This document shows, piece by piece, positions 1-64,000 of a DNA stretch of 64,000 nucleotides. The notes under the pieces are model-generated. The model worked only from the letters and a program-made list of their open reading frames with translations, did no database searches and was not told the DNA's origin. Position 1 is the stretch's first letter; the number at the start of each line of letters is the position of its first letter. Source of the stretch: Oscillospiraceae bacterium (GTDB lineage: Bacteria; Bacillota; Clostridia; Oscillospirales; Ruminococcaceae); NCBI GenBank assembly GCA_017536625.1, contig JAFXGY010000050.1:19545-83544 (forward strand). Reading direction: 5' to 3'. The position numbers and the translations under genes are program-made.

Positions 1-70
1 AGCGGAAACAAATTCAAATTATATTTTGATTTGTCAGCAGGCTTATAAAGAATAATTCACACTTTAATCA

Positions 71-99
71 TTGAAAAAAACTTCGGAATAAACTATAAT
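71..99 (+). promoter_or_regulatory. Sigma-A type promoter of the nucleotidyltransferase-like gene
   Basis: TTGAAA at 71-76 and TATAAT at 94-99 are separated by 17 bases, and an AAGGAGG ribosome site follows at 111-117. No coding region is seen in the first 124 bases of the window. Confidence 0.6.
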
Positions 100-124
100 A
101 TTTTCAGCGAAAGGAGGCGGAAGA

Positions 125-1288
125 ATGAACCATATGCAAAAGGGCGTCATAATGCTCATAAAAAGTGCCATAACCGGGGAAGCACAGCCTTTGCCTGAAG
201 GGTTTTCCATTGATGAAGCCTATGGATTTATTGTGAAGCACAAAATTATGATGCTTGCTTATGACGGGGCTGTAAGATGCGGTATTCCAAAGGAAAACCC
301 GACCATGCAAAAGCTCTTTCAAAGTTATATACAGGGGCTTTTATACAGCGAAAAGCAGATGAAAGCAGTAAGCGAAATTTATTCCGCCTTTGATGAAAAC
401 GGAATAGATTATCTGCCGCTCAAAGGCTGTAACATGAAGTACCTTTATCCGAAGCCGGAACTTCGGCTTATGGGCGATGCAGATATTCTTATAAAAGAGG
501 AGCAGTACATAAAAATAAAAAAGGTTTTATCGGAACTCGGATATTCCGATCTGGGCATAATTTCCAACCATTATGTCTGGGATTCTCCGGAACTGCATAT
601 TGAAGCTCATATTTCCCCGATGCCTGCTTCAAATCAAAAATTTTATGATTATTACGGAAAAGGATGGGCAAAAGCACATAAATCCGAAGGCTGCCGTTAT
701 ATTTATTCAAAAGAGGACAGTTTCATTTTTTTGTTCATACATTTTGCAAGACATTATCTTGATGGTGGAATAGGCATCAGGCACGCTGCGGATATTTTTG
801 TCTATATGAATAATTTTTGCGATATGGATTATTCCTATATCGAAGAAGAGATGGAAAAACTCGGGATTTTAAAATTCTATAAGAATGTCCTTACTGTGCT
901 TGATTATTGGTTCAAGAACGGCAATGTGACCGATTCCGCAAAAATTGTTTCAGATTTTATAATGGAAAGCGGAAACTGGGGAAGTTTCGAATCTTCTGCA
1001 TTGGCCACGGGACACAACAGCTTTTTGGCAGAAGAAAAAGTTTCGGGAACGAAAGGCAAAAACTTTTTTAACGAAGTTTTTCCAAACAAAAAAATAATGA
1101 CCCAAAGATACAGTTGGGTGGATAATAAAACTTTATTAATGCCTGCAGCCTGGGTCGCAAGATGGGTTGATGCAATTATTTTCAGAAGGAAAAATATAAA
1201 AATAAAAGTAAAGAAAATCAAAATGATGAATGATGAAAAAATTGATGAATACCGTGATAATCTCAGAAAATCCGGATTCGATATTTAA
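125..1288 (+). CDS. NTP_transf_5 family (uncharacterised nucleotidyltransferase-like) protein
   Basis: This 387-residue cytoplasmic protein has the hallmark of the NTP_transf_5 family (PF14907). An 'LPLKG' strand leads into a 'LYPKPELRLMGDADILI' segment (roughly residues 97-122) that carries the R..GD.D pattern of nucleotidyltransferase active sites. The family is often found near polysaccharide or lasso-peptide loci, but its substrate is unknown and nothing here identifies one. The start at 125 is supported by AAGGAGG seven bases upstream. The gene is monocistronic, with its own promoter and a strong terminator. The family call is from recognised motifs; the biochemical role is not established. 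Confidence 0.75.
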   Translation: MNHMQKGVIMLIKSAITGEAQPLPEGFSIDEAYGFIVKHKIMMLAYDGAVRCGIPKENPTMQKLFQSYIQGLLYSEKQMKAVSEIYSAFDENGIDYLPLKGCNMKYLYPKPELRLMGDADILIKEEQYIKIKKVLSELGYSDLGIISNHYVWDSPELHIEAHISPMPASNQKFYDYYGKGWAKAHKSEGCRYIYSKEDSFIFLFIHFARHYLDGGIGIRHAADIFVYMNNFCDMDYSYIEEEMEKLGILKFYKNVLTVLDYWFKNGNVTDSAKIVSDFIMESGNWGSFESSALATGHNSFLAEEKVSGTKGKNFFNEVFPNKKIMTQRYSWVDNKTLLMPAAWVARWVDAIIFRRKNIKIKVKKIKMMNDEKIDEYRDNLRKSGFDI

Positions 1289-1290
1289 AG

Positions 1291-1323
1291 AAAAACACCC
1301 GTTAAAAAAACGGGTGTTTTTTT
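1291..1323 (+). terminator. Rho-independent terminator
   Basis: A perfect 10-bp stem AAAACACCCG/CGGGTGTTTT flanks an A-rich loop and runs into a T tract directly after the stop of the nucleotidyltransferase-like gene. Confidence 0.85.
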
Positions 1324-1433
1324 GTTTGGTTATCAAAAAGCGCATTAATAAAGGCTTTTTTTGCTGTGGGGAAAAATAATTTTTGAAAAATCGAAACTTA
1401 GAAAAACGAAGTAAATCGAAGAAAAACGGCGAA

Positions 1434-1450
1434 AAACGAAGTATTCGTTT
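1434..1450. repeat. Inverted repeat AAACGAA-GTA-TTCGTTT upstream of rplM promoter
   Basis: A perfect 7-bp inverted repeat with a 3-base spacer lies about 30 bases upstream of the rplM -35 box, at the end of an A-rich stretch with recurring GAAAAACG words (about 1381-1440). It could be an operator or an upstream activating region. No factor can be named. Confidence 0.35.
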
Positions 1451-1478
1451 TGCAAATCAAATTTTTTCAAAAAAGCTG

Positions 1479-1507
1479 TTGACAAAGCCCTTTTCTTTAA
1501 TTATAAT
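1479..1507 (+). promoter_or_regulatory. Consensus promoter of rplM-rpsI
   Basis: Perfect TTGACA (1479-1484) and TATAAT (1502-1507) boxes are 17 bases apart, as expected for a highly expressed ribosomal protein operon. The leader of about 55 bases would be long enough for an L13-type autoregulatory structure, which I could not confirm by eye. Confidence 0.85.
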
Positions 1508-1569
1508 AATGACTGTCGCTTTTGAACGAAAGTAATATTATAAGGAAATTTAAATCGGAGGTAAACGCT

Positions 1570-1998
1570 ATGTCCACTACTATGCCGAATGCCGCTACTA
1601 TCGAGCGCAAATGGTATGTTCTTGACGCTGCAGGCAAACCCCTCGGTCGCACTGCTGCAACTGCCGCTGTTCTTCTTCGCGGCAAACATAAAGTTGATTT
1701 TGCTCCCCATGCTGACTGCGGCGATTACGTTGTAATCATCAATGCCGAAAAAGCAGTTCTCACCGGTAACAAACTCATCCAGAAAAAATATTATCATCAC
1801 ACCGGTTATGTAGGCCACCTCAAAGAGGTCAACTACAAAACCCTTATGGCAAAAAACCCCGCTTTCGCTATGAAACTTGCTGTTAAAGGCATGCTTCCCC
1901 ACAACAGCGTTGGCGCAAAAAGCCTTACCCGCTGCCACATCTATGCTGGCGCAAACCACAAACACCAGGCTCAGGCTCCCGAAGCTTGGGTAAAATGA
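1570..1998 (+). CDS. rplM: 50S ribosomal protein L13
   Basis: L13 is a large-subunit protein that binds 23S rRNA early in assembly. The 142-residue length equals that of E. coli L13, and family segments are plain: 'ERKWYVLDA' near the N-terminus, 'KHKVDFAPHADCGDYVV', 'Y.HTGY.G' and 'GMLPHN' near the C-terminus. An upstream in-frame ATG at 1522 exists, but the start at 1570 is preferred because GGAGGT (1557-1562) lies seven bases before it and the resulting N-terminus matches the family. It is followed by rpsI in the universally conserved L13-S9 operon. Confidence 0.97.
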   Translation: MSTTMPNAATIERKWYVLDAAGKPLGRTAATAAVLLRGKHKVDFAPHADCGDYVVIINAEKAVLTGNKLIQKKYYHHTGYVGHLKEVNYKTLMAKNPAFAMKLAVKGMLPHNSVGAKSLTRCHIYAGANHKHQAQAPEAWVK

Positions 1999-2019
1999 TT
2001 CGGAAGGAGGACGTAAACC

Positions 2020-2421
2020 ATGTATGATTCTAACCCTTACTTCTACGGTACCGGTAGAAGAAAAAGCTCTGTAGCTCGTGTTCGCGTTTATCCTAACGGA
2101 ACCGGCGCAATCACCATCAACGGCCGCGACATCGACGATTATTTCGGCCTTGATACCCTCAAACTCATTGTTCGTCAGCCCATGGAACTCACCGAAACCG
2201 TTGGTGCATTCGATATCATCTGCACCGTAACCGGCGGCGGCGTAACCGGCCAGGCAGGCGCAATCCGTCACGGCCTTTCCCGTGCTCTTCTTCAGTATAA
2301 CGAAGAGCTCAGACCTACCCTCAAAAAAGCAGGTCTTCTTACCCGTGACCCCAGAATGAAAGAACGTAAAAAATACGGTCTCAAAAAAGCACGTCGTGCA
2401 CCTCAGTTCTCCAAACGTTAA
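2020..2421 (+). CDS. rpsI: 30S ribosomal protein S9
   Basis: S9 is a small-subunit protein whose basic C-terminal tail reaches the P-site tRNA. The 133-residue product shows '[14 protein letters not shown]', '[17 protein letters not shown]', and the diagnostic ending 'RRAPQFSKR'. The start has a strong AAGGAGG site at 2004-2010. It is co-transcribed with rplM (22 bases apart) and closed by a terminator. Confidence 0.98.
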
Positions 2422-2442
2422 TCGTTTCCAAGAGAATGTTCA

Positions 2443-2474
2443 GGAACCTCACCATCTGGTGGGGTTCTTTTTTT
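2443..2474 (+). terminator. Terminator of the rplM-rpsI operon
   Basis: AACCTCACC/GGTGGGGTT stem (one G-U pair) with a 4-base loop runs into a run of T residues. Confidence 0.8.
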
Positions 2475-2530
2475 GCCTTCCCAGAGGGGAAGGTGGCAAA
2501 GCTGAAAGCTTTGACGGATGAGGGATTATA
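2475..2530 (+). repeat. Structured dispersed repeat, copy 1 (half-element)
   Basis: CCTTCC(2476-2481)/GGAAGG(2488-2493) forms the first hairpin, followed by TGG and a second hairpin CAAAGCT-GAA-AGCTTTG (2497-2513), then ACGGATGAGGGATT. This is the same architecture as the copies near 62.6 and 63.9 kb, but with a different second stem. Confidence 0.7.
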
Positions 2531-2561
2531 GGTAACCCGGAGGGCAGTTTCGTTTAAAAAC

Positions 2562-2583
2562 GGGCGGATTATATCCGCCCCTA
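2562..2583. repeat. Dispersed palindrome GGGCGGAT..ATCCGCCC, copy 1
   Basis: GGGCGGATTATATCCGCCC followed by CTAC recurs almost exactly at 62631-62653. In both places it lies just downstream of a structured-repeat half-element. Confidence 0.7.
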
Positions 2584-2615
2584 CAGTTTTGGTGATATGC
2601 GCCACATATATAAAC

Positions 2616-2650
2616 AAAAAAGGCTGAAAGATTTCTCTTTCAGCCTTTTT
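2616..2650 (-). terminator. Terminator of the trigger-factor-like gene (bidirectional)
   Basis: AAAAAGGCTGAAAG/CTTTCAGCCTTTTT is a 14-bp inverted repeat with T tracts on both strands, located 18 bases past the stop codon of the minus-strand gene. Confidence 0.8.
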
Positions 2651-2667
2651 CTTCGTCTAATATTAAA

Positions 2668-3612
2668 TTATTTTACGGTGTTTTCTGCGGCTTCGCGGAT
2701 AAGGTGCATTACCTTTCCGATGATTATGCTGCGAACAACGGCCTTTTCAAAATCATCGTTATAAAGTTCCTTAAGCTGTTCCATGGTAATGCCGTTCTGC
2801 ATTGCAACGTGGGCAAGCGCTTCGTCAATTTCGTTCTTTTCGGCGGTGATGTTTTCCAAAGCGGCAATCTCATCAACAGCGGCGCGGACTTTGATGCTTG
2901 TTACAGCGTTTTCTCTTGCGTCAGCTTTAAGTTTTTCAACGCTGGTTCCGGTGAACTGGCAGTACATCTCAAGATTCATTCCCTGATGTTCAAGTTCCGC
3001 GGAAAGACGTCCTATCTGTTCGTCAAGTTCTGCTTCGATTTCCTCTTCGGAAGGAGCAAAATCAAGGGAATTTGCCGCTTCGACCATAAGACGGTCCTGA
3101 AGATCCATTTCAGCCTGTTCGTCAACATAATTCTGCATGGAAAGAGCAAGCTTTTCGCGGAATTCTTCCATGGTTTCGCAATCGCCGAATTCCTTTGCGA
3201 ATTCGTCATTAGGTTCATAGGTGGATTTTGCGTGGATGTGGTGGATTTTGCAGCGGAATTCCGCGGCTTTTCCCGCAAGTTTTTCGGAATGATATGCTTC
3301 CGGGAAGGTTACGGAAACGATTACCTCTTCACCGATTTCTTTGCCGACGAGCTGTTCTTCGAATCCGGGAATGAACATTCCGCTTCCAAGGGTAAGGGGC
3401 TGGTGTTCGGCGGTGCCCCCGGGGAACTGTTCGCCTTCGCAAAAACCTGCGTAATCAATGATAACTTCATCGCCAAGCTGTGCGGGGCGGTCGGTTATGT
3501 GTTCGATTTTCGGGTTTTCCTGCAAAATTCCGTCAATCTGCTGCTGAACGTCCTGTTCCGTAACGATATAGCGTTTGAAATCGGCCTTAAGGCCGCGGTA
3601 AACAAAGCTCAT
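2668..3612 (-). CDS. Trigger-factor-like FKBP-type peptidyl-prolyl isomerase lacking the ribosome-binding domain
   Basis: The 314-residue protein aligns with trigger factor only from the linker into its FKBP isomerase domain ('GDEVIIDYAGF', 'LGSGMFIPGFEEQLVG', 'VTFPEAYHSEKLAGK', about residues 45-140). It continues through the helical C-terminal chaperone arms. The N-terminal domain with the ribosome-docking GFRxGKxP signature (about 110 residues) is absent. The start at 3612 has AAGGAG (3619-3624) six bases upstream, and upstream in-frame sequence reads as noncoding. It should act as a soluble isomerase/chaperone not tethered to the ribosome. A full-length tig is expected elsewhere in the genome (inference). 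Confidence 0.88.
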   Translation of the reverse strand: MSFVYRGLKADFKRYIVTEQDVQQQIDGILQENPKIEHITDRPAQLGDEVIIDYAGFCEGEQFPGGTAEHQPLTLGSGMFIPGFEEQLVGKEIGEEVIVSVTFPEAYHSEKLAGKAAEFRCKIHHIHAKSTYEPNDEFAKEFGDCETMEEFREKLALSMQNYVDEQAEMDLQDRLMVEAANSLDFAPSEEEIEAELDEQIGRLSAELEHQGMNLEMYCQFTGTSVEKLKADARENAVTSIKVRAAVDEIAALENITAEKNEIDEALAHVAMQNGITMEQLKELYNDDFEKAVVRSIIIGKVMHLIREAAENTVK

Positions 3613-3726
3613 AAAAATCTCCTTGTCGTCAATAAAAAATATAAAGCCCGCAAAAGCGCGGTATATGAAGATGTTAATCTGTTTTCGGGAATTTGTCAAG
3701 CAAAAGAGTAAGAAACCCGGGATAAA

Positions 3727-3755
3727 AAATACGGCGCAGTTTTCTGCGCCGCATT
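3727..3755 (-). terminator. Terminator of the lipoprotein gene
   Basis: CGGCGCAG-TTTT-CTGCGCCG stem (3732-3751). On the minus strand it is followed by TATTTTTTATC. Confidence 0.75.
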
Positions 3756-3769
3756 GTTTATCGGAATAT

Positions 3770-4750
3770 TCAGCCAAAGGGCACAAAATCCCAGAAATTT
3801 CGGCTTTCGCCGGTTTCTTCGTCATCACCAAGATAAGTATCAGGGTCGAAGATATATATTCTTCCGGTGTTTTCGTCCGTTTTCATCAAAAGGTCAGGGG
3901 AAATCAAAGTTGCTTCATAAAGGGTTTTGCCGTTTTCGCTTTTAATTTTTTCAATAATTATTTTTCCGTCATAAACCCAGGAAGTGTTATCGCCGTTCTG
4001 GAAGATTGCAAAATTAATTTCGCACCCTGCCGCAATATTTCCATCATAATCCGCCGGCGACCAGCGGATAAAATCGTGGTCATCAATGACTATGTTATGC
4101 CCGAGCTGGAAATAGGGCTTATCAACGTCAACAAGCCTTCCTTCGCCGCCGGAAGCGCTTATCCTCGAAAAATCAACGCGCATTTCAAAATCAAAGAAAG
4201 GTTCCTTCGAACTCATGGCCGGGGCATATTCAAACAAGGCTTTGCCGATTGAATCTTCCGGCAAAAGGAGTTCAATGCTGTGCACAAGGAAGGGATGATT
4301 TTCGTCATTGACCGGGGTGATGTTCATGCACCAGATTTCGCCGTCAACAAGCAGGAAGGATGAAAGTTCCGTTATGGGCTGATACATTATTTTGCCATAT
4401 TGAAAAATATCGAAAATCTCCTCCGGAACAAGGAAAAGTTCGTTCCATTCTTCCTCGGAATAAGGGAATTCCTGCCATTCCCATTTTTCCACCGGTAAGA
4501 CCTTTTCTTCGGAATAAACACTGTATTTGCAAACGACGGAATCTTCGGTTATTTCATATCTTGTGTATGTCGGCCCGCAAAAACCAAACAGGGAACCGCT
4601 GAAAATCGCTTTTGCTCCGATATATGTTGTTCCGGGTTTTATTATGGCGGAATTTTCTTCGGATTCTGCGGGAAGCGAAGGAGCACACCCGCAGAAAACC
4701 ATGAGCACGGAAAAAACAAGAATGAGCACGGATATTTTCTTTTTGAGCAC
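3770..4750 (-). CDS. Putative lipoprotein of unknown function
   Basis: A 326-residue exported protein. The N-terminus is basic (MLKKK), followed by a hydrophobic stretch and a lipobox ending in 'FCGC', so cleavage and lipidation at Cys21-22 are predicted. The mature part is rich in Glu, Trp and aromatic residues with no family I recognise. The start codon is GTG, with AGGAGG (4759-4764) eight bases upstream. Two flanking features suggest it stands alone: its own terminator and divergence from the peptidase gene. It could be a small-molecule binding or sensory lipoprotein, but no evidence favours any role. Confidence 0.7.
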   Translation of the reverse strand: MLKKKISVLILVFSVLMVFCGCAPSLPAESEENSAIIKPGTTYIGAKAIFSGSLFGFCGPTYTRYEITEDSVVCKYSVYSEEKVLPVEKWEWQEFPYSEEEWNELFLVPEEIFDIFQYGKIMYQPITELSSFLLVDGEIWCMNITPVNDENHPFLVHSIELLLPEDSIGKALFEYAPAMSSKEPFFDFEMRVDFSRISASGGEGRLVDVDKPYFQLGHNIVIDDHDFIRWSPADYDGNIAAGCEINFAIFQNGDNTSWVYDGKIIIEKIKSENGKTLYEATLISPDLLMKTDENTGRIYIFDPDTYLGDDEETGESRNFWDFVPFG

Positions 4751-4862
4751 GGGTAACGCCTCCTTTATATATTACCTGATTTTAAAATAGCATAAGAAAA
4801 ACGAAAAATCAAGCGGGAGATCAGGGAATATTCCGAAAAGCAATATTTTGCTTTCCTTTGCG

Positions 4863-4891
4863 TTGACAGCGCAAAACACCGGGAATATAAT
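4863..4891 (+). promoter_or_regulatory. Consensus promoter of the P1 peptidase gene
   Basis: Perfect TTGACA (4863-4868), 17-base spacer and TATAAT (4886-4891). Confidence 0.8.
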
Positions 4892-4928
4892 AAAGCCATA
4901 AAAATCAAATGCGAAGGCGGGCGGAAGA

Positions 4929-5900
4929 ATGAACGAAATAAAGGAAATCAGCATTCACGAAATAAAGCATATAAATATCGGCCATGCCCAGGATTTTGAG
5001 CACGGAACCGGCTGCACCGTTATCCTCTGTGATAAAAAAGCCGTCTGCGGGGTTGATGTCCGGGGAGGCGGACCTGCTTCGAGAGAAACCGAGCTTTTGA
5101 ATCCCTTGATGAGCAACGACGGAATAAACGCTCTGCTTTTAAGCGGCGGAAGCGCCTTCGGGCTTGATGCCGCCGGCGGGGTTATGAAATATCTTGAAGA
5201 AAAAGGCAGGGGAGTCAAAGTCGGTAACGCCGTCGTTCCGATAGTAGTCGGCTCCTGCATTTTCGATCTCGGCTGCGGCGATGGTACTTTCCGCCCGGAT
5301 GCGAAAATGGGTTATGAAGCCTGCATCGACAGCGAAAAGAATATCGAGCGCAACGGAAATATCGGCGCCGGAACCGGTGCGACCGTTGGCAAAATGCACG
5401 GCGATGATTTTTCGATGAAATCGGGCCTTGGCTGTTACTGTATCCAGATGGGCGCTCTTAAAGTTGGCGCCATAGTTGCCGTGAACGCCATTGGCGACGT
5501 TTTCGAAATGGATTCGAACAAACAGCTGGCTGGGCTTCTCAATAAAAACAAGGACGCAATGCTTTCGAGCGAAGTGGAAGCGGTGAAGCTTCTTCACCTT
5601 GCAAGCAAATTTACCTTCAACACCACCATTGGCGCAATAATCACCAATGCGGATCTTGATAAAGCCGAAATGAACAAAGTTGCCGCCATGGCTTCCAACG
5701 GAATTGCCCGGACCATACGCCCGGTGAATACCTCCATGGATGGGGATACAGTCTATGCCCTCTGCACCGGAAAAGTCAAAACCTGCGCGGACGTTGTGGG
5801 AACGCTTGGCGCAAGGGTTATGGGAAAAGCCATAGAAAAAGCTGTGCTTTCTGCAGAAGGCGCTTATGGGCACAAATGCGCAAAAGATTTTCTTGAATAA
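4929..5900 (+). CDS. P1 family (DmpA/BapA-type, S58) aminopeptidase
   Basis: This 323-residue protein belongs to the P1/S58 group of self-cleaving N-terminal nucleophile aminopeptidases/esterases. Family landmarks are 'GGGPASRETELL', 'LSGGSAFGLDAAGGV', 'GNIGAGTGATVGK' and, near residue 235, 'FNTTIGAIITNADL'. By analogy with DmpA the precursor would be split before a Thr/Ser in that last segment to expose the nucleophile (family knowledge; cleavage site inferred). It would hydrolyse N-terminal residues from short or beta-peptides in the cytoplasm. It is monocistronic behind a consensus promoter. The ribosome site is weak (GGCGGGCGG) but no better start exists. Confidence 0.85.
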   Translation: MNEIKEISIHEIKHINIGHAQDFEHGTGCTVILCDKKAVCGVDVRGGGPASRETELLNPLMSNDGINALLLSGGSAFGLDAAGGVMKYLEEKGRGVKVGNAVVPIVVGSCIFDLGCGDGTFRPDAKMGYEACIDSEKNIERNGNIGAGTGATVGKMHGDDFSMKSGLGCYCIQMGALKVGAIVAVNAIGDVFEMDSNKQLAGLLNKNKDAMLSSEVEAVKLLHLASKFTFNTTIGAIITNADLDKAEMNKVAAMASNGIARTIRPVNTSMDGDTVYALCTGKVKTCADVVGTLGARVMGKAIEKAVLSAEGAYGHKCAKDFLE

Positions 5901-5914
5901 TTTTTTCAGAAAAC

Positions 5915-5946
5915 GCGACCTTTTCCCCCAAAAAATCCTGCATATA
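5915..5946 (+). promoter_or_regulatory. Candidate ECF-type autoregulatory promoter
   Basis: GCGACCTTTT (5915-5924) resembles the AACCTTTT -35 region of ECF promoters and CATATAA (5941-5947) sits 16 bases beyond it. No sigma-A boxes are evident before the sigma gene. The assignment is tentative. Confidence 0.35.
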
Positions 5947-5982
5947 AAGTGAAAGAAAAAATTCGGGGAGGTGAACTTTTCC

Positions 5983-6537
5983 TTGAAAGACGAAAATATA
6001 ATCGGCCTTTATTTTGAAAGAAACGAAAAAGCCATTGCTGAAACGGATAAAAAATACGGGAAGCTTTGCTTTTCCATCGCGCATAACATTCTTCAAAGCC
6101 CGGAAGATTCAAAAGAATGTGTGAATGATACTTACCTTCATCTTTGGAACAGCATTCCGCCGGTGAAGCCGAAAAATTTTCCGGCTTTTATTTCGAAGGT
6201 TGCGCGTTTTGTTTCCTTCGATAGGTACGATTTTCTCCATGCAAAAAAACGCTTTTCCGAAGGGGAAGTTCCCTTTGAAGAACTGGAGGAAGTCCTTTCG
6301 GACGACAGAATGAAGAAGGAAACGGAGGATTCGGAACTCGGAGAAATAATCGACGGATTCCTCCGGAAGGAAAAAACGGATTCCCGGAACGTTTTTATTC
6401 GCCGCTATTATTTTTGCGATTCCGTAAGCGAAATCGCAAAGCGCTTTGCCTTCAGCGAAAGCAAGGTGAAAAGCATGCTTGGAAGAACGCGCAAAAGGCT
6501 CCGGGAATATCTCGAAAAGGAAGGGGTGCGCTTATGA
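5983..6537 (+). CDS. ECF-type RNA polymerase sigma factor
   Basis: A 184-residue sigma-70 family protein with region 2 (about residues 10-85, 'SIAHNILQSPEDSKECVNDTYLHLW') and region 4 ('FIRRYYFCDSVSEIAKRFAFSESKVKSMLGRTRKRLREYL', about 135-175). A TTG start at 5983 is preferred over the GTG at 5971. The GTG lies inside the GGGGAGGTG ribosome site itself, whereas the TTG is ten bases past it and gives the family N-terminus MKDENIIGLYF. Its stop overlaps the start of the next gene (ATGA), so the two are translationally coupled as a sigma/anti-sigma pair. Confidence 0.88.
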   Translation: MKDENIIGLYFERNEKAIAETDKKYGKLCFSIAHNILQSPEDSKECVNDTYLHLWNSIPPVKPKNFPAFISKVARFVSFDRYDFLHAKKRFSEGEVPFEELEEVLSDDRMKKETEDSELGEIIDGFLRKEKTDSRNVFIRRYYFCDSVSEIAKRFAFSESKVKSMLGRTRKRLREYLEKEGVRL

Positions 6538-7202
6538 AAACACCGAAAATCGCAAAAGCGCTCGGCTTCATCGGTGATGACCTTATCACCGAAGCGATGG
6601 ATTATCGCCCGAAGAAAAAAGCGCCCTTCAAAAAGATGCTTGCCCTTGCGGCTTGTTTTTGCTTCATATCCATTCTGGTTCTTGCCTTGCCGTATATATC
6701 GGGTGCTTCCGCCGAAGACCCGGATTGGCCCAAAACCCATTTCGAAACCGAATCTTACGAAGAGATAGCCGCAAAATGCGGCGAAGACCTTCTTATCGAT
6801 AAGCTTGCGGTAAAAGAAGATTTTCACAGCGAATATATCCTCGAAATCCGCAAAGGAGGCTCCTTCGAAAATCCCGCGGATTTCATAGGCCTTTCAGCGA
6901 CGGTGAATTACGGCAAAAGCATTTTTGATTCCGAAGGGGAACAGTTCTTCTGCTTCATTTCCTTTAACGGAAAAGCTGACGGGGTTTTCATCGATGAATA
7001 CCTTCGGAGCGGGGAATTTGAAACAAAAGAAATGACCGTTGACGGATATTCCGTAAAATATGCGGAAATGGAACCACTGAACAAAATTAATGCAAACAGG
7101 ATTATTGCCGAATTTGAATACGGCGGGTATAAATATTACGTTTCTTCGGAATCCCCGAATCCGGAGTTTTTCGGGGATATGATGGAAAATATGCTCGGAT
7201 AA
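6534..7202 (+). CDS. Membrane protein cognate to the ECF sigma factor (putative anti-sigma factor)
   Basis: The 222-residue product begins with 'LGFIGDDLITEAM', the short cytoplasmic motif typical of anti-sigma-like partners of this sigma group in Clostridia. A basic segment and one transmembrane helix (about residues 34-55) follow, then an extracytoplasmic domain of about 165 residues. The ATG overlaps the sigma stop (ATGA). By context it should hold the sigma factor at the membrane and respond to an external signal. The domain outside the membrane is not a family I recognise. Confidence 0.75.
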   Translation: MKTPKIAKALGFIGDDLITEAMDYRPKKKAPFKKMLALAACFCFISILVLALPYISGASAEDPDWPKTHFETESYEEIAAKCGEDLLIDKLAVKEDFHSEYILEIRKGGSFENPADFIGLSATVNYGKSIFDSEGEQFFCFISFNGKADGVFIDEYLRSGEFETKEMTVDGYSVKYAEMEPLNKINANRIIAEFEYGGYKYYVSSESPNPEFFGDMMENMLG

Positions 7203-7207
7203 AAAAA

Positions 7208-7246
7208 GAAAGCCCTCTCCGCTTTTTTGCGGAGAAGGCTTTTTTG
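7208..7246. terminator. Bidirectional terminator between anti-sigma and YgjV-like genes
   Basis: AGCCCTCTCCGC/GCGGAGAAGGCT stem around a T-rich loop, with T tracts on both strands. It serves the converging genes on either side. Confidence 0.8.
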
Positions 7247-7252
7247 TTTTTT

Positions 7253-7762
7253 TTATGCCGCTTTTCTTTCCTTATGGATTTTTACCATGCTGATGCTGTT
7301 GGAAATAACGGTGAAAGCGCTGAACCACACGGAAACATAATTGTGATGATAAATATCATAAACCGCCCACATGATAAGGGTGATGATGATTACCCATTTG
7401 AACCACATTGCGTCCTTGGTATCAATATTCCAGGTGAACATACCCGCCGCAATAATCGGAATCCAGGTTATGGGGTTCAGCGTTATGGTGGAAACTGAAA
7501 GAGCCGCCTGAACGGCGATGAGTGCGATTTTTATGGCAGGGGAACACTTCCATTTTGCGATGATTATGTTTCTCGCAACGCTCACAAGGCTTGCAATGCA
7601 GCCGCCGAATCCTCCGAGAAGGAAATGGGAAAGAGCGTTCAGCCCGAACTGAAGAGTCTGGAAGATTATGTATCTGTCCTTGTTTTTAATGAAGCCGATG
7701 AACACCATAACGGTGCAGCCAAGGAGAGAAACGATATTGCCGAGAAGGATATTCACTTCCAT
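7253..7762 (-). CDS. YgjV family inner-membrane protein (second of a tandem pair)
   Basis: A 169-residue, strongly hydrophobic protein with about five membrane helices. It matches the YgjV (Imp-YgjV, PF10688) family, which has no settled function. Shared marks with its neighbour are 'HFLLGG.GG', 'LNPITW.P', 'FTW..D', 'FKWV.I.T..MW..YD.Y'. GGAGG (7771-7775) sits eight bases before the ATG and nearly touches the upstream stop, so the two paralogues form one operon. The pair probably arose by tandem duplication; amino-acid divergence is large. Confidence 0.75.
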   Translation of the reverse strand: MEVNILLGNIVSLLGCTVMVFIGFIKNKDRYIIFQTLQFGLNALSHFLLGGFGGCIASLVSVARNIIIAKWKCSPAIKIALIAVQAALSVSTITLNPITWIPIIAAGMFTWNIDTKDAMWFKWVIIITLIMWAVYDIYHHNYVSVWFSAFTVISNSISMVKIHKERKAA

Positions 7763-7777
7763 GGATTATTCCTCCGC

Positions 7778-8287
7778 TTAGATGTTCTTTCCGGATTGGT
7801 CTTTTTTTATCTGCCAGATGCTGAATCCGGTGGAAACAACGGTGAAAGCATCGAATGCGGCGGAAACAAAATTAAGGTGATATGCGTCATAAACAAACCA
7901 CATGCAAACGGTAAGAATCATCACCCATTTGAATTTGATGATATTTTCGCTGTCAATCACCCAGGTGAAGATGGAAGTTGCAAAAATCGGAAGCCAGGTA
8001 ACAGGGTTAAGGTTTACCGTTCCAAGGGAGAGAACAACGGAAAGAACGATGAAAAGGATTTTGAGCGGTACGGAAGTTTTGAAGAAGAAAAAAACAAGGT
8101 TGCGCAGAATGCTTACCACCGTTGCAACAACTCCGCCCATGCCGCCGAGAAGATAGTGCGAAATTCCCATAAGGGTGAACTGAACGCACTGTGCGCCAAG
8201 GATTTTGTTTTTATTTTTGATAAGACCGATGAGCACCATCATGGTGCAGGAAATGATCGAAATTATATTCGCAATAATAACAGCCAA
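7778..8287 (-). CDS. YgjV family inner-membrane protein (first of a tandem pair)
   Basis: A 169-residue paralogue of the downstream gene with the same hydrophobic profile and motifs ('HYLLGGMGG', 'NLNPVTWLP', 'FTWVID', 'FKWVMILTVCMWFVYDAYH'). Translation is predicted from TTG at 8285-8287, six bases after GGAGGT (8294-8299). Its transcript starts from a consensus promoter just 10 bases past the mgtE stop and must cross an intrinsic-terminator structure before the ribosome site, which suggests attenuation. Confidence 0.72.
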   Translation of the reverse strand: MAVIIANIISIISCTMMVLIGLIKNKNKILGAQCVQFTLMGISHYLLGGMGGVVATVVSILRNLVFFFFKTSVPLKILFIVLSVVLSLGTVNLNPVTWLPIFATSIFTWVIDSENIIKFKWVMILTVCMWFVYDAYHLNFVSAAFDAFTVVSTGFSIWQIKKDQSGKNI

Positions 8288-8311
8288 AATTATACCTCCG
8301 GTTAAAATGAA

Positions 8312-8347
8312 AATAAAAAACTGTCCGGCTTTGTCAAGGCCGGACAG
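8312..8347 (-). terminator. Terminator/attenuator hairpin in the YgjV leader and past mgtE
   Basis: On the minus strand CTGTCCGGC/GCCGGACAG (8321-8347) is followed by TTTTTTATTTT. It can terminate mgtE transcripts. It also lies downstream of the YgjV promoter, so it may act as an attenuator for that operon. Confidence 0.7.
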
Positions 8348-8374
8348 CGAAAATTTCTGTAAACAGCATTAAAT

Positions 8375-8403
8375 ATTATAATAGCACAAAAGCGCATTGT
8401 CAA
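8375..8403 (-). promoter_or_regulatory. Consensus promoter of the YgjV pair
   Basis: On the minus strand TTGACA (8398-8403) and TATAAT (8375-8380) are 17 bases apart, between the mgtE stop and the leader hairpin. Confidence 0.75.
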
Positions 8404-8412
8404 GCGGAAAAT

Positions 8413-9813
8413 TCAGATTCCGAGCAGAACCGTCGCAAAGCCGAAATAGATAACGAGAGAAAGAGCATCCACAACGGTTGTGATGAAAGGGGATGCCATA
8501 ACCGCGGGGTCAGCGCCGACTTTTTTTGCAAAAAGGGGCATGAATGCGCCGACTATTTTGGAGCAGAAAACGGTGCAGATGAGGGTGAAGGAAATTACCG
8601 CGGAAACCATCGGCGTAACTTCCGGGTTGCCAAGGAGCATTCCGTCAAAAAGAAGGACTTTGATAAAGCTTACCGCCGCAAGGGCAGCGCCCGCAAGAAG
8701 TCCGACCTTCGCTTCCTTCCAGATAACTTTGAATATATCGCGGAATTCGATTTCCTGAAGCGAAAGTCCGCGGATAACGGTGGCGGAAGTCTGGTTGCTG
8801 CAGTTACCGCCGGTGCCCATAAGCATCGGAATAAACGCGGTGAGAACAACGCAGGAAGCAAGCGCTCCTTCAAAGCTGCTGATTATCATTCCGGTAAAGG
8901 TGGAAGAAAGCATGAGTATCATCAGCCAGGGAATACGGGATTTCCAGATATCAAAAACCGCGGTGCGGAGGTAAGGACGGTCACTCGGGGTGATTGCCGC
9001 CATCTTTTCGATATCTTCGGTGGCCTCTTCTTCGATGACGTCGATTGCGTCGTCGAAGGTGATGATTCCCACAAGGCGGTTTTCCGCATCAACAACCGGC
9101 ATGGTATCAAAGTCATATTTGCTCATACGCTGAACGACCGATTCCTTATCGTCGGTGGTCATGGCGGAAATTACGTTCGGTTCCATGATATCCCCGATGA
9201 GTGCGGAAGTATCTTTTTCAAGAACAAGGGTACGTATGGTTACATAGCCGATGAGATGGCGTTCTTCATCGGTTACATAGGAAACGTTGATGGTTTCGGA
9301 ATCATCGCCCTTTTGGCGGATAACGTCAAAAGCTCCGGCGACGGTCGTAGTTCTGCGAAGGCGGATAAATTCCGTGGTCATAAGGGAACCTGCGGAATCT
9401 TCCGGATACTGAAGGATTTTGTTTATCTCGCTTCGGGTTTCAGGGTCGGAATATTTAAGAATTCGCTTGACGACGTTCGCGGGCATCTCTTCAATGACGT
9501 CGATGGTATCGTCAAGGAACATTTCATCAAGAATGGCTTCGAGTTCGGAATTGGAAAAGCCTTTGATGAGCATTTCCTGGGAATCGCTTTCAAGATTGAT
9601 AAAAACGTCCGCCGCCACTTCTTTTGAAAGAAGGCGGAACATTACCGGAAGATGATCTTCCGGCATATCATCGAAAAGCCAGGCGATATCCGCGGGGTTC
9701 ATATCGAGAAAGCGCTTTCGAAGGTCGTTATACCGCTTTTCGTGGCAAAGCTCCTCCAGTTCGTCCCTGAGTTCGTCATAAACTTCCTCGAATCTTTCTT
9801 CTGCTTCAGCCAT
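8413..9813 (-). CDS. mgtE: Magnesium transporter MgtE
   Basis: MgtE is a homodimeric Mg2+ channel gated by intracellular Mg2+. The 466-residue protein has the N-terminal superhelical domain (about 20-130, 'MNPADIAWLFDDMP'), two CBS domains (about 135-260, 'PEDSAGSLMTTEF' and 'MPVVDAENRLVGIIT') and a five-helix C-terminal pore region with 'FIPMLMGTGGNCSNQTSATVIRGL' cut by short loops. GGAGG precedes the ATG by seven bases. The leader is only about 30 bases, too short for an M-box riboswitch. Confidence 0.95.
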   Translation of the reverse strand: MAEAEERFEEVYDELRDELEELCHEKRYNDLRKRFLDMNPADIAWLFDDMPEDHLPVMFRLLSKEVAADVFINLESDSQEMLIKGFSNSELEAILDEMFLDDTIDVIEEMPANVVKRILKYSDPETRSEINKILQYPEDSAGSLMTTEFIRLRRTTTVAGAFDVIRQKGDDSETINVSYVTDEERHLIGYVTIRTLVLEKDTSALIGDIMEPNVISAMTTDDKESVVQRMSKYDFDTMPVVDAENRLVGIITFDDAIDVIEEEATEDIEKMAAITPSDRPYLRTAVFDIWKSRIPWLMILMLSSTFTGMIISSFEGALASCVVLTAFIPMLMGTGGNCSNQTSATVIRGLSLQEIEFRDIFKVIWKEAKVGLLAGAALAAVSFIKVLLFDGMLLGNPEVTPMVSAVISFTLICTVFCSKIVGAFMPLFAKKVGADPAVMASPFITTVVDALSLVIYFGFATVLLGI

Positions 9814-9850
9814 GACAAATCCTCCTTTTCCCGAAAATTACCTAATATTA

Positions 9851-9879
9851 ATAATATTCCTAAATAATGCCGATGTCAA
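9851..9879 (-). promoter_or_regulatory. Promoter of mgtE
   Basis: TTGACA (9874-9879, minus strand) and TATTAT (9851-9856) with a 17-base spacer. The MITE-like element begins 13 bases upstream of the -35 box. Confidence 0.7.
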
Positions 9880-9892
9880 TAAAACGGAAGAG

Positions 9893-10150
9893 ATAAATTA
9901 TTGTTTAGCAAAACAACCTCCCTTGTCAAAGGAGACTCCCCTATTAGGGGAGATGTCATCGCAGATGACAGAGGGGTCTGCCGTCTGCGGCGAGCAAGGG
10001 GGACCATCGCCATTTTGGCGATGGTGGAGGGATTCATAACAAAAACATCGGTATTTAAAGAAAGAATCCCCCAGTCTTTTTTAATCGCAAGCGGTTAAAA
10101 AATCCAGCCCCCTTTAACAAGGGGGCTTAATAAAATAAACAATAATTTAT
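9893..10150. mobile_element. MITE-like structured element with 15-bp terminal inverted repeats (copy 2)
   Basis: The 258-bp unit starts with ATAAATTATTGTTTA (9893-9907) and ends with its exact complement (10136-10150). The similarity extends inward to a CCTCCCTTG/CAAGGGGGC motif. Inside are several hairpins (CTCCCCTATTAGGGGAG, TCATCGCAGATGA, CATCGCCATTTTGGCGATG, AAGCGGTT region) and a pair of facing GGAGGGATTC/GAATCCCCCAGTC blocks. No open reading frame codes for a transposase. The same 15-mer begins the element at 63860. This fills the 375-base gap between mgtE and the CarD-like gene. Confidence 0.75.
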
Positions 10151-10159
10151 TTCCGCCAA

Positions 10160-10183
10160 CAAAAAAGCGCCGTTTCCGGCGCA
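10160..10183 (-). terminator. Terminator of the CarD-like gene
   Basis: GCGCCG-GAAA-CGGCGC followed by TTTTTT on the minus strand. Confidence 0.8.
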
Positions 10184-10188
10184 TTGGT

Positions 10189-10689
10189 TCATTTTTCAAT
10201 TCTCGATTTTATAAATGGGATAACTTCCTTCGGGTCTATGCCAAGAACCCAGGCAAATTCGCCGAAAAGAAGCTTTTCAGCCCTCTGCATGATGTTTTCG
10301 TCGTTGCTGCGGAGTTTTTTGCCTTTTTCTGCAAGTTCTTTTTTATGGAGATAAAGGGTGCGGATAAGGGTGGCAATATCTTTGCGCACTCCGCCTTCAA
10401 GAAGGGCACGAAAAGTTTCTATGCGTTCCTTATCATTGCTTATCCATTCGGTTTCGCCGCTTCCAAGACTGTCGATTATTTCAAGCACCTCTTTTTCGGA
10501 AAGAAGCTCCCTTGCGTGGCTTGCGAAAATCGGGCTGTCCGCGGGGATTGAAAGGCTTGAACGAAGGTCAAAAACCGGCTGTAGGATATAATATTCCTTT
10601 TTTCCTGCGCCGTAATCGCAGATCCGGATTTCTTCAATGCGGCAAACGCCGCTTGCCCCATAAACAATGATATGACCTTTTTCCAACAT
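10189..10689 (-). CDS. CarD/CdnL-like transcriptional regulator
   Basis: The 166-residue protein has an N-terminal RNA-polymerase-interacting Tudor-like domain shared by CarD and TRCF. It begins 'LEKGHIIVYGASGVCRIEEI' with 'YYILQPVFD', about residues 1-60. A helical C-terminal DNA-binding region follows. Such proteins bind the polymerase beta subunit and stabilise open promoter complexes. An upstream in-frame ATG at 10749 is rejected because the motif begins at 10689 and AAAGGA sits about nine bases ahead of it. Confidence 0.85.
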   Translation of the reverse strand: MLEKGHIIVYGASGVCRIEEIRICDYGAGKKEYYILQPVFDLRSSLSIPADSPIFASHARELLSEKEVLEIIDSLGSGETEWISNDKERIETFRALLEGGVRKDIATLIRTLYLHKKELAEKGKKLRSNDENIMQRAEKLLFGEFAWVLGIDPKEVIPFIKSRIEK

Positions 10690-10751
10690 CAAAATCGTTC
10701 CTTTCGTTCCGGTTTTGTAAAAAAGTATGATGCATAAAGATTTCTGCATTA

Positions 10752-10781
10752 ATTATAGCATATTTTGCCGGAAAATGTCAT
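10752..10781 (-). promoter_or_regulatory. Promoter of the CarD-like gene
   Basis: ATGACA (10776-10781) and TATAAT (10752-10757) on the minus strand, 18-base spacer. Confidence 0.55.
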
Positions 10782-10818
10782 AGCTTTTTTTACAAAAAAG
10801 AAAAATTTAACAGATAAA

Positions 10819-11397
10819 TCAGATATTAAATTCAAAAAGCCCGTCACGGTTGCAAAAGAAAAGAATTCTTCCTTTTCCGGTGAAAGGGAATGAAACTTCC
10901 GCTTCCTGTTCCGGATAAAGTTTTTTTATGCAGATTCCTGAATAAGTGATATATGCGGCGAAAGAGATGTAATGTTCCTTCGTCATCGGGTGATTGAAGC
11001 GGATATAGATATCGCCTTCGGGTCTTTCGATTTTGAAGGAGGCTTCCTCTGCTTTTTCCGTGGAAAGGGGAGGAAGATTGATTCCGCAGCAGGAAAAAGC
11101 ACCTTCCCCCATGGAAGCGATTATGTTTCCGCAGACCGGACAGACATAAAACTTCATTTTCCCGATGTTTCCGGCACGGTTTTTATTGGAAATGCTTTCG
11201 CCGGAAAGAAGTTCCGCAACCGAAACTCCGAGCGCTTTTGAAAGGGGTTCAAGAAGGGTTATATCCGGAAGTCCCTTTTCCGTTTCCCATTTCGAAACGG
11301 TTTTATCAGAAACAGAAATAATTTTCCCAAGCTGTTTTTGTGTAAGGTTTTTTCTTTCCCTTAGTTCTTTAATGATTTTTCCGTTTATATATGGCAT
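10819..11397 (-). CDS. XRE-family regulator fused to a zinc-binding and desulfoferrodoxin-like domain
   Basis: Residues 1-65 form a Cro/C1-type helix-turn-helix ('LTQKQLGKIISVSDKTVSKWE'). A Cys cluster (C86, C89, C103, C104) follows. Residues 115-190 then resemble superoxide reductase/desulfoferrodoxin, with 'HPMTKEHYISF' giving the H136/H142 pair and 'FFCNRDGLF' giving C182. In superoxide reductases the last motif is C-x-x-H-G. Here Asp185 replaces the His, and no equivalent of the first His ligand is clear, so the site is probably incomplete. A redox- or metal-responsive repressor is a reasonable inference. AAAGGAGA lies upstream of the ATG. Confidence 0.75.
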   Translation of the reverse strand: MPYINGKIIKELRERKNLTQKQLGKIISVSDKTVSKWETEKGLPDITLLEPLSKALGVSVAELLSGESISNKNRAGNIGKMKFYVCPVCGNIIASMGEGAFSCCGINLPPLSTEKAEEASFKIERPEGDIYIRFNHPMTKEHYISFAAYITYSGICIKKLYPEQEAEVSFPFTGKGRILFFCNRDGLFEFNI

Positions 11398-11553
11398 AAA
11401 AATCTCTCCTTTCTATGCCCAGAGGTTATCATATCTTTTTAAATACCGCAACCTATGGAAAGTAGAATCGGCTTTGGTTTTACTGAAAATAATGTAAAAA
11501 TGCGTTTTTTTGAAATATAAGGGCAGTTGCGGGCATAATTTTATAAAAAACTA

Positions 11554-11582
11554 TTGCAAAAAAGGCAAAAATACTTTATTAT
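11554..11582 (+). promoter_or_regulatory. Promoter of efp
   Basis: TTGCAA (11554-11559), 17-base spacer, TATTAT (11577-11582). Confidence 0.65.
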
Positions 11583-11632
11583 TGATAGTGTAAAAAATGC
11601 GCTATTGCGCTTCATTTTAGGAGGTTTAACTT

Positions 11633-12190
11633 ATGGTTTCTGCAGGCGATTTCAGAAACGGTGTTACTTTTGACGATAACGGTGATGTATATCAGATCAT
11701 CGAATTCCAGCATGTAAAACCCGGCAAAGGTGCAGCATTTGTCCGTACCAAAATCAGAAACGTCATTTCCGGCGCAGTTGTTGAGCGCACTTTCAACCCT
11801 ACCGATAAATTCCCCACCGCATTTATCGAGAGAAAAGAAATGTCCTATAGCTACACCGACGGTGACCTTTATTATTTCATGGATCCCGAAACTTACGAAC
11901 TTATCCCGATCGAAGAAAGCCTTCTCGGCGATTCCTTCAAATTCTGCAAAGAAGAAGACGTATGCCGTATCCTTTCTTACAAAGGCAAAGTTTTCGGCCT
12001 CGAAGCTCCTAACTTCGTAACCCTCGAAGTTACCGAAACCGAACCCGGCGTAAAAGGTGATACTGCAACCAACGTTACCAAACCCGCAACCGTTGAAACC
12101 GGCGCAAACGTAAAAGTTCCGCTCTTCATCAACGAAGGCGATAAGATCCAGATCGACACCAGAACCGGCGAATATATCGGCAGAGCTTGA
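11633..12190 (+). CDS. efp: Translation elongation factor P
   Basis: EF-P binds between the ribosomal P and E sites and rescues stalling at polyproline. At 185 residues it is full length, with the KOW-like N-domain, two OB-fold domains and the conserved C-terminal '[11 protein letters not shown]'. The loop 'KPGKGAAF' carries Lys32, the residue that is modified in many bacteria; no modification enzyme gene (epmA type) is seen nearby. AGGAGG (11619-11624) lies eight bases before the ATG. It is followed by the CD1247-type gene. Confidence 0.97.
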
Positions 12191-12241
12191 TTTTTTCGAT
12201 ATATAAACCATAACCGCCATATTGGCAAAGGAGAAAGAAAT

Positions 12242-12676
12242 ATGACTATTGCTGAAAAAGTTGCACATCTCAAAGGTCTTATGGAAGGCCTCAACTGCGA
12301 CGACAAAGTTCTCAATGCTATTGCAGATATCCTCGAAGATCTTGCATATGATGTAGAAGACGTTCAGGATGCTCTTGCAGAAGTAGGCGAACAGGTCGAA
12401 CTTATCGATGAAGACCTCGAAACCCTCGAGAACGATTATTATGAATATGACGATTGCTGCTGCGATGACGACGACTGCGATTGTGATTGCTGCTGCGACG
12501 ACGATGACTGCGACTGCGATTGCGACGACCTTTACGAAGTAGAGTGCCCTGCTTGCGGCGAAGTTATCTGCATCGATGGCTGCATTGTTGACGAAGGCGA
12601 AATGGATTGCCCCAACTGCGGCGAACATCTCGAATTCGATATGGACGAAGAAGAGGAAGACGAAGATGAAGAATAA
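12242..12676 (+). CDS. CD1247-type protein with Cys/Asp-rich tract and C-terminal zinc ribbon
   Basis: This 144-residue acidic protein has an N-terminal helical segment ('AEKVAHLKGLMEGL', residues 1-65) of the kind named CD1247_N in Clostridia. It is followed by a striking tract of Cys and Asp (about 70-96) in which the unit CCCDDDDCDCD occurs twice. A CPxCG...CPNCG zinc ribbon (about 101-131) comes next, and then an acidic tail. Metal binding is strongly suggested; the role is unknown. It lies 51 bases after efp with a good AAAGGAGA site and is probably co-transcribed. Confidence 0.75.
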   Translation: MTIAEKVAHLKGLMEGLNCDDKVLNAIADILEDLAYDVEDVQDALAEVGEQVELIDEDLETLENDYYEYDDCCCDDDDCDCDCCCDDDDCDCDCDDLYEVECPACGEVICIDGCIVDEGEMDCPNCGEHLEFDMDEEEEDEDEE

Positions 12677-12695
12677 TTCTTCGCATATCTTCCAA

Positions 12696-12720
12696 AAAAA
12701 GCGGTTCTGACCGCTTTCCC
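12696..12720 (+). terminator. Weak terminator-like hairpin after the CD1247-type gene
   Basis: AAAGCGGT-TCTG-ACCGCTTT stem without a proper T tract. A second small hairpin AAGCGC/GCGCTT lies at about 12732-12747. Termination here is uncertain. Confidence 0.35.
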
Positions 12721-12763
12721 AAAAAGGTGAAAAGCGCCTTTGCGCTTATTCATAAATTAAATA

Positions 12764-12901
12764 GTTTCGGGGCAGGGTGAGAATCCCTACCGGCGGTGAT
12801 GCGGCTTTGCCGATGAGTCCGAGAGCTTGACAGCAAGAACGGGTGAGAATCCCGTACCGACGGTGTTCGCAATTTTTTGCGTTAAGTCCGGATGGCGAAA
12901 C
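12764..12901 (+). promoter_or_regulatory. FMN riboswitch (RFN element)
   Basis: Canonical RFN blocks in order are 'TTCGGGGCAGGGTGA', 'AATCCCTACCGGCGGT', 'GAGTCCGAGAGC', 'GGGTGAGAATCCCGTACCGACGGT' (split motif) and 'AGTCCGGATGG'. The P1 helix GTTTCG (12764-12769)/CGAAAC (12896-12901) closes the aptamer. It controls ribU by premature termination when FMN is abundant. Confidence 0.97.
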
Positions 12902-12914
12902 TGCGTGAAGAAAA

Positions 12915-12952
12915 CAAACCCCGTGCATAAACTGCATGGGGTTTTCTTTTTG
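12915..12952 (+). terminator. Expression-platform terminator of the FMN riboswitch
   Basis: AAACCCCGTGCA/TGCATGGGGTTT (one G-U pair) followed by TTCTTTTT, directly after the aptamer and 60 bases before ribU. Confidence 0.9.
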
Positions 12953-13012
12953 CGATTTTGCCTTTCTTTTAAGAAACTGTTCACACTATCTTAAAAAAGA
13001 AGGGGTATTATT

Positions 13013-13591
13013 ATGAAAAACAAAAACATGAACACAAAAAAACTCACAACTCTTGGCGTACTTGCGGCCTGTTCCATTGTTCTGGTCGCATTCATCCATT
13101 TTCCGATTTTCCCTGCGGTTTCCTTCCTTGAATATGACCCGGCGGATATTCCGATCCTCATCGGTACCTTCCTTTTCGGACCGGTCTGGGGCGTTGTTCT
13201 CACCGTTCTTGTTTCCGCAATTCAGGGAATGACCGTTTCTGCCCAGAGCGGAGTTTATGGCATTGTGATGCATATTGTGGCAACAAGCGCGTTCACAATC
13301 GTCGCGGGAAGCATTTATAAACACAAAAAGACCAAAAAAGGCGCGCTTATTGCAATTGCCTGCGGTGTTGCGGCAATGGTAATCGTCATGTATCCGGCAA
13401 ACCTTCTGTTCACCCCCGTTTACCTCAATGCCATGGCGGGAATGGAAATTGAAGCCGCAAAAGGCATGGTAAAAAGTCTTATGCCCTTCATCCTTCTTTT
13501 CAACCTTACAAAAGCGGGAATCAACGGCGCGGTTACTTATCTTGTCTATAAACGCATCCACAAACTTTTGAGCAAACTTAACCTTGCATAA
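13013..13591 (+). CDS. ribU: Riboflavin ECF transporter S component RibU
   Basis: RibU is the membrane substrate-binding subunit that imports riboflavin together with the shared EcfT/EcfA module, which is not encoded nearby. The 192-residue protein has about six helices and the family pattern 'FIHFPIFP', 'LEYDPADIPILIGTFLFGP' and 'PANLLFTP'. The upstream FMN riboswitch independently supports the substrate. The ribosome site is AAGGGGT. The P-type ATPase gene follows after 15 bases and may share the transcript. Confidence 0.93.
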   Translation: MKNKNMNTKKLTTLGVLAACSIVLVAFIHFPIFPAVSFLEYDPADIPILIGTFLFGPVWGVVLTVLVSAIQGMTVSAQSGVYGIVMHIVATSAFTIVAGSIYKHKKTKKGALIAIACGVAAMVIVMYPANLLFTPVYLNAMAGMEIEAAKGMVKSLMPFILLFNLTKAGINGAVTYLVYKRIHKLLSKLNLA

Positions 13592-13606
13592 AAAGGCAGT
13601 GATATT

Positions 13607-15925
13607 TTGAAAATCGACCCAAGCTGGCCTGCTCTTTCAAGTGAAGAAGCCGTTCGCCTTGCCAACGAAGGCAAGGCGAACGTTTCGCCTTCTTCCGCAT
13701 CAAAAAGCGAAAAACAGATAATTTTATCAAACCTCTTTACCTTCTATAACATGCTCAATCTGGTGCTCGCGGTGCTTGTAATCACAACCGGGAGCTTTCG
13801 CAATATGCTTTTTATGGGCATTGTTATATCGAACTTCCTCATCGGAACGATTCAGGAACTTCGGGCGAAAAGAACCGTTGACAGTCTTTCGGTGCTCACA
13901 GCACCCACTGCAAGGGCCATTCGCGACGGGAAAGAGGTTGTTTTGCCGTGCAAAGAGCTTGTTCTCGGCGATGTGGTGCTCATCGGCGCCGGCGACCAGA
14001 TAACAGCGGACGGAACGGTGCTCGGCGGCGAAGCAAGGCTTAACGAAAGCCTTATCACCGGCGAAAGCGATGCGGTTTTGAAGGAAAAAGGCGATAAGCT
14101 CTTTTCCGGAAGCTTCGTTATAAGCGGGGAATGTGCCGTTTTGCTTACCGCGGTCGGTGCGGAAAGCTATGCCGAAAAGCTTACGGCGGAAGCAAAAAAG
14201 CTTAAAACTGCCAAGTCCGTGCTCAAATCTGTCATGGAAAAGATAATAAAAACCGTAACGGTTTTTATCGTGCCCATGGGCGTGCTCACTTTTTGGAACC
14301 ACTACGTCGAAAGAGGACTTTCCTATGTGGATTCCATGATTCCGACCGTCGCCGCAATGGTGGGAATGATTCCGGACGGGCTTTATCTGCTCACAAGCAT
14401 GAGCTTCGCGGTGGGGGTCGTTCGCCTTGCACAAAAAAGAACACTTACCCAGCAGCTTTATTCTCTCGAATCCCTGGCGAGAGCGGATGTGCTCTGCCTT
14501 GATAAAACCGGCACCATCACCAGCGGTAATATGAAGATAAAGGGCACAGTCAGCTTTGAAGGGGATGACATAGGCGCCATTGCTGCGGAAATTTATTCCG
14601 CTGTTCCGGCGGATAACGTTACCGCGAAAACCATAGTGGAAGCCTTCGGAAGCCGTAACCCCATAGAAAAGAATGCTTTGCATACCCTGCCGTTTTCTTC
14701 CGCACTCAAATATGCGGCGGCGGATTTCGGTGATGAGGGATGTTTTATGATAGGTGCGCCGGAATTCGTTCTTGGCGAAGGGTTCGATGAAATTAAAAAA
14801 CAGGCATCGGAATATTCCGCCGACGGAACGAGGGTTCTTGCCCTTTGCGAAGGAAAATTCGACGGAAAATTATACAAAGCGGAAAAACCACTTGGTTTTA
14901 TACTCATAGAAGACGAAATTCGCCCGAATGTGGCGGAAACATTTGAATATTTCCGAAAAAACGATGTTGCCATAAAAGTGATAAGCGGCGATAACCCCTT
15001 TGCGGTTTCCGCCATTGCGAAGAAAGCCGGCGTAATCGGTGCGGAAAATTTCCTCGATGCTTCGGTTCTTTCGGACGAAGAACTTTCCGCTGCGGCGGAA
15101 AAAACAGTCGTTTTCGGAAGAGTGAGCCCGGAACAGAAGAGAGTTATCATCAAGGCTCTTCAAAGCGGCGGACACACCGTTGCCATGACCGGCGACGGAG
15201 TGAACGACGTGCTTGCCCTTAAGGATGCGGATTGCAGCGTTGCCATGGCAAGCGGAGCACAGGCAGCAAGTCATGCAGCCCAGCTTGTGCTTCTGGATTC
15301 GGATTTTTCCGCAATGCCGGAAGTGGTGCTTGAAGGCAGAAGGGTAATCAACAATATCCAAAGGGCGGCGGCGATCTTCCTTATGAAGACCATTTATACC
15401 TTTGCGCTGACGGCGACTTTGCTTTTTGTGCCCTTTGCCTATCCTTTCGCACCGATACAGATGACCCTGATCGGCGCGGCAGCTTCGGGAATTCCGGGAA
15501 TTTTCCTTGCCCTTGAACCGAACTTCAGGCGCGTTCCGAAGGATTTTATGAAGTCCGTGCTCAAAAGAGCAGCCATCGGCGCCGTGACGGTTTTTGCAGG
15601 AATTATGGCGGTGCTCATAATCAACGAAAATCTTGGAATTTCCGCAAAGCTTTTCCCGGAAGAAGTTTCCACCGTCTGCACCGTATATACCGGAACCGCA
15701 AGCCTTTTTATGCTTCTTGCAACCTGTATGCCGCTCAATAAGTTCAAAGCGGCAATCGTCATCGGAAGCACAGTTATATTCTTCGGTGGAATTTCGCTTT
15801 TCAGCGAACTTTTCATGCTTGCGCCCCTAAGCGCAATGGGAAGAACGCTTCTTCTTTGCCTGGTTCCGTTTACGCTTATTCAGCTTTTTATAAGGGGGCG
15901 GCAGTTACGGAAAGAAAAGGAATGA
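13607..15925 (+). CDS. Cation-transporting P-type ATPase
   Basis: The 772-residue pump has all P-type landmarks: actuator 'LITGESD', phosphorylation motif 'LCLDKTGTIT' with Asp299, 'AMTGDGVNDVLALK' in the hinge, and about ten membrane helices. Helix M4 reads 'MIPDGLYLL', with Asp where calcium/magnesium pumps usually have Glu (PEGL). The closest type I recall is the short Firmicute E1-E2 ATPase group of uncertain substrate; Ca2+ or another cation is possible. The start is TTG behind AAAGGCAGTG. Its stop overlaps the next start (ATGA). Confidence 0.88.
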   Translation: MKIDPSWPALSSEEAVRLANEGKANVSPSSASKSEKQIILSNLFTFYNMLNLVLAVLVITTGSFRNMLFMGIVISNFLIGTIQELRAKRTVDSLSVLTAPTARAIRDGKEVVLPCKELVLGDVVLIGAGDQITADGTVLGGEARLNESLITGESDAVLKEKGDKLFSGSFVISGECAVLLTAVGAESYAEKLTAEAKKLKTAKSVLKSVMEKIIKTVTVFIVPMGVLTFWNHYVERGLSYVDSMIPTVAAMVGMIPDGLYLLTSMSFAVGVVRLAQKRTLTQQLYSLESLARADVLCLDKTGTITSGNMKIKGTVSFEGDDIGAIAAEIYSAVPADNVTAKTIVEAFGSRNPIEKNALHTLPFSSALKYAAADFGDEGCFMIGAPEFVLGEGFDEIKKQASEYSADGTRVLALCEGKFDGKLYKAEKPLGFILIEDEIRPNVAETFEYFRKNDVAIKVISGDNPFAVSAIAKKAGVIGAENFLDASVLSDEELSAAAEKTVVFGRVSPEQKRVIIKALQSGGHTVAMTGDGVNDVLALKDADCSVAMASGAQAASHAAQLVLLDSDFSAMPEVVLEGRRVINNIQRAAAIFLMKTIYTFALTATLLFVPFAYPFAPIQMTLIGAAASGIPGIFLALEPNFRRVPKDFMKSVLKRAAIGAVTVFAGIMAVLIINENLGISAKLFPEEVSTVCTVYTGTASLFMLLATCMPLNKFKAAIVIGSTVIFFGGISLFSELFMLAPLSAMGRTLLLCLVPFTLIQLFIRGRQLRKEKE

Positions 15926-16473
15926 AGGGGAAAATCCGCTTCGCGAAACCGGAAGACGCAAAAGCAATTCTCGGAATTTATGCTCCTTATATAAAAAACA
16001 CAGCCATTACCTTCGAATACGAAGTTCCTTCCGAAGAGGAATTTTCCGCAAGGATGGCGGAAATCCAGAAAAAATATCCGTGGATAGTTTATGAGGAAGA
16101 AGGGAAGATTCTCGGCTATGCCTACGGCGGCCCGGAATATACAAGGGCGGCATATCAATGGACTGTCGAAACTTCGGTCTATGTTGCGGCGGAAGCTTCC
16201 GGCAAAGGGATAGGGACTGCCCTTTATGAAAAAATCCTTGATATCCTTAAAAAGCAAAATTTCTGCGTATGTTATGTGCTTATAAATGACGATAACGAAG
16301 CTTCCGTGAAGCTGCACGAAAAATACGGCTTCAAACAAAACGGATTCAGAAAAAACTGCGGATATAAATTCGAAAAATGGCACAGCGTTGTTTTTATGGA
16401 AAAGCAGCTGAACGAATTTTCCGTTCCGCCAAAGGCGATTATCCCGATAAACGAACTTAATTATGAATTTTAA
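15922..16473 (+). CDS. GNAT acetyltransferase, phosphinothricin acetyltransferase-like
   Basis: A 183-residue GNAT enzyme. The N-terminus 'IRFAKPEDAKAILGIYAPYI' and 'FEYEVP' resemble the Pat/Bar subgroup that acetylates amino-acid-like amines. 'SGKGIGTALYEKIL' is the acetyl-CoA pyrophosphate loop, and 'LHEKYGFKQNGF' is the usual motif B. The ATG at 15922 overlaps the ATPase stop (ATGA), so translation is probably coupled. An earlier in-frame ATG lies deep inside the ATPase and is not used. The substrate is not determined. Confidence 0.82.
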   Translation: MKGKIRFAKPEDAKAILGIYAPYIKNTAITFEYEVPSEEEFSARMAEIQKKYPWIVYEEEGKILGYAYGGPEYTRAAYQWTVETSVYVAAEASGKGIGTALYEKILDILKKQNFCVCYVLINDDNEASVKLHEKYGFKQNGFRKNCGYKFEKWHSVVFMEKQLNEFSVPPKAIIPINELNYEF

Positions 16474-16478
16474 AAAAT

Positions 16479-16509
16479 CCGGCGGGCGGAAAACCCGCCG
16501 TTTTTTTGT
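16479..16509 (+). terminator. Terminator of the ATPase-GNAT transcript
   Basis: CGGCGGG/CCCGCCG stem (16480-16500) followed by seven T. Confidence 0.88.
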
Positions 16510-16592
16510 TATCTTAATAAAATATTAATAATTTCCCCACTTTATTCTTAATGATTTTACTGGTATTATATAGTTGTTGGAGGAGGGATATG

Positions 16593-17285
16593 ATGTATAA
16601 TCTTTTGATTTGCGATGATGACAGGGATATCCGAAATGCCCTGAAGATATATCTTTCCGGCGAAGGCTACCGGATTTTTGAAGCGGAAAACGGCGAAGAA
16701 GCCATTAGGATAATCGAGGAAAACGAAATCCACCTTATCCTTATGGATATTATGATGCCGAAGATGGATGGGGTTTCCGCCACGGCAAAACTTCGGGAAA
16801 ATTATAACGTGCCGGTGATTTTTCTTTCCGCGAAAAGCGAGGATACGGATAAAATCCTCGGTCTTACCGCAGGTGCGGATGATTACATAACAAAACCGTT
16901 TAATCCGCTGGAAGTTATGGCAAGGGTAAAAGCCCAGCTTCGGCGCTATGCATATCTTGGCGGAATGGAAAAGAAGGAAGAAAATTTTTCCGCCGGCGGA
17001 ATCGAAATTGACGATAACGGAAAAACCGTTACCCTTAACGGCGAACCCATAGCCCTTACCCCGACGGAATATGATATTTTAAAACTTTTTGTGGCGAATC
17101 CGGGGAAGGTTTTTTCTTCTAAGGAAATTTATTCCGCAGTATGGAGCAGCGACCCTTTGGGTGCGGAAGGCACCATTGCGGTGCATATCCGCCATCTTCG
17201 CGAAAAACTTGAGATTGACCCCGCAAACCCCCGGTATCTCAAGGTAGTATGGGGAAAGGGATATAAACTGGAGGACAAAAAATGA
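16593..17285 (+). CDS. OmpR/PhoB-family response regulator
   Basis: The 230-residue regulator has an N-terminal receiver domain with the acidic pocket D8-D10, phospho-acceptor Asp52 in 'LMDIMMPKMDG', Ser79 and Lys101 ('YITKPF'). A C-terminal winged helix follows ('LTPTEYDILKLF', 'IAVHIRHLREKLE', 'WGKGYKLE'). Of two adjacent ATGs (16590, 16593) the second has the better six-base spacing to AGGAGG. It overlaps the sensor kinase by four bases (ATGA). The layout is VanR/VanS-like, but no target operon is adjacent. Confidence 0.9.
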   Translation: MYNLLICDDDRDIRNALKIYLSGEGYRIFEAENGEEAIRIIEENEIHLILMDIMMPKMDGVSATAKLRENYNVPVIFLSAKSEDTDKILGLTAGADDYITKPFNPLEVMARVKAQLRRYAYLGGMEKKEENFSAGGIEIDDNGKTVTLNGEPIALTPTEYDILKLFVANPGKVFSSKEIYSAVWSSDPLGAEGTIAVHIRHLREKLEIDPANPRYLKVVWGKGYKLEDKK

Positions 17286-19195
17286 AAAAACTTTTCCAAA
17301 GTCTGTTTCTGAAAATGCTGGCATTTGTTCTTGTGTGCATTCTCACCCCCGTTCTCATCGGCTGCTGCTGGTTTGCTTCCATCGCTTATGATGAAGGAAT
17401 GTACTTCGGCGAAGAACCGGAATTTGAACACACAAGTTCCGCTAAAAGGTTTGTTGACGTAAACCTTGCGGAAGTTCGGGAATATATTTATTGGAACGAT
17501 ATTTCCGGGCTTATAAAAGCTGAATATCGCTTTAACCACAAAAACTTTGCCTATATCATATATGACGAGGAAGAAAATATTGTTGTAAATACCATTCCGG
17601 AAAACGAAATGAAGAATATCCACAGCCCGGACGATAAAGGTTCGGAAGGATATATCCTTGTTACGGAAGGTTACCCAGCCGATGAGGTCAATGAGGACGG
17701 CCACACTTTGAAAAATTATTCAATGGAAGGCTATCTTATAATGCCCATGGATCCGAATTATGACGGATACGCAGAATTTGCGGAATTCGAATTTATTTCC
17801 GAAAATCTTGATTATTTTATCAGGATGGGCATTTTCTGCTTTGCTTCCTGCGCTGTTCTGGTGCTCTATCTTATCGCCGCTTCCGGAATCAACAGCGAAG
17901 GAGAAACCGAACTTCGGGGGCTCAACGCAGTCGATTACGATATTCTTCTTTTCCTTGCGGGAATAGGAATTTATGCCCTTGTGGAACTTGCCGCAGGTCT
18001 TCGCTGGGCTTATGACGATATATATAAATATATCGCCTTCGGTCTTTGCTTTGCGGGGCTTACCGCCATAACCCTTATTGTAATCATGAGTACCGCCGCC
18101 CATTTCAAAGCAAAAAAATGGTGGCAGCACACAATGATCTGGCAGTGCTTCCATGCGGTAAGAACTTTTCTTCGCTGGTTTATGGCGAATATCGGCATAA
18201 CCTGGAAGCTTGCTCTTGCAGTGGGTGCATACAGCTTTGTTATTTATATCCTCGGAATTCTTACTACGGAATATAATTTTGGACCTTTTGCGCTTTTGCT
18301 CGCGCTTTTCGTTCTTGCAGCGGCTATCTGCATTGCAATCTGGTTCGGTTCCCAGCTTAGGAAGATAAAACGCGGTGGCGAAGCCATTGCAAACGGCGAT
18401 TTTGATTACAGAATAAACGCAAAGGAACTTTGGCCGGTGCTTCGTGGGCATGCTTATGACCTCAACTGCGCCGCTCTTGGAATGTCCAAAGCCGTTGACG
18501 ACAGGCTTAAAAGCGAAAGATTCAAAACCGAACTTATCACGAACGTGAGCCACGACCTTAAAACTCCGCTCACTTCCATAGTTTCCTATGTGGATCTTCT
18601 CAAAAAAGAGGATATCCAAAGCGAAACCGCCCTTGAATATATCGAAGTTATCGACCGCCAGAGCGCAAAGCTTAAAAAGCTGACGGAAGACCTGGTGGAA
18701 GCTTCGAAAGCAACCAGCGGCGCCGTCGCGGTGAATAAGGAAGTGCTCGGCATCGGCGAACTTATAATGCAGTCCGTGGGGGAATTTTCCGAAAAGCTTG
18801 AAAACGCCGAAATAACCCCGGTCATGAATCTTCCGGAGGAGGATATCACCGTTTTCGCCGACGGAAGGCTTCTCTGGCGTGTTTTCGATAACCTTATACA
18901 GAATATCATCAAATATGCCCAGCCGGGCACAAGGGCCTATTTCGACCTTTCAGAGGAAGCGGGAAATGCGGTGCTTACCATAAGGAATATCTCCCGGGAA
19001 CCGCTTAATATGTCCGCGGAAAGCCTTATGGAAAGATTCGTCCGTGGGGATGCTTCCAGAGGAAGCGAAGGCAACGGGCTTGGTCTTTCCATAGCAAAAT
19101 CCCTTACGGAACTTTGCGGAGGAACCTTTGACCTTATGCTCGACGGCGACCTTTATAAAGTGATTCTTACGCTCCCCGTTTATGTTCAGCAATAA
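17282..19195 (+). CDS. Multi-pass sensor histidine kinase
   Basis: The 637-residue kinase starts with a membrane helix (about 10-32) and an extracytoplasmic domain (about 35-180). It continues with a block of five or so further helices (about 182-355) and a HAMP-like linker. The HisKA domain has phospho-accepting His424 in 'NVSHDLKTPLTSI', and the HATPase_c domain has 'NLIQNIIKYA' and 'GNGLGLSIAKSL'. The large multi-helix region between sensor and kinase is unusual for simple VanS-type kinases and could sense a membrane or transported ligand. It is translationally coupled to the response regulator. Confidence 0.9.
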   Translation: MKKLFQSLFLKMLAFVLVCILTPVLIGCCWFASIAYDEGMYFGEEPEFEHTSSAKRFVDVNLAEVREYIYWNDISGLIKAEYRFNHKNFAYIIYDEEENIVVNTIPENEMKNIHSPDDKGSEGYILVTEGYPADEVNEDGHTLKNYSMEGYLIMPMDPNYDGYAEFAEFEFISENLDYFIRMGIFCFASCAVLVLYLIAASGINSEGETELRGLNAVDYDILLFLAGIGIYALVELAAGLRWAYDDIYKYIAFGLCFAGLTAITLIVIMSTAAHFKAKKWWQHTMIWQCFHAVRTFLRWFMANIGITWKLALAVGAYSFVIYILGILTTEYNFGPFALLLALFVLAAAICIAIWFGSQLRKIKRGGEAIANGDFDYRINAKELWPVLRGHAYDLNCAALGMSKAVDDRLKSERFKTELITNVSHDLKTPLTSIVSYVDLLKKEDIQSETALEYIEVIDRQSAKLKKLTEDLVEASKATSGAVAVNKEVLGIGELIMQSVGEFSEKLENAEITPVMNLPEEDITVFADGRLLWRVFDNLIQNIIKYAQPGTRAYFDLSEEAGNAVLTIRNISREPLNMSAESLMERFVRGDASRGSEGNGLGLSIAKSLTELCGGTFDLMLDGDLYKVILTLPVYVQQ

Positions 19196-19199
19196 AAAA

Positions 19200-19237
19200 A
19201 GAAGCCGTTTTCCGTTTTTCGGAAAGCGGCTTTTTTC
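19200..19237. terminator. Bidirectional terminator between kinase and TIGR03915 gene
   Basis: AAGCCGTTTTCCG/CGGAAAGCGGCTT stem with T tracts on both strands. Confidence 0.82.
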
Positions 19238-20079
19238 TATTTTTCCAGAAGAGATTTTATCTCGCTTCTCAGGGAATCTGCAATCTGCGCCGAAGTTCCG
19301 AAAGTGAGCTTCGGAACATATCCCGGTTCAAGCTCTTCCTGCACTTCCGGAAGATATTGCCAGAACCGTTTTGGCATATGGGTTCTTCTGCAAACCGGGT
19401 TATATCTGTCGCCGATGGCTATGTGGCGGTAATAGCTCTTCCAAAGGTCGCTGTAAAAGCTGTCATCGCCGCAATCCGGAAGTTCAAGATTTTCCACCGG
19501 GACTATTGCGGTTTTCTGCGGGGTGTGGATAAGGGCGGCGCCGTGTTCTGCGTCAAAAATCAAAAAATGCTCGTTTTTTATTCTTGCGCAGAAAAAATGC
19601 CTTATAAGCGGAAGCACGAAATGCTTTGGGTGGATTACGGCGACCAATGCGCCTTTTGAATCGGAAAACCTTGTGAACTGGCGGAAGCGCTCCGCTTCAT
19701 AATTGACAGCGGTGCACATTTTAAAAACCCGGTTCACTTCCTCGTCGCCGATTTTTCCGCCGGTGCTTCTGCCTTCTTTAAAGGCCTTCCATATAAAGCG
19801 CAAAATGGCGTTTTCTTTGCCTTCGCCGTCAAAAAGAAAGGCCTTTTCAACCATGTTGAGCACGCCTTCGCCAAGCTTTCCGGCAATTCCTTTCTGCACC
19901 CGTTTTGCGTGCTCAAAATTTGTTTCAACATAATGAATTTTGAGCAGGGAAGGCTCCATATCATCAAAAACAACAAAATCCGCCGGAAGAATTTTCATGG
20001 CAAAGGAATCGAAAACCCCGGAAAGAAAGCCGTCGAAGCTTCCGTCATAGGCAAAAATCAAAATTCCCCGGTCAGACAT
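19237..20079 (-). CDS. TIGR03915 family protein, partner of radical SAM DNA repair enzyme
   Basis: The 280-residue protein begins 'ILIFAYDGSFDGFLSGVF' and has 'HPKHFVLPLIRHFFCARIKNEHF' cut across a DUF4130-like core with 'IIFD..HG' character and 'W..YYRHIAI..R.NP..'. This is the uncharacterised TIGR03915 family that is nearly always encoded beside a TIGR03916 radical SAM protein. The pair is thought to act in DNA repair or modification (known from genomic association only). Its ATG lies inside the end of the upstream gene (22-base overlap), so the two are coupled. Confidence 0.85.
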   Translation of the reverse strand: MSDRGILIFAYDGSFDGFLSGVFDSFAMKILPADFVVFDDMEPSLLKIHYVETNFEHAKRVQKGIAGKLGEGVLNMVEKAFLFDGEGKENAILRFIWKAFKEGRSTGGKIGDEEVNRVFKMCTAVNYEAERFRQFTRFSDSKGALVAVIHPKHFVLPLIRHFFCARIKNEHFLIFDAEHGAALIHTPQKTAIVPVENLELPDCGDDSFYSDLWKSYYRHIAIGDRYNPVCRRTHMPKRFWQYLPEVQEELEPGYVPKLTFGTSAQIADSLRSEIKSLLEK

Positions 20080-21362
20080 CCGATCACATCCTCTCCCGTG
20101 AGCACCGGTTCAAAAAGCGAAAGCTGTTCCATGCCATAATCGGTAAAACCACCCATTCTGTTCGGCGCAAGAAGCGAATAAATCATCATTTCCGGTGTTT
20201 CCGGAATTTTCTGCAGGGTCTTTCCGCCGCAGGTTATAAAGAATTTTGCCCTTTTGAGCACGATGCCGAGCCGCTTGAGCATGTCAAAATCAAGCTTCTG
20301 ATTTCTGCGGGCGCGAACAATTCGCTTTGCGCCGGTAACGCCGATTCCCGGAACGCGCAGAAGCATTTCATAATCGGCCGTGTTCACCTCCACCGGAAAA
20401 TCATCAAGATGGCTTACCGCCCAGGAACATTTCGGGTCAACTTCCGGATGAAGCATGGGCTTTTTTGGGTCGATGATTTCGCTGGCCTCGAAGCCGTAAA
20501 AACGCAAAAGCCAGTCGGCCTGATAAAGCCGGTGTTCGCGAAGAAGGGGAGGCCTTGTATCCAGCGAAGGCAAAAGCGCATCTTCCTGAAGGGGAACATA
20601 TGCGGAATAATAGACTCTTTTAAGCCCGTATTTTTTATAAAGGCTTTCGGTAAGATGAAGAATATGATAATCCGTTTCCGGAGAAGCACCCACTATCATC
20701 TGGGTGCTTTGCCCTGCGGGAACGAACTTTGGCGTATGGCGAAATTTTGTAATATCCTCACGGTTTTCAAGAATTCCGTTTTTGATAAGTCCCATGGGTT
20801 CAAGAATATTGTGCTTTGTTTTATCCGGCGCAAGGCTGAGAAGGGATTTTTCCGAAGGAAGTTCGATATTAACGCTGACTCTGTCCGCCAGAAGCCCAAG
20901 CCTTTGGGTAAGAACAGGGTCCGCCCCGGGAATTGCCTTTGCGTGGATATAACCCGCAAAGCCATATTCCTCACGAAGAATGCGCAGTGCTTCAATCATG
21001 CGCTCCATGGTCCAATCCGGCGTTCCAACCACCGCGGAAGAAAGAAAAAGCCCTTCAATATAGTTCCTGCGATAAAATTCTATGGTAAGCTCTGCAAGCT
21101 CCCTTGGGGTAAAAGTTGCCCTGGGGAAATCGTTGCTTCTGCGGCTGATGCAGTATTTGCAGTCATAAACGCAGGCGTTCGACATCAGCACCTTAAGAAG
21201 GCTTACGCAGCGTCCATCGGCGGTGAAGGAATGACAGCAGCCGGAAGGCAGCGCAGCGCCGATTTGACCTTCGCTGCTGCTTCTGCCGCTTCCGCTGGAA
21301 GAACATGAAGCATCATATTTTGCCGCTTCGGAAAGTATGGCAAGCTTTTCATAAATATCCAT
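20058..21362 (-). CDS. Putative DNA modification/repair radical SAM protein (TIGR03916)
   Basis: This 434-residue enzyme carries the radical SAM motif C64-x3-C68-x2-C71 ('CVYDCKYC'). Extra cysteines lie near the N-terminus (C42, C43, C52). A helix-hairpin-helix DNA-binding motif ('LLRVPGIGVTGAKRIV', about residue 340) follows. It belongs to TIGR03916 and pairs with the downstream TIGR03915 gene. AAGGAGC lies seven bases before the ATG. A LexA-type box overlaps the predicted transcription start, so damage induction is likely (inference). Its chemistry is not known; spore-photoproduct-lyase-like repair is one idea. Confidence 0.88.
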   Translation of the reverse strand: MDIYEKLAILSEAAKYDASCSSSGSGRSSSEGQIGAALPSGCCHSFTADGRCVSLLKVLMSNACVYDCKYCISRRSNDFPRATFTPRELAELTIEFYRRNYIEGLFLSSAVVGTPDWTMERMIEALRILREEYGFAGYIHAKAIPGADPVLTQRLGLLADRVSVNIELPSEKSLLSLAPDKTKHNILEPMGLIKNGILENREDITKFRHTPKFVPAGQSTQMIVGASPETDYHILHLTESLYKKYGLKRVYYSAYVPLQEDALLPSLDTRPPLLREHRLYQADWLLRFYGFEASEIIDPKKPMLHPEVDPKCSWAVSHLDDFPVEVNTADYEMLLRVPGIGVTGAKRIVRARRNQKLDFDMLKRLGIVLKRAKFFITCGGKTLQKIPETPEMMIYSLLAPNRMGGFTDYGMEQLSLFEPVLTGEDVIGCLTGEF

Positions 21363-21390
21363 CGTCCGCGCTCCTTTTTTTGAGAAAATC

Positions 21391-21402
21391 GAACAAATGT
21401 TC
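21391..21402. promoter_or_regulatory. LexA (SOS) operator GAAC-N4-GTTC
   Basis: CGAACAAATGTTCT matches the Gram-positive LexA consensus (CGAAC-N4-GTTCG type) with a perfect GAAC/GTTC dyad. It lies 13 bases past the -10 box of the radical SAM operon. A second dyad GTTCTTTTAGAAC (21399-21411) overlaps it. Confidence 0.7.
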
Positions 21403-21414
21403 TTTTAGAACTAT

Positions 21415-21443
21415 ATTTTACTGCCTTTTTCGGATTATGTCAA
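21415..21443 (-). promoter_or_regulatory. Promoter of the radical SAM repair operon
   Basis: TTGACA (21438-21443, minus strand), 17-base spacer, TAAAAT (21415-21420). Confidence 0.7.
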
Positions 21444-21468
21444 GGATAAAAACGCACCAATAAAAGGA

Positions 21469-21500
21469 AAAAACCGGCGTTCAAAACGCCGGTTTTTTTG
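21469..21500 (-). terminator. Terminator of the NUDIX gene
   Basis: AAACCGGCGTT/AACGCCGGTTT stem with T tracts on both strands. Confidence 0.82.
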
Positions 21501-21508
21501 ATATATCT

Positions 21509-21967
21509 TTATTTAAGGCTGTATTTCCATTCTCCGTTTTCCTTATAATAAAAAAATTCGCTCAGCTCATCTTCAAGGAAGACTTTTATCATATCCTTCA
21601 TATCCATCGAAAGGCGGCTTTCCATGGAAAGCATTTCTTCAAGCGAAAGCCAAAAGACTTTTCCCTCTTTTGAAGATTTAAGTTCCCCGCTGAATTTTTC
21701 GGTTTTATAAAAAAGCACAAGATACCGCGAACCGTCCTCGTTTACCCAATCCTTTGTTCCGCAAAGCACAGGGTTTTCTATCATAAGTCCGGTTTCTTCA
21801 AAAATCTCGCGAATCACCGCATCGGAAAGGGATTCGTTCTTTTCAACATGGCCGCCGGGAAAGGTAATTCCGCCCCATTCTTCGTGAATTTTATCCTGAA
21901 CAAGAACAAGTCCGCCGTTTTTTACCATGCACATATTCACTATTTCAGTTCTTTGGGTACGGTCCAT
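21509..21967 (-). CDS. NUDIX hydrolase (MutT-like)
   Basis: The 152-residue protein has a full NUDIX box (G-x5-E-x7-REUxEExGU) beginning 'GGHVEKNES' and ending 'REIFEETGL' at about residues 37-60. Such enzymes cleave nucleoside diphosphates linked to another moiety. The N-terminal 'VNMCMVKNGGLVLVQDK' resembles 8-oxo-dGTP or YtkD-type members, but the substrate is not determined. AAGGGGTG is the ribosome site. Its placement beside the SOS repair operon may be coincidental. Confidence 0.85.
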   Translation of the reverse strand: MDRTQRTEIVNMCMVKNGGLVLVQDKIHEEWGGITFPGGHVEKNESLSDAVIREIFEETGLMIENPVLCGTKDWVNEDGSRYLVLFYKTEKFSGELKSSKEGKVFWLSLEEMLSMESRLSMDMKDMIKVFLEDELSEFFYYKENGEWKYSLK

Positions 21968-22028
21968 TGCTGTTCACCCCTTTTTTATTATAGTATAATT
22001 ACTGTGAAAGTTCAATCTTATAATATGG

Positions 22029-22055
22029 TTCGGGGGTTCGAGTCCCCCTTTGAAA
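22029..22055 (+). other. Orphan tRNA T-arm-like fragment
   Basis: GGGGG-TTCGAGT-CCCCC (22031-22047) has the exact geometry of a tRNA T-arm (5-bp stem, seven-base loop with TTCGA). It lies on the plus strand 50 bases from tRNA-Arg. No matching acceptor, D-arm or anticodon arm can be assembled around it, so it may be the 3' remnant of another tRNA gene. Confidence 0.4.
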
Positions 22056-22059
22056 CAAT

Positions 22060-22096
22060 AAAAAAACAGGAACAGCAAAAGCTGTTCCTGTTTTTA
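22060..22096 (-). terminator. Terminator of tRNA-Arg
   Basis: ACAGGAACAGC-AAAA-GCTGTTCCTGT stem immediately after the tRNA 3' end, followed by TTTTTT on the minus strand. Confidence 0.85.
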
Positions 22097-22173
22097 TGGT
22101 GCGCTGCAAGGGACTCGAACCCCTGGCCTACTGATTCGTAGTCAGTCACTCTATCCAACTGAGCTAGCAACGC
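22097..22173 (-). tRNA. tRNA-Arg (anticodon ACG), CCA encoded
   Basis: The acceptor stem GCGTTGC/GCAGCGC (one G-U pair) closes a cloverleaf with D-loop 'AGCTCAGTTGGA', anticodon arm ACTGA-CTACGAA-TCAGT (anticodon ACG) and T-arm with GGTTCGAGTCC. The 3' end has A discriminator and encoded CCA. It lies 85 bases downstream of the MFS gene on the same strand and has its own terminator. Confidence 0.95.
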
Positions 22174-22258
22174 AGAGTGCGGTTTTTCGCCGCATTTGAT
22201 ATATTACCATATAAAATGGCCATTGTCAAGGGATATTTTTGAAAAAGTTGAAATTTTA

Positions 22259-23530
22259 TCAGAAGAGGTTTCGGCGGAATTTGTTCCAGCGGCGTTTTGC
22301 AAAAATGACGGAAACGGCGGCAAGAACGGAAAGGATCAGCCACACCGTCATAACAATTCCCCAACCGGTGGTATCGACCAAAGCACCGGTTACCCAGCTC
22401 ATAACCGCGGTGCTGAGGCAAGAAACGGCATTAAGCGTTCCGGTGATCATCGAAACCTTGCCTACATTGTGGAAATACATCGGGATTGTGCCCACTATGA
22501 ACATATTCTGCCCAAGGGAGCAGGCATAGGTTACCGCAAGGGCAACGATGGAAATAACGATGGAGAATTGGCCGAAAAGTGCAAGCATTGCAAGGGCCGC
22601 GGAAGAAATTACAAAAAGAATGAAAAGGGAAGAAAGTTCGTCCCTTGTTTTCATCATGATTTTGTTTGCCATAAGCGGGCCGAAAAGTCCGAAAACCGGA
22701 AGAAGCGTTCCCGCAAGAATGGAAACCACCGCGCTCATTTCAAACATATCGGAAATGAAGGTCGGAACCCAGGTTGACATACAGTCCTTAAGAATTCCCT
22801 GCACTCCGGAAGCAACAGCAAGAGTCATAAGTCCGGAAACGAGCAGGAGTTTTATGAAATTGGAAGGAATTTCGTCATGGGGAACCGCTTCGCCGCTGTC
22901 ATCAACAAAAACGGGGCGTTCTTCCACAATTCCGTTTTTGTCGGTTTTATTTTCAATGCGGGTGGTAACGATTATCCAGACAAGCGCCGCGCCGAAGGTA
23001 AAAACCGCGCCGCTTATGAAGGAAGCCTGCCAGCCTTTTGCGCTTATAAGCAAAGCGGAAAGAATATATGCAAAAAGCGTTCCGCCGGCCATGGTGGTGG
23101 CAAGGGCAGTGCAGGCTTTTTGCCTGCGTTCGCTGTGAACTCTGTCCGAAACGATTTTGCAGATCGGCGCCCAAAGAAGAGCCTGAGAAATGCCGTTTGC
23201 GCTCCAAAGGGCAACCATCAAAGCGAAGGGGGGCGCGAAGCTTATGGCAAGGTTGATAAGGGAAGAACAGGTAAGACCGGTGAAAACAAGATAGCGGGGC
23301 GGAACTTTATCCCCAAGCCAGCCGCTCAGGAACTGACCAAGACCATAACAGATGAAAAAACCGGTGGTGACCGCGCCGGCTTCGGATTTGAGCAGAACGC
23401 CGGAATGGGTCATTTCCGCCATGGAGGCGGAAAAATTGAGCCTTCCTATGTATGAAAAGCTGTAAGCCATCCAGCATACGGCAACAAAAACGGCGGTCAT
23501 TCTGCCGCTTGATATTTTTTTCTTTATCAT
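22259..23530 (-). CDS. Major facilitator superfamily transporter, OPA (GlpT/UhpT)-like
   Basis: The 423-residue protein has about twelve membrane helices. The N-terminal 'YSFSYIGRLNFSASM' is typical of organophosphate:phosphate antiporter-like MFS proteins, with the substrate-site Arg and 'GYGLGQFLSGWLGD'-type loop between helices 2 and 3 ('CYGLGQFLSGWLGDK'). A GlpT-like role would fit the glp operon far downstream, but this is speculation. The ATG at 23530 follows AAAGGCGG; a GTG at 23554 is less likely because it precedes the ribosome site. Confidence 0.8.
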   Translation of the reverse strand: MIKKKISSGRMTAVFVAVCWMAYSFSYIGRLNFSASMAEMTHSGVLLKSEAGAVTTGFFICYGLGQFLSGWLGDKVPPRYLVFTGLTCSSLINLAISFAPPFALMVALWSANGISQALLWAPICKIVSDRVHSERRQKACTALATTMAGGTLFAYILSALLISAKGWQASFISGAVFTFGAALVWIIVTTRIENKTDKNGIVEERPVFVDDSGEAVPHDEIPSNFIKLLLVSGLMTLAVASGVQGILKDCMSTWVPTFISDMFEMSAVVSILAGTLLPVFGLFGPLMANKIMMKTRDELSSLFILFVISSAALAMLALFGQFSIVISIVALAVTYACSLGQNMFIVGTIPMYFHNVGKVSMITGTLNAVSCLSTAVMSWVTGALVDTTGWGIVMTVWLILSVLAAVSVIFAKRRWNKFRRNLF

Positions 23531-23579
23531 TCGACAGCATCCGCCTTTCTGCACAAAATAAATCGATTTGGTTGAATTT

Positions 23580-23608
23580 ATTATATCACTTTTTACATTG
23601 TATTACAA
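23580..23608 (-). promoter_or_regulatory. Promoter of the MFS gene with overlapping palindrome
   Basis: TTGTAA (23603-23608), 17-base spacer, TATAAT (23580-23585) on the minus strand. The perfect palindrome ATTGTA-T-TACAAT (23597-23609) covers the -35 box and is a likely operator. Confidence 0.65.
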
Positions 23609-23662
23609 TATCGCAGAGTTTACAAAAAGAGAATTATCCTTTTGTAAAAACAAAGAGAAAAA

Positions 23663-23697
23663 ATAAAAAATCCCGCACCCAAAAAGAAGTGCGGGAA
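23663..23697 (-). terminator. Terminator of the 136-residue hypothetical gene
   Basis: TCCCGCAC/GTGCGGGA stem followed by TTTTTTATTTT on the minus strand. Confidence 0.78.
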
Positions 23698-23702
23698 GGG
23701 AG

Positions 23703-24113
23703 TTATTTATCAAGAATTTTTATTTCCCTGCTTTCGCAGTCAAAAAGAATTCTGAACCAGCGGGCGATATATCGGTTCCAGCGGTCGGATTCTCCGTCGC
23801 AGTTAGGATAGCTGTCATCCCAGCCGTAAACCGGAAGCTGAAGGGTGATTTCATTTCCGTCGGAAGAAAGACGGATTTCGCCATATTGGGCGGTGTGACC
23901 ATATTTTGACGGGTCTTTATCTACCGGGAAATCCACGAAGCCGAGAGAATTTTTGCTCTCATCAAAAAATTCGATATGCCCGAGGGAATCCATGGTAACA
24001 TATATTTTTTCCTGTTCGAAACAAACCGAAGTGGGAAGGATGGCGTTATAATAAGGCGCTTTTATTTCGATATAATCTTTGTTTTCCGCGCTGTTATAGG
24101 TCTTTTCATCCAT
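23703..24113 (-). CDS. Hypothetical protein (136 residues)
   Basis: I do not recognise this protein. It is soluble, without signal peptide or membrane helix. It is rich in aromatic and acidic residues, with 'PVYGWDDSYPNCDGESDRW' as its most distinctive stretch and a predicted beta-rich fold ('EIRLSSDGNEITLQLPVYG'). AAAAGGAGG lies eight bases before the ATG and a terminator follows the stop, so expression as a single gene is likely. No functional clue comes from the neighbours (MFS transporter and glycolytic operon). Confidence 0.65.
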   Translation of the reverse strand: MDEKTYNSAENKDYIEIKAPYYNAILPTSVCFEQEKIYVTMDSLGHIEFFDESKNSLGFVDFPVDKDPSKYGHTAQYGEIRLSSDGNEITLQLPVYGWDDSYPNCDGESDRWNRYIARWFRILFDCESREIKILDK

Positions 24114-24178
24114 GGTTTGTGCCTCCTTTTAAGTATCTCTGCTTTAAAAATACCACAAATCGCCTTCAAAACAACAAA

Positions 24179-24213
24179 AAAGCACCCGCCGGAAAAGGCA
24201 GGTGCATTTTTTT
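24179..24213 (-). terminator. Terminator of the pgk-tpiA-gpmI operon
   Basis: GCACCCGCC/GGCAGGTGC imperfect stem followed on the minus strand by TTTTTTGTTGTTTT. Confidence 0.8.
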
Positions 24214-24219
24214 ATAAAA

Positions 24220-25725
24220 TCAAAGAATAATGCTTTCGCCGGTCATGCATTCCGGTTTTTCAAGACCGAGAAGTTTGAGCATGGTGGGTGCAATATCCGC
24301 GAGCACGCCGCCTTCTCTCAGTTCGCAATCATGGTTATAAACGATGAAGGGAACGGGGTTTGTGCTGTGTGCGGTAAAGGGGCTGCCGTCTTTTGCAAGC
24401 ATAACGTCTGCGTTGCCGTGGTCGGCGGTGATGAGAACGGCGCCGCCGAGCTCTTTGACCTTTTCGCAGATTTTGCCGAGGCATTCATCAACCGCTTCGC
24501 AGGCGGCAACAGCCGCTTCAAAAACTCCGGTATGGCCGACCATATCGGTGTTTGCGTAGTTGAGGATTATTACGTCATGTTCGTTTTTATCAAGCTCTTC
24601 AAGAAGCTTTTCGGTGACAAGATATGCGCTCATTTCCGGTTGGAGGTCATAAGTCGCTACGTTCGGGGAAGGGATAAGATCCCTGTCCTCGTTTTTATAG
24701 CAGGCTTCAACGCCGCCATTGAAGAAGAAAGTTACATGGGCATATTTTTCCGTTTCCGCAATTCGGAGCTGGCGAAGACCTTTTTTTGCGATATATTCGC
24801 CGAAGGTATCTTCAAGAACAAGGGGAGGATATGCTACCTTTACGTTTTCAAGGGTTTCGTCATACTGTGCCATGCAGACATAGCAGACTTCCTTTGCGGT
24901 TCTTTCGAATCCGGAAAATTCCTTATCAATGATAGCACGGGTCATTTCTCTTGCTCTGTCGGGGCGGAAGTTCGCGAAAATTACGGAATCGCCGTCTTTA
25001 ATGCCGGCTTCTTTTTCGCAGATGAAGGGAACGATGAATTCATCGGTAATTCCTTCGTCATAACTCTTCTGAACAGCCTCTGCGGCGTTTTCTTCAAAGG
25101 GAGCATCACCGAGGACGAGAGCTTTATAATGCTTTTCAACACGGTCCCAGCGCTTATCACGGTCCATGCCGTAATATCTTCCGCCGACAGAAGCGATTTT
25201 TCCGATTCCGGTTTCGGAAAGCTTTGCCTGAAGTTTTTCGATATATCCTTTGCCGGAAGAAGGGGGAACGTCCCTTCCGTCCATAAAGCAATGGAGATAA
25301 ACTTTGGAAAGACCGTTTTTCTTCGCCATGTCAATAAGGCCGAAGATATGCTCAAGATGGCTGTGAACACCGCCGTCGGAAAGAAGTCCGAGGATATGGA
25401 GTGCGGAATCGTTCTTTCTGCAGTTTTCCATGGCGGAAAGAAGCGCTTCGTTTTCAAAGAAGCTTCCGTCGCGGACTGCATTGGTAATGCGCATAAGGGG
25501 CTGATAAACGATTCTTCCTGCGCCGATGTTGGTGTGGCCGACTTCGGAGTTTCCCATCTGTCCTTCCGGAAGACCGACGTCAAGTCCGGAAGCACCGATG
25601 ATGGTTTTGGGGCAGGATTCTTTTATTTTGTCAAGATTCGGCATTTTTGCGGCGCGGATGGCATTTCCGTAATCGCTTTCGTTATATCCGAATCCGTCGA
25701 GTATCATTAAAACAAGTGGTTTCAT
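24220..25725 (-). CDS. gpmI: 2,3-bisphosphoglycerate-independent phosphoglycerate mutase
   Basis: Converts 3-phosphoglycerate to 2-phosphoglycerate in glycolysis using two Mn2+ ions. The 501-residue length is typical. Catalytic Ser60 lies in 'GQMGNSEVGH'. Metal-site motifs 'LMILDGFG' at the N-terminus, 'NYANTDMVGHTG' and 'ITADHGNAD' near the C-terminus are all present, together with 'FMDGRDVPPSS' and 'NFRPDRAREM'. It is the last gene of pgk-tpiA-gpmI, 15 bases after tpiA. Confidence 0.97.
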   Translation of the reverse strand: MKPLVLMILDGFGYNESDYGNAIRAAKMPNLDKIKESCPKTIIGASGLDVGLPEGQMGNSEVGHTNIGAGRIVYQPLMRITNAVRDGSFFENEALLSAMENCRKNDSALHILGLLSDGGVHSHLEHIFGLIDMAKKNGLSKVYLHCFMDGRDVPPSSGKGYIEKLQAKLSETGIGKIASVGGRYYGMDRDKRWDRVEKHYKALVLGDAPFEENAAEAVQKSYDEGITDEFIVPFICEKEAGIKDGDSVIFANFRPDRAREMTRAIIDKEFSGFERTAKEVCYVCMAQYDETLENVKVAYPPLVLEDTFGEYIAKKGLRQLRIAETEKYAHVTFFFNGGVEACYKNEDRDLIPSPNVATYDLQPEMSAYLVTEKLLEELDKNEHDVIILNYANTDMVGHTGVFEAAVAACEAVDECLGKICEKVKELGGAVLITADHGNADVMLAKDGSPFTAHSTNPVPFIVYNHDCELREGGVLADIAPTMLKLLGLEKPECMTGESIIL

Positions 25726-25740
25726 AGGGTGTTTTTCTCC

Positions 25741-26508
25741 TTAAACGGAAGCTGCTGCAACGATTGCGGCGAAATCCGGAGCTTTGAGGGAAGCGCCGCC
25801 GATAAGTCCGCCGTCAACGTTTTCTTTGGAAAGAAGCTCTGCGGCGTTCTTTGCGTTCATGCTGCCGCCATACTGAATGGTGATGGCTTCTGCGGCTTCT
25901 GCGGAATAAAGTTTTGCGATAAGTGCGCGGATGAATGCGCAGGCTTCTTCTGCCTGGTCTGCGGTGGCGGTAACGCCGGTTCCGATTGCCCAGACGGGTT
26001 CATAGGCGATGATGATGTTTTTAAGTTCCTCTTCAGAAACTCCGCCGAGGGCAACTTTAAGCTGTTTGCCTACTACCTCTTCCATAATGCCCTGTTCGCG
26101 CTCATTAAGAAGTTCGCCGCAGCAAAGAATTACGGTAAGACCTTCATCAAGGGCGGCACGGGTTCTTTCGTTTACTGTTTCGTCGGTTTCGCCGAAGTAC
26201 TGTCTTCTTTCGCTGTGACCGATGATTACGTATTCTGCACCGACTTCCTTGATCATGGAAGCGGGAATTTCGCCGGTGAATGCGCCGCCGGGTGCCCAGT
26301 GGCAGTTCTGTGCGCCGACTTTTACGTTGGAACCGGAAGTTGCGTTGACTGCGGTTTCAAGGTCAAGATAGGGGGTGCAGACCACAACGGAGCAGTCCGC
26401 ATCTTTAACGAGAGGAAGAAGTTCTTCGATAAGAGCTTTTGCCTCTGCGCGGGTTTTGTTCATTTTCCAGTTGCCGGCAATAACAGCGGCGCGTTTGGAT
26501 TTATTCAT
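25741..26508 (-). CDS. tpiA: Triosephosphate isomerase
   Basis: Interconverts dihydroxyacetone phosphate and glyceraldehyde 3-phosphate. The 255-residue TIM barrel shows 'AGNWKMNKT' (catalytic Lys), 'IIGHSERR' (catalytic His), 'AYEPVWAIGTG' (catalytic Glu) and the phosphate-binding 'QYGGSMN' and 'DGGLIGGAS'. A longer in-frame extension to 26640 reads through the repeat element and is rejected; AAAGGA (26517-26522) sits nine bases before 26508. It is preceded by the structured repeat that separates it from pgk. Confidence 0.97.
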   Translation of the reverse strand: MNKSKRAAVIAGNWKMNKTRAEAKALIEELLPLVKDADCSVVVCTPYLDLETAVNATSGSNVKVGAQNCHWAPGGAFTGEIPASMIKEVGAEYVIIGHSERRQYFGETDETVNERTRAALDEGLTVILCCGELLNEREQGIMEEVVGKQLKVALGGVSEEELKNIIIAYEPVWAIGTGVTATADQAEEACAFIRALIAKLYSAEAAEAITIQYGGSMNAKNAAELLSKENVDGGLIGGASLKAPDFAAIVAAASV

Positions 26509-26525
26509 TGATATCGTCCTTTCAA

Positions 26526-26640
26526 AAGCGCCCCTTGTCAAAGGGGAGAGGGCCACGAAGTGGCGAGGGGATTCATAAAAAAGAATCCTTCCACCGTGCC
26601 ATACGGCAACGATCCCCCTCCCTTTAGGCAAGGGAGGCAA
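26526..26640. repeat. Structured dispersed repeat, copy 3, inside the glycolytic operon
   Basis: CCCCTT-GTCA-AAGGGG (26531-26544 region), GCCACGAAGTGGC, then GAGGGGATTC facing GAATCC. A second half follows with CCGT/ACGG and CCTCCCTT/AAGGGAGG hairpins. It fits exactly between the tpiA ribosome site and the pgk stop, so the operon is not interrupted. The intercistronic RNA would fold strongly. Confidence 0.7.
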
Positions 26641-26643
26641 TTA

Positions 26644-27834
26644 TTATTTCTCGTTAAGAGCTGCAATGCCGGGAAGTTCGAGTCCTTCGAGGAATTCGAG
26701 GGAAGCGCCGCCGCCGGTGGAGATATGGGTCATTTTATCTGCAAAGCCGAGTTTGGTTACTGCAGCAACAGAATCGCCGCCGCCGATGATGGAAATGCAG
26801 TCGGTTTCTGCAATGGCTTCTGCAACTGCGAAGGTGCCGCCTGCAAAGTTTTTGAATTCGAAAACGCCCATGGGTCCGTTCCAGATAACGGTTTTTGCGT
26901 TTTTGACTGCTTCTTTGAAGAGTTTAACGGATTTGGGACCGATATCCATGCCCATAAGGCCTTCGGGAATATCTTTGCCTTCAACAAGAACGGGTTCTGC
27001 GTTTTCGTCGAATTTATCTGCGGCAATATGGTCAACGGGAAGAAGGAGAGAAACGCCTTTTTCCTTTGCTTTTGCAAGAAGTTCGGAAGCGAGTTCAAGT
27101 TTATCTTCTTCGCAAAGGGAAATGCCGACATTATGGCCTTCTGCTTTAAGGAAGGTGTATGCCATTGCGCCGCCGACGATAAGGGTATCAACTTTTTCGA
27201 GAAGGTTGGTGATTACGCCGATTTTATCGGAAACTTTTGCGCCGCCAAGAACAGCAACGAAAGGTCTTACGGGGTTATCAAGAGCTTTGCCCATAACGTC
27301 GATTTCCTTCTGGATAAGGAAGCCGCAAACAGCGGGAATGTAATCTGCAACGCCGGTGGTGGAAGCATGTGCTCTGTGGGCGGTGCCGAATGCATCGTTT
27401 ACGAAAATTTCAGCAAGGGAAGCAAGTTCTTTTGCGAATTCGGGTGCGTTTTTGGTTTCTTCTTTATAATAACGAACGTTTTCAAGAAGGGCAACTTCAC
27501 CTTCTTTAAGGGTTGCGGAAATATCTTTTGCGTCTTCGCCGATGACGTCTTTGCTCATTCTTACTTCGCAGCCGAGAAGTTCGGAAAGTCTTGCTGCAAC
27601 GGGAGCAAGAGAGAATTCCGGAAGCCATTCACCTTTCGGTCTTCCAAGATGGGAGCAGAGGATTACCTTTGCGCCGTTATCTTTGAGGTATTTGATGGTG
27701 GGGAGTGCTGCAACGATTCTTTTATCGTTGGTGATGACGCCTTCTTTAAGCGGTACGTTGAAATCGCAGCGGACAAGAACTTTTTTGCCGGCCACTTCGA
27801 TGTCTTTTACGGACATTTTGTTTGCGGTGTTCAT
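26644..27834 (-). CDS. pgk: Phosphoglycerate kinase
   Basis: Transfers phosphate from 1,3-bisphosphoglycerate to ADP. The 396-residue protein has '[11 protein letters not shown]', 'CSHLGRPKG', '[11 protein letters not shown]', '[15 protein letters not shown]', '[11 protein letters not shown]' and the C-terminal 'GGGDSVAAV' and '[13 protein letters not shown]'. The ATG at 27834 has AAAGGA about eleven bases upstream, and a longer in-frame extension is unconvincing. It is the first gene of the glycolytic operon. gapA and eno are not in the window. Confidence 0.97.
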
Positions 27835-27905
27835 GTGGAAAACATCCTTTCTATGGTTAAAATATTTTAAAACTTTTAAAAACGAAGCCAAATTACTTCA
27901 TATTA

Positions 27906-27934
27906 AATATATAATAAAATTATATATTTTTCAA
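27906..27934 (-). promoter_or_regulatory. Probable promoter of the glycolytic operon
   Basis: TTGAAA (27929-27934, minus strand), 17-base spacer, TATATT (27906-27911). The area is AT-rich, so the assignment is tentative. The 290-base gap to the lipoprotein gene contains no gene; a GC-rich stretch at 27940-27975 could fold. Confidence 0.45.
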
Positions 27935-28076
27935 GGAAAAAAGCTCCACTTCGGCGAAATGTTCAAGGGCGGGCTTTTTAAAGGATTCTATTGTTAAAAA
28001 TTTATAATAAAAGGCTTTTGCAAAAAGACTTTACCTTGTGCAAATTCACATTTTGCGCCTTTTGGCAAAAAGACGC

Positions 28077-28112
28077 AAAAAAGCGCCTTCGGAAAAACCG
28101 AAAGCGCTTTTG
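28077..28112 (-). terminator. Terminator of the 247-residue lipoprotein gene
   Basis: AAGCGCCTTCGG/CCGAAAGCGCTT imperfect stem with TTTTTTGC on the minus strand. Confidence 0.72.
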
Positions 28113-28124
28113 GTTTGCGGGGTT

Positions 28125-28868
28125 TTATTCTTCGCCGGTCCAATATTCCACAATTTCATAGGAATCGGGCATCGAAACAAGAGAAGGATTGAGATATTTA
28201 TTGAATGCGGTGATGTTTTCGATGGTGATTTTTTCGCCCTGTTCAACGGTCATTCCGCAAAGAACGGTGTTTTCAAAATAAAAGGTGATATCGCCTTTTT
28301 CGGTGGAATAACGCTCGAAGCGGCAATTTTTTCCTCCGAAGGATTCAGTTCCGGCGGAGGAAAAGGCAATATCCTCTGCAGAAATTTCGAAGGGAACTGC
28401 CTTATAATTTGCGGGGTTCACGGTGAACATTTTTTCCTGGTCATCGTCGATATAATAATAAATTCCGCCGTCGAGAACGATATGTTCATGGGGAATCACA
28501 GGTTCGATGACGTTGCCTTCGTCGTCATATTGGGGTTCGGTGATTTCAAGCTCCGCAGGTTCCGGATAGCTTGAACCGGTGCGGAGTCCGTTGCTTCCGT
28601 GCATAACTTCGGTTCCGTCATCAAGAACATAGACCATATTGTAAGTTCCGCTTTTAAGCATATTCACATATCCTTCGGAAAGGATTATTTCGTGATTTTC
28701 CGTTTCGTTTTCCATTCCGGTCATCTGGGCAATGATAAGTTCGATGTCGTTAGGAATAAGGGCGGAAGCTTCATCCAGCCAGGAACTTATGGTTTCTGCC
28801 GGGGAGCATCCGGAAAAAGCAAGGAGCATTGCGGCGGAAAGAAAAGCCGCAAGAATTTTTTTTGCCAT
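28125..28868 (-). CDS. Putative lipoprotein of unknown function
   Basis: A 247-residue exported protein with signal peptide and lipobox 'LAFSGC' (Cys21). The mature part is acidic and beta-rich. It contains a long Glu/Pro segment ('PAELEITEPQYDDEGNVIEPVIPHEH', about 100-128) and ends '...YEIVEYWTGEE'. Similar small lipoproteins occur in gut Clostridia, but I cannot assign a family. GCAGGAGG precedes the start. It is divergent from DUF1846 and monocistronic. Confidence 0.7.
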   Translation of the reverse strand: MAKKILAAFLSAAMLLAFSGCSPAETISSWLDEASALIPNDIELIIAQMTGMENETENHEIILSEGYVNMLKSGTYNMVYVLDDGTEVMHGSNGLRTGSSYPEPAELEITEPQYDDEGNVIEPVIPHEHIVLDGGIYYYIDDDQEKMFTVNPANYKAVPFEISAEDIAFSSAGTESFGGKNCRFERYSTEKGDITFYFENTVLCGMTVEQGEKITIENITAFNKYLNPSLVSMPDSYEIVEYWTGEE

Positions 28869-29005
28869 TTTTTAATCCTCCTGCAAGATTTTTTAATTTT
28901 TTATCAATCCTTATTATTGACTGAAAATGCAAATGGGGTTATAGTTATAAGGTGGTATATTTTGAAAACCTATTATAAAAGTAATTATAGCGGATTTCGT
29001 TTCTT

Positions 29006-29034
29006 TTGTCACCACTTTTGAAAAAAGTTAATAT
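29006..29034 (+). promoter_or_regulatory. Probable promoter of the DUF1846 gene
   Basis: TTGTCA (29006-29011), 17-base spacer, TAATAT (29029-29034). Confidence 0.45.
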
Positions 29035-29071
29035 ACTTTTTAAAAATATAATTCGGGTTTCAGGGGGAAAT

Positions 29072-30556
29072 ATGCAGAAAACAGGTTTTGACAGCGCAAA
29101 ATATTTTAAAATGCAGTCCGAAAAGATTAAGGAACGCATTAAAGAATTCGGCGGAAAGCTCTATCTTGAATTCGGCGGAAAGCTTTTTGATGACTTTCAC
29201 GCATCAAGGGTACTTCCGGGTTTTGCCTATGATTCAAAGGTAAAGCTCCTTTGCGAAATGAAGGACCAGGCGGAAATCATCATTGTAATCAACGCCACCG
29301 ATATCGAAAAGAACAAAGTCCGCGGAGATCTCGGAATCACCTATGACCTTGAGGTAATGCGCCTTATCGATGCTTTTTCCTCTCTCGGTCTTTATGTAGG
29401 AAGCGTCATCATCGCCCAATATTCCGGACAGAGAGCTGCGGATGCCTTCCGCAAAAAGCTGGATTCTCTCGGAATAAAAAGCTATATCCACTATCCGATA
29501 GAAGGTTACCCCATGGATGTGAACTTCGTCGTAAGCGACGAAGGCTTCGGACGCAATGACTATATTGAAACCACAAAACCCCTTGTTGTGGTAACTGCGC
29601 CCGGTCCCGGAAGCGGAAAAATGGCAACCTGCCTTTCACAGCTTTTCCATGAAAACAAACGCGGAGTCAAAGCCGGCTATGCAAAATTCGAAACCTTCCC
29701 GATCTGGAACCTTCCGCTCACCCATCCGGTGAACCTTGCTTATGAAGCAGCCACCGCCGATCTTGATGACGTCAATATGATCGACCACTATCATCTTGCC
29801 GCTTATGGCGAAATGACAGTCAACTATAACCGCGATATCGAAGTTTTCCCGGTACTCAACAGGATTTTTGAAACCATCCTCGGCGAAAGCCCCTATAAAT
29901 CCCCGACGGATATGGGCGTCAATATGGTCGGAAACTGCATCAGCGACGATGAAGTTGTTTGCGAAGCCGCAAAGCAGGAAATCATCCGCCGCTTTTATGA
30001 AGCCGCCTGCGAATACCGCCAGGGAAAATGCGACGAAAACCCCATGCTCAAAGTGGAACTTCTTATGGAACGTGCAGGGGTTGGAATCGAAGACAGACCG
30101 GTTGTCGGTGCGGCGAACGCAAAAGCGGAAGAAACCGAAATGCCCGCCACCGCCATCGAACTCAAAAACGGAAAAATCATCGTCGGAAAAACAAGTTCTC
30201 TTCTCGGTTCTTCTGCCGCAATGCTCCTCAATGCCCTCAAGGAAGTTGCAGGAATCGAAGATTCCGTCGATATAATCGATCCACTTGTTCTCAAACCCGT
30301 CGAGGATCTTAAAAAGAACCATCTTGGCCACAACAACGCAAGGCTCCACCTTGATGAAGTGCTTCTTGCTCTTGCCATAAGCGCACCGAAGAACCCGGAT
30401 GCGGCAAAGGCTCTTAATTGCCTCGAAGAACTCCGCGGATGCGAATGCCATTCCACCGTGATTCTTTCCCAGGTGGATACCCAGACCTTCAAAAAGCTCG
30501 GGCTCAACCTTACCTGTGAACCCAAATACCGCAACAAAAAACTTTATCACGCATAA
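29072..30556 (+). CDS. DUF1846 domain-containing protein
   Basis: The 494-residue protein matches DUF1846 (PF08903) from end to end, a family widespread in Firmicutes without an established function. Motifs include 'FGGKLFDDFHASRVLPGF' near the N-terminus, a P-loop-like 'VTAPGPGSGKMATCLSQL' (about 175) and 'TDMGVNMVG'. A role in purine or nucleotide handling has been suggested from structure, but nothing here tests it. The ATG at 29072 follows AGGGGGA and replaces a longer, poorly supported start. It lies 12 bases before the exonuclease gene, so they form an operon. Confidence 0.9.
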   Translation: MQKTGFDSAKYFKMQSEKIKERIKEFGGKLYLEFGGKLFDDFHASRVLPGFAYDSKVKLLCEMKDQAEIIIVINATDIEKNKVRGDLGITYDLEVMRLIDAFSSLGLYVGSVIIAQYSGQRAADAFRKKLDSLGIKSYIHYPIEGYPMDVNFVVSDEGFGRNDYIETTKPLVVVTAPGPGSGKMATCLSQLFHENKRGVKAGYAKFETFPIWNLPLTHPVNLAYEAATADLDDVNMIDHYHLAAYGEMTVNYNRDIEVFPVLNRIFETILGESPYKSPTDMGVNMVGNCISDDEVVCEAAKQEIIRRFYEAACEYRQGKCDENPMLKVELLMERAGVGIEDRPVVGAANAKAEETEMPATAIELKNGKIIVGKTSSLLGSSAAMLLNALKEVAGIEDSVDIIDPLVLKPVEDLKKNHLGHNNARLHLDEVLLALAISAPKNPDAAKALNCLEELRGCECHSTVILSQVDTQTFKKLGLNLTCEPKYRNKKLYHA

Positions 30557-30568
30557 AGGAGATTTTTT

Positions 30569-31321
30569 ATGAAATTTGTATCCTGGAACGTAAACGGTCT
30601 TCGTGCCTGCATGGGAAAAGGCTTTTTGGAAAGCTTCAATGAAATGGATGCGGATTTCTTCTGCCTTCAGGAAACAAAGCTTCAGCCGGACCAGATAAGC
30701 CTTGAACTTCCCGGATATTATCAGTTCTGGAACAGCGCCGAGAAAAAAGGATATTCCGGCACAGCAATTTTTACAAAGCACGAACCTCTTTCCGTAGCAT
30801 ACGGAATCGACGTTGAACGCCATGACCATGAGGGAAGGGTTATCACCCTTGAATACCCGGATTTTTACCTTGTTGACGTTTATGTTCCCAACGTCCGCCG
30901 CGAACTTGAACGCCTTGAATACCGCATGGACTGGGAAGACTGCTTCAGGGAATATCTTCTTTCCCTCGATAAGCACAAGCCCGTAATCGTCTGCGGCGAT
31001 ATGAACGTCGCCCATGAGGAAATCGACCTTAAAAATTATAAAACCAACCGTGGCAACGCTGGCTTTACCGATGAAGAGAGGGCAAAAATGACCGAACTTC
31101 TGGAATCCGGCTTTGCGGATACCTTCCGTTATTTCTATCCGGATATGACCGGGGCTTATTCCTGGTGGAGCTATATGTTCCATGCAAGGGAAAAGAACAC
31201 CGGATGGAGAATCGACTATTTCCTCTGTTCAAAACGCTTCTGCGAAAAGCTGGAGGACAGCATGATCTATCCCCAGTATCTTGGAAGTGACCATTGCCCC
31301 GTTGCAATAACAACAAAATAA
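30569..31321 (+). CDS. xth: Exodeoxyribonuclease III / AP endonuclease
   Basis: Cleaves DNA at abasic sites and removes 3' blocks in base-excision repair. The 250-residue enzyme has 'SWNVNGLRA' (metal-site Asn7), 'LQETKLQ' (Glu35), 'VYVPN', 'CGDMNVAH' (catalytic Asp/Asn), 'WRIDYFL' and the terminal 'GSDHCPV' (catalytic Asp-His). AAAGGAGA precedes the ATG. It is co-transcribed with DUF1846 and closed by a strong terminator. Confidence 0.96.
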   Translation: MKFVSWNVNGLRACMGKGFLESFNEMDADFFCLQETKLQPDQISLELPGYYQFWNSAEKKGYSGTAIFTKHEPLSVAYGIDVERHDHEGRVITLEYPDFYLVDVYVPNVRRELERLEYRMDWEDCFREYLLSLDKHKPVIVCGDMNVAHEEIDLKNYKTNRGNAGFTDEERAKMTELLESGFADTFRYFYPDMTGAYSWWSYMFHAREKNTGWRIDYFLCSKRFCEKLEDSMIYPQYLGSDHCPVAITTK

Positions 31322-31333
31322 TCAAAAGCGCAA

Positions 31334-31374
31334 AAAGCGGCATATTCCCGAAAAAGGAATATGCCGCTTTTTTA
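31334..31374 (+). terminator. Terminator of the DUF1846-xth operon
   Basis: A 15-bp stem AAAGCGGCATATTCC/GGAATATGCCGCTTT is followed by a T tract. Confidence 0.9.
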
Positions 31375-31377
31375 AAA

Positions 31378-31410
31378 ACAAAAATGCGCACCCTTTCCGG
31401 GTGCGCATAA
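31378..31410 (-). terminator. Terminator of the Ig-like surface protein gene
   Basis: ATGCGCACCC/GGGTGCGCAT stem with TTTTTGTTTTT on the minus strand. Confidence 0.82.
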
Positions 31411-31424
31411 TTTTTTTGTTTCAA

Positions 31425-32702
31425 TTAATCTTCGTCGTCATAATCGTCGTCAGAAATGCGTTTTCTTCCGATGAGGAAAAGCGCAACAGCGGCGGCAATA
31501 AGGATTACAAGAAGAACGATGATGATCCATGCCCAGAAGGGAACACCGGTTTTTTCGTTTTCAACGGGTTCAGGCTGGGTAACAATAATGTCGGGTTCGG
31601 ATTCGGAAGAAGTTTCGTCCGGAACTTCGGGTTCGGAGGAGGAAGGCTCTTCAATCACCGGTTCTTCTTCAGAAGAAGTTTCGTCCGGAACTTCGGGTTC
31701 GGAGGAAGAAGGTTCTTCTTCCGGTTCGGAAGAGGAGGAAGAAGAGGATTCTTCTTTGGGTTCTTCCTCTTCGGGCTGGCTGGAAACAGCTTCTTTTACG
31801 GTAACATCAAAAGTTGCGGTAAAAGTCTGTTCGTTTTTGGTATAGGAAACGGTTACGGTTTCGGTGCCAACTTCTTCAAGCTTGGTGATATCGGCGGTGA
31901 AGCCGGAAGTGATTTCTTCGGCGGTGCCGTTGCCTTTATGGGCGCGAAGGGTCATTCCGGTAAGGTCAAGGCTTTCGCCGACGGTATAGGTAAGTTTGGA
32001 AGGTTTCTGATAAATTTCGATTCTGGTGATATCTTCGGGGTTCGCATAGTTGAATTCCACACGGAAGTGGCTTCTGAAGGTCTGAAGATTGCCGTTGGAA
32101 TCTGCAGGAGCTTTAAGGAAAACTTCCACGTTCTGAGGTTCATCATAAGTGAAAACGGTGGGTTCGACCCAAACAAGATCGGTTACGTCGATTACAGAAG
32201 GTTCATAAAGGTCGGTTTCGGGGTTATAATTATAAACAACTGCAGAAACCTTCATTCCGGTAAGGTCAACGGTATCGCGAAGATAATATACGGTTTTATT
32301 GGGCCATTTATCCACCTGAATGGATTTTACATAGTCGAAAGGGGATTTTTCGCCGACAACAACGGTATAATTTTTCGATGTAACAAGGGTGGTTCCGTCA
32401 TCTTTAAGATAATTTACGGAAAAATTATATGTACCGGCAGTGGTGGGTTTGCCGGAAAGAACCGCTTTGAAAACAACATCACCAAAGGTGTTTTTACGGC
32501 TCCAGGAACCGGAAACTTTCAGTCCGGCGGGAACATTTCCGCCAACGGAATATCTTGTGGCGCCAAGCACGGTATCAATGGTGGATTCAAAGTTCTGGTT
32601 GACATAAGCGCCTTTGATGTTTTCTGCTGCGAAAGCCTGAATCGGAAGAATCAGGATAATCATAAGAACTGCGATAAAAGCGCAGACTATTCTTTTTTTC
32701 AT
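31425..32702 (-). CDS. Cell-surface protein with bacterial Ig-like domains and C-terminal membrane anchor
   Basis: The 425-residue protein has a signal peptide ending 'IQAFAAE' (about residue 25) and a putative Ig-like domain ('TRYSVGGNVPAGLKVSGSW', 'GTYNFSV'). Two Big_3-like domains follow ('VYYLRDTVDLTGMKV', 'LTYTVGESLDLTGMTL'). A Ser/Glu/Pro-rich stalk (about 315-385) contains a 22-residue tandem repeat ending SSSEPEVPDETSSE. One transmembrane helix (about 392-414) and a short charged tail complete it. There is no LPxTG motif, so the protein is anchored by the helix. It may bind other cells or glycans (inference). Confidence 0.82.
   Translation of the reverse strand: MKKRIVCAFIAVLMIILILPIQAFAAENIKGAYVNQNFESTIDTVLGATRYSVGGNVPAGLKVSGSWSRKNTFGDVVFKAVLSGKPTTAGTYNFSVNYLKDDGTTLVTSKNYTVVVGEKSPFDYVKSIQVDKWPNKTVYYLRDTVDLTGMKVSAVVYNYNPETDLYEPSVIDVTDLVWVEPTVFTYDEPQNVEVFLKAPADSNGNLQTFRSHFRVEFNYANPEDITRIEIYQKPSKLTYTVGESLDLTGMTLRAHKGNGTAEEITSGFTADITKLEEVGTETVTVSYTKNEQTFTATFDVTVKEAVSSQPEEEEPKEESSSSSSSEPEEEPSSSEPEVPDETSSEEEPVIEEPSSSEPEVPDETSSESEPDIIVTQPEPVENEKTGVPFWAWIIIVLLVILIAAAVALFLIGRKRISDDDYDDED
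31606..31711 (-). repeat. 66-bp direct repeat within the Ser/Glu/Pro stalk
   Basis: AGTTTCGTCCGGAACTTCGG recurs at 31611 and 31677, a period of 66 bases encoding a 22-residue repeat. Such in-frame units can vary in number by slippage. Confidence 0.7.
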
Positions 32703-32748
32703 TTATTGTCCTCCTTAATTTTTGAAAGGCATAATTTTATACGATACT

Positions 32749-32777
32749 ATTTTACGACAAATCACAAAATACTGCAA
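32749..32777 (-). promoter_or_regulatory. Promoter of the Ig-like surface protein gene
   Basis: TTGCAG (32772-32777), 17-base spacer, TAAAAT (32749-32754) on the minus strand. Confidence 0.55.
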
Positions 32778-32853
32778 GCGGTTTTTTCCAATTATAGAGG
32801 GTGAATATAGCCTTTTTGGAATATTTTAAGTAAATTTTTTGTGAACGGAAGGG

Positions 32854-33441
32854 TTATTCGGCAAAACTTTGGTTTTTCTGTTCTTTTTTCGCAAAGCTGT
32901 TTTTGCCGAAAGGAACAAGATGAGTTTTATCAAGCGCAAGCATTACGGAAGGTATGAAAACAAACTGAAGAACGATTCCGGGAACGGCATTGATAAAAGC
33001 TCCGGCGAAAAATGCCGCGGCAGAAAAACCGTTTGTTCCGGTTCCAAGGAAAAGTACCATTGCGATTCCCCAGACTATTCTTCCGCCGAGCATTGCGGCA
33101 ACCATGCAGCGCAGAAGGGATTTTATACAGTGCCAGCGGGCGTTCTGATAAAGAAATCCGCTGATGAATCCATAAGCTGCAAGTTCAAAAGCCATTGCCG
33201 CCGCATCCGGGAAAATCGGAGGCATTGAAAAAAGCATTGAACGCATGAGCGGAAGAATAAAACCGACCGCAAGCCCATATTTTCCTCCGCAGATAAGTCC
33301 GCAAAGAAAAACCGGAATATGCATTGGCAAAAGCATCTGCCCGATTTGCGGAATCTGGCCGGTGAAGAAGGGAAGAATTACCCCGACTGCGATGAACATT
33401 GCGCCGAGAACAAGTTTTTTTATAAAATCTCTGCTTTTCAA
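32854..33441 (-). CDS. ECF transporter S component (substrate unknown)
   Basis: The 195-residue membrane protein has about six helices. Its 'GQIPQIGQMLLPMHIPVFLCGLICG' region is typical of S components, followed by 'LPLMRSMLFSMPPIFPDAAAMAFELAAYGF'. These proteins bind a vitamin or cofactor and share an energising EcfA/A'/T module encoded elsewhere. No riboswitch precedes it, so the substrate cannot be inferred. The start is TTG at 33441 with AAAGGA ten bases upstream. Confidence 0.82.
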   Translation of the reverse strand: MKSRDFIKKLVLGAMFIAVGVILPFFTGQIPQIGQMLLPMHIPVFLCGLICGGKYGLAVGFILPLMRSMLFSMPPIFPDAAAMAFELAAYGFISGFLYQNARWHCIKSLLRCMVAAMLGGRIVWGIAMVLFLGTGTNGFSAAAFFAGAFINAVPGIVLQFVFIPSVMLALDKTHLVPFGKNSFAKKEQKNQSFAE

Positions 33442-33480
33442 AAGAAAACATTCCTTTCATCAGATGTATGGTCTTTAAAA

Positions 33481-33510
33481 ATTATAGCACCGGAAAACAT
33501 GGATTTTCAA
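33481..33510 (-). promoter_or_regulatory. Promoter of the ECF S component gene
   Basis: TTGAAA (33505-33510), 18-base spacer, TATAAT (33481-33486) on the minus strand. Confidence 0.55.
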
Positions 33511-33630
33511 TAATACAGAAAAAATTTTAAAAATTTAACAAAATTAATGAAATAATTATAAAAAATATATATTATAAAAAAGGGTTTTGTGTTATTATAA
33601 AAGCAGACTTTAAAGAAAAGGATTTTTTTG

Positions 33631-34095
33631 ATGGATTGGCTTTTTGATTTTATTACCAACAAATTTTTTATAACCGCTGTTGTTTCCTGGACCGTTGCCC
33701 AGGTGCTCAAAGTTATAATCCACGCGATAATTAACAAAACGTGGGATTTTGAAAGGCTTTTCGGCGATGGCGGAATGCCAAGCGGACATTCTGCAACGGT
33801 TTCTTCCCTTGCAACCATAAGCGCCCTTACCTATGGCTTCGGTTCCTTCGAATTTGCGGTGACCGCAATACTTGCCATAATAGTCTGCCACGATGCCATG
33901 GGTGTTAGGCTTGAAGCCGGCAAACACGCAAAACTCCTCAATATTCTTGTGGATTCCTTCGAAAAATTTTCGAAGAAGGAACTTCCAGAAGTTGTGCTCA
34001 AGGAATTTGTGGGCCATACTCCTCTCCAGGTAATAACGGGAATCATCCTTGGAATTCTTTGCGCCTTTGCAATGCATTTTGTTTTCTTCGCATAA
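33631..34095 (+). CDS. Divergent PAP2 family protein (DUF212)
   Basis: The 154-residue membrane protein matches DUF212 (PF02681), distantly related to PAP2 acid phosphatases. 'GGMPSGHSATVSSLA' and 'CHDAMGVRLEAGKHA' hold the family histidines and arginine, and 'VGHTPLQVITGIILG' the last. Function is unproven; a lipid phosphate phosphatase is plausible. A TTG lies directly before the ATG at 33631, and the ATG is preferred for its distance to AAAGG. Confidence 0.85.
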   Translation: MDWLFDFITNKFFITAVVSWTVAQVLKVIIHAIINKTWDFERLFGDGGMPSGHSATVSSLATISALTYGFGSFEFAVTAILAIIVCHDAMGVRLEAGKHAKLLNILVDSFEKFSKKELPEVVLKEFVGHTPLQVITGIILGILCAFAMHFVFFA

Positions 34096-34097
34096 AT

Positions 34098-34134
34098 AAA
34101 AAAAGAGCTTCGCTTTGCGAAGCTCTTTTTTTGT
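34098..34134. terminator. Bidirectional terminator between DUF212 and deformylase genes
   Basis: AAAGAGCTTCGC-TTT-GCGAAGCTCTTT with T tracts on both strands. Confidence 0.88.
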
Positions 34135-34545
34135 TCAGATAAGGATTCCGTTGCAATGGTCGATTTCGTGCTGGATGATCTGTGCTACCCAGCCGAAAAA
34201 AGGCTTTTTGTTTTCTTTAAAAAATTCATCGTGGTATTTTACGGTGATGAATTTATATCTTTTGGTTTTTCTTGTTCCGGAAAGGGAAAGACAGCCTTCT
34301 TCCGCTTCATATTCCCCGGATTTTTTAATTATTTCCGGGTTATACATGGTGATATATTTTCCTCCGTCGCTGAAAACGATTATCCTTTTCCTTACCCCAA
34401 TCATATTTGCAGCCATTCCGACGCAGTCAAGGCGGTGTTCCATAAGGGTTTCAAGAAGGTCAAGGGCGATGGGCATATCGCTTTCTGCAGCGGGTTCGGA
34501 TTTTTGCGCAAGAAAAAGCGGATCGTGAACAATGGGCTTTACCAT
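34135..34545 (-). CDS. def: Peptide deformylase (Met-for-Gln variant)
   Basis: Removes the N-formyl group from nascent proteins. The 136-residue enzyme has motif 2 'EGCLS' (Cys85) and motif 3 'QHEIDH' (His126, Glu127, His130), the metal ligands and catalytic Glu. Motif 1, normally GxGxAAxQ, reads 'GMAANMIG', so the oxyanion-stabilising Gln is replaced by Met48 and the first Gly is missing. I believe this variant recurs in Clostridia, but its activity could be altered. AAAGGAG precedes the ATG at 34545; a longer start is rejected. Confidence 0.88.
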   Translation of the reverse strand: MVKPIVHDPLFLAQKSEPAAESDMPIALDLLETLMEHRLDCVGMAANMIGVRKRIIVFSDGGKYITMYNPEIIKKSGEYEAEEGCLSLSGTRKTKRYKFITVKYHDEFFKENKKPFFGWVAQIIQHEIDHCNGILI

Positions 34546-34605
34546 ATTGATTCTCCTTTGCGAATTTCTGATATCATTATACAGCAAATCGGTTTTTTGG
34601 CAACA

Positions 34606-34638
34606 AAAAGGCGGAAGATTTTTTCTTCCGCCGATTTT
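34606..34638 (-). terminator. Terminator of the DUF1538-PII operon
   Basis: GGCGGAAGA/TCTTCCGCC stem followed by TTTTTGTTGCC on the minus strand. Confidence 0.78.
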
Positions 34639-34644
34639 TTGTGT

Positions 34645-34977
34645 TTATTTATCTTCCGCAATACGGGAAATTCCCTCGACATCTGTGACGGGAAGAGAGA
34701 AGATAAGCCCGCCGCCGTCGGTTTCAATTCCGACGTGTTTGATGATGGCGCGCATTATTGCTTTTTTGGTTTCATCGGAAGTGAGTATCATCACAACTTC
34801 CTTTTCCGGAAGAATGGATATTCCGAAGAAGGTTTCTTCTTCATGGAGACCGGAGCTTCTTGCGGAAATAACCGTGCCGCCTCTTGCACCGGCATTTCTT
34901 GCGGCGCTCATGGCAACGTCGGAAAATCCGCGGTTAAGAATTGCTATTACAAGAGAATAAACGTTTTTGTTTTCCAT
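34645..34977 (-). CDS. PII-like nucleotide-binding regulator (second of pair)
   Basis: The 110-residue protein has the ferredoxin-like PII fold pattern: 'YSLVIAILNRGFSDVAMSAARNAGARGGTVISAR' (cut here for length) and 'FFGISILPEKEVVMILT'. It ends with 'GGGLIFSLPVTDVEGI'. The T-loop is short and lacks the uridylylated Tyr of classical GlnB. With the upstream PII-like protein and DUF1538 it forms one operon and probably gates or senses that transporter. GGAGG lies eight bases before the ATG. Confidence 0.82.
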   Translation of the reverse strand: MENKNVYSLVIAILNRGFSDVAMSAARNAGARGGTVISARSSGLHEEETFFGISILPEKEVVMILTSDETKKAIMRAIIKHVGIETDGGGLIFSLPVTDVEGISRIAEDK

Positions 34978-34980
34978 AAA

Positions 34981-35358
34981 TCAAACCTCCTCGGTAAGGT
35001 CAGCGGTAAGGAATTTGAAAGACATGATTCCTGCAATGCTTTCAAGCGGAACGGTAAAAGCAATTCCGTGGCCGGGTTTTGCAAAATCCAGTTTTTTTGA
35101 TATTTCGGCAAGAATTTTTTTGCTGTTTTCCGCTTTCACAAAGCTGAGAATGATATCTTTATCGGTTGCGCCAAGACCGAGCACTTCGAGAATACTCGAA
35201 GGAGCTGTTCCGTGTCCGTGGCAGATTATATTTTGCAGAATTTTATTTTCTTTAAAAACATCGAGAACCGCTTCACCCTTGCCTTTTGAAACAATTGTAA
35301 AAATAAGGTCCATGCGCTGGGTGCTGCATATTGTTTCGACTTTTTCGTGCTGTGCCAA
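34981..35358 (-). CDS. PII-like regulator (first of pair)
   Basis: The 125-residue paralogue has 'MDLIFTIVSKGKGEAVLDVFKEN' and 'HGHGTAPSSILEVLGLGATDKDIILSFV'-type PII strands and 'PGHGIAFTVPLESIAGI' near the end. A GTG at 35367 lies inside the AAGGAGGT ribosome site, so the TTG at 35356-35358, seven bases past it, is chosen. It sits 3 bases before its paralogue and 17 bases after DUF1538. Pairing of two different PII-like proteins suggests heteromeric or two-input control (inference). Confidence 0.78.
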   Translation of the reverse strand: MAQHEKVETICSTQRMDLIFTIVSKGKGEAVLDVFKENKILQNIICHGHGTAPSSILEVLGLGATDKDIILSFVKAENSKKILAEISKKLDFAKPGHGIAFTVPLESIAGIMSFKFLTADLTEEV

Positions 35359-35375
35359 AGGGAACACCTCCTTTT

Positions 35376-36974
35376 TTATCTTGTGCAGTCAAGTTCAATG
35401 ATGGAATATTCAAGGTCAAGCTGATATTCGCCGATTTCCTCTTCGATATCCTCGACGAGTTCCGCAATTTCTTCTGCGACTTCCGCTTTTGCGCGTTTTG
35501 CCTTAACGGCATAAACCGCGCCGAGAATCTGGATTGCAACAAGTGGGGTCATTGCGACCATTGCAACAACGCCGAAGCCGTCCATAAGGACGTTTCCGCC
35601 AATGGCGGTGCAGGCACCGGTTGCAAAGGGAAGAAGGAAGGTTGCGGTCATGGGCCCGGAAGCAACGCCGCCGGAGTCATAAGCGATGGCGGTGAATACC
35701 TTCGGAACAAAGAAAAGAAGACCAAGTGCAATGGCATATCCCGGAATAAGAAGATACCAGATGGAAATTCCGGTAATGACGCGGAGCATTGCCATTCCGA
35801 CGGAAACGCTCATGCCAATCATAAGGGCAATCATCATCATCTTTCTTGTAATGGCGCCGCTGGTAACTTCTTCGACCTGAACGGTAAGGACATAAACCGC
35901 GGGTTCCGCAAGAAGAATGAAGAAACCGACGAGCATTCCTATGGGGATGATGACCCAGTTGAAATCAAGAACGGCAAGTGTGCCGCCCATATAGCTTCCC
36001 GCAGGCATAAAGCCGGTGTTTGCGGCGGTAAGGAAGATTACAAGACCAATATAGGTATATAATACACCAACAAGGGTTTTTATGAAAGAGATTTTCGGGA
36101 GTTTGAGATAAACAAACTGGAAGAAAAGATAAACCGCGATGATGGGAGAAAGCGCAAGGGCGACTTCTTCGAAGAAGACCGGGAACGCACGGAGATAGAC
36201 CATAAAAACATCGCCCCAGTCGGCGATTTCCGGAATCACGGTAGGGTCATAGGAAGCATCGCCTTTTGCGAGCATACCCATGATTGCAACGGCCATAATC
36301 GGTCCAACAGAACAAAGACCGACGAAGCCGAAACTGTCCGTTTCGGAATCCGCGCCTTTTTTTACGGAAGCAATACCGATTCCAAGAGCGAGAATAAAGG
36401 GAACGGTTATGGGTCCGGTGGTGACGCCGCCGGAATCGAACGAAACCGCAAGATATTCAGGCTTTGTGAAGAACGCCAGAACGAAAACACCGATATAAAG
36501 GAAGAAAAAGAGCTTTGAAAGGTCAAATCCGAAAACAACGCGGATTACAGCGGCGGTGAGGAAAATTGCGACGCCGAGGGCAACCATATAAATAAGCACC
36601 TGGCCGACGCTCATTTCCATTCCAAGAAGCGTGAACATGGTCTGATCCGGCATCTGTTTTCCAAGAACCTGAAGGTCCGGTTCCGCAATGGTAACAAGGA
36701 AGCCCAGAAGGAAAGCGGTGATGAGGAAAATTTTGAGGTTTTTAAGTTCGACCAGCTTGCTGCCAATCTGGTTGCCGATGGGGGTCATGCCGACTTCGGA
36801 ACCCAGCTGGAAAAGGGTCATGCCGATGATAAGCAAAAAAGTTCCGGATAAAAAAAGCGCCAGAACGCCAAAAGGCATTGGTGCTATCGTGAAATTAAGC
36901 AACAAAACAATGCCGGCCACGGGGAGCACGGCGACTGCGGTTTCTTTGAATTTTGATAAAAGTTTTTTAATCAA
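35376..36974 (-). CDS. DUF1538 membrane transporter
   Basis: The 532-residue protein has about 13-14 helices in two homologous halves of the DUF1538 (PF07556) type. Each half carries a glycine-rich signature: 'VSFDSGGVTTGPITVPFILALG' in the first, 'AYDSGGVASGPMTATFLLPFATG' in the second (quoted parts overlap the re-entrant motif). Some members are reported to act as Na+(K+)/H+ antiporters. The C-terminus is an acidic cytoplasmic tail of about 40 residues. The start is TTG with a weak GGGCGGGA site. It leads the operon with two PII-like genes. Confidence 0.82.
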   Translation of the reverse strand: MIKKLLSKFKETAVAVLPVAGIVLLLNFTIAPMPFGVLALFLSGTFLLIIGMTLFQLGSEVGMTPIGNQIGSKLVELKNLKIFLITAFLLGFLVTIAEPDLQVLGKQMPDQTMFTLLGMEMSVGQVLIYMVALGVAIFLTAAVIRVVFGFDLSKLFFFLYIGVFVLAFFTKPEYLAVSFDSGGVTTGPITVPFILALGIGIASVKKGADSETDSFGFVGLCSVGPIMAVAIMGMLAKGDASYDPTVIPEIADWGDVFMVYLRAFPVFFEEVALALSPIIAVYLFFQFVYLKLPKISFIKTLVGVLYTYIGLVIFLTAANTGFMPAGSYMGGTLAVLDFNWVIIPIGMLVGFFILLAEPAVYVLTVQVEEVTSGAITRKMMMIALMIGMSVSVGMAMLRVITGISIWYLLIPGYAIALGLLFFVPKVFTAIAYDSGGVASGPMTATFLLPFATGACTAIGGNVLMDGFGVVAMVAMTPLVAIQILGAVYAVKAKRAKAEVAEEIAELVEDIEEEIGEYQLDLEYSIIELDCTR

Positions 36975-37028
36975 GGAGGGATCCCGCCCCTTCTGTTATA
37001 GATTAACAATATAGATTTGTATAATATT

Positions 37029-37058
37029 ATTGTAACTTATGTGATGGTTTTGTGTCAA
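37029..37058 (-). promoter_or_regulatory. Promoter of the DUF1538-PII operon
   Basis: TTGACA (37053-37058), 18-base spacer, TACAAT (37029-37034) on the minus strand. Confidence 0.65.
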
Positions 37059-37137
37059 CTTGGGATATTACATAAAAATTTTAACAAAAAAAGTCAATTA
37101 TTCACAAAGCAAGGTGCAAAAATTAACAATCTTTGTG

Positions 37138-37166
37138 TTGACTTGTTTAAAAAGGCTTGTTACAAT
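37138..37166 (+). promoter_or_regulatory. Promoter of the carbamoyltransferase-like gene
   Basis: TTGACT (37138-37143), 17-base spacer, TACAAT (37161-37166). Confidence 0.7.
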
Positions 37167-37205
37167 GTTTATTGTGATAATTATAACCTTTTACGGAGGA
37201 ATAAT

Positions 37206-38381
37206 ATGAATTTTCGTGAAACAGCAGCCAGACTTCCCGCGGAGGGAGAAAATAATCTTTTCGGCAAAAGCTTCCTCAGAACATGGGATATGACCGATGA
37301 GGACGTAAAAGCAGTTGCAGCCGGCGCCGGAGCGCTTAAAGCCCTTCGTGATAATAATCTTTCCCCGAAATATTTTGAATCCGGAATAGCTGTTTCCATG
37401 TTCAGCAAAAAGGATATGGGAATGAACATTGCCTTTGCTTCCGGCTGCGATCTTCTCGGCCTTACAATTATTGATATGGACAGAAAGCTCGGCAACAGCG
37501 CCATCAACGAAACCGCAACCATGGCTTCCTATATGGCGGATGCCCTTGGAGTTTGCGAAAGCGACTTCATCGAAAAAAGTTCCAGATATATAAAGAGAAT
37601 TTCCGATTCCGTCGAGGAAAGCAAAAATAACGGTGTAATCACCGAGAAACCCTGCGTACTCAACCTTGGAAGTGACGAAGACAGCCCGGTACAGACCATT
37701 GCCGACCTTCAGTATATGGCGGAAAAATTCGGCGGCACAGAAAATCTTAAAGGCAAAAAAATTGCAATAACCTGGGCATATTCCCCCAACGGAACCAGAA
37801 GCCTTGCGGTTCCCCAGGGTATTCTTTCCCTTGTGACCCGTTTTGGAATGAACGTTGTTCTTGCCGCACCGGAAGGCATGGAACTTATGCCCGATGCTTA
37901 TAAAAGAGCGGAAGAAAACGCAGAAAAATCCGGCGGAAGCTTCAGCCGTGTTTCCTCCATGGAAGAAGCCTTTGCGGATGCGGAAATCGTCGTTCCGATA
38001 AACTGGGCACCCTATTCCTTCCTTGAAAAAAGAACCGAACTTTCCGCCGCTAACCTCGGAACCTATATCGACCTTCTGGAACATGAACTTCGCGAAAACA
38101 ACAAGGAATTCATTGATTGGGAAGTTACCGAGGCAATGATGGAAAAAACCAAAGACGGAAAAGCCCTTCTTCTTCATGACCTTCCCGCCGATGTCACCGA
38201 TATCAGCTGCATCCGCGGAGAAATGACCGCCCAGGTTTATTCCGCAAATTCCGCAAGCCTTCTTGCAGAAGCGGGAATGCGCCCTTATGTCATCGCTTCC
38301 ATGATTCTTTTTGCAAAAGCAAAGAACCCCAGAGCGGCTTTTGAAGCCATGGCCGAAAAGGCAACAAAAAGATATTTCTGA
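37206..38381 (+). CDS. Aspartate/ornithine carbamoyltransferase-family protein (YgeW-like) lacking the STRT motif
   Basis: The 391-residue protein matches the knotted YgeW-like branch over most of its length ('KGKKIAITWAYSP', 'VPQGILSLVTRFGMNVVLAAPEGMELMP' in parts, 'LLHDLPADVTD'). The carbamoyl-phosphate loop, S-T-R-T in active enzymes, reads 'FSKKDMGMN' at residues 66-74, and the HPxQ motif reads 'DSPVQ'. Catalysis of the usual reaction is therefore doubtful. GGAGGA precedes the ATG by five bases. Natural substrate unknown; the group is linked to purine/ureide breakdown in enterics, but no such genes are nearby. Confidence 0.78.
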   Translation: MNFRETAARLPAEGENNLFGKSFLRTWDMTDEDVKAVAAGAGALKALRDNNLSPKYFESGIAVSMFSKKDMGMNIAFASGCDLLGLTIIDMDRKLGNSAINETATMASYMADALGVCESDFIEKSSRYIKRISDSVEESKNNGVITEKPCVLNLGSDEDSPVQTIADLQYMAEKFGGTENLKGKKIAITWAYSPNGTRSLAVPQGILSLVTRFGMNVVLAAPEGMELMPDAYKRAEENAEKSGGSFSRVSSMEEAFADAEIVVPINWAPYSFLEKRTELSAANLGTYIDLLEHELRENNKEFIDWEVTEAMMEKTKDGKALLLHDLPADVTDISCIRGEMTAQVYSANSASLLAEAGMRPYVIASMILFAKAKNPRAAFEAMAEKATKRYF

Positions 38382-38427
38382 GAAATCAGTCATATATATT
38401 AAAAAAACGAAAGAAGATTTTGAATCA

Positions 38428-39321
38428 ATGAAAAAAACTCTCGTAATTCTCGCCGCGGGAATCGGCAACAGATACGGCGGAGCAAAACAGATAACCCCCG
38501 TAGGTCCCTCCGGAGAGAAAATCATGGATTATTCCATGTATGACGCATATAAAGCCGGTTTTGAAAAAATCGTTTTCATAATCCGCAAAAGTTTCGAGGA
38601 AGATTTCCGCGAAACCATCGGAAACAAAGTTTCCGAATTTATGGAAGTTGATTACGTTTTTCAGGAAATCGACCCGGAATATGCCGAAAAAGGAAGAAAC
38701 AAACCTTTTGGCACAGCAGAAGCCATTGCCCTTTGCAAAGGACATGTTGAAGGTCCCTTTGCGGTGATAAATGCCGATGATTATTACGGCTATCATTGCT
38801 ACGGAATCCTCGGCGAAGTCCTCGATAATATGACCGGCGAAGGCGAATATGCCATGATGGGTTACCGAATCGAAAACACCATCACCGATAAAGGCTATGT
38901 TGCAAGGGGAGTCTGCAAAACCGAAGACGGCATGCTCGTCGAAATAAATGAACGCACCCATATTGAAAAACGCGGCGAATGTGCCGAATATACCGAAGAC
39001 GGCGAAAATTGGGTGCCTCTTTCTGCGGGAACTCCGGTTTCCATGAACTTCTGGGGCTTCACTCCGGATATTTTTGAACATCTTGATGCGGCAATGGAAG
39101 AATTCAGAAAAAACGAACTTCCGAAAAATCCCCTCAAAGCAGAATGTTATCTTCCGAACGTGGTGGGAGATGCCCTCAGGGAAGGAAAAATTACGGTAAA
39201 AGTAATCGAATGCCCCGATAAATGGTACGGAGTGACTTATAAAGAGGATACTCCGGCGCTTATGGAAGCACTGAAAGATCTTACCGAAAAGGGAAGATAT
39301 CCTACCCCCATCTGGGGATGA
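38428..39321 (+). CDS. Sugar-phosphate nucleotidyltransferase family protein
   Basis: The 297-residue protein has the NTP_transferase signature 'LVILAAGIGNRYGGAKQ' near the N-terminus, with 'GPSGEKIMDYSMYDA' and the metal-binding 'VINADDYYG' (about 105). Such enzymes make NDP-sugars or NDP-choline; the substrate is not evident, and the genomic partner kinase is absent. The start at 38428 is chosen because the family begins there. An in-frame ATG at 38311 lies within the preceding gene. The ribosome site is poor (AAGAAGA), which hints at modest expression. Confidence 0.82.
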   Translation: MKKTLVILAAGIGNRYGGAKQITPVGPSGEKIMDYSMYDAYKAGFEKIVFIIRKSFEEDFRETIGNKVSEFMEVDYVFQEIDPEYAEKGRNKPFGTAEAIALCKGHVEGPFAVINADDYYGYHCYGILGEVLDNMTGEGEYAMMGYRIENTITDKGYVARGVCKTEDGMLVEINERTHIEKRGECAEYTEDGENWVPLSAGTPVSMNFWGFTPDIFEHLDAAMEEFRKNELPKNPLKAECYLPNVVGDALREGKITVKVIECPDKWYGVTYKEDTPALMEALKDLTEKGRYPTPIWG

Positions 39322-39326
39322 AATAA

Positions 39327-39362
39327 AAAATCCTCCGGTTTTTAAGCCGGAGGATTTTTTTT
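39327..39362. terminator. Bidirectional terminator
   Basis: AATCCTCCGG/CCGGAGGATT stem with T tracts on both strands, between converging genes. Confidence 0.85.
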
Positions 39363-39368
39363 ATAGTT

Positions 39369-39896
39369 TTATCGGAATTCGTTTGTAATATTTCCGTCAA
39401 AATCTTTCCACACGAATTCATTTTGTTCAAAAAGCATATAGCCATGAGCACTGCCTTCTTTCGGGATAGAAACAGAGCCGGGATTGAGATAGAAAATGCC
39501 GTCTTTTTCCTCACATTTCGGAACGTGGGTGTGTCCGGAAAGAATGACGGTGCGTTTTTTTACGGAGGGGAAGGGCTTATGCCCATGGACGGCGAGCATT
39601 TCAATTCCTTCGATGCAGAGGTAAATCTGCTCGTTGAGCACGGGAAATTCCAGAACCATCTGGTCAACTTCCGTATCGCAGTTGCCCCGGACGCACAAAA
39701 TACGCTCTTTTATGCCGTTGAGCATGGCAATAACCTCTTTCGGGGCGTAATCTTTCGGCAAATCATTGCGGGGACCGTGGTAAAGGATATCTCCGAGCAG
39801 CAAAAGTTTATCTGCGTGCTCACGCTCAAAGGCTTTGAGCATCTCTCTGCAATAAAAAGCGCTGCCGTGGATGTCGGAAGCAATCATAAGTTTCAT
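39369..39896 (-). CDS. yfcE: YfcE-family metallophosphoesterase
   Basis: The 175-residue phosphodiesterase has the calcineurin-like metal motifs 'ASDIHGS' (Asp-His), 'LLGDILYHGPR' (Asp), 'RGNCD' (Asn), 'VHGHK' (His) and 'SGHTHVP' (His-x-His). YfcE cleaves phosphodiesters such as bis-pNPP in vitro; its physiological substrate is unknown. AAAGGAGA lies five bases before the ATG. It lies downstream of yigZ on the same strand, with a 79-base gap. Confidence 0.9.
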   Translation of the reverse strand: MKLMIASDIHGSAFYCREMLKAFEREHADKLLLLGDILYHGPRNDLPKDYAPKEVIAMLNGIKERILCVRGNCDTEVDQMVLEFPVLNEQIYLCIEGIEMLAVHGHKPFPSVKKRTVILSGHTHVPKCEEKDGIFYLNPGSVSIPKEGSAHGYMLFEQNEFVWKDFDGNITNEFR

Positions 39897-39975
39897 TTTG
39901 TTTCTCCTTTCGGAATTGCTGAAAAAAACGGCGGATAATATCCTCCCATGGGGTGAAAAACCAAAGCGTCAAAAA

Positions 39976-40596
39976 TCACATTTCGTTCCAGCCGCGGCTG
40001 ATAACTTCCGTCGAAACCCTTGCGGAAGTAAGTTCGACCATGTCGTGCTCAAAACCTTCGACATCTTCTGCGCGAAGTCGCACCACAAGGCTGACTTCCG
40101 CGCCGAAGTCGCTTTCGACCACAAGGATTTTGTGCTCGTTTATGAAATGTTCGATTTTCCCGTAAAGGTTATAATCGCAGGTGAGCATGACGTCGGCGCT
40201 TTCCGCCATGGTTTTGATTTTTCCGGCGGCAACGGCGATTTTTGCTCCTTCGGTATATGCCCGAACAAGTCCGCCGACCCCAAGGAGCGTTCCGCCGAAA
40301 TAACGGGTCACAACACAGCAAACGTCCACAAGTCCGTTTCCGTTAAGGACGTTCAGCATCGGAACTCCGCCGGTGCCGGAAGGTTCACCGTCATCGGAAG
40401 CTCTTTTGATCTGCCCTGCCCGAAGGGAATAGGCATAGACATTATGGGTGGCGTCCCGGTGCTTCGCACGGATTTCATTGATGAAGGCGATGGCTTCGTC
40501 TTCGGTTTCAACCGGCGCGATATATCCGATGAAGCGGGATTTTTTTTCAACGAATTCGTCGCTTCCACGCTGTTTTATTGTTCTGTATTCTGCCAT
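39976..40596 (-). CDS. YigZ/IMPACT family protein
   Basis: The 206-residue protein has the N-terminal UPF0029 (Impact) domain with 'KKSRFIGYIAPV', 'HRDATHNVYAYSLR', 'SDDGEPSGTGG' and 'VVTRYFGGTLLGVGGLVRAY' (quoted in pieces), and a C-terminal DUF1949 ferredoxin-like domain. Eukaryotic IMPACT regulates Gcn2. The bacterial role is not settled, with ribosome-linked or proline-peptidase ideas. GGAGGT precedes the ATG. Confidence 0.92.
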   Translation of the reverse strand: MAEYRTIKQRGSDEFVEKKSRFIGYIAPVETEDEAIAFINEIRAKHRDATHNVYAYSLRAGQIKRASDDGEPSGTGGVPMLNVLNGNGLVDVCCVVTRYFGGTLLGVGGLVRAYTEGAKIAVAAGKIKTMAESADVMLTCDYNLYGKIEHFINEHKILVVESDFGAEVSLVVRLRAEDVEGFEHDMVELTSARVSTEVISRGWNEM

Positions 40597-40626
40597 CCGT
40601 GAAGCACCTCCCTCAAAAGGATAGAA

Positions 40627-40655
40627 AAAAAGCCCGGAATGATACCGGGCTTGTT
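40627..40655 (-). terminator. Terminator of rpmE
   Basis: AAGCCCGG/CCGGGCTT stem, T tract on the minus strand. Confidence 0.82.
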
Positions 40656-40665
40656 GGTATTGGAA

Positions 40666-40866
40666 TTATTCCATGCCGAAACGTTTTTTGAATCTGTCAA
40701 CACGACCGCCGGTGTCAACGAGTTTCTGACGACCAGTGTAGAAAGGATGGCATTTGGAGCAAACCTCTACGTGGATGTCTTCTTTGGTGGAACCGGTTTC
40801 CCAAGTTGCGCCGCAAGCGCAGGTAATGGTGGTGGGTTTGTAATTAGGATGAAGACCTTCTTTCAT
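40666..40866 (-). CDS. rpmE: 50S ribosomal protein L31 (zinc-binding type)
   Basis: L31 bridges the large and small subunits. The 66-residue protein is the C+ type with four zinc-ligand cysteines ('CACGATW' and '[11 protein letters not shown]') and the ending '[10 protein letters not shown]'. GAGGTG precedes the ATG. It is monocistronic with its own promoter and terminator; under zinc limitation such proteins are replaced by zinc-free paralogues in some bacteria. Confidence 0.97.
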
Positions 40867-40928
40867 CTATGTCACCTCTTTCTCTACAGAGCTTATATTA
40901 CAAGTCCTTTTTTTACATCAGTATTGTT

Positions 40929-40957
40929 ATCATATCACAATCAAAGACGGAATGCAA
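40929..40957 (-). promoter_or_regulatory. Promoter of rpmE
   Basis: TTGCAT (40952-40957), 17-base spacer, TATGAT (40929-40934) on the minus strand. Confidence 0.65.
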
Positions 40958-41001
40958 CAATTTTTTTCGGAAAATTTCTTCCAAAATGAAATTTTTTTAA
41001 T

Positions 41002-42663
41002 TTAGAAGGCAAGAAGCGCGGTAACTTCGGCTTTAATTGCCTCTCCTTCGGCTTTTGCAGCTTCAAAATCTGCGGCTTTTACGGAATAATAAATTTTGAG
41101 TTTGGGTTCGGTGCCGGAAGGACGGACGATGAAGCTGGAACCGCCTTCAAGGGTATATTCAATCATGTTGGCATCGGGCTTATAATCCTTTGCGGCAACA
41201 ACTGCTTTTCCGCAGATGGCTTTGGGTGCTTCTTCGCGAAGGCCTGCCATGATTCCAGCAATGCGTTTTGCGCCGTCGGCGCCTTCACAATAGAAGTTAT
41301 CCTGGAAGTCGTGGTAATAGCCATATTTTGCCTGAATTTCCGCAAGTGCCTCGCCAAGGGTTTTGCCGCGCATTTTCCAGAAGTTTGCCGCTTCGCAGAT
41401 GAGAAGGGAAGCATCGACGGCGTCTTTATCGCGGACATAGGTTCCGGAAAGATAGCCGCAGCTTTCCTCGAAGCCGAAGATGAATCTTTCGGGCTGTTCA
41501 ATGGCTTCAAGATCCGCAATAACTTTGCCGATGAAGCGGAATCCGGTGAAAACGCTCTTCATTTCAATGCCGTGACCTGCGGCGACCGCATCAGCAAGCT
41601 TGGTGGAAACAAGGGAACGCACCGCAACGGGATTTTCGGGCATGGTGCCGTTTTCTTCCCTTGCGGAAGCGATGAAATCGAGAAGGAGAGCGCCGACTTC
41701 ATTTCCGGTGAAAAGGCGGAAACCGTCTTTTTCGCGGGAAGCAATGCCTACTCGGTCAGCGTCGGGGTCGGTTGCAAGAACAAGGTCTGCGTTGGTTTCT
41801 TCCGCTTTTTTAAGGGCAAGAGCAAGCGCTTCGCGAAGTTCCGGGTTCGGGAAAGGACAGGTGGGGAATGCGCCGTCCGGTTTTTCCTGTTCGCGGACCA
41901 TTTCGATGTTTGCAAAGCCCGCAAGGGAAAGGGTGTTCACAACCGGAATCGCGCCTGTTCCGTTGAGGGGAGTATAAACCACGGTAAGTTCGTTTTTTGC
42001 GTGGTTTGCTCTGTCAACGCCTTCCTGAAGAACTCTTGCATAAAATCTTCTCCAGAAGGAATCAGGGATAAGAACAATTTTCTTTTCGGAAACGGCGCTT
42101 TCATAATCGCAGGATTTTGCGCCGCGGAGAACGTCGGTTTTTTCGATTACAGCAAGGATTTCCTTCGCAACTTCCGGGGAAATCTGGCAGCCGTCGGAAC
42201 CATAAACTTTATATCCGTTATATTTTGCGGGGTTGTGGCTTGCGGTAATTACAATTCCGGCGTCACAGAATCTTTCGCGCACCGCATAGGAAAGCATAGG
42301 GGTGGGTGCCGGTGCATCATAAAGCCAGACTTTGATTCCGTTCGCAACAAGGACGCAGGCGGCTTCCTTTGCAAATTTTTCGGAATTGTGGCGGGTATCA
42401 TAAGCGATGGCTACGGAAGCACCTTCCTTATGGGCGTTAAGGTATTCCGCAAGTCCCTGGGTTGCCTGGCGGACGGTATAGATGTTCATTCTGTTGGTGC
42501 CTGCGCCAAGTACGCCGCGAAGTCCGGCGGTGCCGAATTCAAGGCTGCGGTAAAAACGGTCGAAGATTTCTTCTTCGTTTCCTTCCGCGTTCATAAGGTC
42601 GGTGGCAAGTTCCTCATCGCGGACATATTCTTTCCATTCAAGATATTTTTCGTTTTCAGTCAT
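41002..42663 (-). CDS. pgcA: Phosphoglucomutase / phosphomannomutase
   Basis: The 553-residue phospho-sugar mutase interconverts hexose 1- and 6-phosphates. Domain 1 has 'GTAGLRGVLG' and the catalytic serine loop 'ITASHNPAKYNGYK'. Domain 2 has the Mg2+ loop 'ATDPDADRVG', domain 3 the sugar loop 'GFEESCGYL' and domain 4 the phosphate site 'RPSGTEPKLKIYY'. It follows the flavoprotein gene by 21 bases with GGAGGG as ribosome site, and probably feeds glucose-1-phosphate to UDP-glucose and lipid or wall glycan synthesis. Confidence 0.94.
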   Translation of the reverse strand: MTENEKYLEWKEYVRDEELATDLMNAEGNEEEIFDRFYRSLEFGTAGLRGVLGAGTNRMNIYTVRQATQGLAEYLNAHKEGASVAIAYDTRHNSEKFAKEAACVLVANGIKVWLYDAPAPTPMLSYAVRERFCDAGIVITASHNPAKYNGYKVYGSDGCQISPEVAKEILAVIEKTDVLRGAKSCDYESAVSEKKIVLIPDSFWRRFYARVLQEGVDRANHAKNELTVVYTPLNGTGAIPVVNTLSLAGFANIEMVREQEKPDGAFPTCPFPNPELREALALALKKAEETNADLVLATDPDADRVGIASREKDGFRLFTGNEVGALLLDFIASAREENGTMPENPVAVRSLVSTKLADAVAAGHGIEMKSVFTGFRFIGKVIADLEAIEQPERFIFGFEESCGYLSGTYVRDKDAVDASLLICEAANFWKMRGKTLGEALAEIQAKYGYYHDFQDNFYCEGADGAKRIAGIMAGLREEAPKAICGKAVVAAKDYKPDANMIEYTLEGGSSFIVRPSGTEPKLKIYYSVKAADFEAAKAEGEAIKAEVTALLAF

Positions 42664-42684
42664 TATGTAAGCCCTCCAAAATAA

Positions 42685-43308
42685 TCAGCGGATAAAGTTG
42701 GTGATTTCCTTCTTTTCAGGTTCGGGAGTTTTGATACCTGCTTTTTTGCCCGCTTCAATGCATTTTATGAAATAAGCCATGTTTTTTCCAAGAACGCGCA
42801 TGGTCTGCATTCCTTCCTTATCTTCCGCAACGTCGGAAGCAACCGCACCGTGAACCATGTTCCAATAGTTGGAAGAGATAATCGGCATCTGGGCTATGGC
42901 AGGATATTTGATAAGCTGATCATAAGCGGCGGTGGTGCCTCCTCTTCTTGCAACGGTGATGACCGCCGCGGGTTTGTGGCGGAAGGTATCTCCGGAAGAG
43001 GAATAGAAAAGTCTGTCGAGGAAGGAAGTTATGGCTCCGGAAGCGGCGGCATAATGCACCGGGGTTCCGAAAACAAATCCGTCGGCAGTTTTTGCCCTTT
43101 GGGCAAATTCGTTGACTATATCGTTTTTTACGCATTTTCCGTTGCGGCTGCAATATCCGCAGGCAAGACAGCCGGAAATTGCTTCAGTTCCGAGCCAGAC
43201 TATGGAAGTTTCGATTCCTTCGTTATTGAGGGCGGTTTCAACTTCCCTTAAAGCGGCATAGGTGGAACCGTTTTTGTGGGGGCTTCCATTTACAAGCAGC
43301 ACTTTCAT
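42685..43308 (-). CDS. Flavodoxin-family NAD(P)H-dependent FMN oxidoreductase
   Basis: The 207-residue flavoprotein starts with the FMN-phosphate loop 'VNGSPHKNGSTYAAL' and has 'CLACGYCSRNGKC', a cysteine cluster like that of iron-sulfur flavoproteins. 'FGTPVHYAAASGAITSFLDR' follows (FMN isoalloxazine site). It may act as an electron carrier or quinone/nitro reductase. The spacing from AAGGAG to the ATG is rather long (about 13 bases). It leads an operon with phosphoglucomutase. Confidence 0.85.
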   Translation of the reverse strand: MKVLLVNGSPHKNGSTYAALREVETALNNEGIETSIVWLGTEAISGCLACGYCSRNGKCVKNDIVNEFAQRAKTADGFVFGTPVHYAAASGAITSFLDRLFYSSSGDTFRHKPAAVITVARRGGTTAAYDQLIKYPAIAQMPIISSNYWNMVHGAVASDVAEDKEGMQTMRVLGKNMAYFIKCIEAGKKAGIKTPEPEKKEITNFIR

Positions 43309-43352
43309 AAAGCTATCAGCACTCCTTTATATGAACAAAATTATACAAAATA

Positions 43353-43381
43353 ATTATAGACCCAAATTTCAATAAAAGCAA
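43353..43381 (-). promoter_or_regulatory. Promoter of the flavoprotein-pgcA operon
   Basis: TTGCTT (43376-43381), 17-base spacer, TATAAT (43353-43358) on the minus strand. Confidence 0.6.
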
Positions 43382-43415
43382 CTTAAAATTATCGCACTTT
43401 TATGATAAAAAAGGG

Positions 43416-43455
43416 CAAAAAAGCTCTTTTCCGCAAAGGGAAAAGAGCTTTTTTG
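43416..43455 (-). terminator. Terminator of the 73-residue gene
   Basis: AAAAGCTCTTTTCC/GGGAAAAGAGCTTTT stem with T tracts on both sides. Confidence 0.82.
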
Positions 43456-43459
43456 CATC

Positions 43460-43681
43460 TTAAAGGAATGAAAGAAGTCTGTCGCGCAGAACATCCTTTG
43501 CGTGAACGACAGAAACTTTGTGCCGGTTCAGAAAATCCGCAAGACCGCGGACGAAAAATTCATCGTCGGACTGCGTTTCAATAAAAACTTTTTCGCCGGT
43601 GGTGCTTTCGGTCCCTTCGACGATATATTTTCCGCACTTTAAAAGAACATCATAACATGGTTTTATGCCTTCCTCATCCAT
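43460..43681 (-). CDS. Small hypothetical protein (73 residues, possibly DUF6514-like)
   Basis: The ATG at 43681 follows GGAGG by eight bases, so the 73-residue form is preferred over a longer one from 43717. The protein has a central 'GKYIVEGTESTTGEKVFIETQSDD' beta-hairpin-like stretch (longer than quoted parts elsewhere) and ends 'LNRHKVSVVHAKDVLRDRLLSFL'. The pattern recalls small DUF6514-type proteins of Clostridia, but this is a weak resemblance. It has its own terminator and a palindromic operator candidate upstream. Confidence 0.5.
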   Translation of the reverse strand: MDEEGIKPCYDVLLKCGKYIVEGTESTTGEKVFIETQSDDEFFVRGLADFLNRHKVSVVHAKDVLRDRLLSFL

Positions 43682-43720
43682 CAAAATTTCCTCCTCGTAT
43701 TTCAATGAACCAAACATATT

Positions 43721-43737
43721 GTGGAAAAATTTTCCAC
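43721..43737. promoter_or_regulatory. Perfect palindrome GTGGAAAA-A-TTTTCCAC
   Basis: This 17-base palindrome lies 40 bases upstream of the small protein gene and within its presumed leader or promoter. It is a candidate operator. The rest of the 286-base gap up to gdhA (43682-43967) contains only AT-rich DNA and the gdhA terminator. Confidence 0.45.
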
Positions 43738-43916
43738 TTGTTCAATATTACAACAATAATTGATATAAAACAAGAAAGCTTTGTCAAAAAATGTAAAGAA
43801 ATAATGCGGTGTTTTTTGTGCTCAATAAACATTTTTAAGGTTTTTGGCGGATTTTTTGCCGTTTAAAAAACTTTTCGGCGAAAAAAGTTTTTGATTCGCG
43901 GCTGCATTAAAAGAAA

Positions 43917-43954
43917 AAAAGCGGTGCTTTCGAAGAAAGCACCGCTTTGATTTA
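43917..43954 (-). terminator. Terminator of gdhA
   Basis: AAAGCGGTGCTTTC-GAA-GAAAGCACCGCTTT, T tract on the minus strand. Confidence 0.88.
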
Positions 43955-43967
43955 TTCGGTTTTGATA

Positions 43968-45440
<1,473 letters not shown>

Positions 45441-45504
45441 TCAGATTTTTTTATCGGGAGTAAAAAAAACATTGGAAAATTTAACCCAAAAAGAATTCCC
45501 GGAT

Positions 45505-45662
45505 GGCTTGGCTCCACCGACAGGGGAGCTGTCATCGAAGATGACTGAAAGGTTTTGAATCCGGATAAATTTTGATAAGCGTTCCGTGTAACCCGCTAAT
45601 TCCTCATTCGTCTTTTTTGCCTTTGGCAAAAAATCCACCTTCCCCCGGGGGGAAGGTTTTTT
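45505..45662. repeat. Structured dispersed repeat, copy 4 (degenerate)
   Basis: Contains GGCTCCACCGACAGGGGAGC-type, GTCATCGAAGATGAC and CCTTCCCCCGGGGGGAAGG hairpins. Read on the minus strand, the right half (GGAAGGTGGA ... GACGAATGAGGAATTAGCGGGTTAC) resembles copy 1. It occupies much of the 485-base gap between gdhA and yifB; the remainder holds the two promoters. Confidence 0.55.
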
Positions 45663-45727
45663 AAACATTAATTTACAGAATCTAATTTAAATATATCTAT
45701 AAAACGCGCATCTTTTTTATTTTGCAC

Positions 45728-45757
45728 TTGTATTTAATGCCCATAATGTTATATAAT
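45728..45757 (+). promoter_or_regulatory. Promoter of the yifB operon
   Basis: TTGTAT (45728-45733), 18-base spacer, TATAAT (45752-45757). Confidence 0.55.
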
Positions 45758-45802
45758 AAATTGATTATATCTATCTATTTTTCGGAAGGAGAGTGTTCCG
45801 CT

Positions 45803-47332
45803 GTGTTCTGCACCTGCACAAGCATGGGCCTTCTCGGCATAAACGCATATAAAGTCGCCGTGGAAGTGGATCTTTCGGAATCTTTTCCCGGATTTGATAT
45901 CGTGGGTCTTCCGGACGTTGCGGTGAAGGAATCCCGCGACAGAGTCCGCACCGCCATCATCAACAGCGGTTTTGATTTTCCCATCGGCAAAATTGTTGTG
46001 AACCTTGCTCCCAGCGATATCAAAAAGGCAGGTTCGCTTTATGACCTTCCGATTCTTATAAGTATCCTTCGTGCCGACGGACAGATTAATTCCGATTGCC
46101 GGGGATGCGCCTTTATCGGCGAACTTTCCCTTGAAGGAACGGTAAAGCCCGTTACCGGAATTCTTCCGATGGTGCTTGAAGCGAAAAAACTCGGCATAGA
46201 AAAAATATTTATTCCGGAAGGCAACGCACCGGAAGGCAGCGTAGTCGAAGGAATCGAAGTATATGCGGTGGGTTCCGTTGCGGATGTGGTTTCTCATCTT
46301 CAGGGTGAAGAACTTCTTGAACCGCTGAAACCTTCGGTATTTTCCGAACGCACCGCCGAAATTTATGAAGCGGATTTCGAGGACGTAAAAGGGCAGTATG
46401 AAGCCAAGCGCGCTTTGGAAATCGCCGCGGCGGGGTTCCATAACATTCTTCTCATCGGTCCGCCCGGAGCAGGAAAAAGTATGCTTGCAAAGCGCCTTCC
46501 GTCAATTCTTCCGGAAATGACCTTTGATGAATCCATCGAAACCACAAAAATACATTCAATTTGCGGAACTTTGCCGGAAGGTGCCGGACTTGTTAAAAAG
46601 CGTCCTTTCCGAGCGCCGCACCATACCGTTTCTCCTGCCGGGCTTACCGGCGGTGGTTCCGTTCCCCGTCCGGGAGAAATTTCTCTTGCCCATAACGGAG
46701 TTCTCTTCCTTGATGAACTTCCGGAATATAACCGCACCGCCATGGAAGTTCTGCGCCAGCCCCTTGAGGACGGAACAGTTACCATTTCAAGGGCGGCGGG
46801 AAGGCTTACCTATCCCTGTTCCATAATGCTTGTGGCGGCGATGAACCCTTGTCCCTGCGGATATTACGGCCACCCCACAAGAAAATGTACCTGCTCCGAA
46901 GGTTCGGTGCAAAGATATCTTTCAAAAGTTTCCGGACCTCTCCTCGACAGAATCGACCTTCATGTTGAAGTTATGCCGGTGGAATTTTCCGACCTTGCCA
47001 ACAGAGAAAAGGCAGAACCCTCTTCCGCGATAAGGGAAAGGGTCAATGCCGCAAGAAAAATCCAGAATGAACGCTATGCGGGAACGGGAATAACCTGCAA
47101 CGCAATGCTCACCCCCGCATATCTCCACCAGTTCTGCGTGCTCACCGAAGGGGCGCAGAATATGCTTAAAACCGCTTTCGAACGCATGGGTCTTTCCGCA
47201 AGGGCCTATGACAGAATCCTTAAAGTGGCAAGAACCATCGCAGACCTTGACGGAAGCGATGATATCGACGTTCAGCACATTGCGGAAGCACTGCAATACA
47301 GAAGCCTTGACAGAAAATATTGGGGGAACTGA
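45803..47332 (+). CDS. comM: YifB/ComM family Mg-chelatase-like AAA ATPase
   Basis: The 509-residue protein has the N-terminal ChlI domain ('LPGFDIVGLPD'-type: here 'FPGFDIVGLPDVAVKESRDR'), a Walker A 'IGPPGAGKSMLAKRLP' (about 215), Walker B 'LFLDELPEY' and a C-terminal Mg_chelatase_C with 'LSARAYDRILKVARTIADL'. ComM proteins are hexameric helicases aiding branch migration in transformation. A GTG start at 45803 gives the family N-terminus and lies ten bases past GGAAGGAGAG; longer starts are rejected. Confidence 0.92.
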   Translation: MFCTCTSMGLLGINAYKVAVEVDLSESFPGFDIVGLPDVAVKESRDRVRTAIINSGFDFPIGKIVVNLAPSDIKKAGSLYDLPILISILRADGQINSDCRGCAFIGELSLEGTVKPVTGILPMVLEAKKLGIEKIFIPEGNAPEGSVVEGIEVYAVGSVADVVSHLQGEELLEPLKPSVFSERTAEIYEADFEDVKGQYEAKRALEIAAAGFHNILLIGPPGAGKSMLAKRLPSILPEMTFDESIETTKIHSICGTLPEGAGLVKKRPFRAPHHTVSPAGLTGGGSVPRPGEISLAHNGVLFLDELPEYNRTAMEVLRQPLEDGTVTISRAAGRLTYPCSIMLVAAMNPCPCGYYGHPTRKCTCSEGSVQRYLSKVSGPLLDRIDLHVEVMPVEFSDLANREKAEPSSAIRERVNAARKIQNERYAGTGITCNAMLTPAYLHQFCVLTEGAQNMLKTAFERMGLSARAYDRILKVARTIADLDGSDDIDVQHIAEALQYRSLDRKYWGN

Positions 47333-47334
47333 AA

Positions 47335-48114
47335 ATGCTTGATAAAGTTATGGAAGCTGCCGGAATCAAAGTTTTCGGCGTTGCGGATTATGAAGAAACC
47401 CTTCCGGGAACCGGATTTAAACAGAGAGAAATGTTCGACGGAATCCAGTCCGTAATAGTCTGCCTTATCCCCTGGGATACCGGAATGAACGAAGGCAGAA
47501 ATATGGCAAGATATGCCGTCGGAAGAAACTATCACGAAGTCGCCGCGGAACATCTTTCCATCGCTACGGAAATCCTTAAAAGAGCTTTTCCGGAGGATAC
47601 CTTCAAATTCTTTGTGGATTCTTCCCCCATTGCGGAAGTGAGAGCTGCCGTTCTTGCCGGTTTGGGAGTCCGCGGAAAGAATAACCTTCTTATAAGCAAG
47701 GAATACGGCACCCGCTGTGCCATAGGCGAAATCATCACAACAAGAAAATTCGCAAAATCCAAAAAATCCGTCGGAACCTGCTTCGACTGCGGAAAATGCA
47801 TAAAAGTCTGCCCAAACGGCGCCCTTACCGAAAAGGGTTATGAAAAGGAAAAATGCGTTGCGTATATAAACCAGATGAAAAAGGAACTTACACCGGAAGA
47901 TGAAGCGCTTATCAAAAAAGTCGGCTTCATCTGCGGATGCGATTGCTGCACCGATTGCTGCCCCATGAACCGCCATGCGGACGGCACCGGATTAAAAGAA
48001 TTCAAGGAAAGCGCAAAACCGGTCTATACCCCCGGAATGGATCTTTCGGACCGTTCCTATGGCTGGAAGCCGGCGAATGTTGAGCGCAACTATAAAATAA
48101 TCACGGAGGATTAA
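47335..48114 (+). CDS. QueG-like double [4Fe-4S] protein
   Basis: The 259-residue protein resembles epoxyqueuosine reductase, with 'VDSSPIAEVRAAVLAGLGVRGKN', 'GTRCAIGEI' and two clusters: 'CFDCGKCIKVCP' and 'CGCDCCTDCCP'. Classical QueG is about 350-390 residues with C-terminal HEAT repeats that bind tRNA. Those are missing, so this is a short paralogue that may act on something other than tRNA, or need a partner. It starts three bases after yifB (ATG 47335 behind GGGGGAA). Confidence 0.82.
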   Translation: MLDKVMEAAGIKVFGVADYEETLPGTGFKQREMFDGIQSVIVCLIPWDTGMNEGRNMARYAVGRNYHEVAAEHLSIATEILKRAFPEDTFKFFVDSSPIAEVRAAVLAGLGVRGKNNLLISKEYGTRCAIGEIITTRKFAKSKKSVGTCFDCGKCIKVCPNGALTEKGYEKEKCVAYINQMKKELTPEDEALIKKVGFICGCDCCTDCCPMNRHADGTGLKEFKESAKPVYTPGMDLSDRSYGWKPANVERNYKIITED

Positions 48115-48115
48115 A

Positions 48116-49168
48116 ATGGAGATCCTTAAAAAGGAACAGTACCCGGAATATGAAGCTTTCTGCAAAAGCCACCCCATGGGCTGTTTCACCCAATCCACCC
48201 TTTGGTATGGGGTAAAAAACAACTGGGGACATGAAGTGGTCGTTTCCCGCAATGAAGAAGGGGAAATTATCGGCGGAATGTCCGTGCTTATACAGAAAAT
48301 CCCGCTCATCGGCACAAGTTTTCTCTATGCGCCCCGGGGCCCGGTCTGCGACCTTCACGATAAAGCTGTGCTTTCCGACCTTATGTCGGGGGCAAAAGTT
48401 CTTGCCAAAAAGCATAAAGCGTATAACTTCAAAATGGACCCGGATATTGCCGCTTCAGATGAAGAATTCCTTAAAATTGCGGAAGAACTGGGCTTTTCAA
48501 GAAAATTCGGACCAACCGGATTCGAAACCATCCAGTGCCGCTTCAATTACCGCCTTTATATCGAAGGCAAAACCGAGGACGAGGTTTTTATGAACCTTAC
48601 CCAGAAATGCCGCTATAACGTCCGCGTTGCCATGAAGCACGGAGTTGAAATCAAAGTTGTCGGTAAGGAATATCTCGATGAATTCATGCGCATCATGAAA
48701 ACCACCGGCGAAAGAGATGGCTTCAACATTCGCCCGAAGGAATATTTCGAGCGTATGCTCGATTCCCTCGGCGAACACGTCCGCCTTTATATGGGATTTT
48801 ATAACGGCGAAGCGGTCTGCGGAACCATCACCACCAACTATGCCGGAAAATGCTGCTATGTTTACGGCGCTTCGGATAACGCTTACCGCAACGTGATGCC
48901 GAACTATCTTATCCAATGGGAAATGATAAAATGGGCGATCGAAACCGGATGCACCGTTTATGACTTCCAGGGAATTTCCGGAAACCTTGAGGACGAAAAC
49001 GACCATCTTTACGGACTTTACCGCTTCAAACGCGGATTCAACGGACAAGTTGACGAACTTCCGGGCGAATTCGATATCACCTATAAACCCCTTGCGGCAA
49101 AAATGGTAAAGCACGCCATAAAGCTCAACGGAAAGCTCCATAAACTTAAAAAGAGGTTCGGGAAATGA
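48116..49168 (+). CDS. FemAB-family aminoacyltransferase (peptidoglycan cross-bridge)
   Basis: The 350-residue protein has the two GNAT-like lobes of Fem enzymes: 'CFTQSTLWYGVKNNWGHEVV' at the start, 'FLYAPRGPVCDL', 'LTQKCRYNVRVAMKHGVEI' and 'VYDFQGISG...LYGLYRFKRGF'. These enzymes use aminoacyl-tRNA to add amino acids to lipid II. It begins one base after the QueG-like stop with GGAGGA as ribosome site and overlaps the next gene by four bases (ATGA), indicating tight coupling. Confidence 0.92.
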   Translation: MEILKKEQYPEYEAFCKSHPMGCFTQSTLWYGVKNNWGHEVVVSRNEEGEIIGGMSVLIQKIPLIGTSFLYAPRGPVCDLHDKAVLSDLMSGAKVLAKKHKAYNFKMDPDIAASDEEFLKIAEELGFSRKFGPTGFETIQCRFNYRLYIEGKTEDEVFMNLTQKCRYNVRVAMKHGVEIKVVGKEYLDEFMRIMKTTGERDGFNIRPKEYFERMLDSLGEHVRLYMGFYNGEAVCGTITTNYAGKCCYVYGASDNAYRNVMPNYLIQWEMIKWAIETGCTVYDFQGISGNLEDENDHLYGLYRFKRGFNGQVDELPGEFDITYKPLAAKMVKHAIKLNGKLHKLKKRFGK

Positions 49169-50451
49169 ACCCCCTTGAAAAAGCCCTTGATGATTATATC
49201 GGAAAAGATTTTTCGCGCTTCCATATGCCCGGGCATAAAGGTGCGGAAGGCTTTCCGGATTATTATAAATATGATATAACGGAAGTGGAAGGCACCGACA
49301 GCCTTTTTGAATCTTCCGGTGCCATTGCGGAAACGGAAACGCGCTTCGCGAAAATTTACGGAGCGGGCGCAAGCCTTCTTTCCGCAGGGGGTTCCACCCT
49401 TTGCATAGAAGCCATGCTTGCATCTTCGCTGAATCCCGGCGATAAAATAATCATCGCGAGGAACTGCCATGCTTCCGCTGTGAACACTATGGCGCTGCTG
49501 GATATTTATCCTATATGGATAAATCCGAGGGATTTATACGGAGCGGAAAAGGCTTTTGCCGAAAACAGCGGAATAAAAGCCGTTTATCTCACTTCTCCGG
49601 ATTACTTCGGGGTGCTGAGCGATATAAATGCCTTCGCAAAACTTACCCACAAAAACGGCGCAAAGCTTCTTGTGGATAATGCCCACGGCGCCCATCTTCA
49701 TTTTTTTGATGAGGAAATGCACCCCATGGCTTTGGGCGCGGATATGTGTGCGGATTCTTTGCATAAAAGCCTTCCGGTGCTCACCGGCGGAGCGCTGCTT
49801 CATATAAAAGACGGCTCTCTGCGAAATTATGCAAAACAAAAAATGCGCCTTTTCGGTTCCACAAGTCCAAGCTATCTGATAATGCTTTCGGCGGACAGAT
49901 GCGCGGAATATCTTGAGGAAAAAGCAAAAGAAGATTTTTCGGTGCTCAAAGAAAAGATAAGCGTGCTTCGCAAACTTGCTTTTGAGCACGGCCTTGCGCC
50001 GAAAACAGAAAATATTGAACCCGCAAGGCTGACTCTTTCAGTAAAATCCACCGGAATGACGGCGGAGGAATTCGGCAAAAAGCTTCGTGAGCACGAAATC
50101 GAACCGGAATATGTGAACGATGAATGGGCGGTGCTCATGGCTTCTCCTTTTAATAAGGAAGAAGACTTCGTGCGTTTGCAAAAGTTCATTGAAGATACCC
50201 CGGGAAACGGCTTCGCGCCGCCGGAAGAGTTTCTTCCGGCTATGCCGGAAAAGGCAATGAGCATCCGGGAAGCGGTTTTTGCCGAAAGCGAAGAAATTCC
50301 GGTGAAAGATGCGGTGGGAAGAATCGCCGCAGGGCTCAATCTTCCTTGCCCGCCGTGCATTGCACTTGCGGCACCGGGAGAAATCATAAGCGATGATATC
50401 GCAAACCTTCTCATAAAATACGGCATTGAAAAAATCAATGCTGTGAAATAA
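49165..50451 (+). CDS. Orn/Lys/Arg decarboxylase-family PLP enzyme (YaaO-like)
   Basis: The 428-residue enzyme has the family start 'FHMPGHKG', PLP motifs 'DNAHGAHLHF' and the Schiff-base lysine in 'DSLHKSLPVLTGGA'. It is the short form, lacking the wing domain and most of the C-terminal domain of inducible decarboxylases. B. subtilis yaaO also lies just upstream of the tmk-yaaQ-holB block. The activity is likely amino-acid decarboxylation feeding polyamine synthesis (family knowledge; substrate unproven). It overlaps femAB by four bases. Confidence 0.88.
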   Translation: MNPLEKALDDYIGKDFSRFHMPGHKGAEGFPDYYKYDITEVEGTDSLFESSGAIAETETRFAKIYGAGASLLSAGGSTLCIEAMLASSLNPGDKIIIARNCHASAVNTMALLDIYPIWINPRDLYGAEKAFAENSGIKAVYLTSPDYFGVLSDINAFAKLTHKNGAKLLVDNAHGAHLHFFDEEMHPMALGADMCADSLHKSLPVLTGGALLHIKDGSLRNYAKQKMRLFGSTSPSYLIMLSADRCAEYLEEKAKEDFSVLKEKISVLRKLAFEHGLAPKTENIEPARLTLSVKSTGMTAEEFGKKLREHEIEPEYVNDEWAVLMASPFNKEEDFVRLQKFIEDTPGNGFAPPEEFLPAMPEKAMSIREAVFAESEEIPVKDAVGRIAAGLNLPCPPCIALAAPGEIISDDIANLLIKYGIEKINAVK

Positions 50452-50486
50452 AAATGTACATAATCTTCCCAAGGAGGAACAATAAT

Positions 50487-50807
50487 ATGAAAATGATCAT
50501 GGCAATCGTCTCCGGCGATGACAGCAGCGCTGTTTCCGCAGCACTTACCAAAGCAAGATATTCCGTAACCAAGCTTGCAACCACCGGCGGCTTTCTTATG
50601 AGCGGAAACACCACCTTCCTCATCGGCGTAAACGACGATCAGGTTCAGGACGTTATCGACATCATTGCAAAACACAGCAAAAAGCGCAAACAGATGGTTC
50701 CGAACAACAGCTTCGACGTCGGCATGTATTCCGCATTCCCTGTTGAAGTAACCGTCGGCGGCGCAACCGTTTTTGTAATGAACGTCGAACATTTCGAGAA
50801 GGTCTGA
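50487..50807 (+). CDS. darA: Cyclic-di-AMP receptor protein (YaaQ/DarA/PstA)
   Basis: The 106-residue PII-like protein matches DarA/PstA: 'MIMAIVSGDDSSAVSAAL', 'LATTGGFLMSGNTTFLIG' and the C-terminal 'FPVEVTVGGATVFVMNVEHFEKV' (in pieces). It binds c-di-AMP as a trimer; the downstream target is unknown. AAGGAGG precedes the ATG at 50487 by nine bases; an earlier in-frame ATG is rejected. It is followed one base later by holB, as in Bacillus, though yaaR is missing between them. Confidence 0.93.
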   Translation: MKMIMAIVSGDDSSAVSAALTKARYSVTKLATTGGFLMSGNTTFLIGVNDDQVQDVIDIIAKHSKKRKQMVPNNSFDVGMYSAFPVEVTVGGATVFVMNVEHFEKV

Positions 50808-50808
50808 T

Positions 50809-51750
50809 ATGCCCGGAATCAAGGAACTGAAAGGAACGCTTTCCGCTTCTCTGCGCGAAGGCCTTCTTTCCCATGCCGTTCTTATTGAAGGGGAAAAGGG
50901 AACCGGAAGAAAAGAACTTGCCCTCTGGCTTGCAAAAGCGATTCTTTGCAAAGGAGAAAATCCCCCCTGCATGAACTGCGCGGTCTGCCGGAAAATCGAA
51001 AGCGGAAACCACCCGGATGTGGAAATTTACGGCGGGGAAGGCACCGCAAGAAGTTTTCATATCGAAAGCATAAGGGAGATAAAAAATTCCCTCTGGCTGG
51101 CACCGAATGAATCTGAACAGAGGATTTATATCCTCCTCAATGCGGAAAATATGACCGCCGAAGCCCAGAACGCCCTTTTGAAATCCCTCGAAGAACCTCC
51201 GGCACACGCAAGGTTTATCCTTACCTGCGATAACAGAAGAAGCCTTCTTGATACCATAATAAGCCGTTCCACGGTTTATACTCTTGAACCGCCCACAAGG
51301 GAGGAGTGCGCTTCTGCCCTTATGGAAGAATTCGGAGAACTTTCCGAAAAGGAAGCGGAGATTTTTTCCATAGCTTTCGGCGGAAACTTCGGCGCGGCGA
51401 AAAAGGCTTTTTCGGAAGGGGAAAGCGAAATTGTTTTTCTTGCCGCAAAAACCCCCGAAATCCTTCGGAAGGGAGAAAGCTATACCCTTGCGGCAAAACT
51501 TTCTTCCCTTTGCAAAACAAGGGCGGAACTTTCGGAATTCCTTGAAAGGCTTCTGAACATAACCGGACGCTGCGGAATCGACCGCGCCGCCGGAAAAAAC
51601 ACTCCGGTGCGGGTTACCCCCATCGAAGCAGTAAAAACATCTGAAATCATTGAACGCGGAAAGACCGCCGTTTTGCAAAACTGCTCTCTCGAACTTATTG
51701 AAAGCTGGCTTTGCATGGAACTTTCCGGCGTTTTTGGAGGAAATTTATGA
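50809..51750 (+). CDS. holB: DNA polymerase III subunit delta'
   Basis: Part of the clamp-loader complex. The 313-residue protein has a degenerate Walker A ('IEGEKGTGRKELALWLA'), a zinc-binding set ('CKGENPPCMNCAVC'), 'NAENMTAEAQNALLKSLEEPP' (cut in parts) and the 'SRS' sensor ('IISRSTVY'). It lies between darA and ricT as in Bacillus. Its stop overlaps the ricT start (ATGA). Confidence 0.9.
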   Translation: MPGIKELKGTLSASLREGLLSHAVLIEGEKGTGRKELALWLAKAILCKGENPPCMNCAVCRKIESGNHPDVEIYGGEGTARSFHIESIREIKNSLWLAPNESEQRIYILLNAENMTAEAQNALLKSLEEPPAHARFILTCDNRRSLLDTIISRSTVYTLEPPTREECASALMEEFGELSEKEAEIFSIAFGGNFGAAKKAFSEGESEIVFLAAKTPEILRKGESYTLAAKLSSLCKTRAELSEFLERLLNITGRCGIDRAAGKNTPVRVTPIEAVKTSEIIERGKTAVLQNCSLELIESWLCMELSGVFGGNL

Positions 51751-52601
51751 GCGAAAAAATCGAAGTTATCGGCGTGCGCTTCAAAGAAGTGGGCAAGGTC
51801 TATTATTTTGACCCGGAGGGCGAAAAATTTTCCATCGGCGATAAGGTCATAGTCGAAACCAGCCGCGGAACCGAATGCGGCGAAGTTGCGGCGGATAACC
51901 GCTTTGTCGGCGAAGAAAAAGTCGTAATGCCCCTCAAAAAAGTAATCCGCTTCGCAACGGAAGAGGATCTTAAACACGTCGAGGAAAACAATATCCTTGA
52001 AAAGCAGGCTTTTGAAAAATGCCTTGTAAAAATCGCCGACCACGGCCTTGATATGAAGCTTGTTGACGTCGAATATACCTTCGATAACAGCAAGATCATT
52101 TTCTATTTCACCGCCGACGGAAGAATCGACTTCCGCGAACTGGTAAAGGACCTTGCGGCAATCTTCCGTACAAGAATCGAACTTCGCCAGATCGGAGTGC
52201 GCGACGAAGCAAAAATGATGGGCGGGCTCGGAATTTGCGGAAGACCTTTCTGCTGTTCCCAGTTCCTTGGGGAATTTGCGCCGGTTTCCGTAAAAATGGC
52301 AAAGGAACAGGGGCTTTCACTCAACCCCACAAAAATTTCCGGAACCTGCGGAAGGCTTATGTGCTGCCTTAAATATGAACAGGAAGGTTATGAAGAACTT
52401 ATCCGCACCACCCCAAGGGTTGGTTCCGCCGTAAGAACTCCGGAAGGAAACGGCGTTGTTGTTGACCTTAACCTTATGACCGGAATGCTTACAGTAAAAA
52501 TGGATGATGCCCCGGACGGCGCACCCATGAGCTTCCATAAATCCGCGGTGAAAAGAATCCGCGGCGAAAGAGAAGAACAGAGAACCGAAGAGGAAGAATA
52601 A
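51747..52601 (+). CDS. ricT: PSP1 domain protein RicT (YaaT)
   Basis: The 284-residue protein has the PSP1 domain with 'GDKVIVETSRGTECGEV' near the start. The cysteine motifs 'GICGRPFCCSQFL' and 'GTCGRLMCCLKYE' (about 165-210) bind [4Fe-4S] clusters in the RicAFT complex. That complex directs RNase Y processing and affects sporulation and competence in B. subtilis. The ATG at 51747 follows GGAGG by six bases and overlaps holB. ricA and ricF are not in the window. Confidence 0.92.
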   Translation: MSEKIEVIGVRFKEVGKVYYFDPEGEKFSIGDKVIVETSRGTECGEVAADNRFVGEEKVVMPLKKVIRFATEEDLKHVEENNILEKQAFEKCLVKIADHGLDMKLVDVEYTFDNSKIIFYFTADGRIDFRELVKDLAAIFRTRIELRQIGVRDEAKMMGGLGICGRPFCCSQFLGEFAPVSVKMAKEQGLSLNPTKISGTCGRLMCCLKYEQEGYEELIRTTPRVGSAVRTPEGNGVVVDLNLMTGMLTVKMDDAPDGAPMSFHKSAVKRIRGEREEQRTEEEE

Positions 52602-52632
52602 TTTTCAGACATTACAAAAGGAGGACTAAAAT

Positions 52633-52806
52633 ATGTCTTACAAAATTTCCGATATGTGCATTGAATGCGGCACCTGCGCAGAAAACTGCCCCGTCGGCGC
52701 AATTGAACCCGGCGACGGCAAATATGTCATCAACCAGGCAAAATGCATCGAATGCGGCACTTGTTCCTATTCCTGCCCCGTCGGCGCAGCCCACGCAGAG
52801 GATTGA
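52633..52806 (+). CDS. 2[4Fe-4S] ferredoxin 1
   Basis: A 57-residue clostridial-type ferredoxin. It has two CxxCxxCxxxCP motifs ('CIECGTCAENCP' and 'CIECGTCSYSCP') and pseudo-twofold symmetry. AAAGGAGGA lies upstream of the ATG, and it follows ricT by 31 bases without a terminator. It is the first of four ferredoxins here and a low-potential electron carrier in the cytoplasm. Confidence 0.93.
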   Translation: MSYKISDMCIECGTCAENCPVGAIEPGDGKYVINQAKCIECGTCSYSCPVGAAHAED

Positions 52807-52868
52807 TTTGTTTTTAGCCTGCCCCAAAAACAGAAAAGGTTAAAAAATCATAAGGAGAGTGTTTTATC

Positions 52869-53039
52869 ATGGCATATAAAATTTCCAATGACTGCATTTT
52901 TTGCGGTGCCTGCGCAGATGCCTGTCCCGTCGGCGCAATTTCCGAAGGTGACGGCAAATATGTCATCGACCCGGCGAAATGCATTGACTGCGGTTCCTGC
53001 GCTTCCGAATGCCCCGTCGGCGCACCGAACGAAGAATAA
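52869..53039 (+). CDS. 2[4Fe-4S] ferredoxin 2
   Basis: A 56-residue ferredoxin with 'CIFCGACADACP' and 'CIDCGSCASECP', nearly the same frame as ferredoxin 1 ('GDGKYVI' shared). AAGGAGA lies nine bases before the ATG. It is followed by a terminator. Shared linkers point to recent tandem duplication with divergence, and separate expression levels are possible. Confidence 0.93.
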   Translation: MAYKISNDCIFCGACADACPVGAISEGDGKYVIDPAKCIDCGSCASECPVGAPNEE

Positions 53040-53050
53040 ATGATGATTTT

Positions 53051-53088
53051 TAAACAGGAAAGGCGAATCTTTCCTGTTTATTTTTTTG
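53051..53088 (+). terminator. Terminator after ferredoxin 2
   Basis: AAACAGGAAAG/CTTTCCTGTTT stem followed by ATTTTTTT. Confidence 0.85.
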
Positions 53089-53096
53089 CGAACATA

Positions 53097-53124
53097 TTGA
53101 ATTTTGCTGAAAATATGGTAATAT
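53097..53124 (+). promoter_or_regulatory. Promoter of ferredoxin 3
   Basis: TTGAAT (53097-53102), 16-base spacer, TAATAT (53119-53124). The surrounding block resembles the promoters at 53387 and 53965. Confidence 0.5.
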
Positions 53125-53157
53125 GATATCGTAAAATAAAAAAGGAGGTATTTTTTT

Positions 53158-53328
53158 ATGGCTTACAAAATTTCTGATGCTTGCATCGGCTGCGGCAGCT
53201 GTGTTGATGAATGCCCCGTCGGCGCAATTTCTCTCGAAGGTGATGTTGCTGTTATCGACGCAGGTACCTGCATCGAATGCGGCGCTTGCGCAGGCGTTTG
53301 CCCTGTTGACGCACCCCAGGCTGAATAA
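53158..53328 (+). CDS. 2[4Fe-4S] ferredoxin 3
   Basis: A 56-residue ferredoxin with 'CIGCGSCVDECP' and 'CIECGACAGVCP', acidic like classical clostridial ferredoxin. Codon choice (GCT, GTT, TCT) is more biased to highly expressed genes than in its neighbours. It has its own promoter, a strong AAAGGAGG site and a strong terminator, so this is probably the major ferredoxin of the cell (inference). Confidence 0.93.
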   Translation: MAYKISDACIGCGSCVDECPVGAISLEGDVAVIDAGTCIECGACAGVCPVDAPQAE

Positions 53329-53341
53329 TCAAAAAACCGCT

Positions 53342-53379
53342 GAGCGGGAAGGCGCTGCCTTCCCGCTCTGTTTTTTTAC
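53342..53379 (+). terminator. Terminator after ferredoxin 3
   Basis: GAGCGGGAAGGC-GCT-GCCTTCCCGCTC followed by seven T. Confidence 0.92.
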
Positions 53380-53447
53380 GCAAATATTGATTCTTATAAA
53401 AAGTATGATAAAATTAATATCCAAAGAAAAAAAGATTTTGGAAAATG
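53379..53447 (+). repeat. Ferredoxin promoter/leader block, diverged copy upstream of GNAT
   Basis: CGCAAATATTGATT...TATAAAAAGTATGATAAAATT...ATCC.AAGA closely matches 53957-54027. TTGATT (53387-53392) and TAAAAT (53409-53414) form a promoter. It ends 'GGAAAATG' like the ferredoxin 4 start but then diverges, suggesting a promoter copy left behind by duplication. Confidence 0.65.
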
Positions 53448-53487
53448 CCCTTTTAATTTTTTAAATATGGATACCGGGTGGGATTAT

Positions 53488-53937
53488 ATGGAAATACAGG
53501 AATATTTCAGCACTCAAAATAAAGAATATTGGATTTCAGAAATTGAAAAATCCGATTGGAGCGCAGGAAAATTTCTGCACAGACTTTTAAAAGATAACAA
53601 GCTTAAAGAAACTGTGGGCGAAAATACCAAGCTGCTTTTGCTTACGGAAAAGAAAAAACTTGTTTCCTTTTGCACTTTTGCGGAAAAAGATGATATTCAG
53701 CCGACGGAACTTACCCCATGGATAGGCTGGGTATATACTTTTCCGGAATACAGAGGAAACCGCTTTGCGGGAAAACTTATTGCATACGCGGAAAAACTTG
53801 CAAAGGAAGCGGGAATGGAGAATATTTATATTTCCACAAACCATGTGGGGCTTTACGAAAAATACGGCTATGAGTTTTATAAAATTATGAAAGCTGTGGA
53901 TGGCGAAGATTCGAGGGTCTATACAAAACGGCTTTGA
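53488..53937 (+). CDS. GNAT acetyltransferase
   Basis: A 149-residue GNAT protein. Acetyl-CoA motif A lies in 'VYTFPEYRGNRFAGKLIAYAEKLA' (quoted in part: 'YRGNRFAGKL') and motif B in 'GLYEKYGYEFY', with 'VSFCTFAEKDDIQP' before them. The ATG at 53488 (after GGGTGGGA) is preferred to 53467 because it gives the usual N-terminus and has a ribosome site. The substrate is unknown. It is inserted between ferredoxins 3 and 4, behind a duplicated ferredoxin-type promoter. Confidence 0.78.
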   Translation: MEIQEYFSTQNKEYWISEIEKSDWSAGKFLHRLLKDNKLKETVGENTKLLLLTEKKKLVSFCTFAEKDDIQPTELTPWIGWVYTFPEYRGNRFAGKLIAYAEKLAKEAGMENIYISTNHVGLYEKYGYEFYKIMKAVDGEDSRVYTKRL

Positions 53938-53956
53938 GTTTGCTTTTGTTTTTTTA

Positions 53957-54027
53957 AGCAAATATTGATTTTTATAAAAAATATGATAAAATTATATTAT
54001 CCGAAGAAGAGGAGGATTGGGAAAATG
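53957..54027 (+). promoter_or_regulatory. Promoter/leader block of ferredoxin 4
   Basis: TTGATT (53965-53970), 16-base spacer, TAAAAT (53987-53992), then GAGGAGG. It is a near duplicate of 53379-53447. Confidence 0.6.
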
Positions 54028-54207
54028 GCCTATACCATCAAAAGCAATTGCATTGAATGCGGAAAATGCGAAAAAGAATGTCCCAAGGACGCAATATATC
54101 AGACCTGCGGACAGTATGCCATTATCCCGAGAAGATGCATCGAATGCGGAAAATGCGCAAAGGTCTGCCCCGTTGGCGCACCTGAACCGAAGAAAAAACT
54201 TTTTTGA
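54025..54207 (+). CDS. 2[4Fe-4S] ferredoxin 4
   Basis: A 60-residue ferredoxin with 'CIECGKCEKECP' and 'CIECGKCAKVCP'. Unlike the other three it is basic (Lys-rich, ending 'PEPKKKLF') and has a longer linker ('DAIYQTCGQYAIIPRR') with an extra Cys. It may have a different partner or potential. AGAGGAGG precedes the ATG at 54025; a start at 53965 is rejected since it lies in the promoter. Confidence 0.92.
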   Translation: MAYTIKSNCIECGKCEKECPKDAIYQTCGQYAIIPRRCIECGKCAKVCPVGAPEPKKKLF

Positions 54208-54210
54208 TTT

Positions 54211-54245
54211 CAGACGGGAAGGGAAAAATTCCTTCCCGTTTTTTA
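54211..54245 (+). terminator. Terminator after ferredoxin 4
   Basis: ACGGGAAGG/CCTTCCCGT stem followed by TTTTT. Confidence 0.85.
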
Positions 54246-54271
54246 ATAGTTTAGAAAAAGGAGAGATTTGA

Positions 54272-55195
54272 ATGAAGAAATCCGGATTTTTTACAAGGAC
54301 GGAAGAAACAACCGTTACCGATGAAAAAGGAAACTACAGAACCAAAACAGAAAAACGCTTTAACTGGGGAAGAATTCTTCTCGTTTTTATTCCCGTTCTT
54401 GCGCTTGCTGTTTTTCTTTCCTGCATAAGAATCGTTCCCACCGGTCACACCGGAATAGTCGTCACCTTCGGAAAAGTGGAGGAAGGCTCTCTCGATTCCG
54501 GTCCGAACTTCGTTCTTCCCTGGCAGAAGGTTGTGAACCTTGATAACCGCGTTCAGAAGGTGAATATCAATACGGAAGCTTTTTCCAGCGATATCCAGCA
54601 GGTCCAGGTTTCCACCACCATCAACTATAGCATCAACGCAAAAACCGCATATACCCTTTATAAAACCGTCGGAAAAAATTATTATGATAACATAATCCTT
54701 CCAAGGGCGCTTGAAAACGTAAAAGCAATTTTCGCGAATTATACCGCAGAAAATCTTATTTCCCACCGTGAATCTCTTTCCGGAGAAATTGTGACCGCCA
54801 TGAAAGCGGATATGGAAAGCTATGGAATCACCGTGAACGATATTTCCATCGAGGATATCGATTTTACCGAAGCCTTCACCGATGCCGTTGAGGCAAAGCA
54901 GGTTGCCGCGCAGGAAAAACTTACCGCCCAGACCAAGCAGGAACAGCTTACCATGGAACAGCAGGCTCAGGCAGAGCGTGACGTAATCGCCGCACAGGCA
55001 GAACTTGAAGTAACAAAAATCCAGGCAGAATCCGCATATTATGCGGGTGAAAAGGAAGCGGAAGTCAACAAGAAGATTGCCGAAAGCCTTACCCCGGAAC
55101 TTGTTCAGTATTATTACGTTCAGCAGTGGAACGGACAGATGCCCACAACCATCCTAGGCGAAGCAAGTTCCTTTATGCTCAATCTGCCCAACTGA
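54272..55195 (+). CDS. SPFH/prohibitin-family membrane protein
   Basis: The 307-residue protein has a short cytoplasmic N-terminus, one transmembrane helix (about 33-52) and the SPFH domain ('IVPTGHTGIVVTFGKVEEGSL' in part, 'DNRVQKVNI', about 55-215). A coiled coil rich in Gln/Glu/Ala (about 215-265) follows. Prohibitin-like proteins form ring scaffolds in membranes and modulate proteases such as FtsH. An AAAAGGAGAG site precedes the ATG. It has no evident partner nearby. Confidence 0.9.
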   Translation: MKKSGFFTRTEETTVTDEKGNYRTKTEKRFNWGRILLVFIPVLALAVFLSCIRIVPTGHTGIVVTFGKVEEGSLDSGPNFVLPWQKVVNLDNRVQKVNINTEAFSSDIQQVQVSTTINYSINAKTAYTLYKTVGKNYYDNIILPRALENVKAIFANYTAENLISHRESLSGEIVTAMKADMESYGITVNDISIEDIDFTEAFTDAVEAKQVAAQEKLTAQTKQEQLTMEQQAQAERDVIAAQAELEVTKIQAESAYYAGEKEAEVNKKIAESLTPELVQYYYVQQWNGQMPTTILGEASSFMLNLPN

Positions 55196-55220
55196 GAAAA
55201 ACAGCTGTCATAGATAAAAA

Positions 55221-55271
55221 CAATCCCTCAGTCTGCTTCGCAGACAGCTCCTTTTACACAAGGGAGCCTTA
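55221..55271 (-). repeat. Structured dispersed repeat, copy 5 (half-element, inverted)
   Basis: AATCCCTCA-GTCTGC-TTC-GCAGAC-AGCTCC...GGGAGC reads on the minus strand as hairpin 1 (GGCTCCCTT..AAAGGAGC) followed by hairpin 2 and TGAGGGATT. It lies 18 bases upstream of the yabB-like gene. Confidence 0.65.
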
Positions 55272-55288
55272 AGAGGAAGAGGATTTTA

Positions 55289-55948
55289 ATGGATATTACA
55301 GTAAATGATTTTTACGGCCTTGATATGGCCACCACAAAAGAATACGGCTTCGGGGGAGATGCTCTTCTTCTTGCGGAATTCGCAAAGCCGAAATTCAGGG
55401 ACGAAGTGCTCGATCTCTGCACAGGCTGCGGAGTGGTGCCGGTTATGATGATGGCAAACGGCTTTAAAGGAAGAGTCACCGCCGTTGATATCCAGCCCGG
55501 CGCCATCGAACTTTGCAGATGGACCGCCGAAAAAAACGGCATCGGAGACAGGTTCTTTCCGGTTCTCTGCGACCTGAACAAGCTCGATTGGCCGGCGGAA
55601 AGTTTCAGCCTTATAACGGTGAATCCGCCATATTTTGTTTCCGGTTCCGGTAAGGAAAACGGAACAGCGGAAAGGGACCTTGCAAGGCGCGAAAGCGGCT
55701 GCACCCTTGCCCAGGTGACAAAAACAGCCGGAAGGCTCCTTAAATACGGCGGAAGATTTTGTATGTGCCACAGACCGGAACGCCTTGCGGACGTTATTTT
55801 TGAAATGCGGAAAAACAAGCTTGAACCGAAGCGCCTTACCTTCGTGAACAACGCAACGGATTCCGCTGAACCATGGCTCATTCTTATCGAAGGGAAAAAA
55901 GGCGGCCATGCGGGCCTTAAAATAAACTATATTCAGAACGGAAGATAA
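55289..55948 (+). CDS. YabB/TrmN6-like tRNA adenine-N6 methyltransferase
   Basis: The 219-residue class I methyltransferase has the SAM motif 'LDLCTGCGVVPVMMM' and catalytic 'VNPPYF' (NPPY, typical of N6-adenine methylation). It resembles YfiC/TrmN6, which modifies A37 of tRNA-Val in E. coli, and YabB in Bacillus, where it likewise precedes rsmI. GAGGAAGAGGA lies before the ATG. It is six bases from rsmI and clearly in an operon with it. Confidence 0.88.
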   Translation: MDITVNDFYGLDMATTKEYGFGGDALLLAEFAKPKFRDEVLDLCTGCGVVPVMMMANGFKGRVTAVDIQPGAIELCRWTAEKNGIGDRFFPVLCDLNKLDWPAESFSLITVNPPYFVSGSGKENGTAERDLARRESGCTLAQVTKTAGRLLKYGGRFCMCHRPERLADVIFEMRKNKLEPKRLTFVNNATDSAEPWLILIEGKKGGHAGLKINYIQNGR

Positions 55949-55954
55949 AAAATT

Positions 55955-56785
55955 ATGGGAATACTTTATGTTGTGGGAACCCCCATCGGAAATCTCGGCG
56001 ATTTTTCACCGAGAGCGGTGGAAACCCTTGAAAAAGTTGATTTTATTGCGGCGGAGGATACCAGAGTCACCGTCAAGCTTCTGAACCATTTCGGCATAAA
56101 AAAGCCCATGGTGATTTATCAGAAGTTCAATGAATACGAACAGGGCGAAATCATCGTGAACCGCCTTCAAAGCGGCGAAAGCTGCGCCATAGTCACCGAT
56201 GCGGGAATGCCCTGCATCAGCGATCCGGGCGAAACCCTCGTTAAACTCTGCATAAAAGCCGACGTCAAGGTGGAAGTGGTTCCGGGTCCTTCTGCGGTAA
56301 TTTCCGCTCTGGCGGTTTCCGGACTTTCGGTTTCACGCTTCACTTTCGAAGGCTTTCTCAGCGTAAAGCGCACTTCAAGAATGGAACACCTTATGGAACT
56401 TCGGCATGAACGCCGCACCATAGTTTTTTATGAAGCACCCCATAAGCTCCTCAGCACCCTCAAGGATATGAATTCTGTTTTCGGCGAACGCAATATCGTC
56501 GTAATCAAGGAACTTACCAAAATCCACGAAACCAGCTGGAGAGGCACCCTTTCCGAAGCGGTTGCTTACCACACCGAAAATCCGCCGAAGGGCGAATACG
56601 TCCTTGTGCTTGAAGGCGAGCAGATAGAAAAGGAAGAAATGCGCGACCCCATGGAGGAAGCAATCTCCATCGCGAAGGAACTTATGGAAAAGGGCAAGCC
56701 CGCTTCCATGGCGGCAAAGGAAGCCGCAAAGCTTACCGGACAGACCAAAGGCGAGGTTTATAAAAGGCTTATTGAAGAAGAATAA
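55955..56785 (+). CDS. rsmI: 16S rRNA (cytidine1402-2'-O)-methyltransferase
   Basis: Methylates the ribose of C1402 in the decoding centre. The 276-residue protein has 'LYVVGTPIGNLGD', 'AAEDTRVTVKLLNHFGI', 'VTDAGMPCISDPGE', 'VEVVPGPSAVISAL' and 'FEGFL' (tetrapyrrole methylase fold). It ends with the small C-terminal domain 'MAAKEAAKLTGQTKGEVYK'. It is the last gene of the yaaQ-to-rsmI block and is followed by a terminator. Confidence 0.96.
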   Translation: MGILYVVGTPIGNLGDFSPRAVETLEKVDFIAAEDTRVTVKLLNHFGIKKPMVIYQKFNEYEQGEIIVNRLQSGESCAIVTDAGMPCISDPGETLVKLCIKADVKVEVVPGPSAVISALAVSGLSVSRFTFEGFLSVKRTSRMEHLMELRHERRTIVFYEAPHKLLSTLKDMNSVFGERNIVVIKELTKIHETSWRGTLSEAVAYHTENPPKGEYVLVLEGEQIEKEEMRDPMEEAISIAKELMEKGKPASMAAKEAAKLTGQTKGEVYKRLIEEE

Positions 56786-56795
56786 AATAAGAGAC

Positions 56796-56834
56796 AAAAG
56801 CCCTGTACTCATTTGAGTACGGGGCTTTTTGTTT
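56796..56834 (+). terminator. Terminator after rsmI
   Basis: AAAAGCCCTGTACTC-ATTT-GAGTACGGGGCTTTT followed by T residues. Confidence 0.9.
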
Positions 56835-56941
56835 GCGGAGTGAATTTCAACAAAAATTGAGTGAAAGTTGAAGGAAGGTTGTATTTTACGGGATAAAATT
56901 CATGATAGCATGACAGAATTATACTTTTCCGGGGGGATATC

Positions 56942-57466
56942 ATGGGCTTTTTAAAATGCTTCTGCTGGTTTCTGATAATTGGCGTGATTTCATTCATAGC
57001 CGGAAGAATAATGCCGAAACACTGGATTTCTTTTGATAAATTTCCCTTCGCGCCATTTGATTTTGAAATGGAAGGGAAAATTTATAAAAAAATCGGCATA
57101 GCAAAGTGGCAAAGCAAGGTTCCAGATATGAGCAGGGTTTTTAAAAAAATAATGCCCCCGAAGCGGATCGAAAACCGTCCGGAGATAAAAGAACTTGTTC
57201 TGATGATAGAAGAAACCTGCGTTGCGGAAATAGTACATATCCTGATAATTTTCTGCGGAGCTGGATATTTAATGCTTTGGGAAGGTTTCGGCGGAATTTT
57301 ATGTTTTTTGCTCAACGTTTTCGCAAATCTGGTTTTTGTGGTGATTCAGCGTTATAACCGCCCAAGGTTAATGAAAATCCTTAAAAGAAAAGGATATGAA
57401 CCAAAAAAGGAGAGTGCAAAATTTGCGTGTTCTGATACTCAGCTGCAGCACCGGCGGCGGACATGA
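56942..57466 (+). CDS. CrtO-like (glycosyl-4,4'-diaponeurosporenoate acyltransferase family) membrane protein
   Basis: The 174-residue protein has an N-terminal helix and a pair of helices near the C-terminus. The spaced motifs 'FPFAPFDFEMEGKIYKKIGIAKW', 'PKRI', 'IEETCVAEIVHIL' and 'VIQRYNRPRL' (pieces) match PF18927, named for staphylococcal CrtO. No carotenoid genes are here; the neighbours are a diacylglycerol glycosyltransferase-like enzyme and a PAP2 phosphatase. A role in acylating a glycolipid is therefore the better inference. GGGGGGAT is the ribosome site. Confidence 0.75.
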   Translation: MGFLKCFCWFLIIGVISFIAGRIMPKHWISFDKFPFAPFDFEMEGKIYKKIGIAKWQSKVPDMSRVFKKIMPPKRIENRPEIKELVLMIEETCVAEIVHILIIFCGAGYLMLWEGFGGILCFLLNVFANLVFVVIQRYNRPRLMKILKRKGYEPKKESAKFACSDTQLQHRRRT

Positions 57467-58553
57467 TTCCTGCGCGGCGGCTTTAAACGAAGCCTTTTTT
57501 GAAAAAGGCGATTACTGCAAAACCGTTGATTCCCTTTCCTTTGTTTCGGAAAATTTTAAAAAATTTATGAGCAGAGGGCATTCGCTTATGTATCGGAAGT
57601 TTCCATGGCTTTTTCGCTTCGGATACGGTTTTGCGGAAGAACACGAAAGCTTCCTCAAAAAAAATTCTCCCGCATTTAATCTGCTGTCAAAAGGTTCGGA
57701 AAAACTTTATGATTTCATAATCAAAAAGAGATTCGATGCGGTAATCTGCGTTCACGTTTTTTCCGGAATAGTTCTCGAAAGCGCTTTTTTCGGAAAAAGA
57801 AAACCGGATATAAAAACCGCATTTGTTGCAACGGATTATACATGCAGCCCCGGGGCATGGGCTTTTGATTATGATTATTATTTTATTCCGGATGAATCGC
57901 TGGAAAGTGAGTTCACTTCCCATGGTATTCCGGAAGAGAAAATCATTCCATGCGGAATACCGGTGAAAAAGATGTTTGTTGCAAAAGCGGAAAAAGCGGA
58001 GGCAAAACGGATCTGCGGCGTTCTGCCGGGAAATAAGCATCTGCTTATTATGGGCGGAAGCATGGGCTGCGGAGGAATTGAAAGCATAACTCAAAAATTC
58101 GCAGAAAACCTTTATGATGATATCGAAGCTACCGTGGTTTGCGGAAATAACAAAAAACTCTTCAAAAAACTTTACTTTAAGTATAAAAACAACAGGAATA
58201 TACATATAGTGGGGTATTCAAAAGATGTTTCACTCCTTATGGAAAGCGCCGACCTTTATCTTACAAAACCGGGTGGAATAAGCACAACCGAAGCCATGAC
58301 AAAGGCCCTGCCAATGGTTTTGATAAATTCAGTTTCGGGATGTGAAAAATACAATCTTGAATATTTCATAAAAATCGGCGGCGCAGTTGCGGCGGATTCC
58401 GAAGAAGTTTTTGAAAAATGCCGGTGCCTTTTCGAAAATGAAAAAGCTCTTTCAAAACTTTCCGAAAATCTATCTTTAAAAAGGAAACCTCTTGCCGCAA
58501 AAGAAATCTGTTTTATAATCCGAGGTGAAAAATGCAGAGAAAACCTGAAATAA
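57423..58553 (+). CDS. MGDG synthase/UgtP-like glycosyltransferase
   Basis: The 376-residue GT28-like enzyme has an N-terminal MGDG_synth domain ('LILSCSTGGGHDSCAAAL', 'DSLSFVSENF') and a C-terminal nucleotide-sugar site ('LLIMGGSMGCGGI', 'LYLTKPGGISTTEAMTKALPMVL' in part). Such enzymes add glucose or galactose to diacylglycerol. A TTG at 57423 lies ten bases past AAGGAG and gives the family N-terminus. It overlaps the upstream gene by 44 bases, while the ATG at 57396 precedes the ribosome site. Confidence 0.88.
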   Translation: MRVLILSCSTGGGHDSCAAALNEAFFEKGDYCKTVDSLSFVSENFKKFMSRGHSLMYRKFPWLFRFGYGFAEEHESFLKKNSPAFNLLSKGSEKLYDFIIKKRFDAVICVHVFSGIVLESAFFGKRKPDIKTAFVATDYTCSPGAWAFDYDYYFIPDESLESEFTSHGIPEEKIIPCGIPVKKMFVAKAEKAEAKRICGVLPGNKHLLIMGGSMGCGGIESITQKFAENLYDDIEATVVCGNNKKLFKKLYFKYKNNRNIHIVGYSKDVSLLMESADLYLTKPGGISTTEAMTKALPMVLINSVSGCEKYNLEYFIKIGGAVAADSEEVFEKCRCLFENEKALSKLSENLSLKRKPLAAKEICFIIRGEKCRENLK

Positions 58554-59212
58554 ATTACCGGGAATTTCGCTTCAATAAGCTGAAAAGCCGGGAATTTTCT
58601 CACCTTAAACTGCTGATATTTTGGCCGTTTTTCGGGCTTGCTTTTCTTTTTGTTGAAAGATTTTACAGGGTGGAAAGCTATTATCCGATGCATTGTTTCA
58701 TCGATGATATGATTCCGTTTTGTGAAATTTTCCTTATTCCGTACCTTTTTTGGTTCGTGTTTCTCATCGGAATGCATTTATATACGCTTTTATATGACGC
58801 AGATACCTTTGAGAAAATGATGAAATATATAATTATTACATATTCCGCAGCGATAATAATATACCTCTTTTTTCCGACCTGTCAGAATCTGCGTCCGGAA
58901 TTTTTTGAACGCAGCAATATCTTCACGGAATTTCTCGAAGGCTTTTATGTATTCGATACCAACACGAACGTCTGTCCTTCAATACATGTTATAGGTTCAC
59001 TTGCGGTTATGTTTGCCGCATGGAACGCCAAAGGGCTTGAAGCGCCCGGATATAAAATTGCTTTCGGCATAATGGCGCTTCTTATCTGCTTATCGACTGT
59101 ATTTTTAAAACAGCATTCGATTCTTGACGTTCTTGCGGCGATTCCCATCTCCCTTGCGGCATACCCCCTTTGCTACAGAAAAAAGGACAGAACAAAAAAT
59201 GCCCTGCGTTAA
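58532..59212 (+). CDS. PAP2-family membrane phosphatase
   Basis: The 226-residue protein has about six helices and the PAP2 motifs 'CPSIHVIGS' (His) and 'KQHSILDVLAA' (His-x4-Asp). The first motif K-x6-RP is replaced by less clear sequence ('NLRPEFFER' may supply the Arg-Pro). It probably removes phosphate from phosphatidate or prenyl-PP, supplying diacylglycerol to the glycosyltransferase just upstream, which it overlaps by 22 bases. GAGGTG precedes the ATG. Confidence 0.85.
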   Translation: MQRKPEINYREFRFNKLKSREFSHLKLLIFWPFFGLAFLFVERFYRVESYYPMHCFIDDMIPFCEIFLIPYLFWFVFLIGMHLYTLLYDADTFEKMMKYIIITYSAAIIIYLFFPTCQNLRPEFFERSNIFTEFLEGFYVFDTNTNVCPSIHVIGSLAVMFAAWNAKGLEAPGYKIAFGIMALLICLSTVFLKQHSILDVLAAIPISLAAYPLCYRKKDRTKNALR

Positions 59213-59231
59213 AGCCGCGGGGCATTTTTGC
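59196..59231 (+). terminator. Terminator of the lipid operon
   Basis: AATGCCC...GGGCATT stem with an imperfect upper part, then TTTTT. It overlaps the last codons of the PAP2 gene. Confidence 0.75.
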
Positions 59232-59277
59232 GTCAAAATATTCAAATAAAGCTGTTAAATATTTATATTTTTGTGTA

Positions 59278-59305
59278 TTGAAAAAACGGCGGTTTTTGAT
59301 ATAAT
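59278..59305 (+). promoter_or_regulatory. Promoter of the glp operon
   Basis: TTGAAA (59278-59283), 16-base spacer, TATAAT (59300-59305). Confidence 0.65.
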
Positions 59306-59333
59306 TAAGATGTTAGAATATGCGCAACTTCTT

Positions 59334-59399
59334 AAGCACGAAAGGAGGACCCATTGGAAAGCGTTAAGCCCGAAGGTCTTTTCTCCGCGTGCTTTTTTT
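59334..59399 (+). promoter_or_regulatory. Attenuator-like leader RNA of the glp operon
   Basis: Nested helices AAGCACG (59334-59340)/CGTGCTT (59388-59394), GGAG (59344-59347)/CTCC (59383-59386) and GACC (59348-59351)/GGTC (59375-59378) close a 23-base loop and are followed by a seven-T run. This is a terminator inside the 5' leader. GlpP-controlled leaders of glycerol genes in Bacillus have this arrangement (family knowledge). An AAAGGAGG plus TTG at 59354 could alternatively start a 22-codon leader peptide whose stop touches the glpA start. Confidence 0.65.
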
Positions 59400-59422
59400 G
59401 TTGCCGAAAGGGGATTTTATAA

Positions 59423-60871
59423 TTGGTATATGACGTTGCTGTGATCGGCGCGGGCATTATCGGCTGCGGAGTCGCAAGAGAACTCTCCCGCTATAACTGC
59501 AAAGCTGTGCTGATCGAAAAAGAAAACGATGTTGCTATGGGCACCACCAGAGCAAACAGCGCAATCATCCATGCCGGTTACGACCCGGAGCCCGGCACTC
59601 TTATGGCAAAATATAACGCCCCGGGCAATAAAATGGCCGGCGAAATCTGCAAGGAACTTGACGTTCCTTTCAAGCGCTGCGGTTCCTTCGTTCTTGCCTT
59701 CAGCGAAGAGGAAATGGAAACCGTAAAAAAACTTTATGAAAGAGGAGTTGCAAACGGCGTTCCAGATCAGAAGATCCTTTCCGGCGAAGAAGTCAGAAAA
59801 ATGGAACCCAACGTGAACGAAAACTGCGTCGGTGCGCTTTATGCTCCTTCCGCCGGAATTGTGAACCCCTGGGAATTTGCCCTTGCCATGGGCGAACAGG
59901 CGGTTGAAAACGGGGTTGAACTTAAACTTTGCTGGGAAGCCTCTTCCATCAGAAAAGAAAACGGAAACTTCATCATCACCGGCAAAAACGGTGAAGAAAT
60001 CGAAGCGAAATTCGTTGTCAATGCCGCGGGCGTTTACAGCGACACCGTTGCGAACATGATCGGCGACGAAAGCTTTTCCATCGATTCTTCCAGAGGTCAG
60101 TATTATCTTCTCGATAAATCCCAGGGCGAACTTTTCGGCCACGTAATGTTCCAATGCCCCGGCCCTCTCGGAAAAGGCGTTCTTGTTGCTCCCACCGTTC
60201 ACGGAAACCTCATCGTCGGCCCGGATGCAAACCCCGGCTGTGCAAAAGATGACGTTTGCACCGACCGCGAAGGTCTTGCGAACGTTGCCGCCACCAGCAA
60301 AAAAACCACCAACGCCGTCAACTTCCGTGAATGCATCCGCAACTTTGCAGGCCTCAGAAGCGAACCTTCCACCCACGATTTCATCGTAGGTTTTTCCGAA
60401 GCTGACGACCACTTCATGAACATTGCCGGAATCAAATCTCCCGGTCTTTCCGCAGCTCCCGCAATTGCAGAAGATGCTGTAAGAATGCTCCTCGAAGCAG
60501 GCGTTCCTTCCGAAAAGAAAGAAAACTTCATCGGCGGACACAAACATCTTCGCTTCAAGGAACTTTCCGATGAAGAAAAAGCAGCCGCCATCGCAAAGAA
60601 CCCCGCATACGGAAGAGTAATCTGCCGCTGCGAAACCATCACCGAAGGCGAAATCGTCGATGCTCTCCATGGCGTAATCGTTCCGAGAACCCTTGACGGA
60701 ATCAAACGCCGCTGCAACGCGGGTATGGGCAGATGCCAGAGCGGATTCTGCGGACCTAAAGTTCTTGAAATCATAGCAAGAGAACTTGATATGGATCCCG
60801 TTGATGTTCTTCTTGATAGAGAAGGTTCCTACATACTTACCGGAAAAACCACGAAGGGAGGCTGCCGTTAA
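59423..60871 (+). CDS. glpA: GlpA-like FAD-dependent glycerol-3-phosphate dehydrogenase
   Basis: The 482-residue flavoenzyme has the FAD-binding 'VIGAGIIGCGVARELSRY', a DAO-type fold with 'TRANSAIIHAGYDPEPG' and a C-terminal BFD-like [2Fe-2S] domain ('VICRCETITEGEIVDAL', 'RCQSGFCGP'). It oxidises glycerol 3-phosphate to dihydroxyacetone phosphate in the anaerobic GlpABC manner. A TTG start at 59423 lies seven bases after AAGGGGAT and adjoins the stop of the possible leader peptide. The stop overlaps the next start (TAATG). Confidence 0.88.
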   Translation: MVYDVAVIGAGIIGCGVARELSRYNCKAVLIEKENDVAMGTTRANSAIIHAGYDPEPGTLMAKYNAPGNKMAGEICKELDVPFKRCGSFVLAFSEEEMETVKKLYERGVANGVPDQKILSGEEVRKMEPNVNENCVGALYAPSAGIVNPWEFALAMGEQAVENGVELKLCWEASSIRKENGNFIITGKNGEEIEAKFVVNAAGVYSDTVANMIGDESFSIDSSRGQYYLLDKSQGELFGHVMFQCPGPLGKGVLVAPTVHGNLIVGPDANPGCAKDDVCTDREGLANVAATSKKTTNAVNFRECIRNFAGLRSEPSTHDFIVGFSEADDHFMNIAGIKSPGLSAAPAIAEDAVRMLLEAGVPSEKKENFIGGHKHLRFKELSDEEKAAAIAKNPAYGRVICRCETITEGEIVDALHGVIVPRTLDGIKRRCNAGMGRCQSGFCGPKVLEIIARELDMDPVDVLLDREGSYILTGKTTKGGCR

Positions 60872-62151
60872 TGTATTATGATTTAGTTGTTGTCGGCGGA
60901 GGCCCCGCAGGTCTTGCCGCCGCTGAAGAAGCAAAGAAAAACGGAGCAGGCTCCGTACTCATCATCGAACGCGATAAAGAGCTCGGCGGAATCCTTAACC
61001 AGTGCATACATTCCGGCTTCGGTCTTCACGTTTTCAAAGAACAGCTTTCCGGCCCGGAATATGCCCAGCGCTTCATCGACCGTCTTGAAGGAACCGGAAT
61101 CGAAGTAAAAACCGATACCATGGTCCTCGGCATTACCCCGGAAAAATCCGTTTACGCCATCAGCGCCGCAGAAGGCTATATGAAGATAGATGCGGGCGCA
61201 ATCGTTCTTGCCATGGGCTGCCGCGAAAGAACCCGCGGCGCCATCGCAATTCCCGGCGAAAGACCTTCCGGAATTTTCACCGCCGGCGCCGCCCAGAAAT
61301 ATATCAATATGGACGGCTATATGGTCGGTAAAAAGGTGCTTATCCTCGGTTCCGGCGATATCGGTCTTATTATGGCAAGAAGAATGACCCTTGAAGGTGC
61401 GGAAGTCAAAGCGGTAGTCGAACTTATGCCCTATTCCAACGGCCTTAAACGTAACATTGCCCAGTGCCTTGATGACTACGGCATTCCGCTTTATCTCAGC
61501 CACACCGTAACCGATATCAAAGGCGAAAACGGCCGACTTTCCAAAGTCATCGTCAGCAAAGTAAACGGTTATGACCCCATTCCGGGAACCGAAATTGAAT
61601 TTGACGTAGATACTCTTCTTCTTTCCGTCGGTCTTGTTCCTGAAAACGAACTTTCCCGTTCCGCCGGTGTTGTTCTTGATAAACGCACCAACGGCGCCAT
61701 TGTTGACGAAACCATGATGACCTCCATTCCCGGAATTTTCGCCTGCGGAAACGTTCTTCATGTTCACGACCTTGTTGACTTCGTAACCCACGAATCCGAA
61801 AGAGCCGGCAAAGCCGCCGCCGAATACCTTAAAGCACAGCGTGAAGGCACAGAAAAGGAAGAAGCGGAAGCTCCCATCGAACTCCATAACGGTGATTTCA
61901 TCGGATACACCGTTCCCCAGAAAGTAACCGTTTCCAAGGTCGATAAATTCATCGAAGTTCTCTTCCGCGTCCGCGCAGTCCTCAACAACGCAACCGTTGT
62001 TGTAAAAGCCGGCGATAAAGTTCTTATGAGCAAAAAGCACGAACAGATGCTTCCCGCGGAAATGGAAAAACTCATCATCCCGAAAAAAATGCTTGAAATG
62101 GCAGAGGGAAAAGATATCGAAATTGCAGTTGTTAAGGAGGGCGAAGAATAA
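60871..62151 (+). CDS. GlpB-like NAD(P)/FAD-dependent oxidoreductase
   Basis: The 426-residue disulfide-reductase-like flavoprotein has 'VVVGGGPAGLAAAEEAKKNG' (in part), a second nucleotide-binding 'VLILGSGDIGLIMARRM' and 'GIFACGNVLHVHDLVD'. 'GCRERTRGAIAIPGERPSG' is typical of this operon type. It passes electrons from the GlpA-like subunit on to an acceptor. It overlaps glpA by one base (TAATG) behind GGGAGG. Confidence 0.86.
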   Translation: MYYDLVVVGGGPAGLAAAEEAKKNGAGSVLIIERDKELGGILNQCIHSGFGLHVFKEQLSGPEYAQRFIDRLEGTGIEVKTDTMVLGITPEKSVYAISAAEGYMKIDAGAIVLAMGCRERTRGAIAIPGERPSGIFTAGAAQKYINMDGYMVGKKVLILGSGDIGLIMARRMTLEGAEVKAVVELMPYSNGLKRNIAQCLDDYGIPLYLSHTVTDIKGENGRLSKVIVSKVNGYDPIPGTEIEFDVDTLLLSVGLVPENELSRSAGVVLDKRTNGAIVDETMMTSIPGIFACGNVLHVHDLVDFVTHESERAGKAAAEYLKAQREGTEKEEAEAPIELHNGDFIGYTVPQKVTVSKVDKFIEVLFRVRAVLNNATVVVKAGDKVLMSKKHEQMLPAEMEKLIIPKKMLEMAEGKDIEIAVVKEGEE

Positions 62152-62501
62152 TGCTTAAGACTATAACCTGTATCTGCTGCCCCAAAGGCTGCCTTGTAAC
62201 CCTCGATACCGATAAACCGGAAGAAACCGCAAAAGGCTTTAACTGCCCCCAGGGAAAAGAATACGCCATCGGCGAACTTACCCACCCCATGCGTACCATC
62301 TCTTCCACCGTTGAAATCAAAGGCGGACTTCATCCGAGAATCCCCGTAAAAACCAACGGCAATATTCCGAAGGAGAAAATCTTCGAGGTTATGGACGAAA
62401 TCAATAAAATTTCTGTCGAAAGCCCCGTAAAATGCGGCGATATCCTTCTCGAAAACGTACTCGATACCGGAGTAAACATCGTTGCCTGCAGAGATATGTA
62501 A
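62151..62501 (+). CDS. DUF1667 protein, third subunit of the GlpA/GlpB-like complex
   Basis: The 116-residue protein starts with 'TCICCPKGCLV' and has 'GFNCPQGKEYA' and 'RTISSTVEIKGG'. These are the marks of DUF1667, always encoded after the GlpA- and GlpB-like genes in Clostridia. The four cysteines probably bind a metal cluster. TAATG overlap and AAGGAGGG site show coupling to the upstream gene. A strong terminator follows; glpK, glpF and glpP are not in the window. Confidence 0.88.
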   Translation: MLKTITCICCPKGCLVTLDTDKPEETAKGFNCPQGKEYAIGELTHPMRTISSTVEIKGGLHPRIPVKTNGNIPKEKIFEVMDEINKISVESPVKCGDILLENVLDTGVNIVACRDM

Positions 62502-62529
62502 TATCGTGCTCAAATTGTTATAAAAACAG

Positions 62530-62565
62530 AACCCCCGTGCTCATCTGAGCACGGGGGTTTTTTAT
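62530..62565 (+). terminator. Terminator of the glp operon
   Basis: AACCCCCGTGCTCA-TC-TGAGCACGGGGGTT followed by TTTTT. Confidence 0.92.
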
Positions 62566-62620
62566 AAGCCTCCCTTGCCTAAAGGGAGGTGGCATTTGCA
62601 AAGCAAATGACGGAGGGATT
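62566..62620 (+). repeat. Structured dispersed repeat, copy 6 (half-element)
   Basis: TAAG-CCTCCCTT-GCCT-AAAGGGAGG-TGG-CATTTGC-AAA-GCAAATG-ACGGAGGGATT. Identical in plan to 63881-63934, but with a different second stem. Confidence 0.75.
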
Positions 62621-62630
62621 CTGCTAAAAC

Positions 62631-62653
62631 GGGCGGATATTATCCGCCCCTAC
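62631..62653. repeat. Dispersed palindrome GGGCGGAT..ATCCGCCC, copy 2
   Basis: GGGCGGATATTATCCGCCCC followed by TAC; it differs from the copy at 2562-2583 only in the centre. Confidence 0.7.
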
Positions 62654-62682
62654 TGTAGGAAACGGTCTTGACTGTTCCAAAA

Positions 62683-62711
62683 CAAAAGGCGGCCGTTGGC
62701 CGCCTTTTTTA
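62683..62711 (-). terminator. Terminator of the MtnA-like gene
   Basis: AAAAGGCGGCC-GTT-GGCCGCCTTTT, followed by TTTTGTTTTGG on the minus strand. Confidence 0.82.
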
Positions 62712-62716
62712 TCAAA

Positions 62717-63787
62717 TTATACGATAAGTTCGTATTCGCCGGTGCCGTCGTCGCCGTTGTAATAATCCCAAAGTTTGTCGCCGTCATAAATTCCTTTATC
62801 GGTAACAAATCCGGTAACAAGTTCCGGCGGGGTTTTGTCGAATGCGGGATAGAATCCGTTTACGCCTTCAACGGCGGTGCGGGTTCCAAGCGCTTCAAGA
62901 ACAAGGTTCGGGTCGCGCTCTTCGATTTTGACGTCCTTTGCGAAGGGGTGGCATTTATCCGGGGTGCCGGTTACATAGAAAGGAATTCCCCAATATTTTG
63001 CCGCAAGAGCGATTTGGAAAGTGCCGACTTTGTTGATTACAACGCCGTCCATGGTAATTGCGTCCGCCGCGCAGGTGAAAACGTCAACCTTCTTTTCGTG
63101 CATGGTCCAGCCGGGCATATTATCGGTGATGACGGTTACGTCAAATCCCATATCATGAAGAACGGAAGCGGTAAGGCGTGCACCCTGGAAATAAGGTCTG
63201 GTTTCGGGGCAGACGAATTTGATTTTTTTGCCCTGGGCTTTGATTTCCTTGCACATGAAGCCAAGGATGGTTTCGGCGTAGCACTGGGTCATAACGGTGC
63301 CTTCATCCGGGAATTTGGAAACAAGGTGTTTTGCAACTTCACCGATTTTGTTATAGCGGTTATCGGTAAGGGCGATAATGCGGTCGAAAGTTGCCTGAAT
63401 AGCATCTTTTTCGCCGGCTGCAAAAGCTTCTTCCGCCGCGGCAACGCAGGAATCGGTGATGATTTTGATGCGTTTTGCGGTGGTGGGTCTTGCGTTGACT
63501 ATAAGATCCTGAGCATAGCGGATATGCTCCATTGCTTTGTCATAAGGCATATCTTTTGCTTCATAAGCGGCAAGGACGATTCCCATTCCGCAGGCGAGAT
63601 AGGGACCTGCGCTCTGGACTATCATATCGCGCATGGCGTTCGCAACTTCCTCGGAAGTGTTGCAGGTTACGAATTTGATGGGATGGGGATAGCATCTCCG
63701 GTCAAGAATACGGACTTTTCCGTCCTCGTACCATGCTACGTTTTCATAACGGAGAAGGAAGGCAAGGCCTTCGTCGGCTCTGGGCAT
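62717..63787 (-). CDS. MtnA-like aldose-phosphate isomerase (eIF2B alpha/beta/delta superfamily)
   Basis: The 356-residue protein has the isomerase motifs 'MTQCYAET' (catalytic Cys), 'PETRPYFQGARLTAS' (in part), 'VITDNMPGWTM' and 'NKVGTFQIALAAKY'. The catalytic Asp motif reads 'CAADAITMDG', where methylthioribose-1-phosphate isomerase has GADRI..NG; the Asp is kept but Arg is lost. No methionine-salvage genes are nearby, so a related substrate such as ribose 1,5-bisphosphate is possible. AAAGGAGT precedes the ATG. Confidence 0.82.
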   Translation of the reverse strand: MPRADEGLAFLLRYENVAWYEDGKVRILDRRCYPHPIKFVTCNTSEEVANAMRDMIVQSAGPYLACGMGIVLAAYEAKDMPYDKAMEHIRYAQDLIVNARPTTAKRIKIITDSCVAAAEEAFAAGEKDAIQATFDRIIALTDNRYNKIGEVAKHLVSKFPDEGTVMTQCYAETILGFMCKEIKAQGKKIKFVCPETRPYFQGARLTASVLHDMGFDVTVITDNMPGWTMHEKKVDVFTCAADAITMDGVVINKVGTFQIALAAKYWGIPFYVTGTPDKCHPFAKDVKIEERDPNLVLEALGTRTAVEGVNGFYPAFDKTPPELVTGFVTDKGIYDGDKLWDYYNGDDGTGEYELIV

Positions 63788-63822
63788 AAAAAAACTCCTT
63801 TCGGATATTGTTATTCAAAGCC

Positions 63823-63851
63823 ATTATACTATTTTCGACGCAAAGTTACAA
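63823..63851 (-). promoter_or_regulatory. Promoter of the MtnA-like gene
   Basis: TTGTAA (63846-63851), 17-base spacer, TATAAT (63823-63828) on the minus strand. The leader has no room for a SAM riboswitch. Confidence 0.65.
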
Positions 63852-63859
63852 GAAGCAAT

Positions 63860-64000
63860 ATAAATTATTGTTTATCCTATTAAGCCTCCCTTGTGTAAAG
63901 GGAGGTGGCACGGCAAAGCCGTGACGGAGGGATTGTCTATACATCATGATTTGATAGGATTACAATCCCCCAGTCATCTTCGATGACAGCCCCCTTTGCA
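63860..64000. mobile_element. MITE-like structured element, copy 7 (cut by window end)
   Basis: Begins with the same 15-mer ATAAATTATTGTTTA (63860-63874) as copy 2. It continues TCCTATTAAGCCTCCCTTG, hairpin 1 (CCTCCCTT/AAAGGGAGG), TGG, hairpin 2 CACGGC-AAA-GCCGTG and ACGGAGGGATTGT. After a spacer comes an inverted half, ACAATCCCCCAGTCATC-TTC-GATGACAGCCCCCTTTG. The distal terminus lies beyond the window. Confidence 0.75.

Follow-up and report, generated by a model that had tools for sequence, protein, structure and literature searches.

The repeat unit at the right-hand end of the DNA analysed here contains two hairpins, the second of which changes its letters from copy to copy and yet keeps its pairing. 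The locus thereby raises the question of what such a unit preserves, and whether it acts as DNA or as RNA. The window, meaning the whole 64-kb stretch that was analysed, belongs to the draft genome of an Oscillospiraceae bacterium (1.90 Mb, 60 contigs) and ends at a contig end. Its repeat features are as follows (R1, match of the covariance model described below; hp1 and hp2, first and second hairpin).

63863..63874 (contig 83407-83418), + strand: outer terminal inverted repeat AATTATTGTTTA of a MITE-like composite, based on AATTRTTGTTTA copies against a reversed control
63885..63905, + strand: hp1, consisting of CCTCCCTT, loop GTGTA and AAGGGAGG; duplex of the proposed triplex
63909..63923, + strand: hp2, variable hairpin CACGGC-AAA-GCCGTG, at the position of triplex loop 2
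63926..63934, + strand: third arm GGAGGGATT, mirror of the hp1 purine strand
63964..64000, - strand: facing partner unit with third arm TGGGGGATT, hp2 GTCATC/GATGAC and a truncated hp1
62568..62621, + strand: unit with hp2 CATTTGC-AAA-GCAAATG, adjoining the preceding gene's terminator and a GTAG-type palindrome (R1)
55221..55268, - strand: T-type unit with hp1 GCTCC.., hp2 GTCTGC-GAA-GCAGAC and third arm TGAGGGATT (R1)
26528..26574, + strand: BoxC-like unit GCGCCCCTT..AAGGGGAGAGG (GCGCCCC), hp2 GCCAC-GAA-GTGGC, GAGGGGATT (R1)
26583..26638, - strand: partner facing the unit at 26528 (R1)
9896..10147, no strand assigned: complete composite of 252 bp with terminal repeats AATTATTGTTTA and TA at each flank
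9932..10000, + strand: unit inserted into another unit's hp1 (AGACTCCCC..GAGCA), with an approximate end (R1)
10064..10126, - strand: GCCCCCTT-type unit on the right side of the 9896-10147 composite (R1)
2475..2528, + strand: unit of the CCTTCCC subfamily, hp2 CAAAGCT-GAA-AGCTTTG (R1)
45505..45560, + strand: decayed unit recognised by reading of the letters, limits approximate, no R1 match at E<=0.001

The partner unit at 63964..64000 is cut because the contig ends at its position 83544, which is position 64000 of the window. The preliminary description had assigned seven loci to one consensus. The exact arrangement CCTCCCTT/AAGGGAGG-TGG-stem-ACGGAGGGATT was found at two of them (62568-62621 and 63884-63935), and the other five comprise subfamily variants with altered hp1 and third arm, one interrupted unit and one decayed unit. 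The interrupted unit is the 9911 locus, into which a nested unit is set (9934), with a partner at 10064 on the - strand. All six variable stems that had been quoted are present in the window. The tail motif alone, with at most one mismatch, matched three times in the window and is not above chance, as 17 of 100 shuffles also reached three.

Fifty units, each with a different hp2, served to build covariance model R1, which matched eight times in the window at E<=0.001, covering six of the seven loci. At the same threshold, 295 units were detected in 61 stretches of the same genome (456,381 bases), which were chosen around known matches, so that unit density there does not represent density in the whole genome. 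Over the whole genome at least 149 matches were obtained with 150 of 1279 candidates scored, and the true number is higher. The pattern CCTCCCTTN{2,14}AAGGGAGGTGG had 36 exact copies genome-wide compared with 0 for a reversed-pattern control. Counts of dimers, gene context, strand, own-genome base pairs and unit types were based on 290 of the 295 matches, the five lowest-scoring being omitted. Contigs C1, C15, C22, C53, C55, C58 and C60 begin or stop inside repeat units, which indicates that the draft assembly is broken by the repeats and that copy numbers are likely underestimated. Rfam returned no match to the repeat units of the window; its only matches there at gathering score were an FMN riboswitch and a tRNA (12759-12906 and 22100-22173).

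The family is distributed beyond this genome. Thirteen of the 14 other genomes of the genus carry 8-142 units by R1, and one carries none. The latter, G011, is 97% complete and has neither an R1 nor a Y1 match; its protein identity at a tested gene is 68%, and it may serve as an outgroup for repeat gain and loss. Outside the genus, R1 matched in 11 of 26 sampled members of the family and order, and an even draw across the phylum gave at least 7 matching genomes of 398 at E<=1e-4 (a lower bound, with 14 candidates scored per genome). A pattern scan of 84,980 species genomes found at least 118 stretches; among the matches listed (80) were Clostridia, Oscillospiraceae, Eubacteriales, Ruminococcus, Gemmiger and others, many from animal gut metagenomes.

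The variability of hp2 was evaluated in copies retrieved by a search pattern that left hp2 free and fixed hp1 and the third arm, whose invariance in this set therefore carries no meaning. Among 147 copies, 108 distinct hp2 sequences were present, with perfect outer stems of 2 to 11 bp, and hp2 occupied 11-28 nt between the conserved flanks (140 copies). Across 50 of these copies, 96.5% of cells were paired and 106 two-sided changes were counted, against a shuffled mean of 29.4 (sd 4.4); one-sided wobble cells numbered three. The covariation score was 0.360 compared with 0.066 after shuffling, none of 500 shuffles scored as high, and no slid register came close. The original claim that hp2 alters its sequence and keeps its pairing thus withstood the covariation test: pairing is kept while letters change, so structure rather than sequence persists.

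Two further relations were overlooked in the preliminary description, namely, a third arm that mirrors hp1 and a rule governing which units face each other. The mirror relation was tested on 510 matches picked by adjacent hp1 and hp2 alone, with hp1 stems of 7-10 nt by design. They were clustered into 28 hp1 classes, none containing another; some classes are chance hairpins, which were kept in the observed and the permuted sets alike. Mirror identity between the third arm and the hp1 purine strand was 0.723, against 0.594 (sd 0.018) in permutations, and no permutation of 2000 reached it; related copies are not independent, clustering merely reduces kinship, and several supporting classes are single copies. 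Reading the third arm as a direct repeat was rejected as weaker than the mirror, though it is itself above permutations (identity 0.613 versus 0.571 over the 28 classes, reached by 19 of 2000). Watson-Crick pairing between the third arm and the pyrimidine arm of hp1 was also rejected, since the reverse complement matched at 2.14-2.34 of approximately 8 positions and the mirror at 5.4-5.7 (raw means).

Mirror examples, given as hp1/third arm, include AAGGGAGG/GGAGGGATT, AAGGGGGG/GGGGGGATT and GAGGGAGC/TGAGGGAGAG, together with the single-copy cases AAAGGAGG/GGAGGAATT and GGGAGAGG/GGAGAGGG. In G356, a genome of another family, hp1 GAGGGAGG is paired with third arm GGAGGGAG, and hp1 GAGGGGGG is accompanied by a G-run ending in AG. 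Imperfect mirrors also occur: AGGGGAGG is found mostly with GGAAGGG, and GGGAAGG with GGATGAGGG. In the 20 family-like classes, an hp1 G lies opposite G 82 times, A 12, C 3 and T 0, and an hp1 A lies opposite A 36 times, T 11 and G 1; hp1 C was opposite C 4 times, T 2 and A 1. Holder et al. (2015, PMC4666352), in their account of intrastrand triplexes, give the triad code as AAT/GGC/TAT, and the G-G, A-A and A-T facing counts fit these triads.

This arrangement has the geometry of a class II intrastrand DNA triplex in which hp2 takes the place of loop 2, the folding being predicted from the letters. BoxC/PIT/TM_ECO elements, as described by Holder et al. (PMC4666352), resemble the units in that one strand bears a pyrimidine arm followed by two purine arms, of which the third arm is mirror-like and obeys AAT/GGC/TAT triads; many dispersed copies and inverted pairs are also common to both. 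The units present three arms on one strand with such triads (subfamilies deviate) and stems within the class II range of 6-15 nt, mostly 7-9 nt in R1 matches. Loop 2 differs: in TM_ECO it is 3 nt, TTA or CCG, according to the same article, and in the units it is a structured variable hairpin of 11-28 nt plus flanks rather than a short loop. The published motif searches described there allowed loops of 1-6 nt (ITxF) and 0-10 nt (Hoyne et al., cited in Holder et al. 2015), so the family, whose hairpin loop 2 exceeds these limits, falls outside both. As also reported in PMC4666352, CD and NMR demonstrated a TM_ECO triplex in vitro, and DMS footprinting in vivo did not support a stable one. The main text of that article contains no word beginning with Clostridi or Firmicutes. 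We do not count the family as a BoxC/PIT/TM member because the short loop is missing and its folding is known from sequence only. No description of the family was found among the papers listed by searches of open-licence full texts, including searches for clostridial repeats, and a literature search by unit sequence gave no bacterial-repeat paper among the matches listed. The three-arm order is already known from BoxC/PIT/TM, and what appears to be new is a triplex-type unit with a variable hairpin as loop 2.

The explanation we favour, and consider moderately probable, is that the family is a DNA-level interspersed repeat whose unit of approximately 50 nt folds as a single strand, the mirror purine arm forming an intrastrand triplex with hp2 as the connecting loop. 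One strand reads, in order, pyrimidine arm, purine arm, hp2 and mirror-image purine arm. When this strand is exposed as a single strand during replication, repair or transfer, its third purine arm would lie antiparallel in the groove of hp1, giving putative purine-motif triads G·GC, A·AT and T·AT, and the gap between the hp1 duplex and the third arm could be spanned by the two strands at the foot of the hp2 hairpin. Only the shape of hp2 would matter in such a triplex, which would explain why its letters drift as paired changes. Units would spread singly, nested, as heterodimers and in some cases within a MITE-like element of approximately 190 bp with TA-like target sites.

The strongest alternative holds that a Y1 (RAYT) or DDE transposase mobilises an ordinary family of the REP-like or MITE kind, with the hairpins as recognition shape and the third arm as part of a binding site. 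It deserves consideration because the genome contains two Y1 transposase genes, because composites have terminal repeats and TA-like sites, and because the hp2 foot in many units reads TGG-stem-GACG, resembling CGTC-tagged REPs. In the description by Di Nocera et al. (2013, PMC3733652), these REPs have 8-9 bp stems, form four families and are given neither a mirror arm nor a first hairpin. The complement of many G-type units does read CGTC-stem-CCA around hp2, and dimers are common in both; tag and CCA tail are absent from T-type units and from the GGGGACC subfamily, and the hp2 stem covers 2 to 11 bp rather than 8 or 9 bp. The text of PMC3733652 has no word beginning with Firmicutes or Clostridi. 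GTAG REPs with RAYT/TnpA_REP, from the same article, are likewise short palindromic interspersed repeats with dimers and Y1 genes in the genome, but their characteristic GTAG tag is absent at the hp2 foot of the units. Although Y1 genes are present here, unit number does not track them: G003 has 94 units and no Y1 gene, G007 has 41 and none (both genomes are <90% complete), and G010 has 8 units and two Y1 genes. The genome's own Y1 genes carry GTAG-type palindromes in frame, and a mirror relation tracking hp1 is not predicted by this alternative, which we therefore regard as unlikely.

Several observations concern these palindromes. The two Y1 (RAYT-like) genes of contig C51 (L031, 1288-1791; L032, 1276-1791) each contain two inverted in-frame copies, which flank the MPNHIH (HUH) motif. 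Palindrome GTAGGGCGGGGGCTTGCTCCCGCC encodes VGRGLAPA in L031 and VGRGIAPA in L032, and its inverse encodes AGASPRPT. GTAG-type palindromes (CGGGCGGATATTATCCGCCCCTAC) also adjoin units, at approximately 62630-62655 of the window and in L005 and L023, which suggests that the two repeat families are clustered.

Movement and exchange of units were examined at two gaps in genomes of the genus. The gene at 62720-63787 has a match in 15 of 15 genus genomes. Upstream of it, the window composite occurs only in its own genome, a different composite (ends AAATTGTTGTTTA) occurs in G005, and no composite was found in the other 13 relatives (420 bases each). Downstream, the stop codon is followed by differing units or by the terminator alone; a unit stands immediately after the same terminator (..TTATAAG|CC) in five of the ten genus genomes where the convergent gene's terminator was found. 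These five units belong to two subfamilies, with hp2 CATTTGC in G000 (the present genome), CGTCGCC in G012, CATTTGC in G001, CAAAACC in G008 and another in G013, and they would be explained if the site is a hot spot for insertion or if units replace one another there. Downstream of the gene, an insert of approximately 100 bp lies, in G009 (L295) and G002 (L299), in the hp1 loop of units that are intact in G012 (L302). At a second gap, G003, G004 and G001 have hp2 ACCGCC/GGCGGT, whereas G002 has GTCAGCC/GGCTGAC; the gene-side flank and hp1 type are common to all, and the entire hp2 block therefore differs at an apparently single site. In-place exchange or repeated hot-spot insertion may have produced this difference, and either fits. 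The window composite was present in none of 12 relative loci with a readable region at this gap, and no clean empty site with target duplication was found at the two gaps across same-genus genomes.

Nesting was recurrent. Five sites in the searched DNA of this genome, and one in G001, have the nested unit (AGACTCCCC..GAGCA) at the same position within the hp1 of its host unit. This variant has a 3' tail hairpin (..GTCTGCCGTCTGCGGCGAGCA; window 9932-10000, L222, L231, L279, L282 and, in G001, L300) and sits after the (A)AGG of the hp1 purine arm, with an apparent loss of one or two G at the junction.

RUP-like elements are MITEs with TA targets, and MITE-like features were also observed here. 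Some composites lie inside an element of approximately 190 bp with 12-bp terminal inverted repeats AATTATTGTTTA; AATTRTTGTTTA has 73 genome copies compared with 6 for a reversed-pattern control, and TA stands on both sides of 10 of 20 complete composites. Many units must lie outside composites, given 20 complete composites and 295 units. That many copies face an inverted partner, as first described, holds across the larger set: the 130 neighbour pairs at <=150 nt divide into 91 whose 3' ends face each other, 32 in tandem and 7 whose 5' ends do so. The facing units are seldom alike, as none of the 91 pairs share the same hp2 and two share the same hp1 arm. In 72 distinct composites, the same hp1 arm occurred in two, against 10.6 expected (sd 2.6, minimum 4 of 2000), the comparison being by fixed letters; the pair CCCCCTTG/GCCCCCTT is identical if shifted by one base, which would raise the count to three. 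Of 86 distinct composites, 75 set an hp1 purine strand ending in G opposite a C-ending or BoxC-like one, where random pairing would give 42.1 (sd 4.7, maximum 57 of 3000), the partner being C-ending (third arm beginning with T) in 67 and BoxC-like in 8; the BoxC-like units were merged with the C-ending type post hoc, and G with C-ending alone accounts for 67 of 86. Two readings fit: a loss of perfect palindromes, or a composite whose left and right ends are distinct.

The second possibility leads to a bolder reading, which we consider improbable: a transposon of single-strand DNA could have the units as its left and right ends, in pairs, recognised by their triple-helix shape. The hp1 purine strand would end in G at one end and, usually, in C at the other, and an enzyme would read the triplex and the hairpin of free sequence. 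If this were true, the element could change nearly all of its letters and stay mobile.

An RNA reading was implied by the proposal to examine short stable RNAs and strand and position relative to gene ends, and it was not supported. A structured RNA family (an sRNA, a 3'UTR element or a terminator-like element) selected for RNA folding would be consistent with the strong hp2 covariation, with the position of some units immediately 3' of a terminator, and with the location of 239 of 290 units outside ORFs of >=100 aa (51 inside, compared with 75% of random positions). The pairs themselves argue for DNA. The 127 distinct hp2 from 211 distinct units of the genome contain 1008 Watson-Crick, 13 G·T, 4 A·C and 84 other pairs, so that G·T accounts for 13 of 1109 (approximately 1%), compared with 34 of 423 (8%) in 20 distinct tRNAs of the same loci, which have 389 Watson-Crick pairs and, apart from G·T, no other kind. 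In the pattern set, 100 distinct hp2 gave 600 Watson-Crick, 5 G·T, 2 A·C and 24 other pairs, 80 of the 100 being perfect; the scan that selected adjacent hp1 and hp2 demanded perfect Watson-Crick stems and was left out of these wobble counts.

The loops are of a DNA type. GNA triloops were found in 49 of 78 hp2 triloops in the genome and in 41 of 57 in the pattern set, where GNNA accounted for 20 of 35 tetraloops, UUCG for none of the 35, and the closing pair was C-G in 82 of 100. According to PMC4686876, in its passage on such hairpins, GNA and GNNA loops on G-C pairs form unusually stable DNA mini-hairpins. The inverse triloop TNC occurred in none of the 78 hp2 triloops of the genome, which argues against frequent loop inversion and suggests that the functional strand is the one with the order pyrimidine arm, purine arm, hp2, purine arm. 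No gene-strand bias was detected among the 82 units between tandem genes (45 on the gene strand, 37 opposite). Gene ends were not preferred either, since units in tandem, convergent and divergent gaps (82/49/44, with 64 locus-edge units unplaced) approximately follow the intergenic bases (31225/16200/14738). Replication-strand bias was likewise absent by local GC skew (77 versus 79 units; singletons 20 versus 23) in the 156 of 290 units located in loci of >=3 kb with skew >=0.02. Wobble-tolerant covariation and transcript-strand bias, the marks of a structured RNA, are thus missing; the window units have no Rfam match, and the mirror relation has no Watson-Crick sense in RNA. Overall, the evidence favours DNA over RNA as the level at which the unit probably acts, and we doubt the RNA reading strongly.

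The tracking of hp1 by the third arm might instead be a by-product of pairing between the third arms of facing units, which would form a central stem preserved by inverted-repeat maintenance. Facing third arms are indeed roughly complementary (GGAGGGATTC / GAATCCC..). However, third arms in heterodimers follow their own hp1 and mismatch the partner, as in CCTCCCTT-GGAGGGATT facing GCCCCCTT-TGGGGGATT, which speaks against partner pairing as the cause of the tracking, and units with no facing partner within 150 nt (108 of 290) belong to the same types; this explanation is very improbable. A G-quadruplex motif can be practically dismissed, for although G-type units have several GG or GGG runs and triplex sequences rich in G are able to fold into quadruplexes as well (PMC4666352, in its discussion of such sequences), T-type units of the GGGAGC..TGAGGG form have just two GGG runs, and a quadruplex has no need of a mirror relation or of a pyrimidine arm.

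Under the favoured intrastrand triplex, the manner in which hp2 changes can also be considered. The article on TM_ECO notes that triplex DNA can arrest polymerase (PMC4666352), and the triplex knot may likewise stall DNA polymerase at a unit. Template switching or exchange between units could then copy or swap hp2 as a paired block, and a switch across hp2 would make one side the template for the other. Complementary C-G to G-C swaps distinguish some near-identical copies, and complementary double transversions such as CACC/GGTG versus CAGC/GCTG occur between near-identical copies in two subfamilies, which counts for template switching. The absence of an inverted GNA loop counts against it, as do the differences within near-identical pairs, where 14 one-sided stem changes (a few in the closing or loop region) exceed 5 two-sided ones; ordinary mutation with selection can therefore explain hp2 without template switching.

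The family would be a natural case of repeats whose proposed DNA triple helix has covariation support across species, beyond composition. Compensatory mutations in it offer a clear test of whether intrastrand triplexes are important in living cells, which the work in E. coli did not settle. The hairpin at loop 2 further suggests that motif searches with short loop limits may undercount such motifs. The family also offers a handle on how palindromes change both of their sides together.
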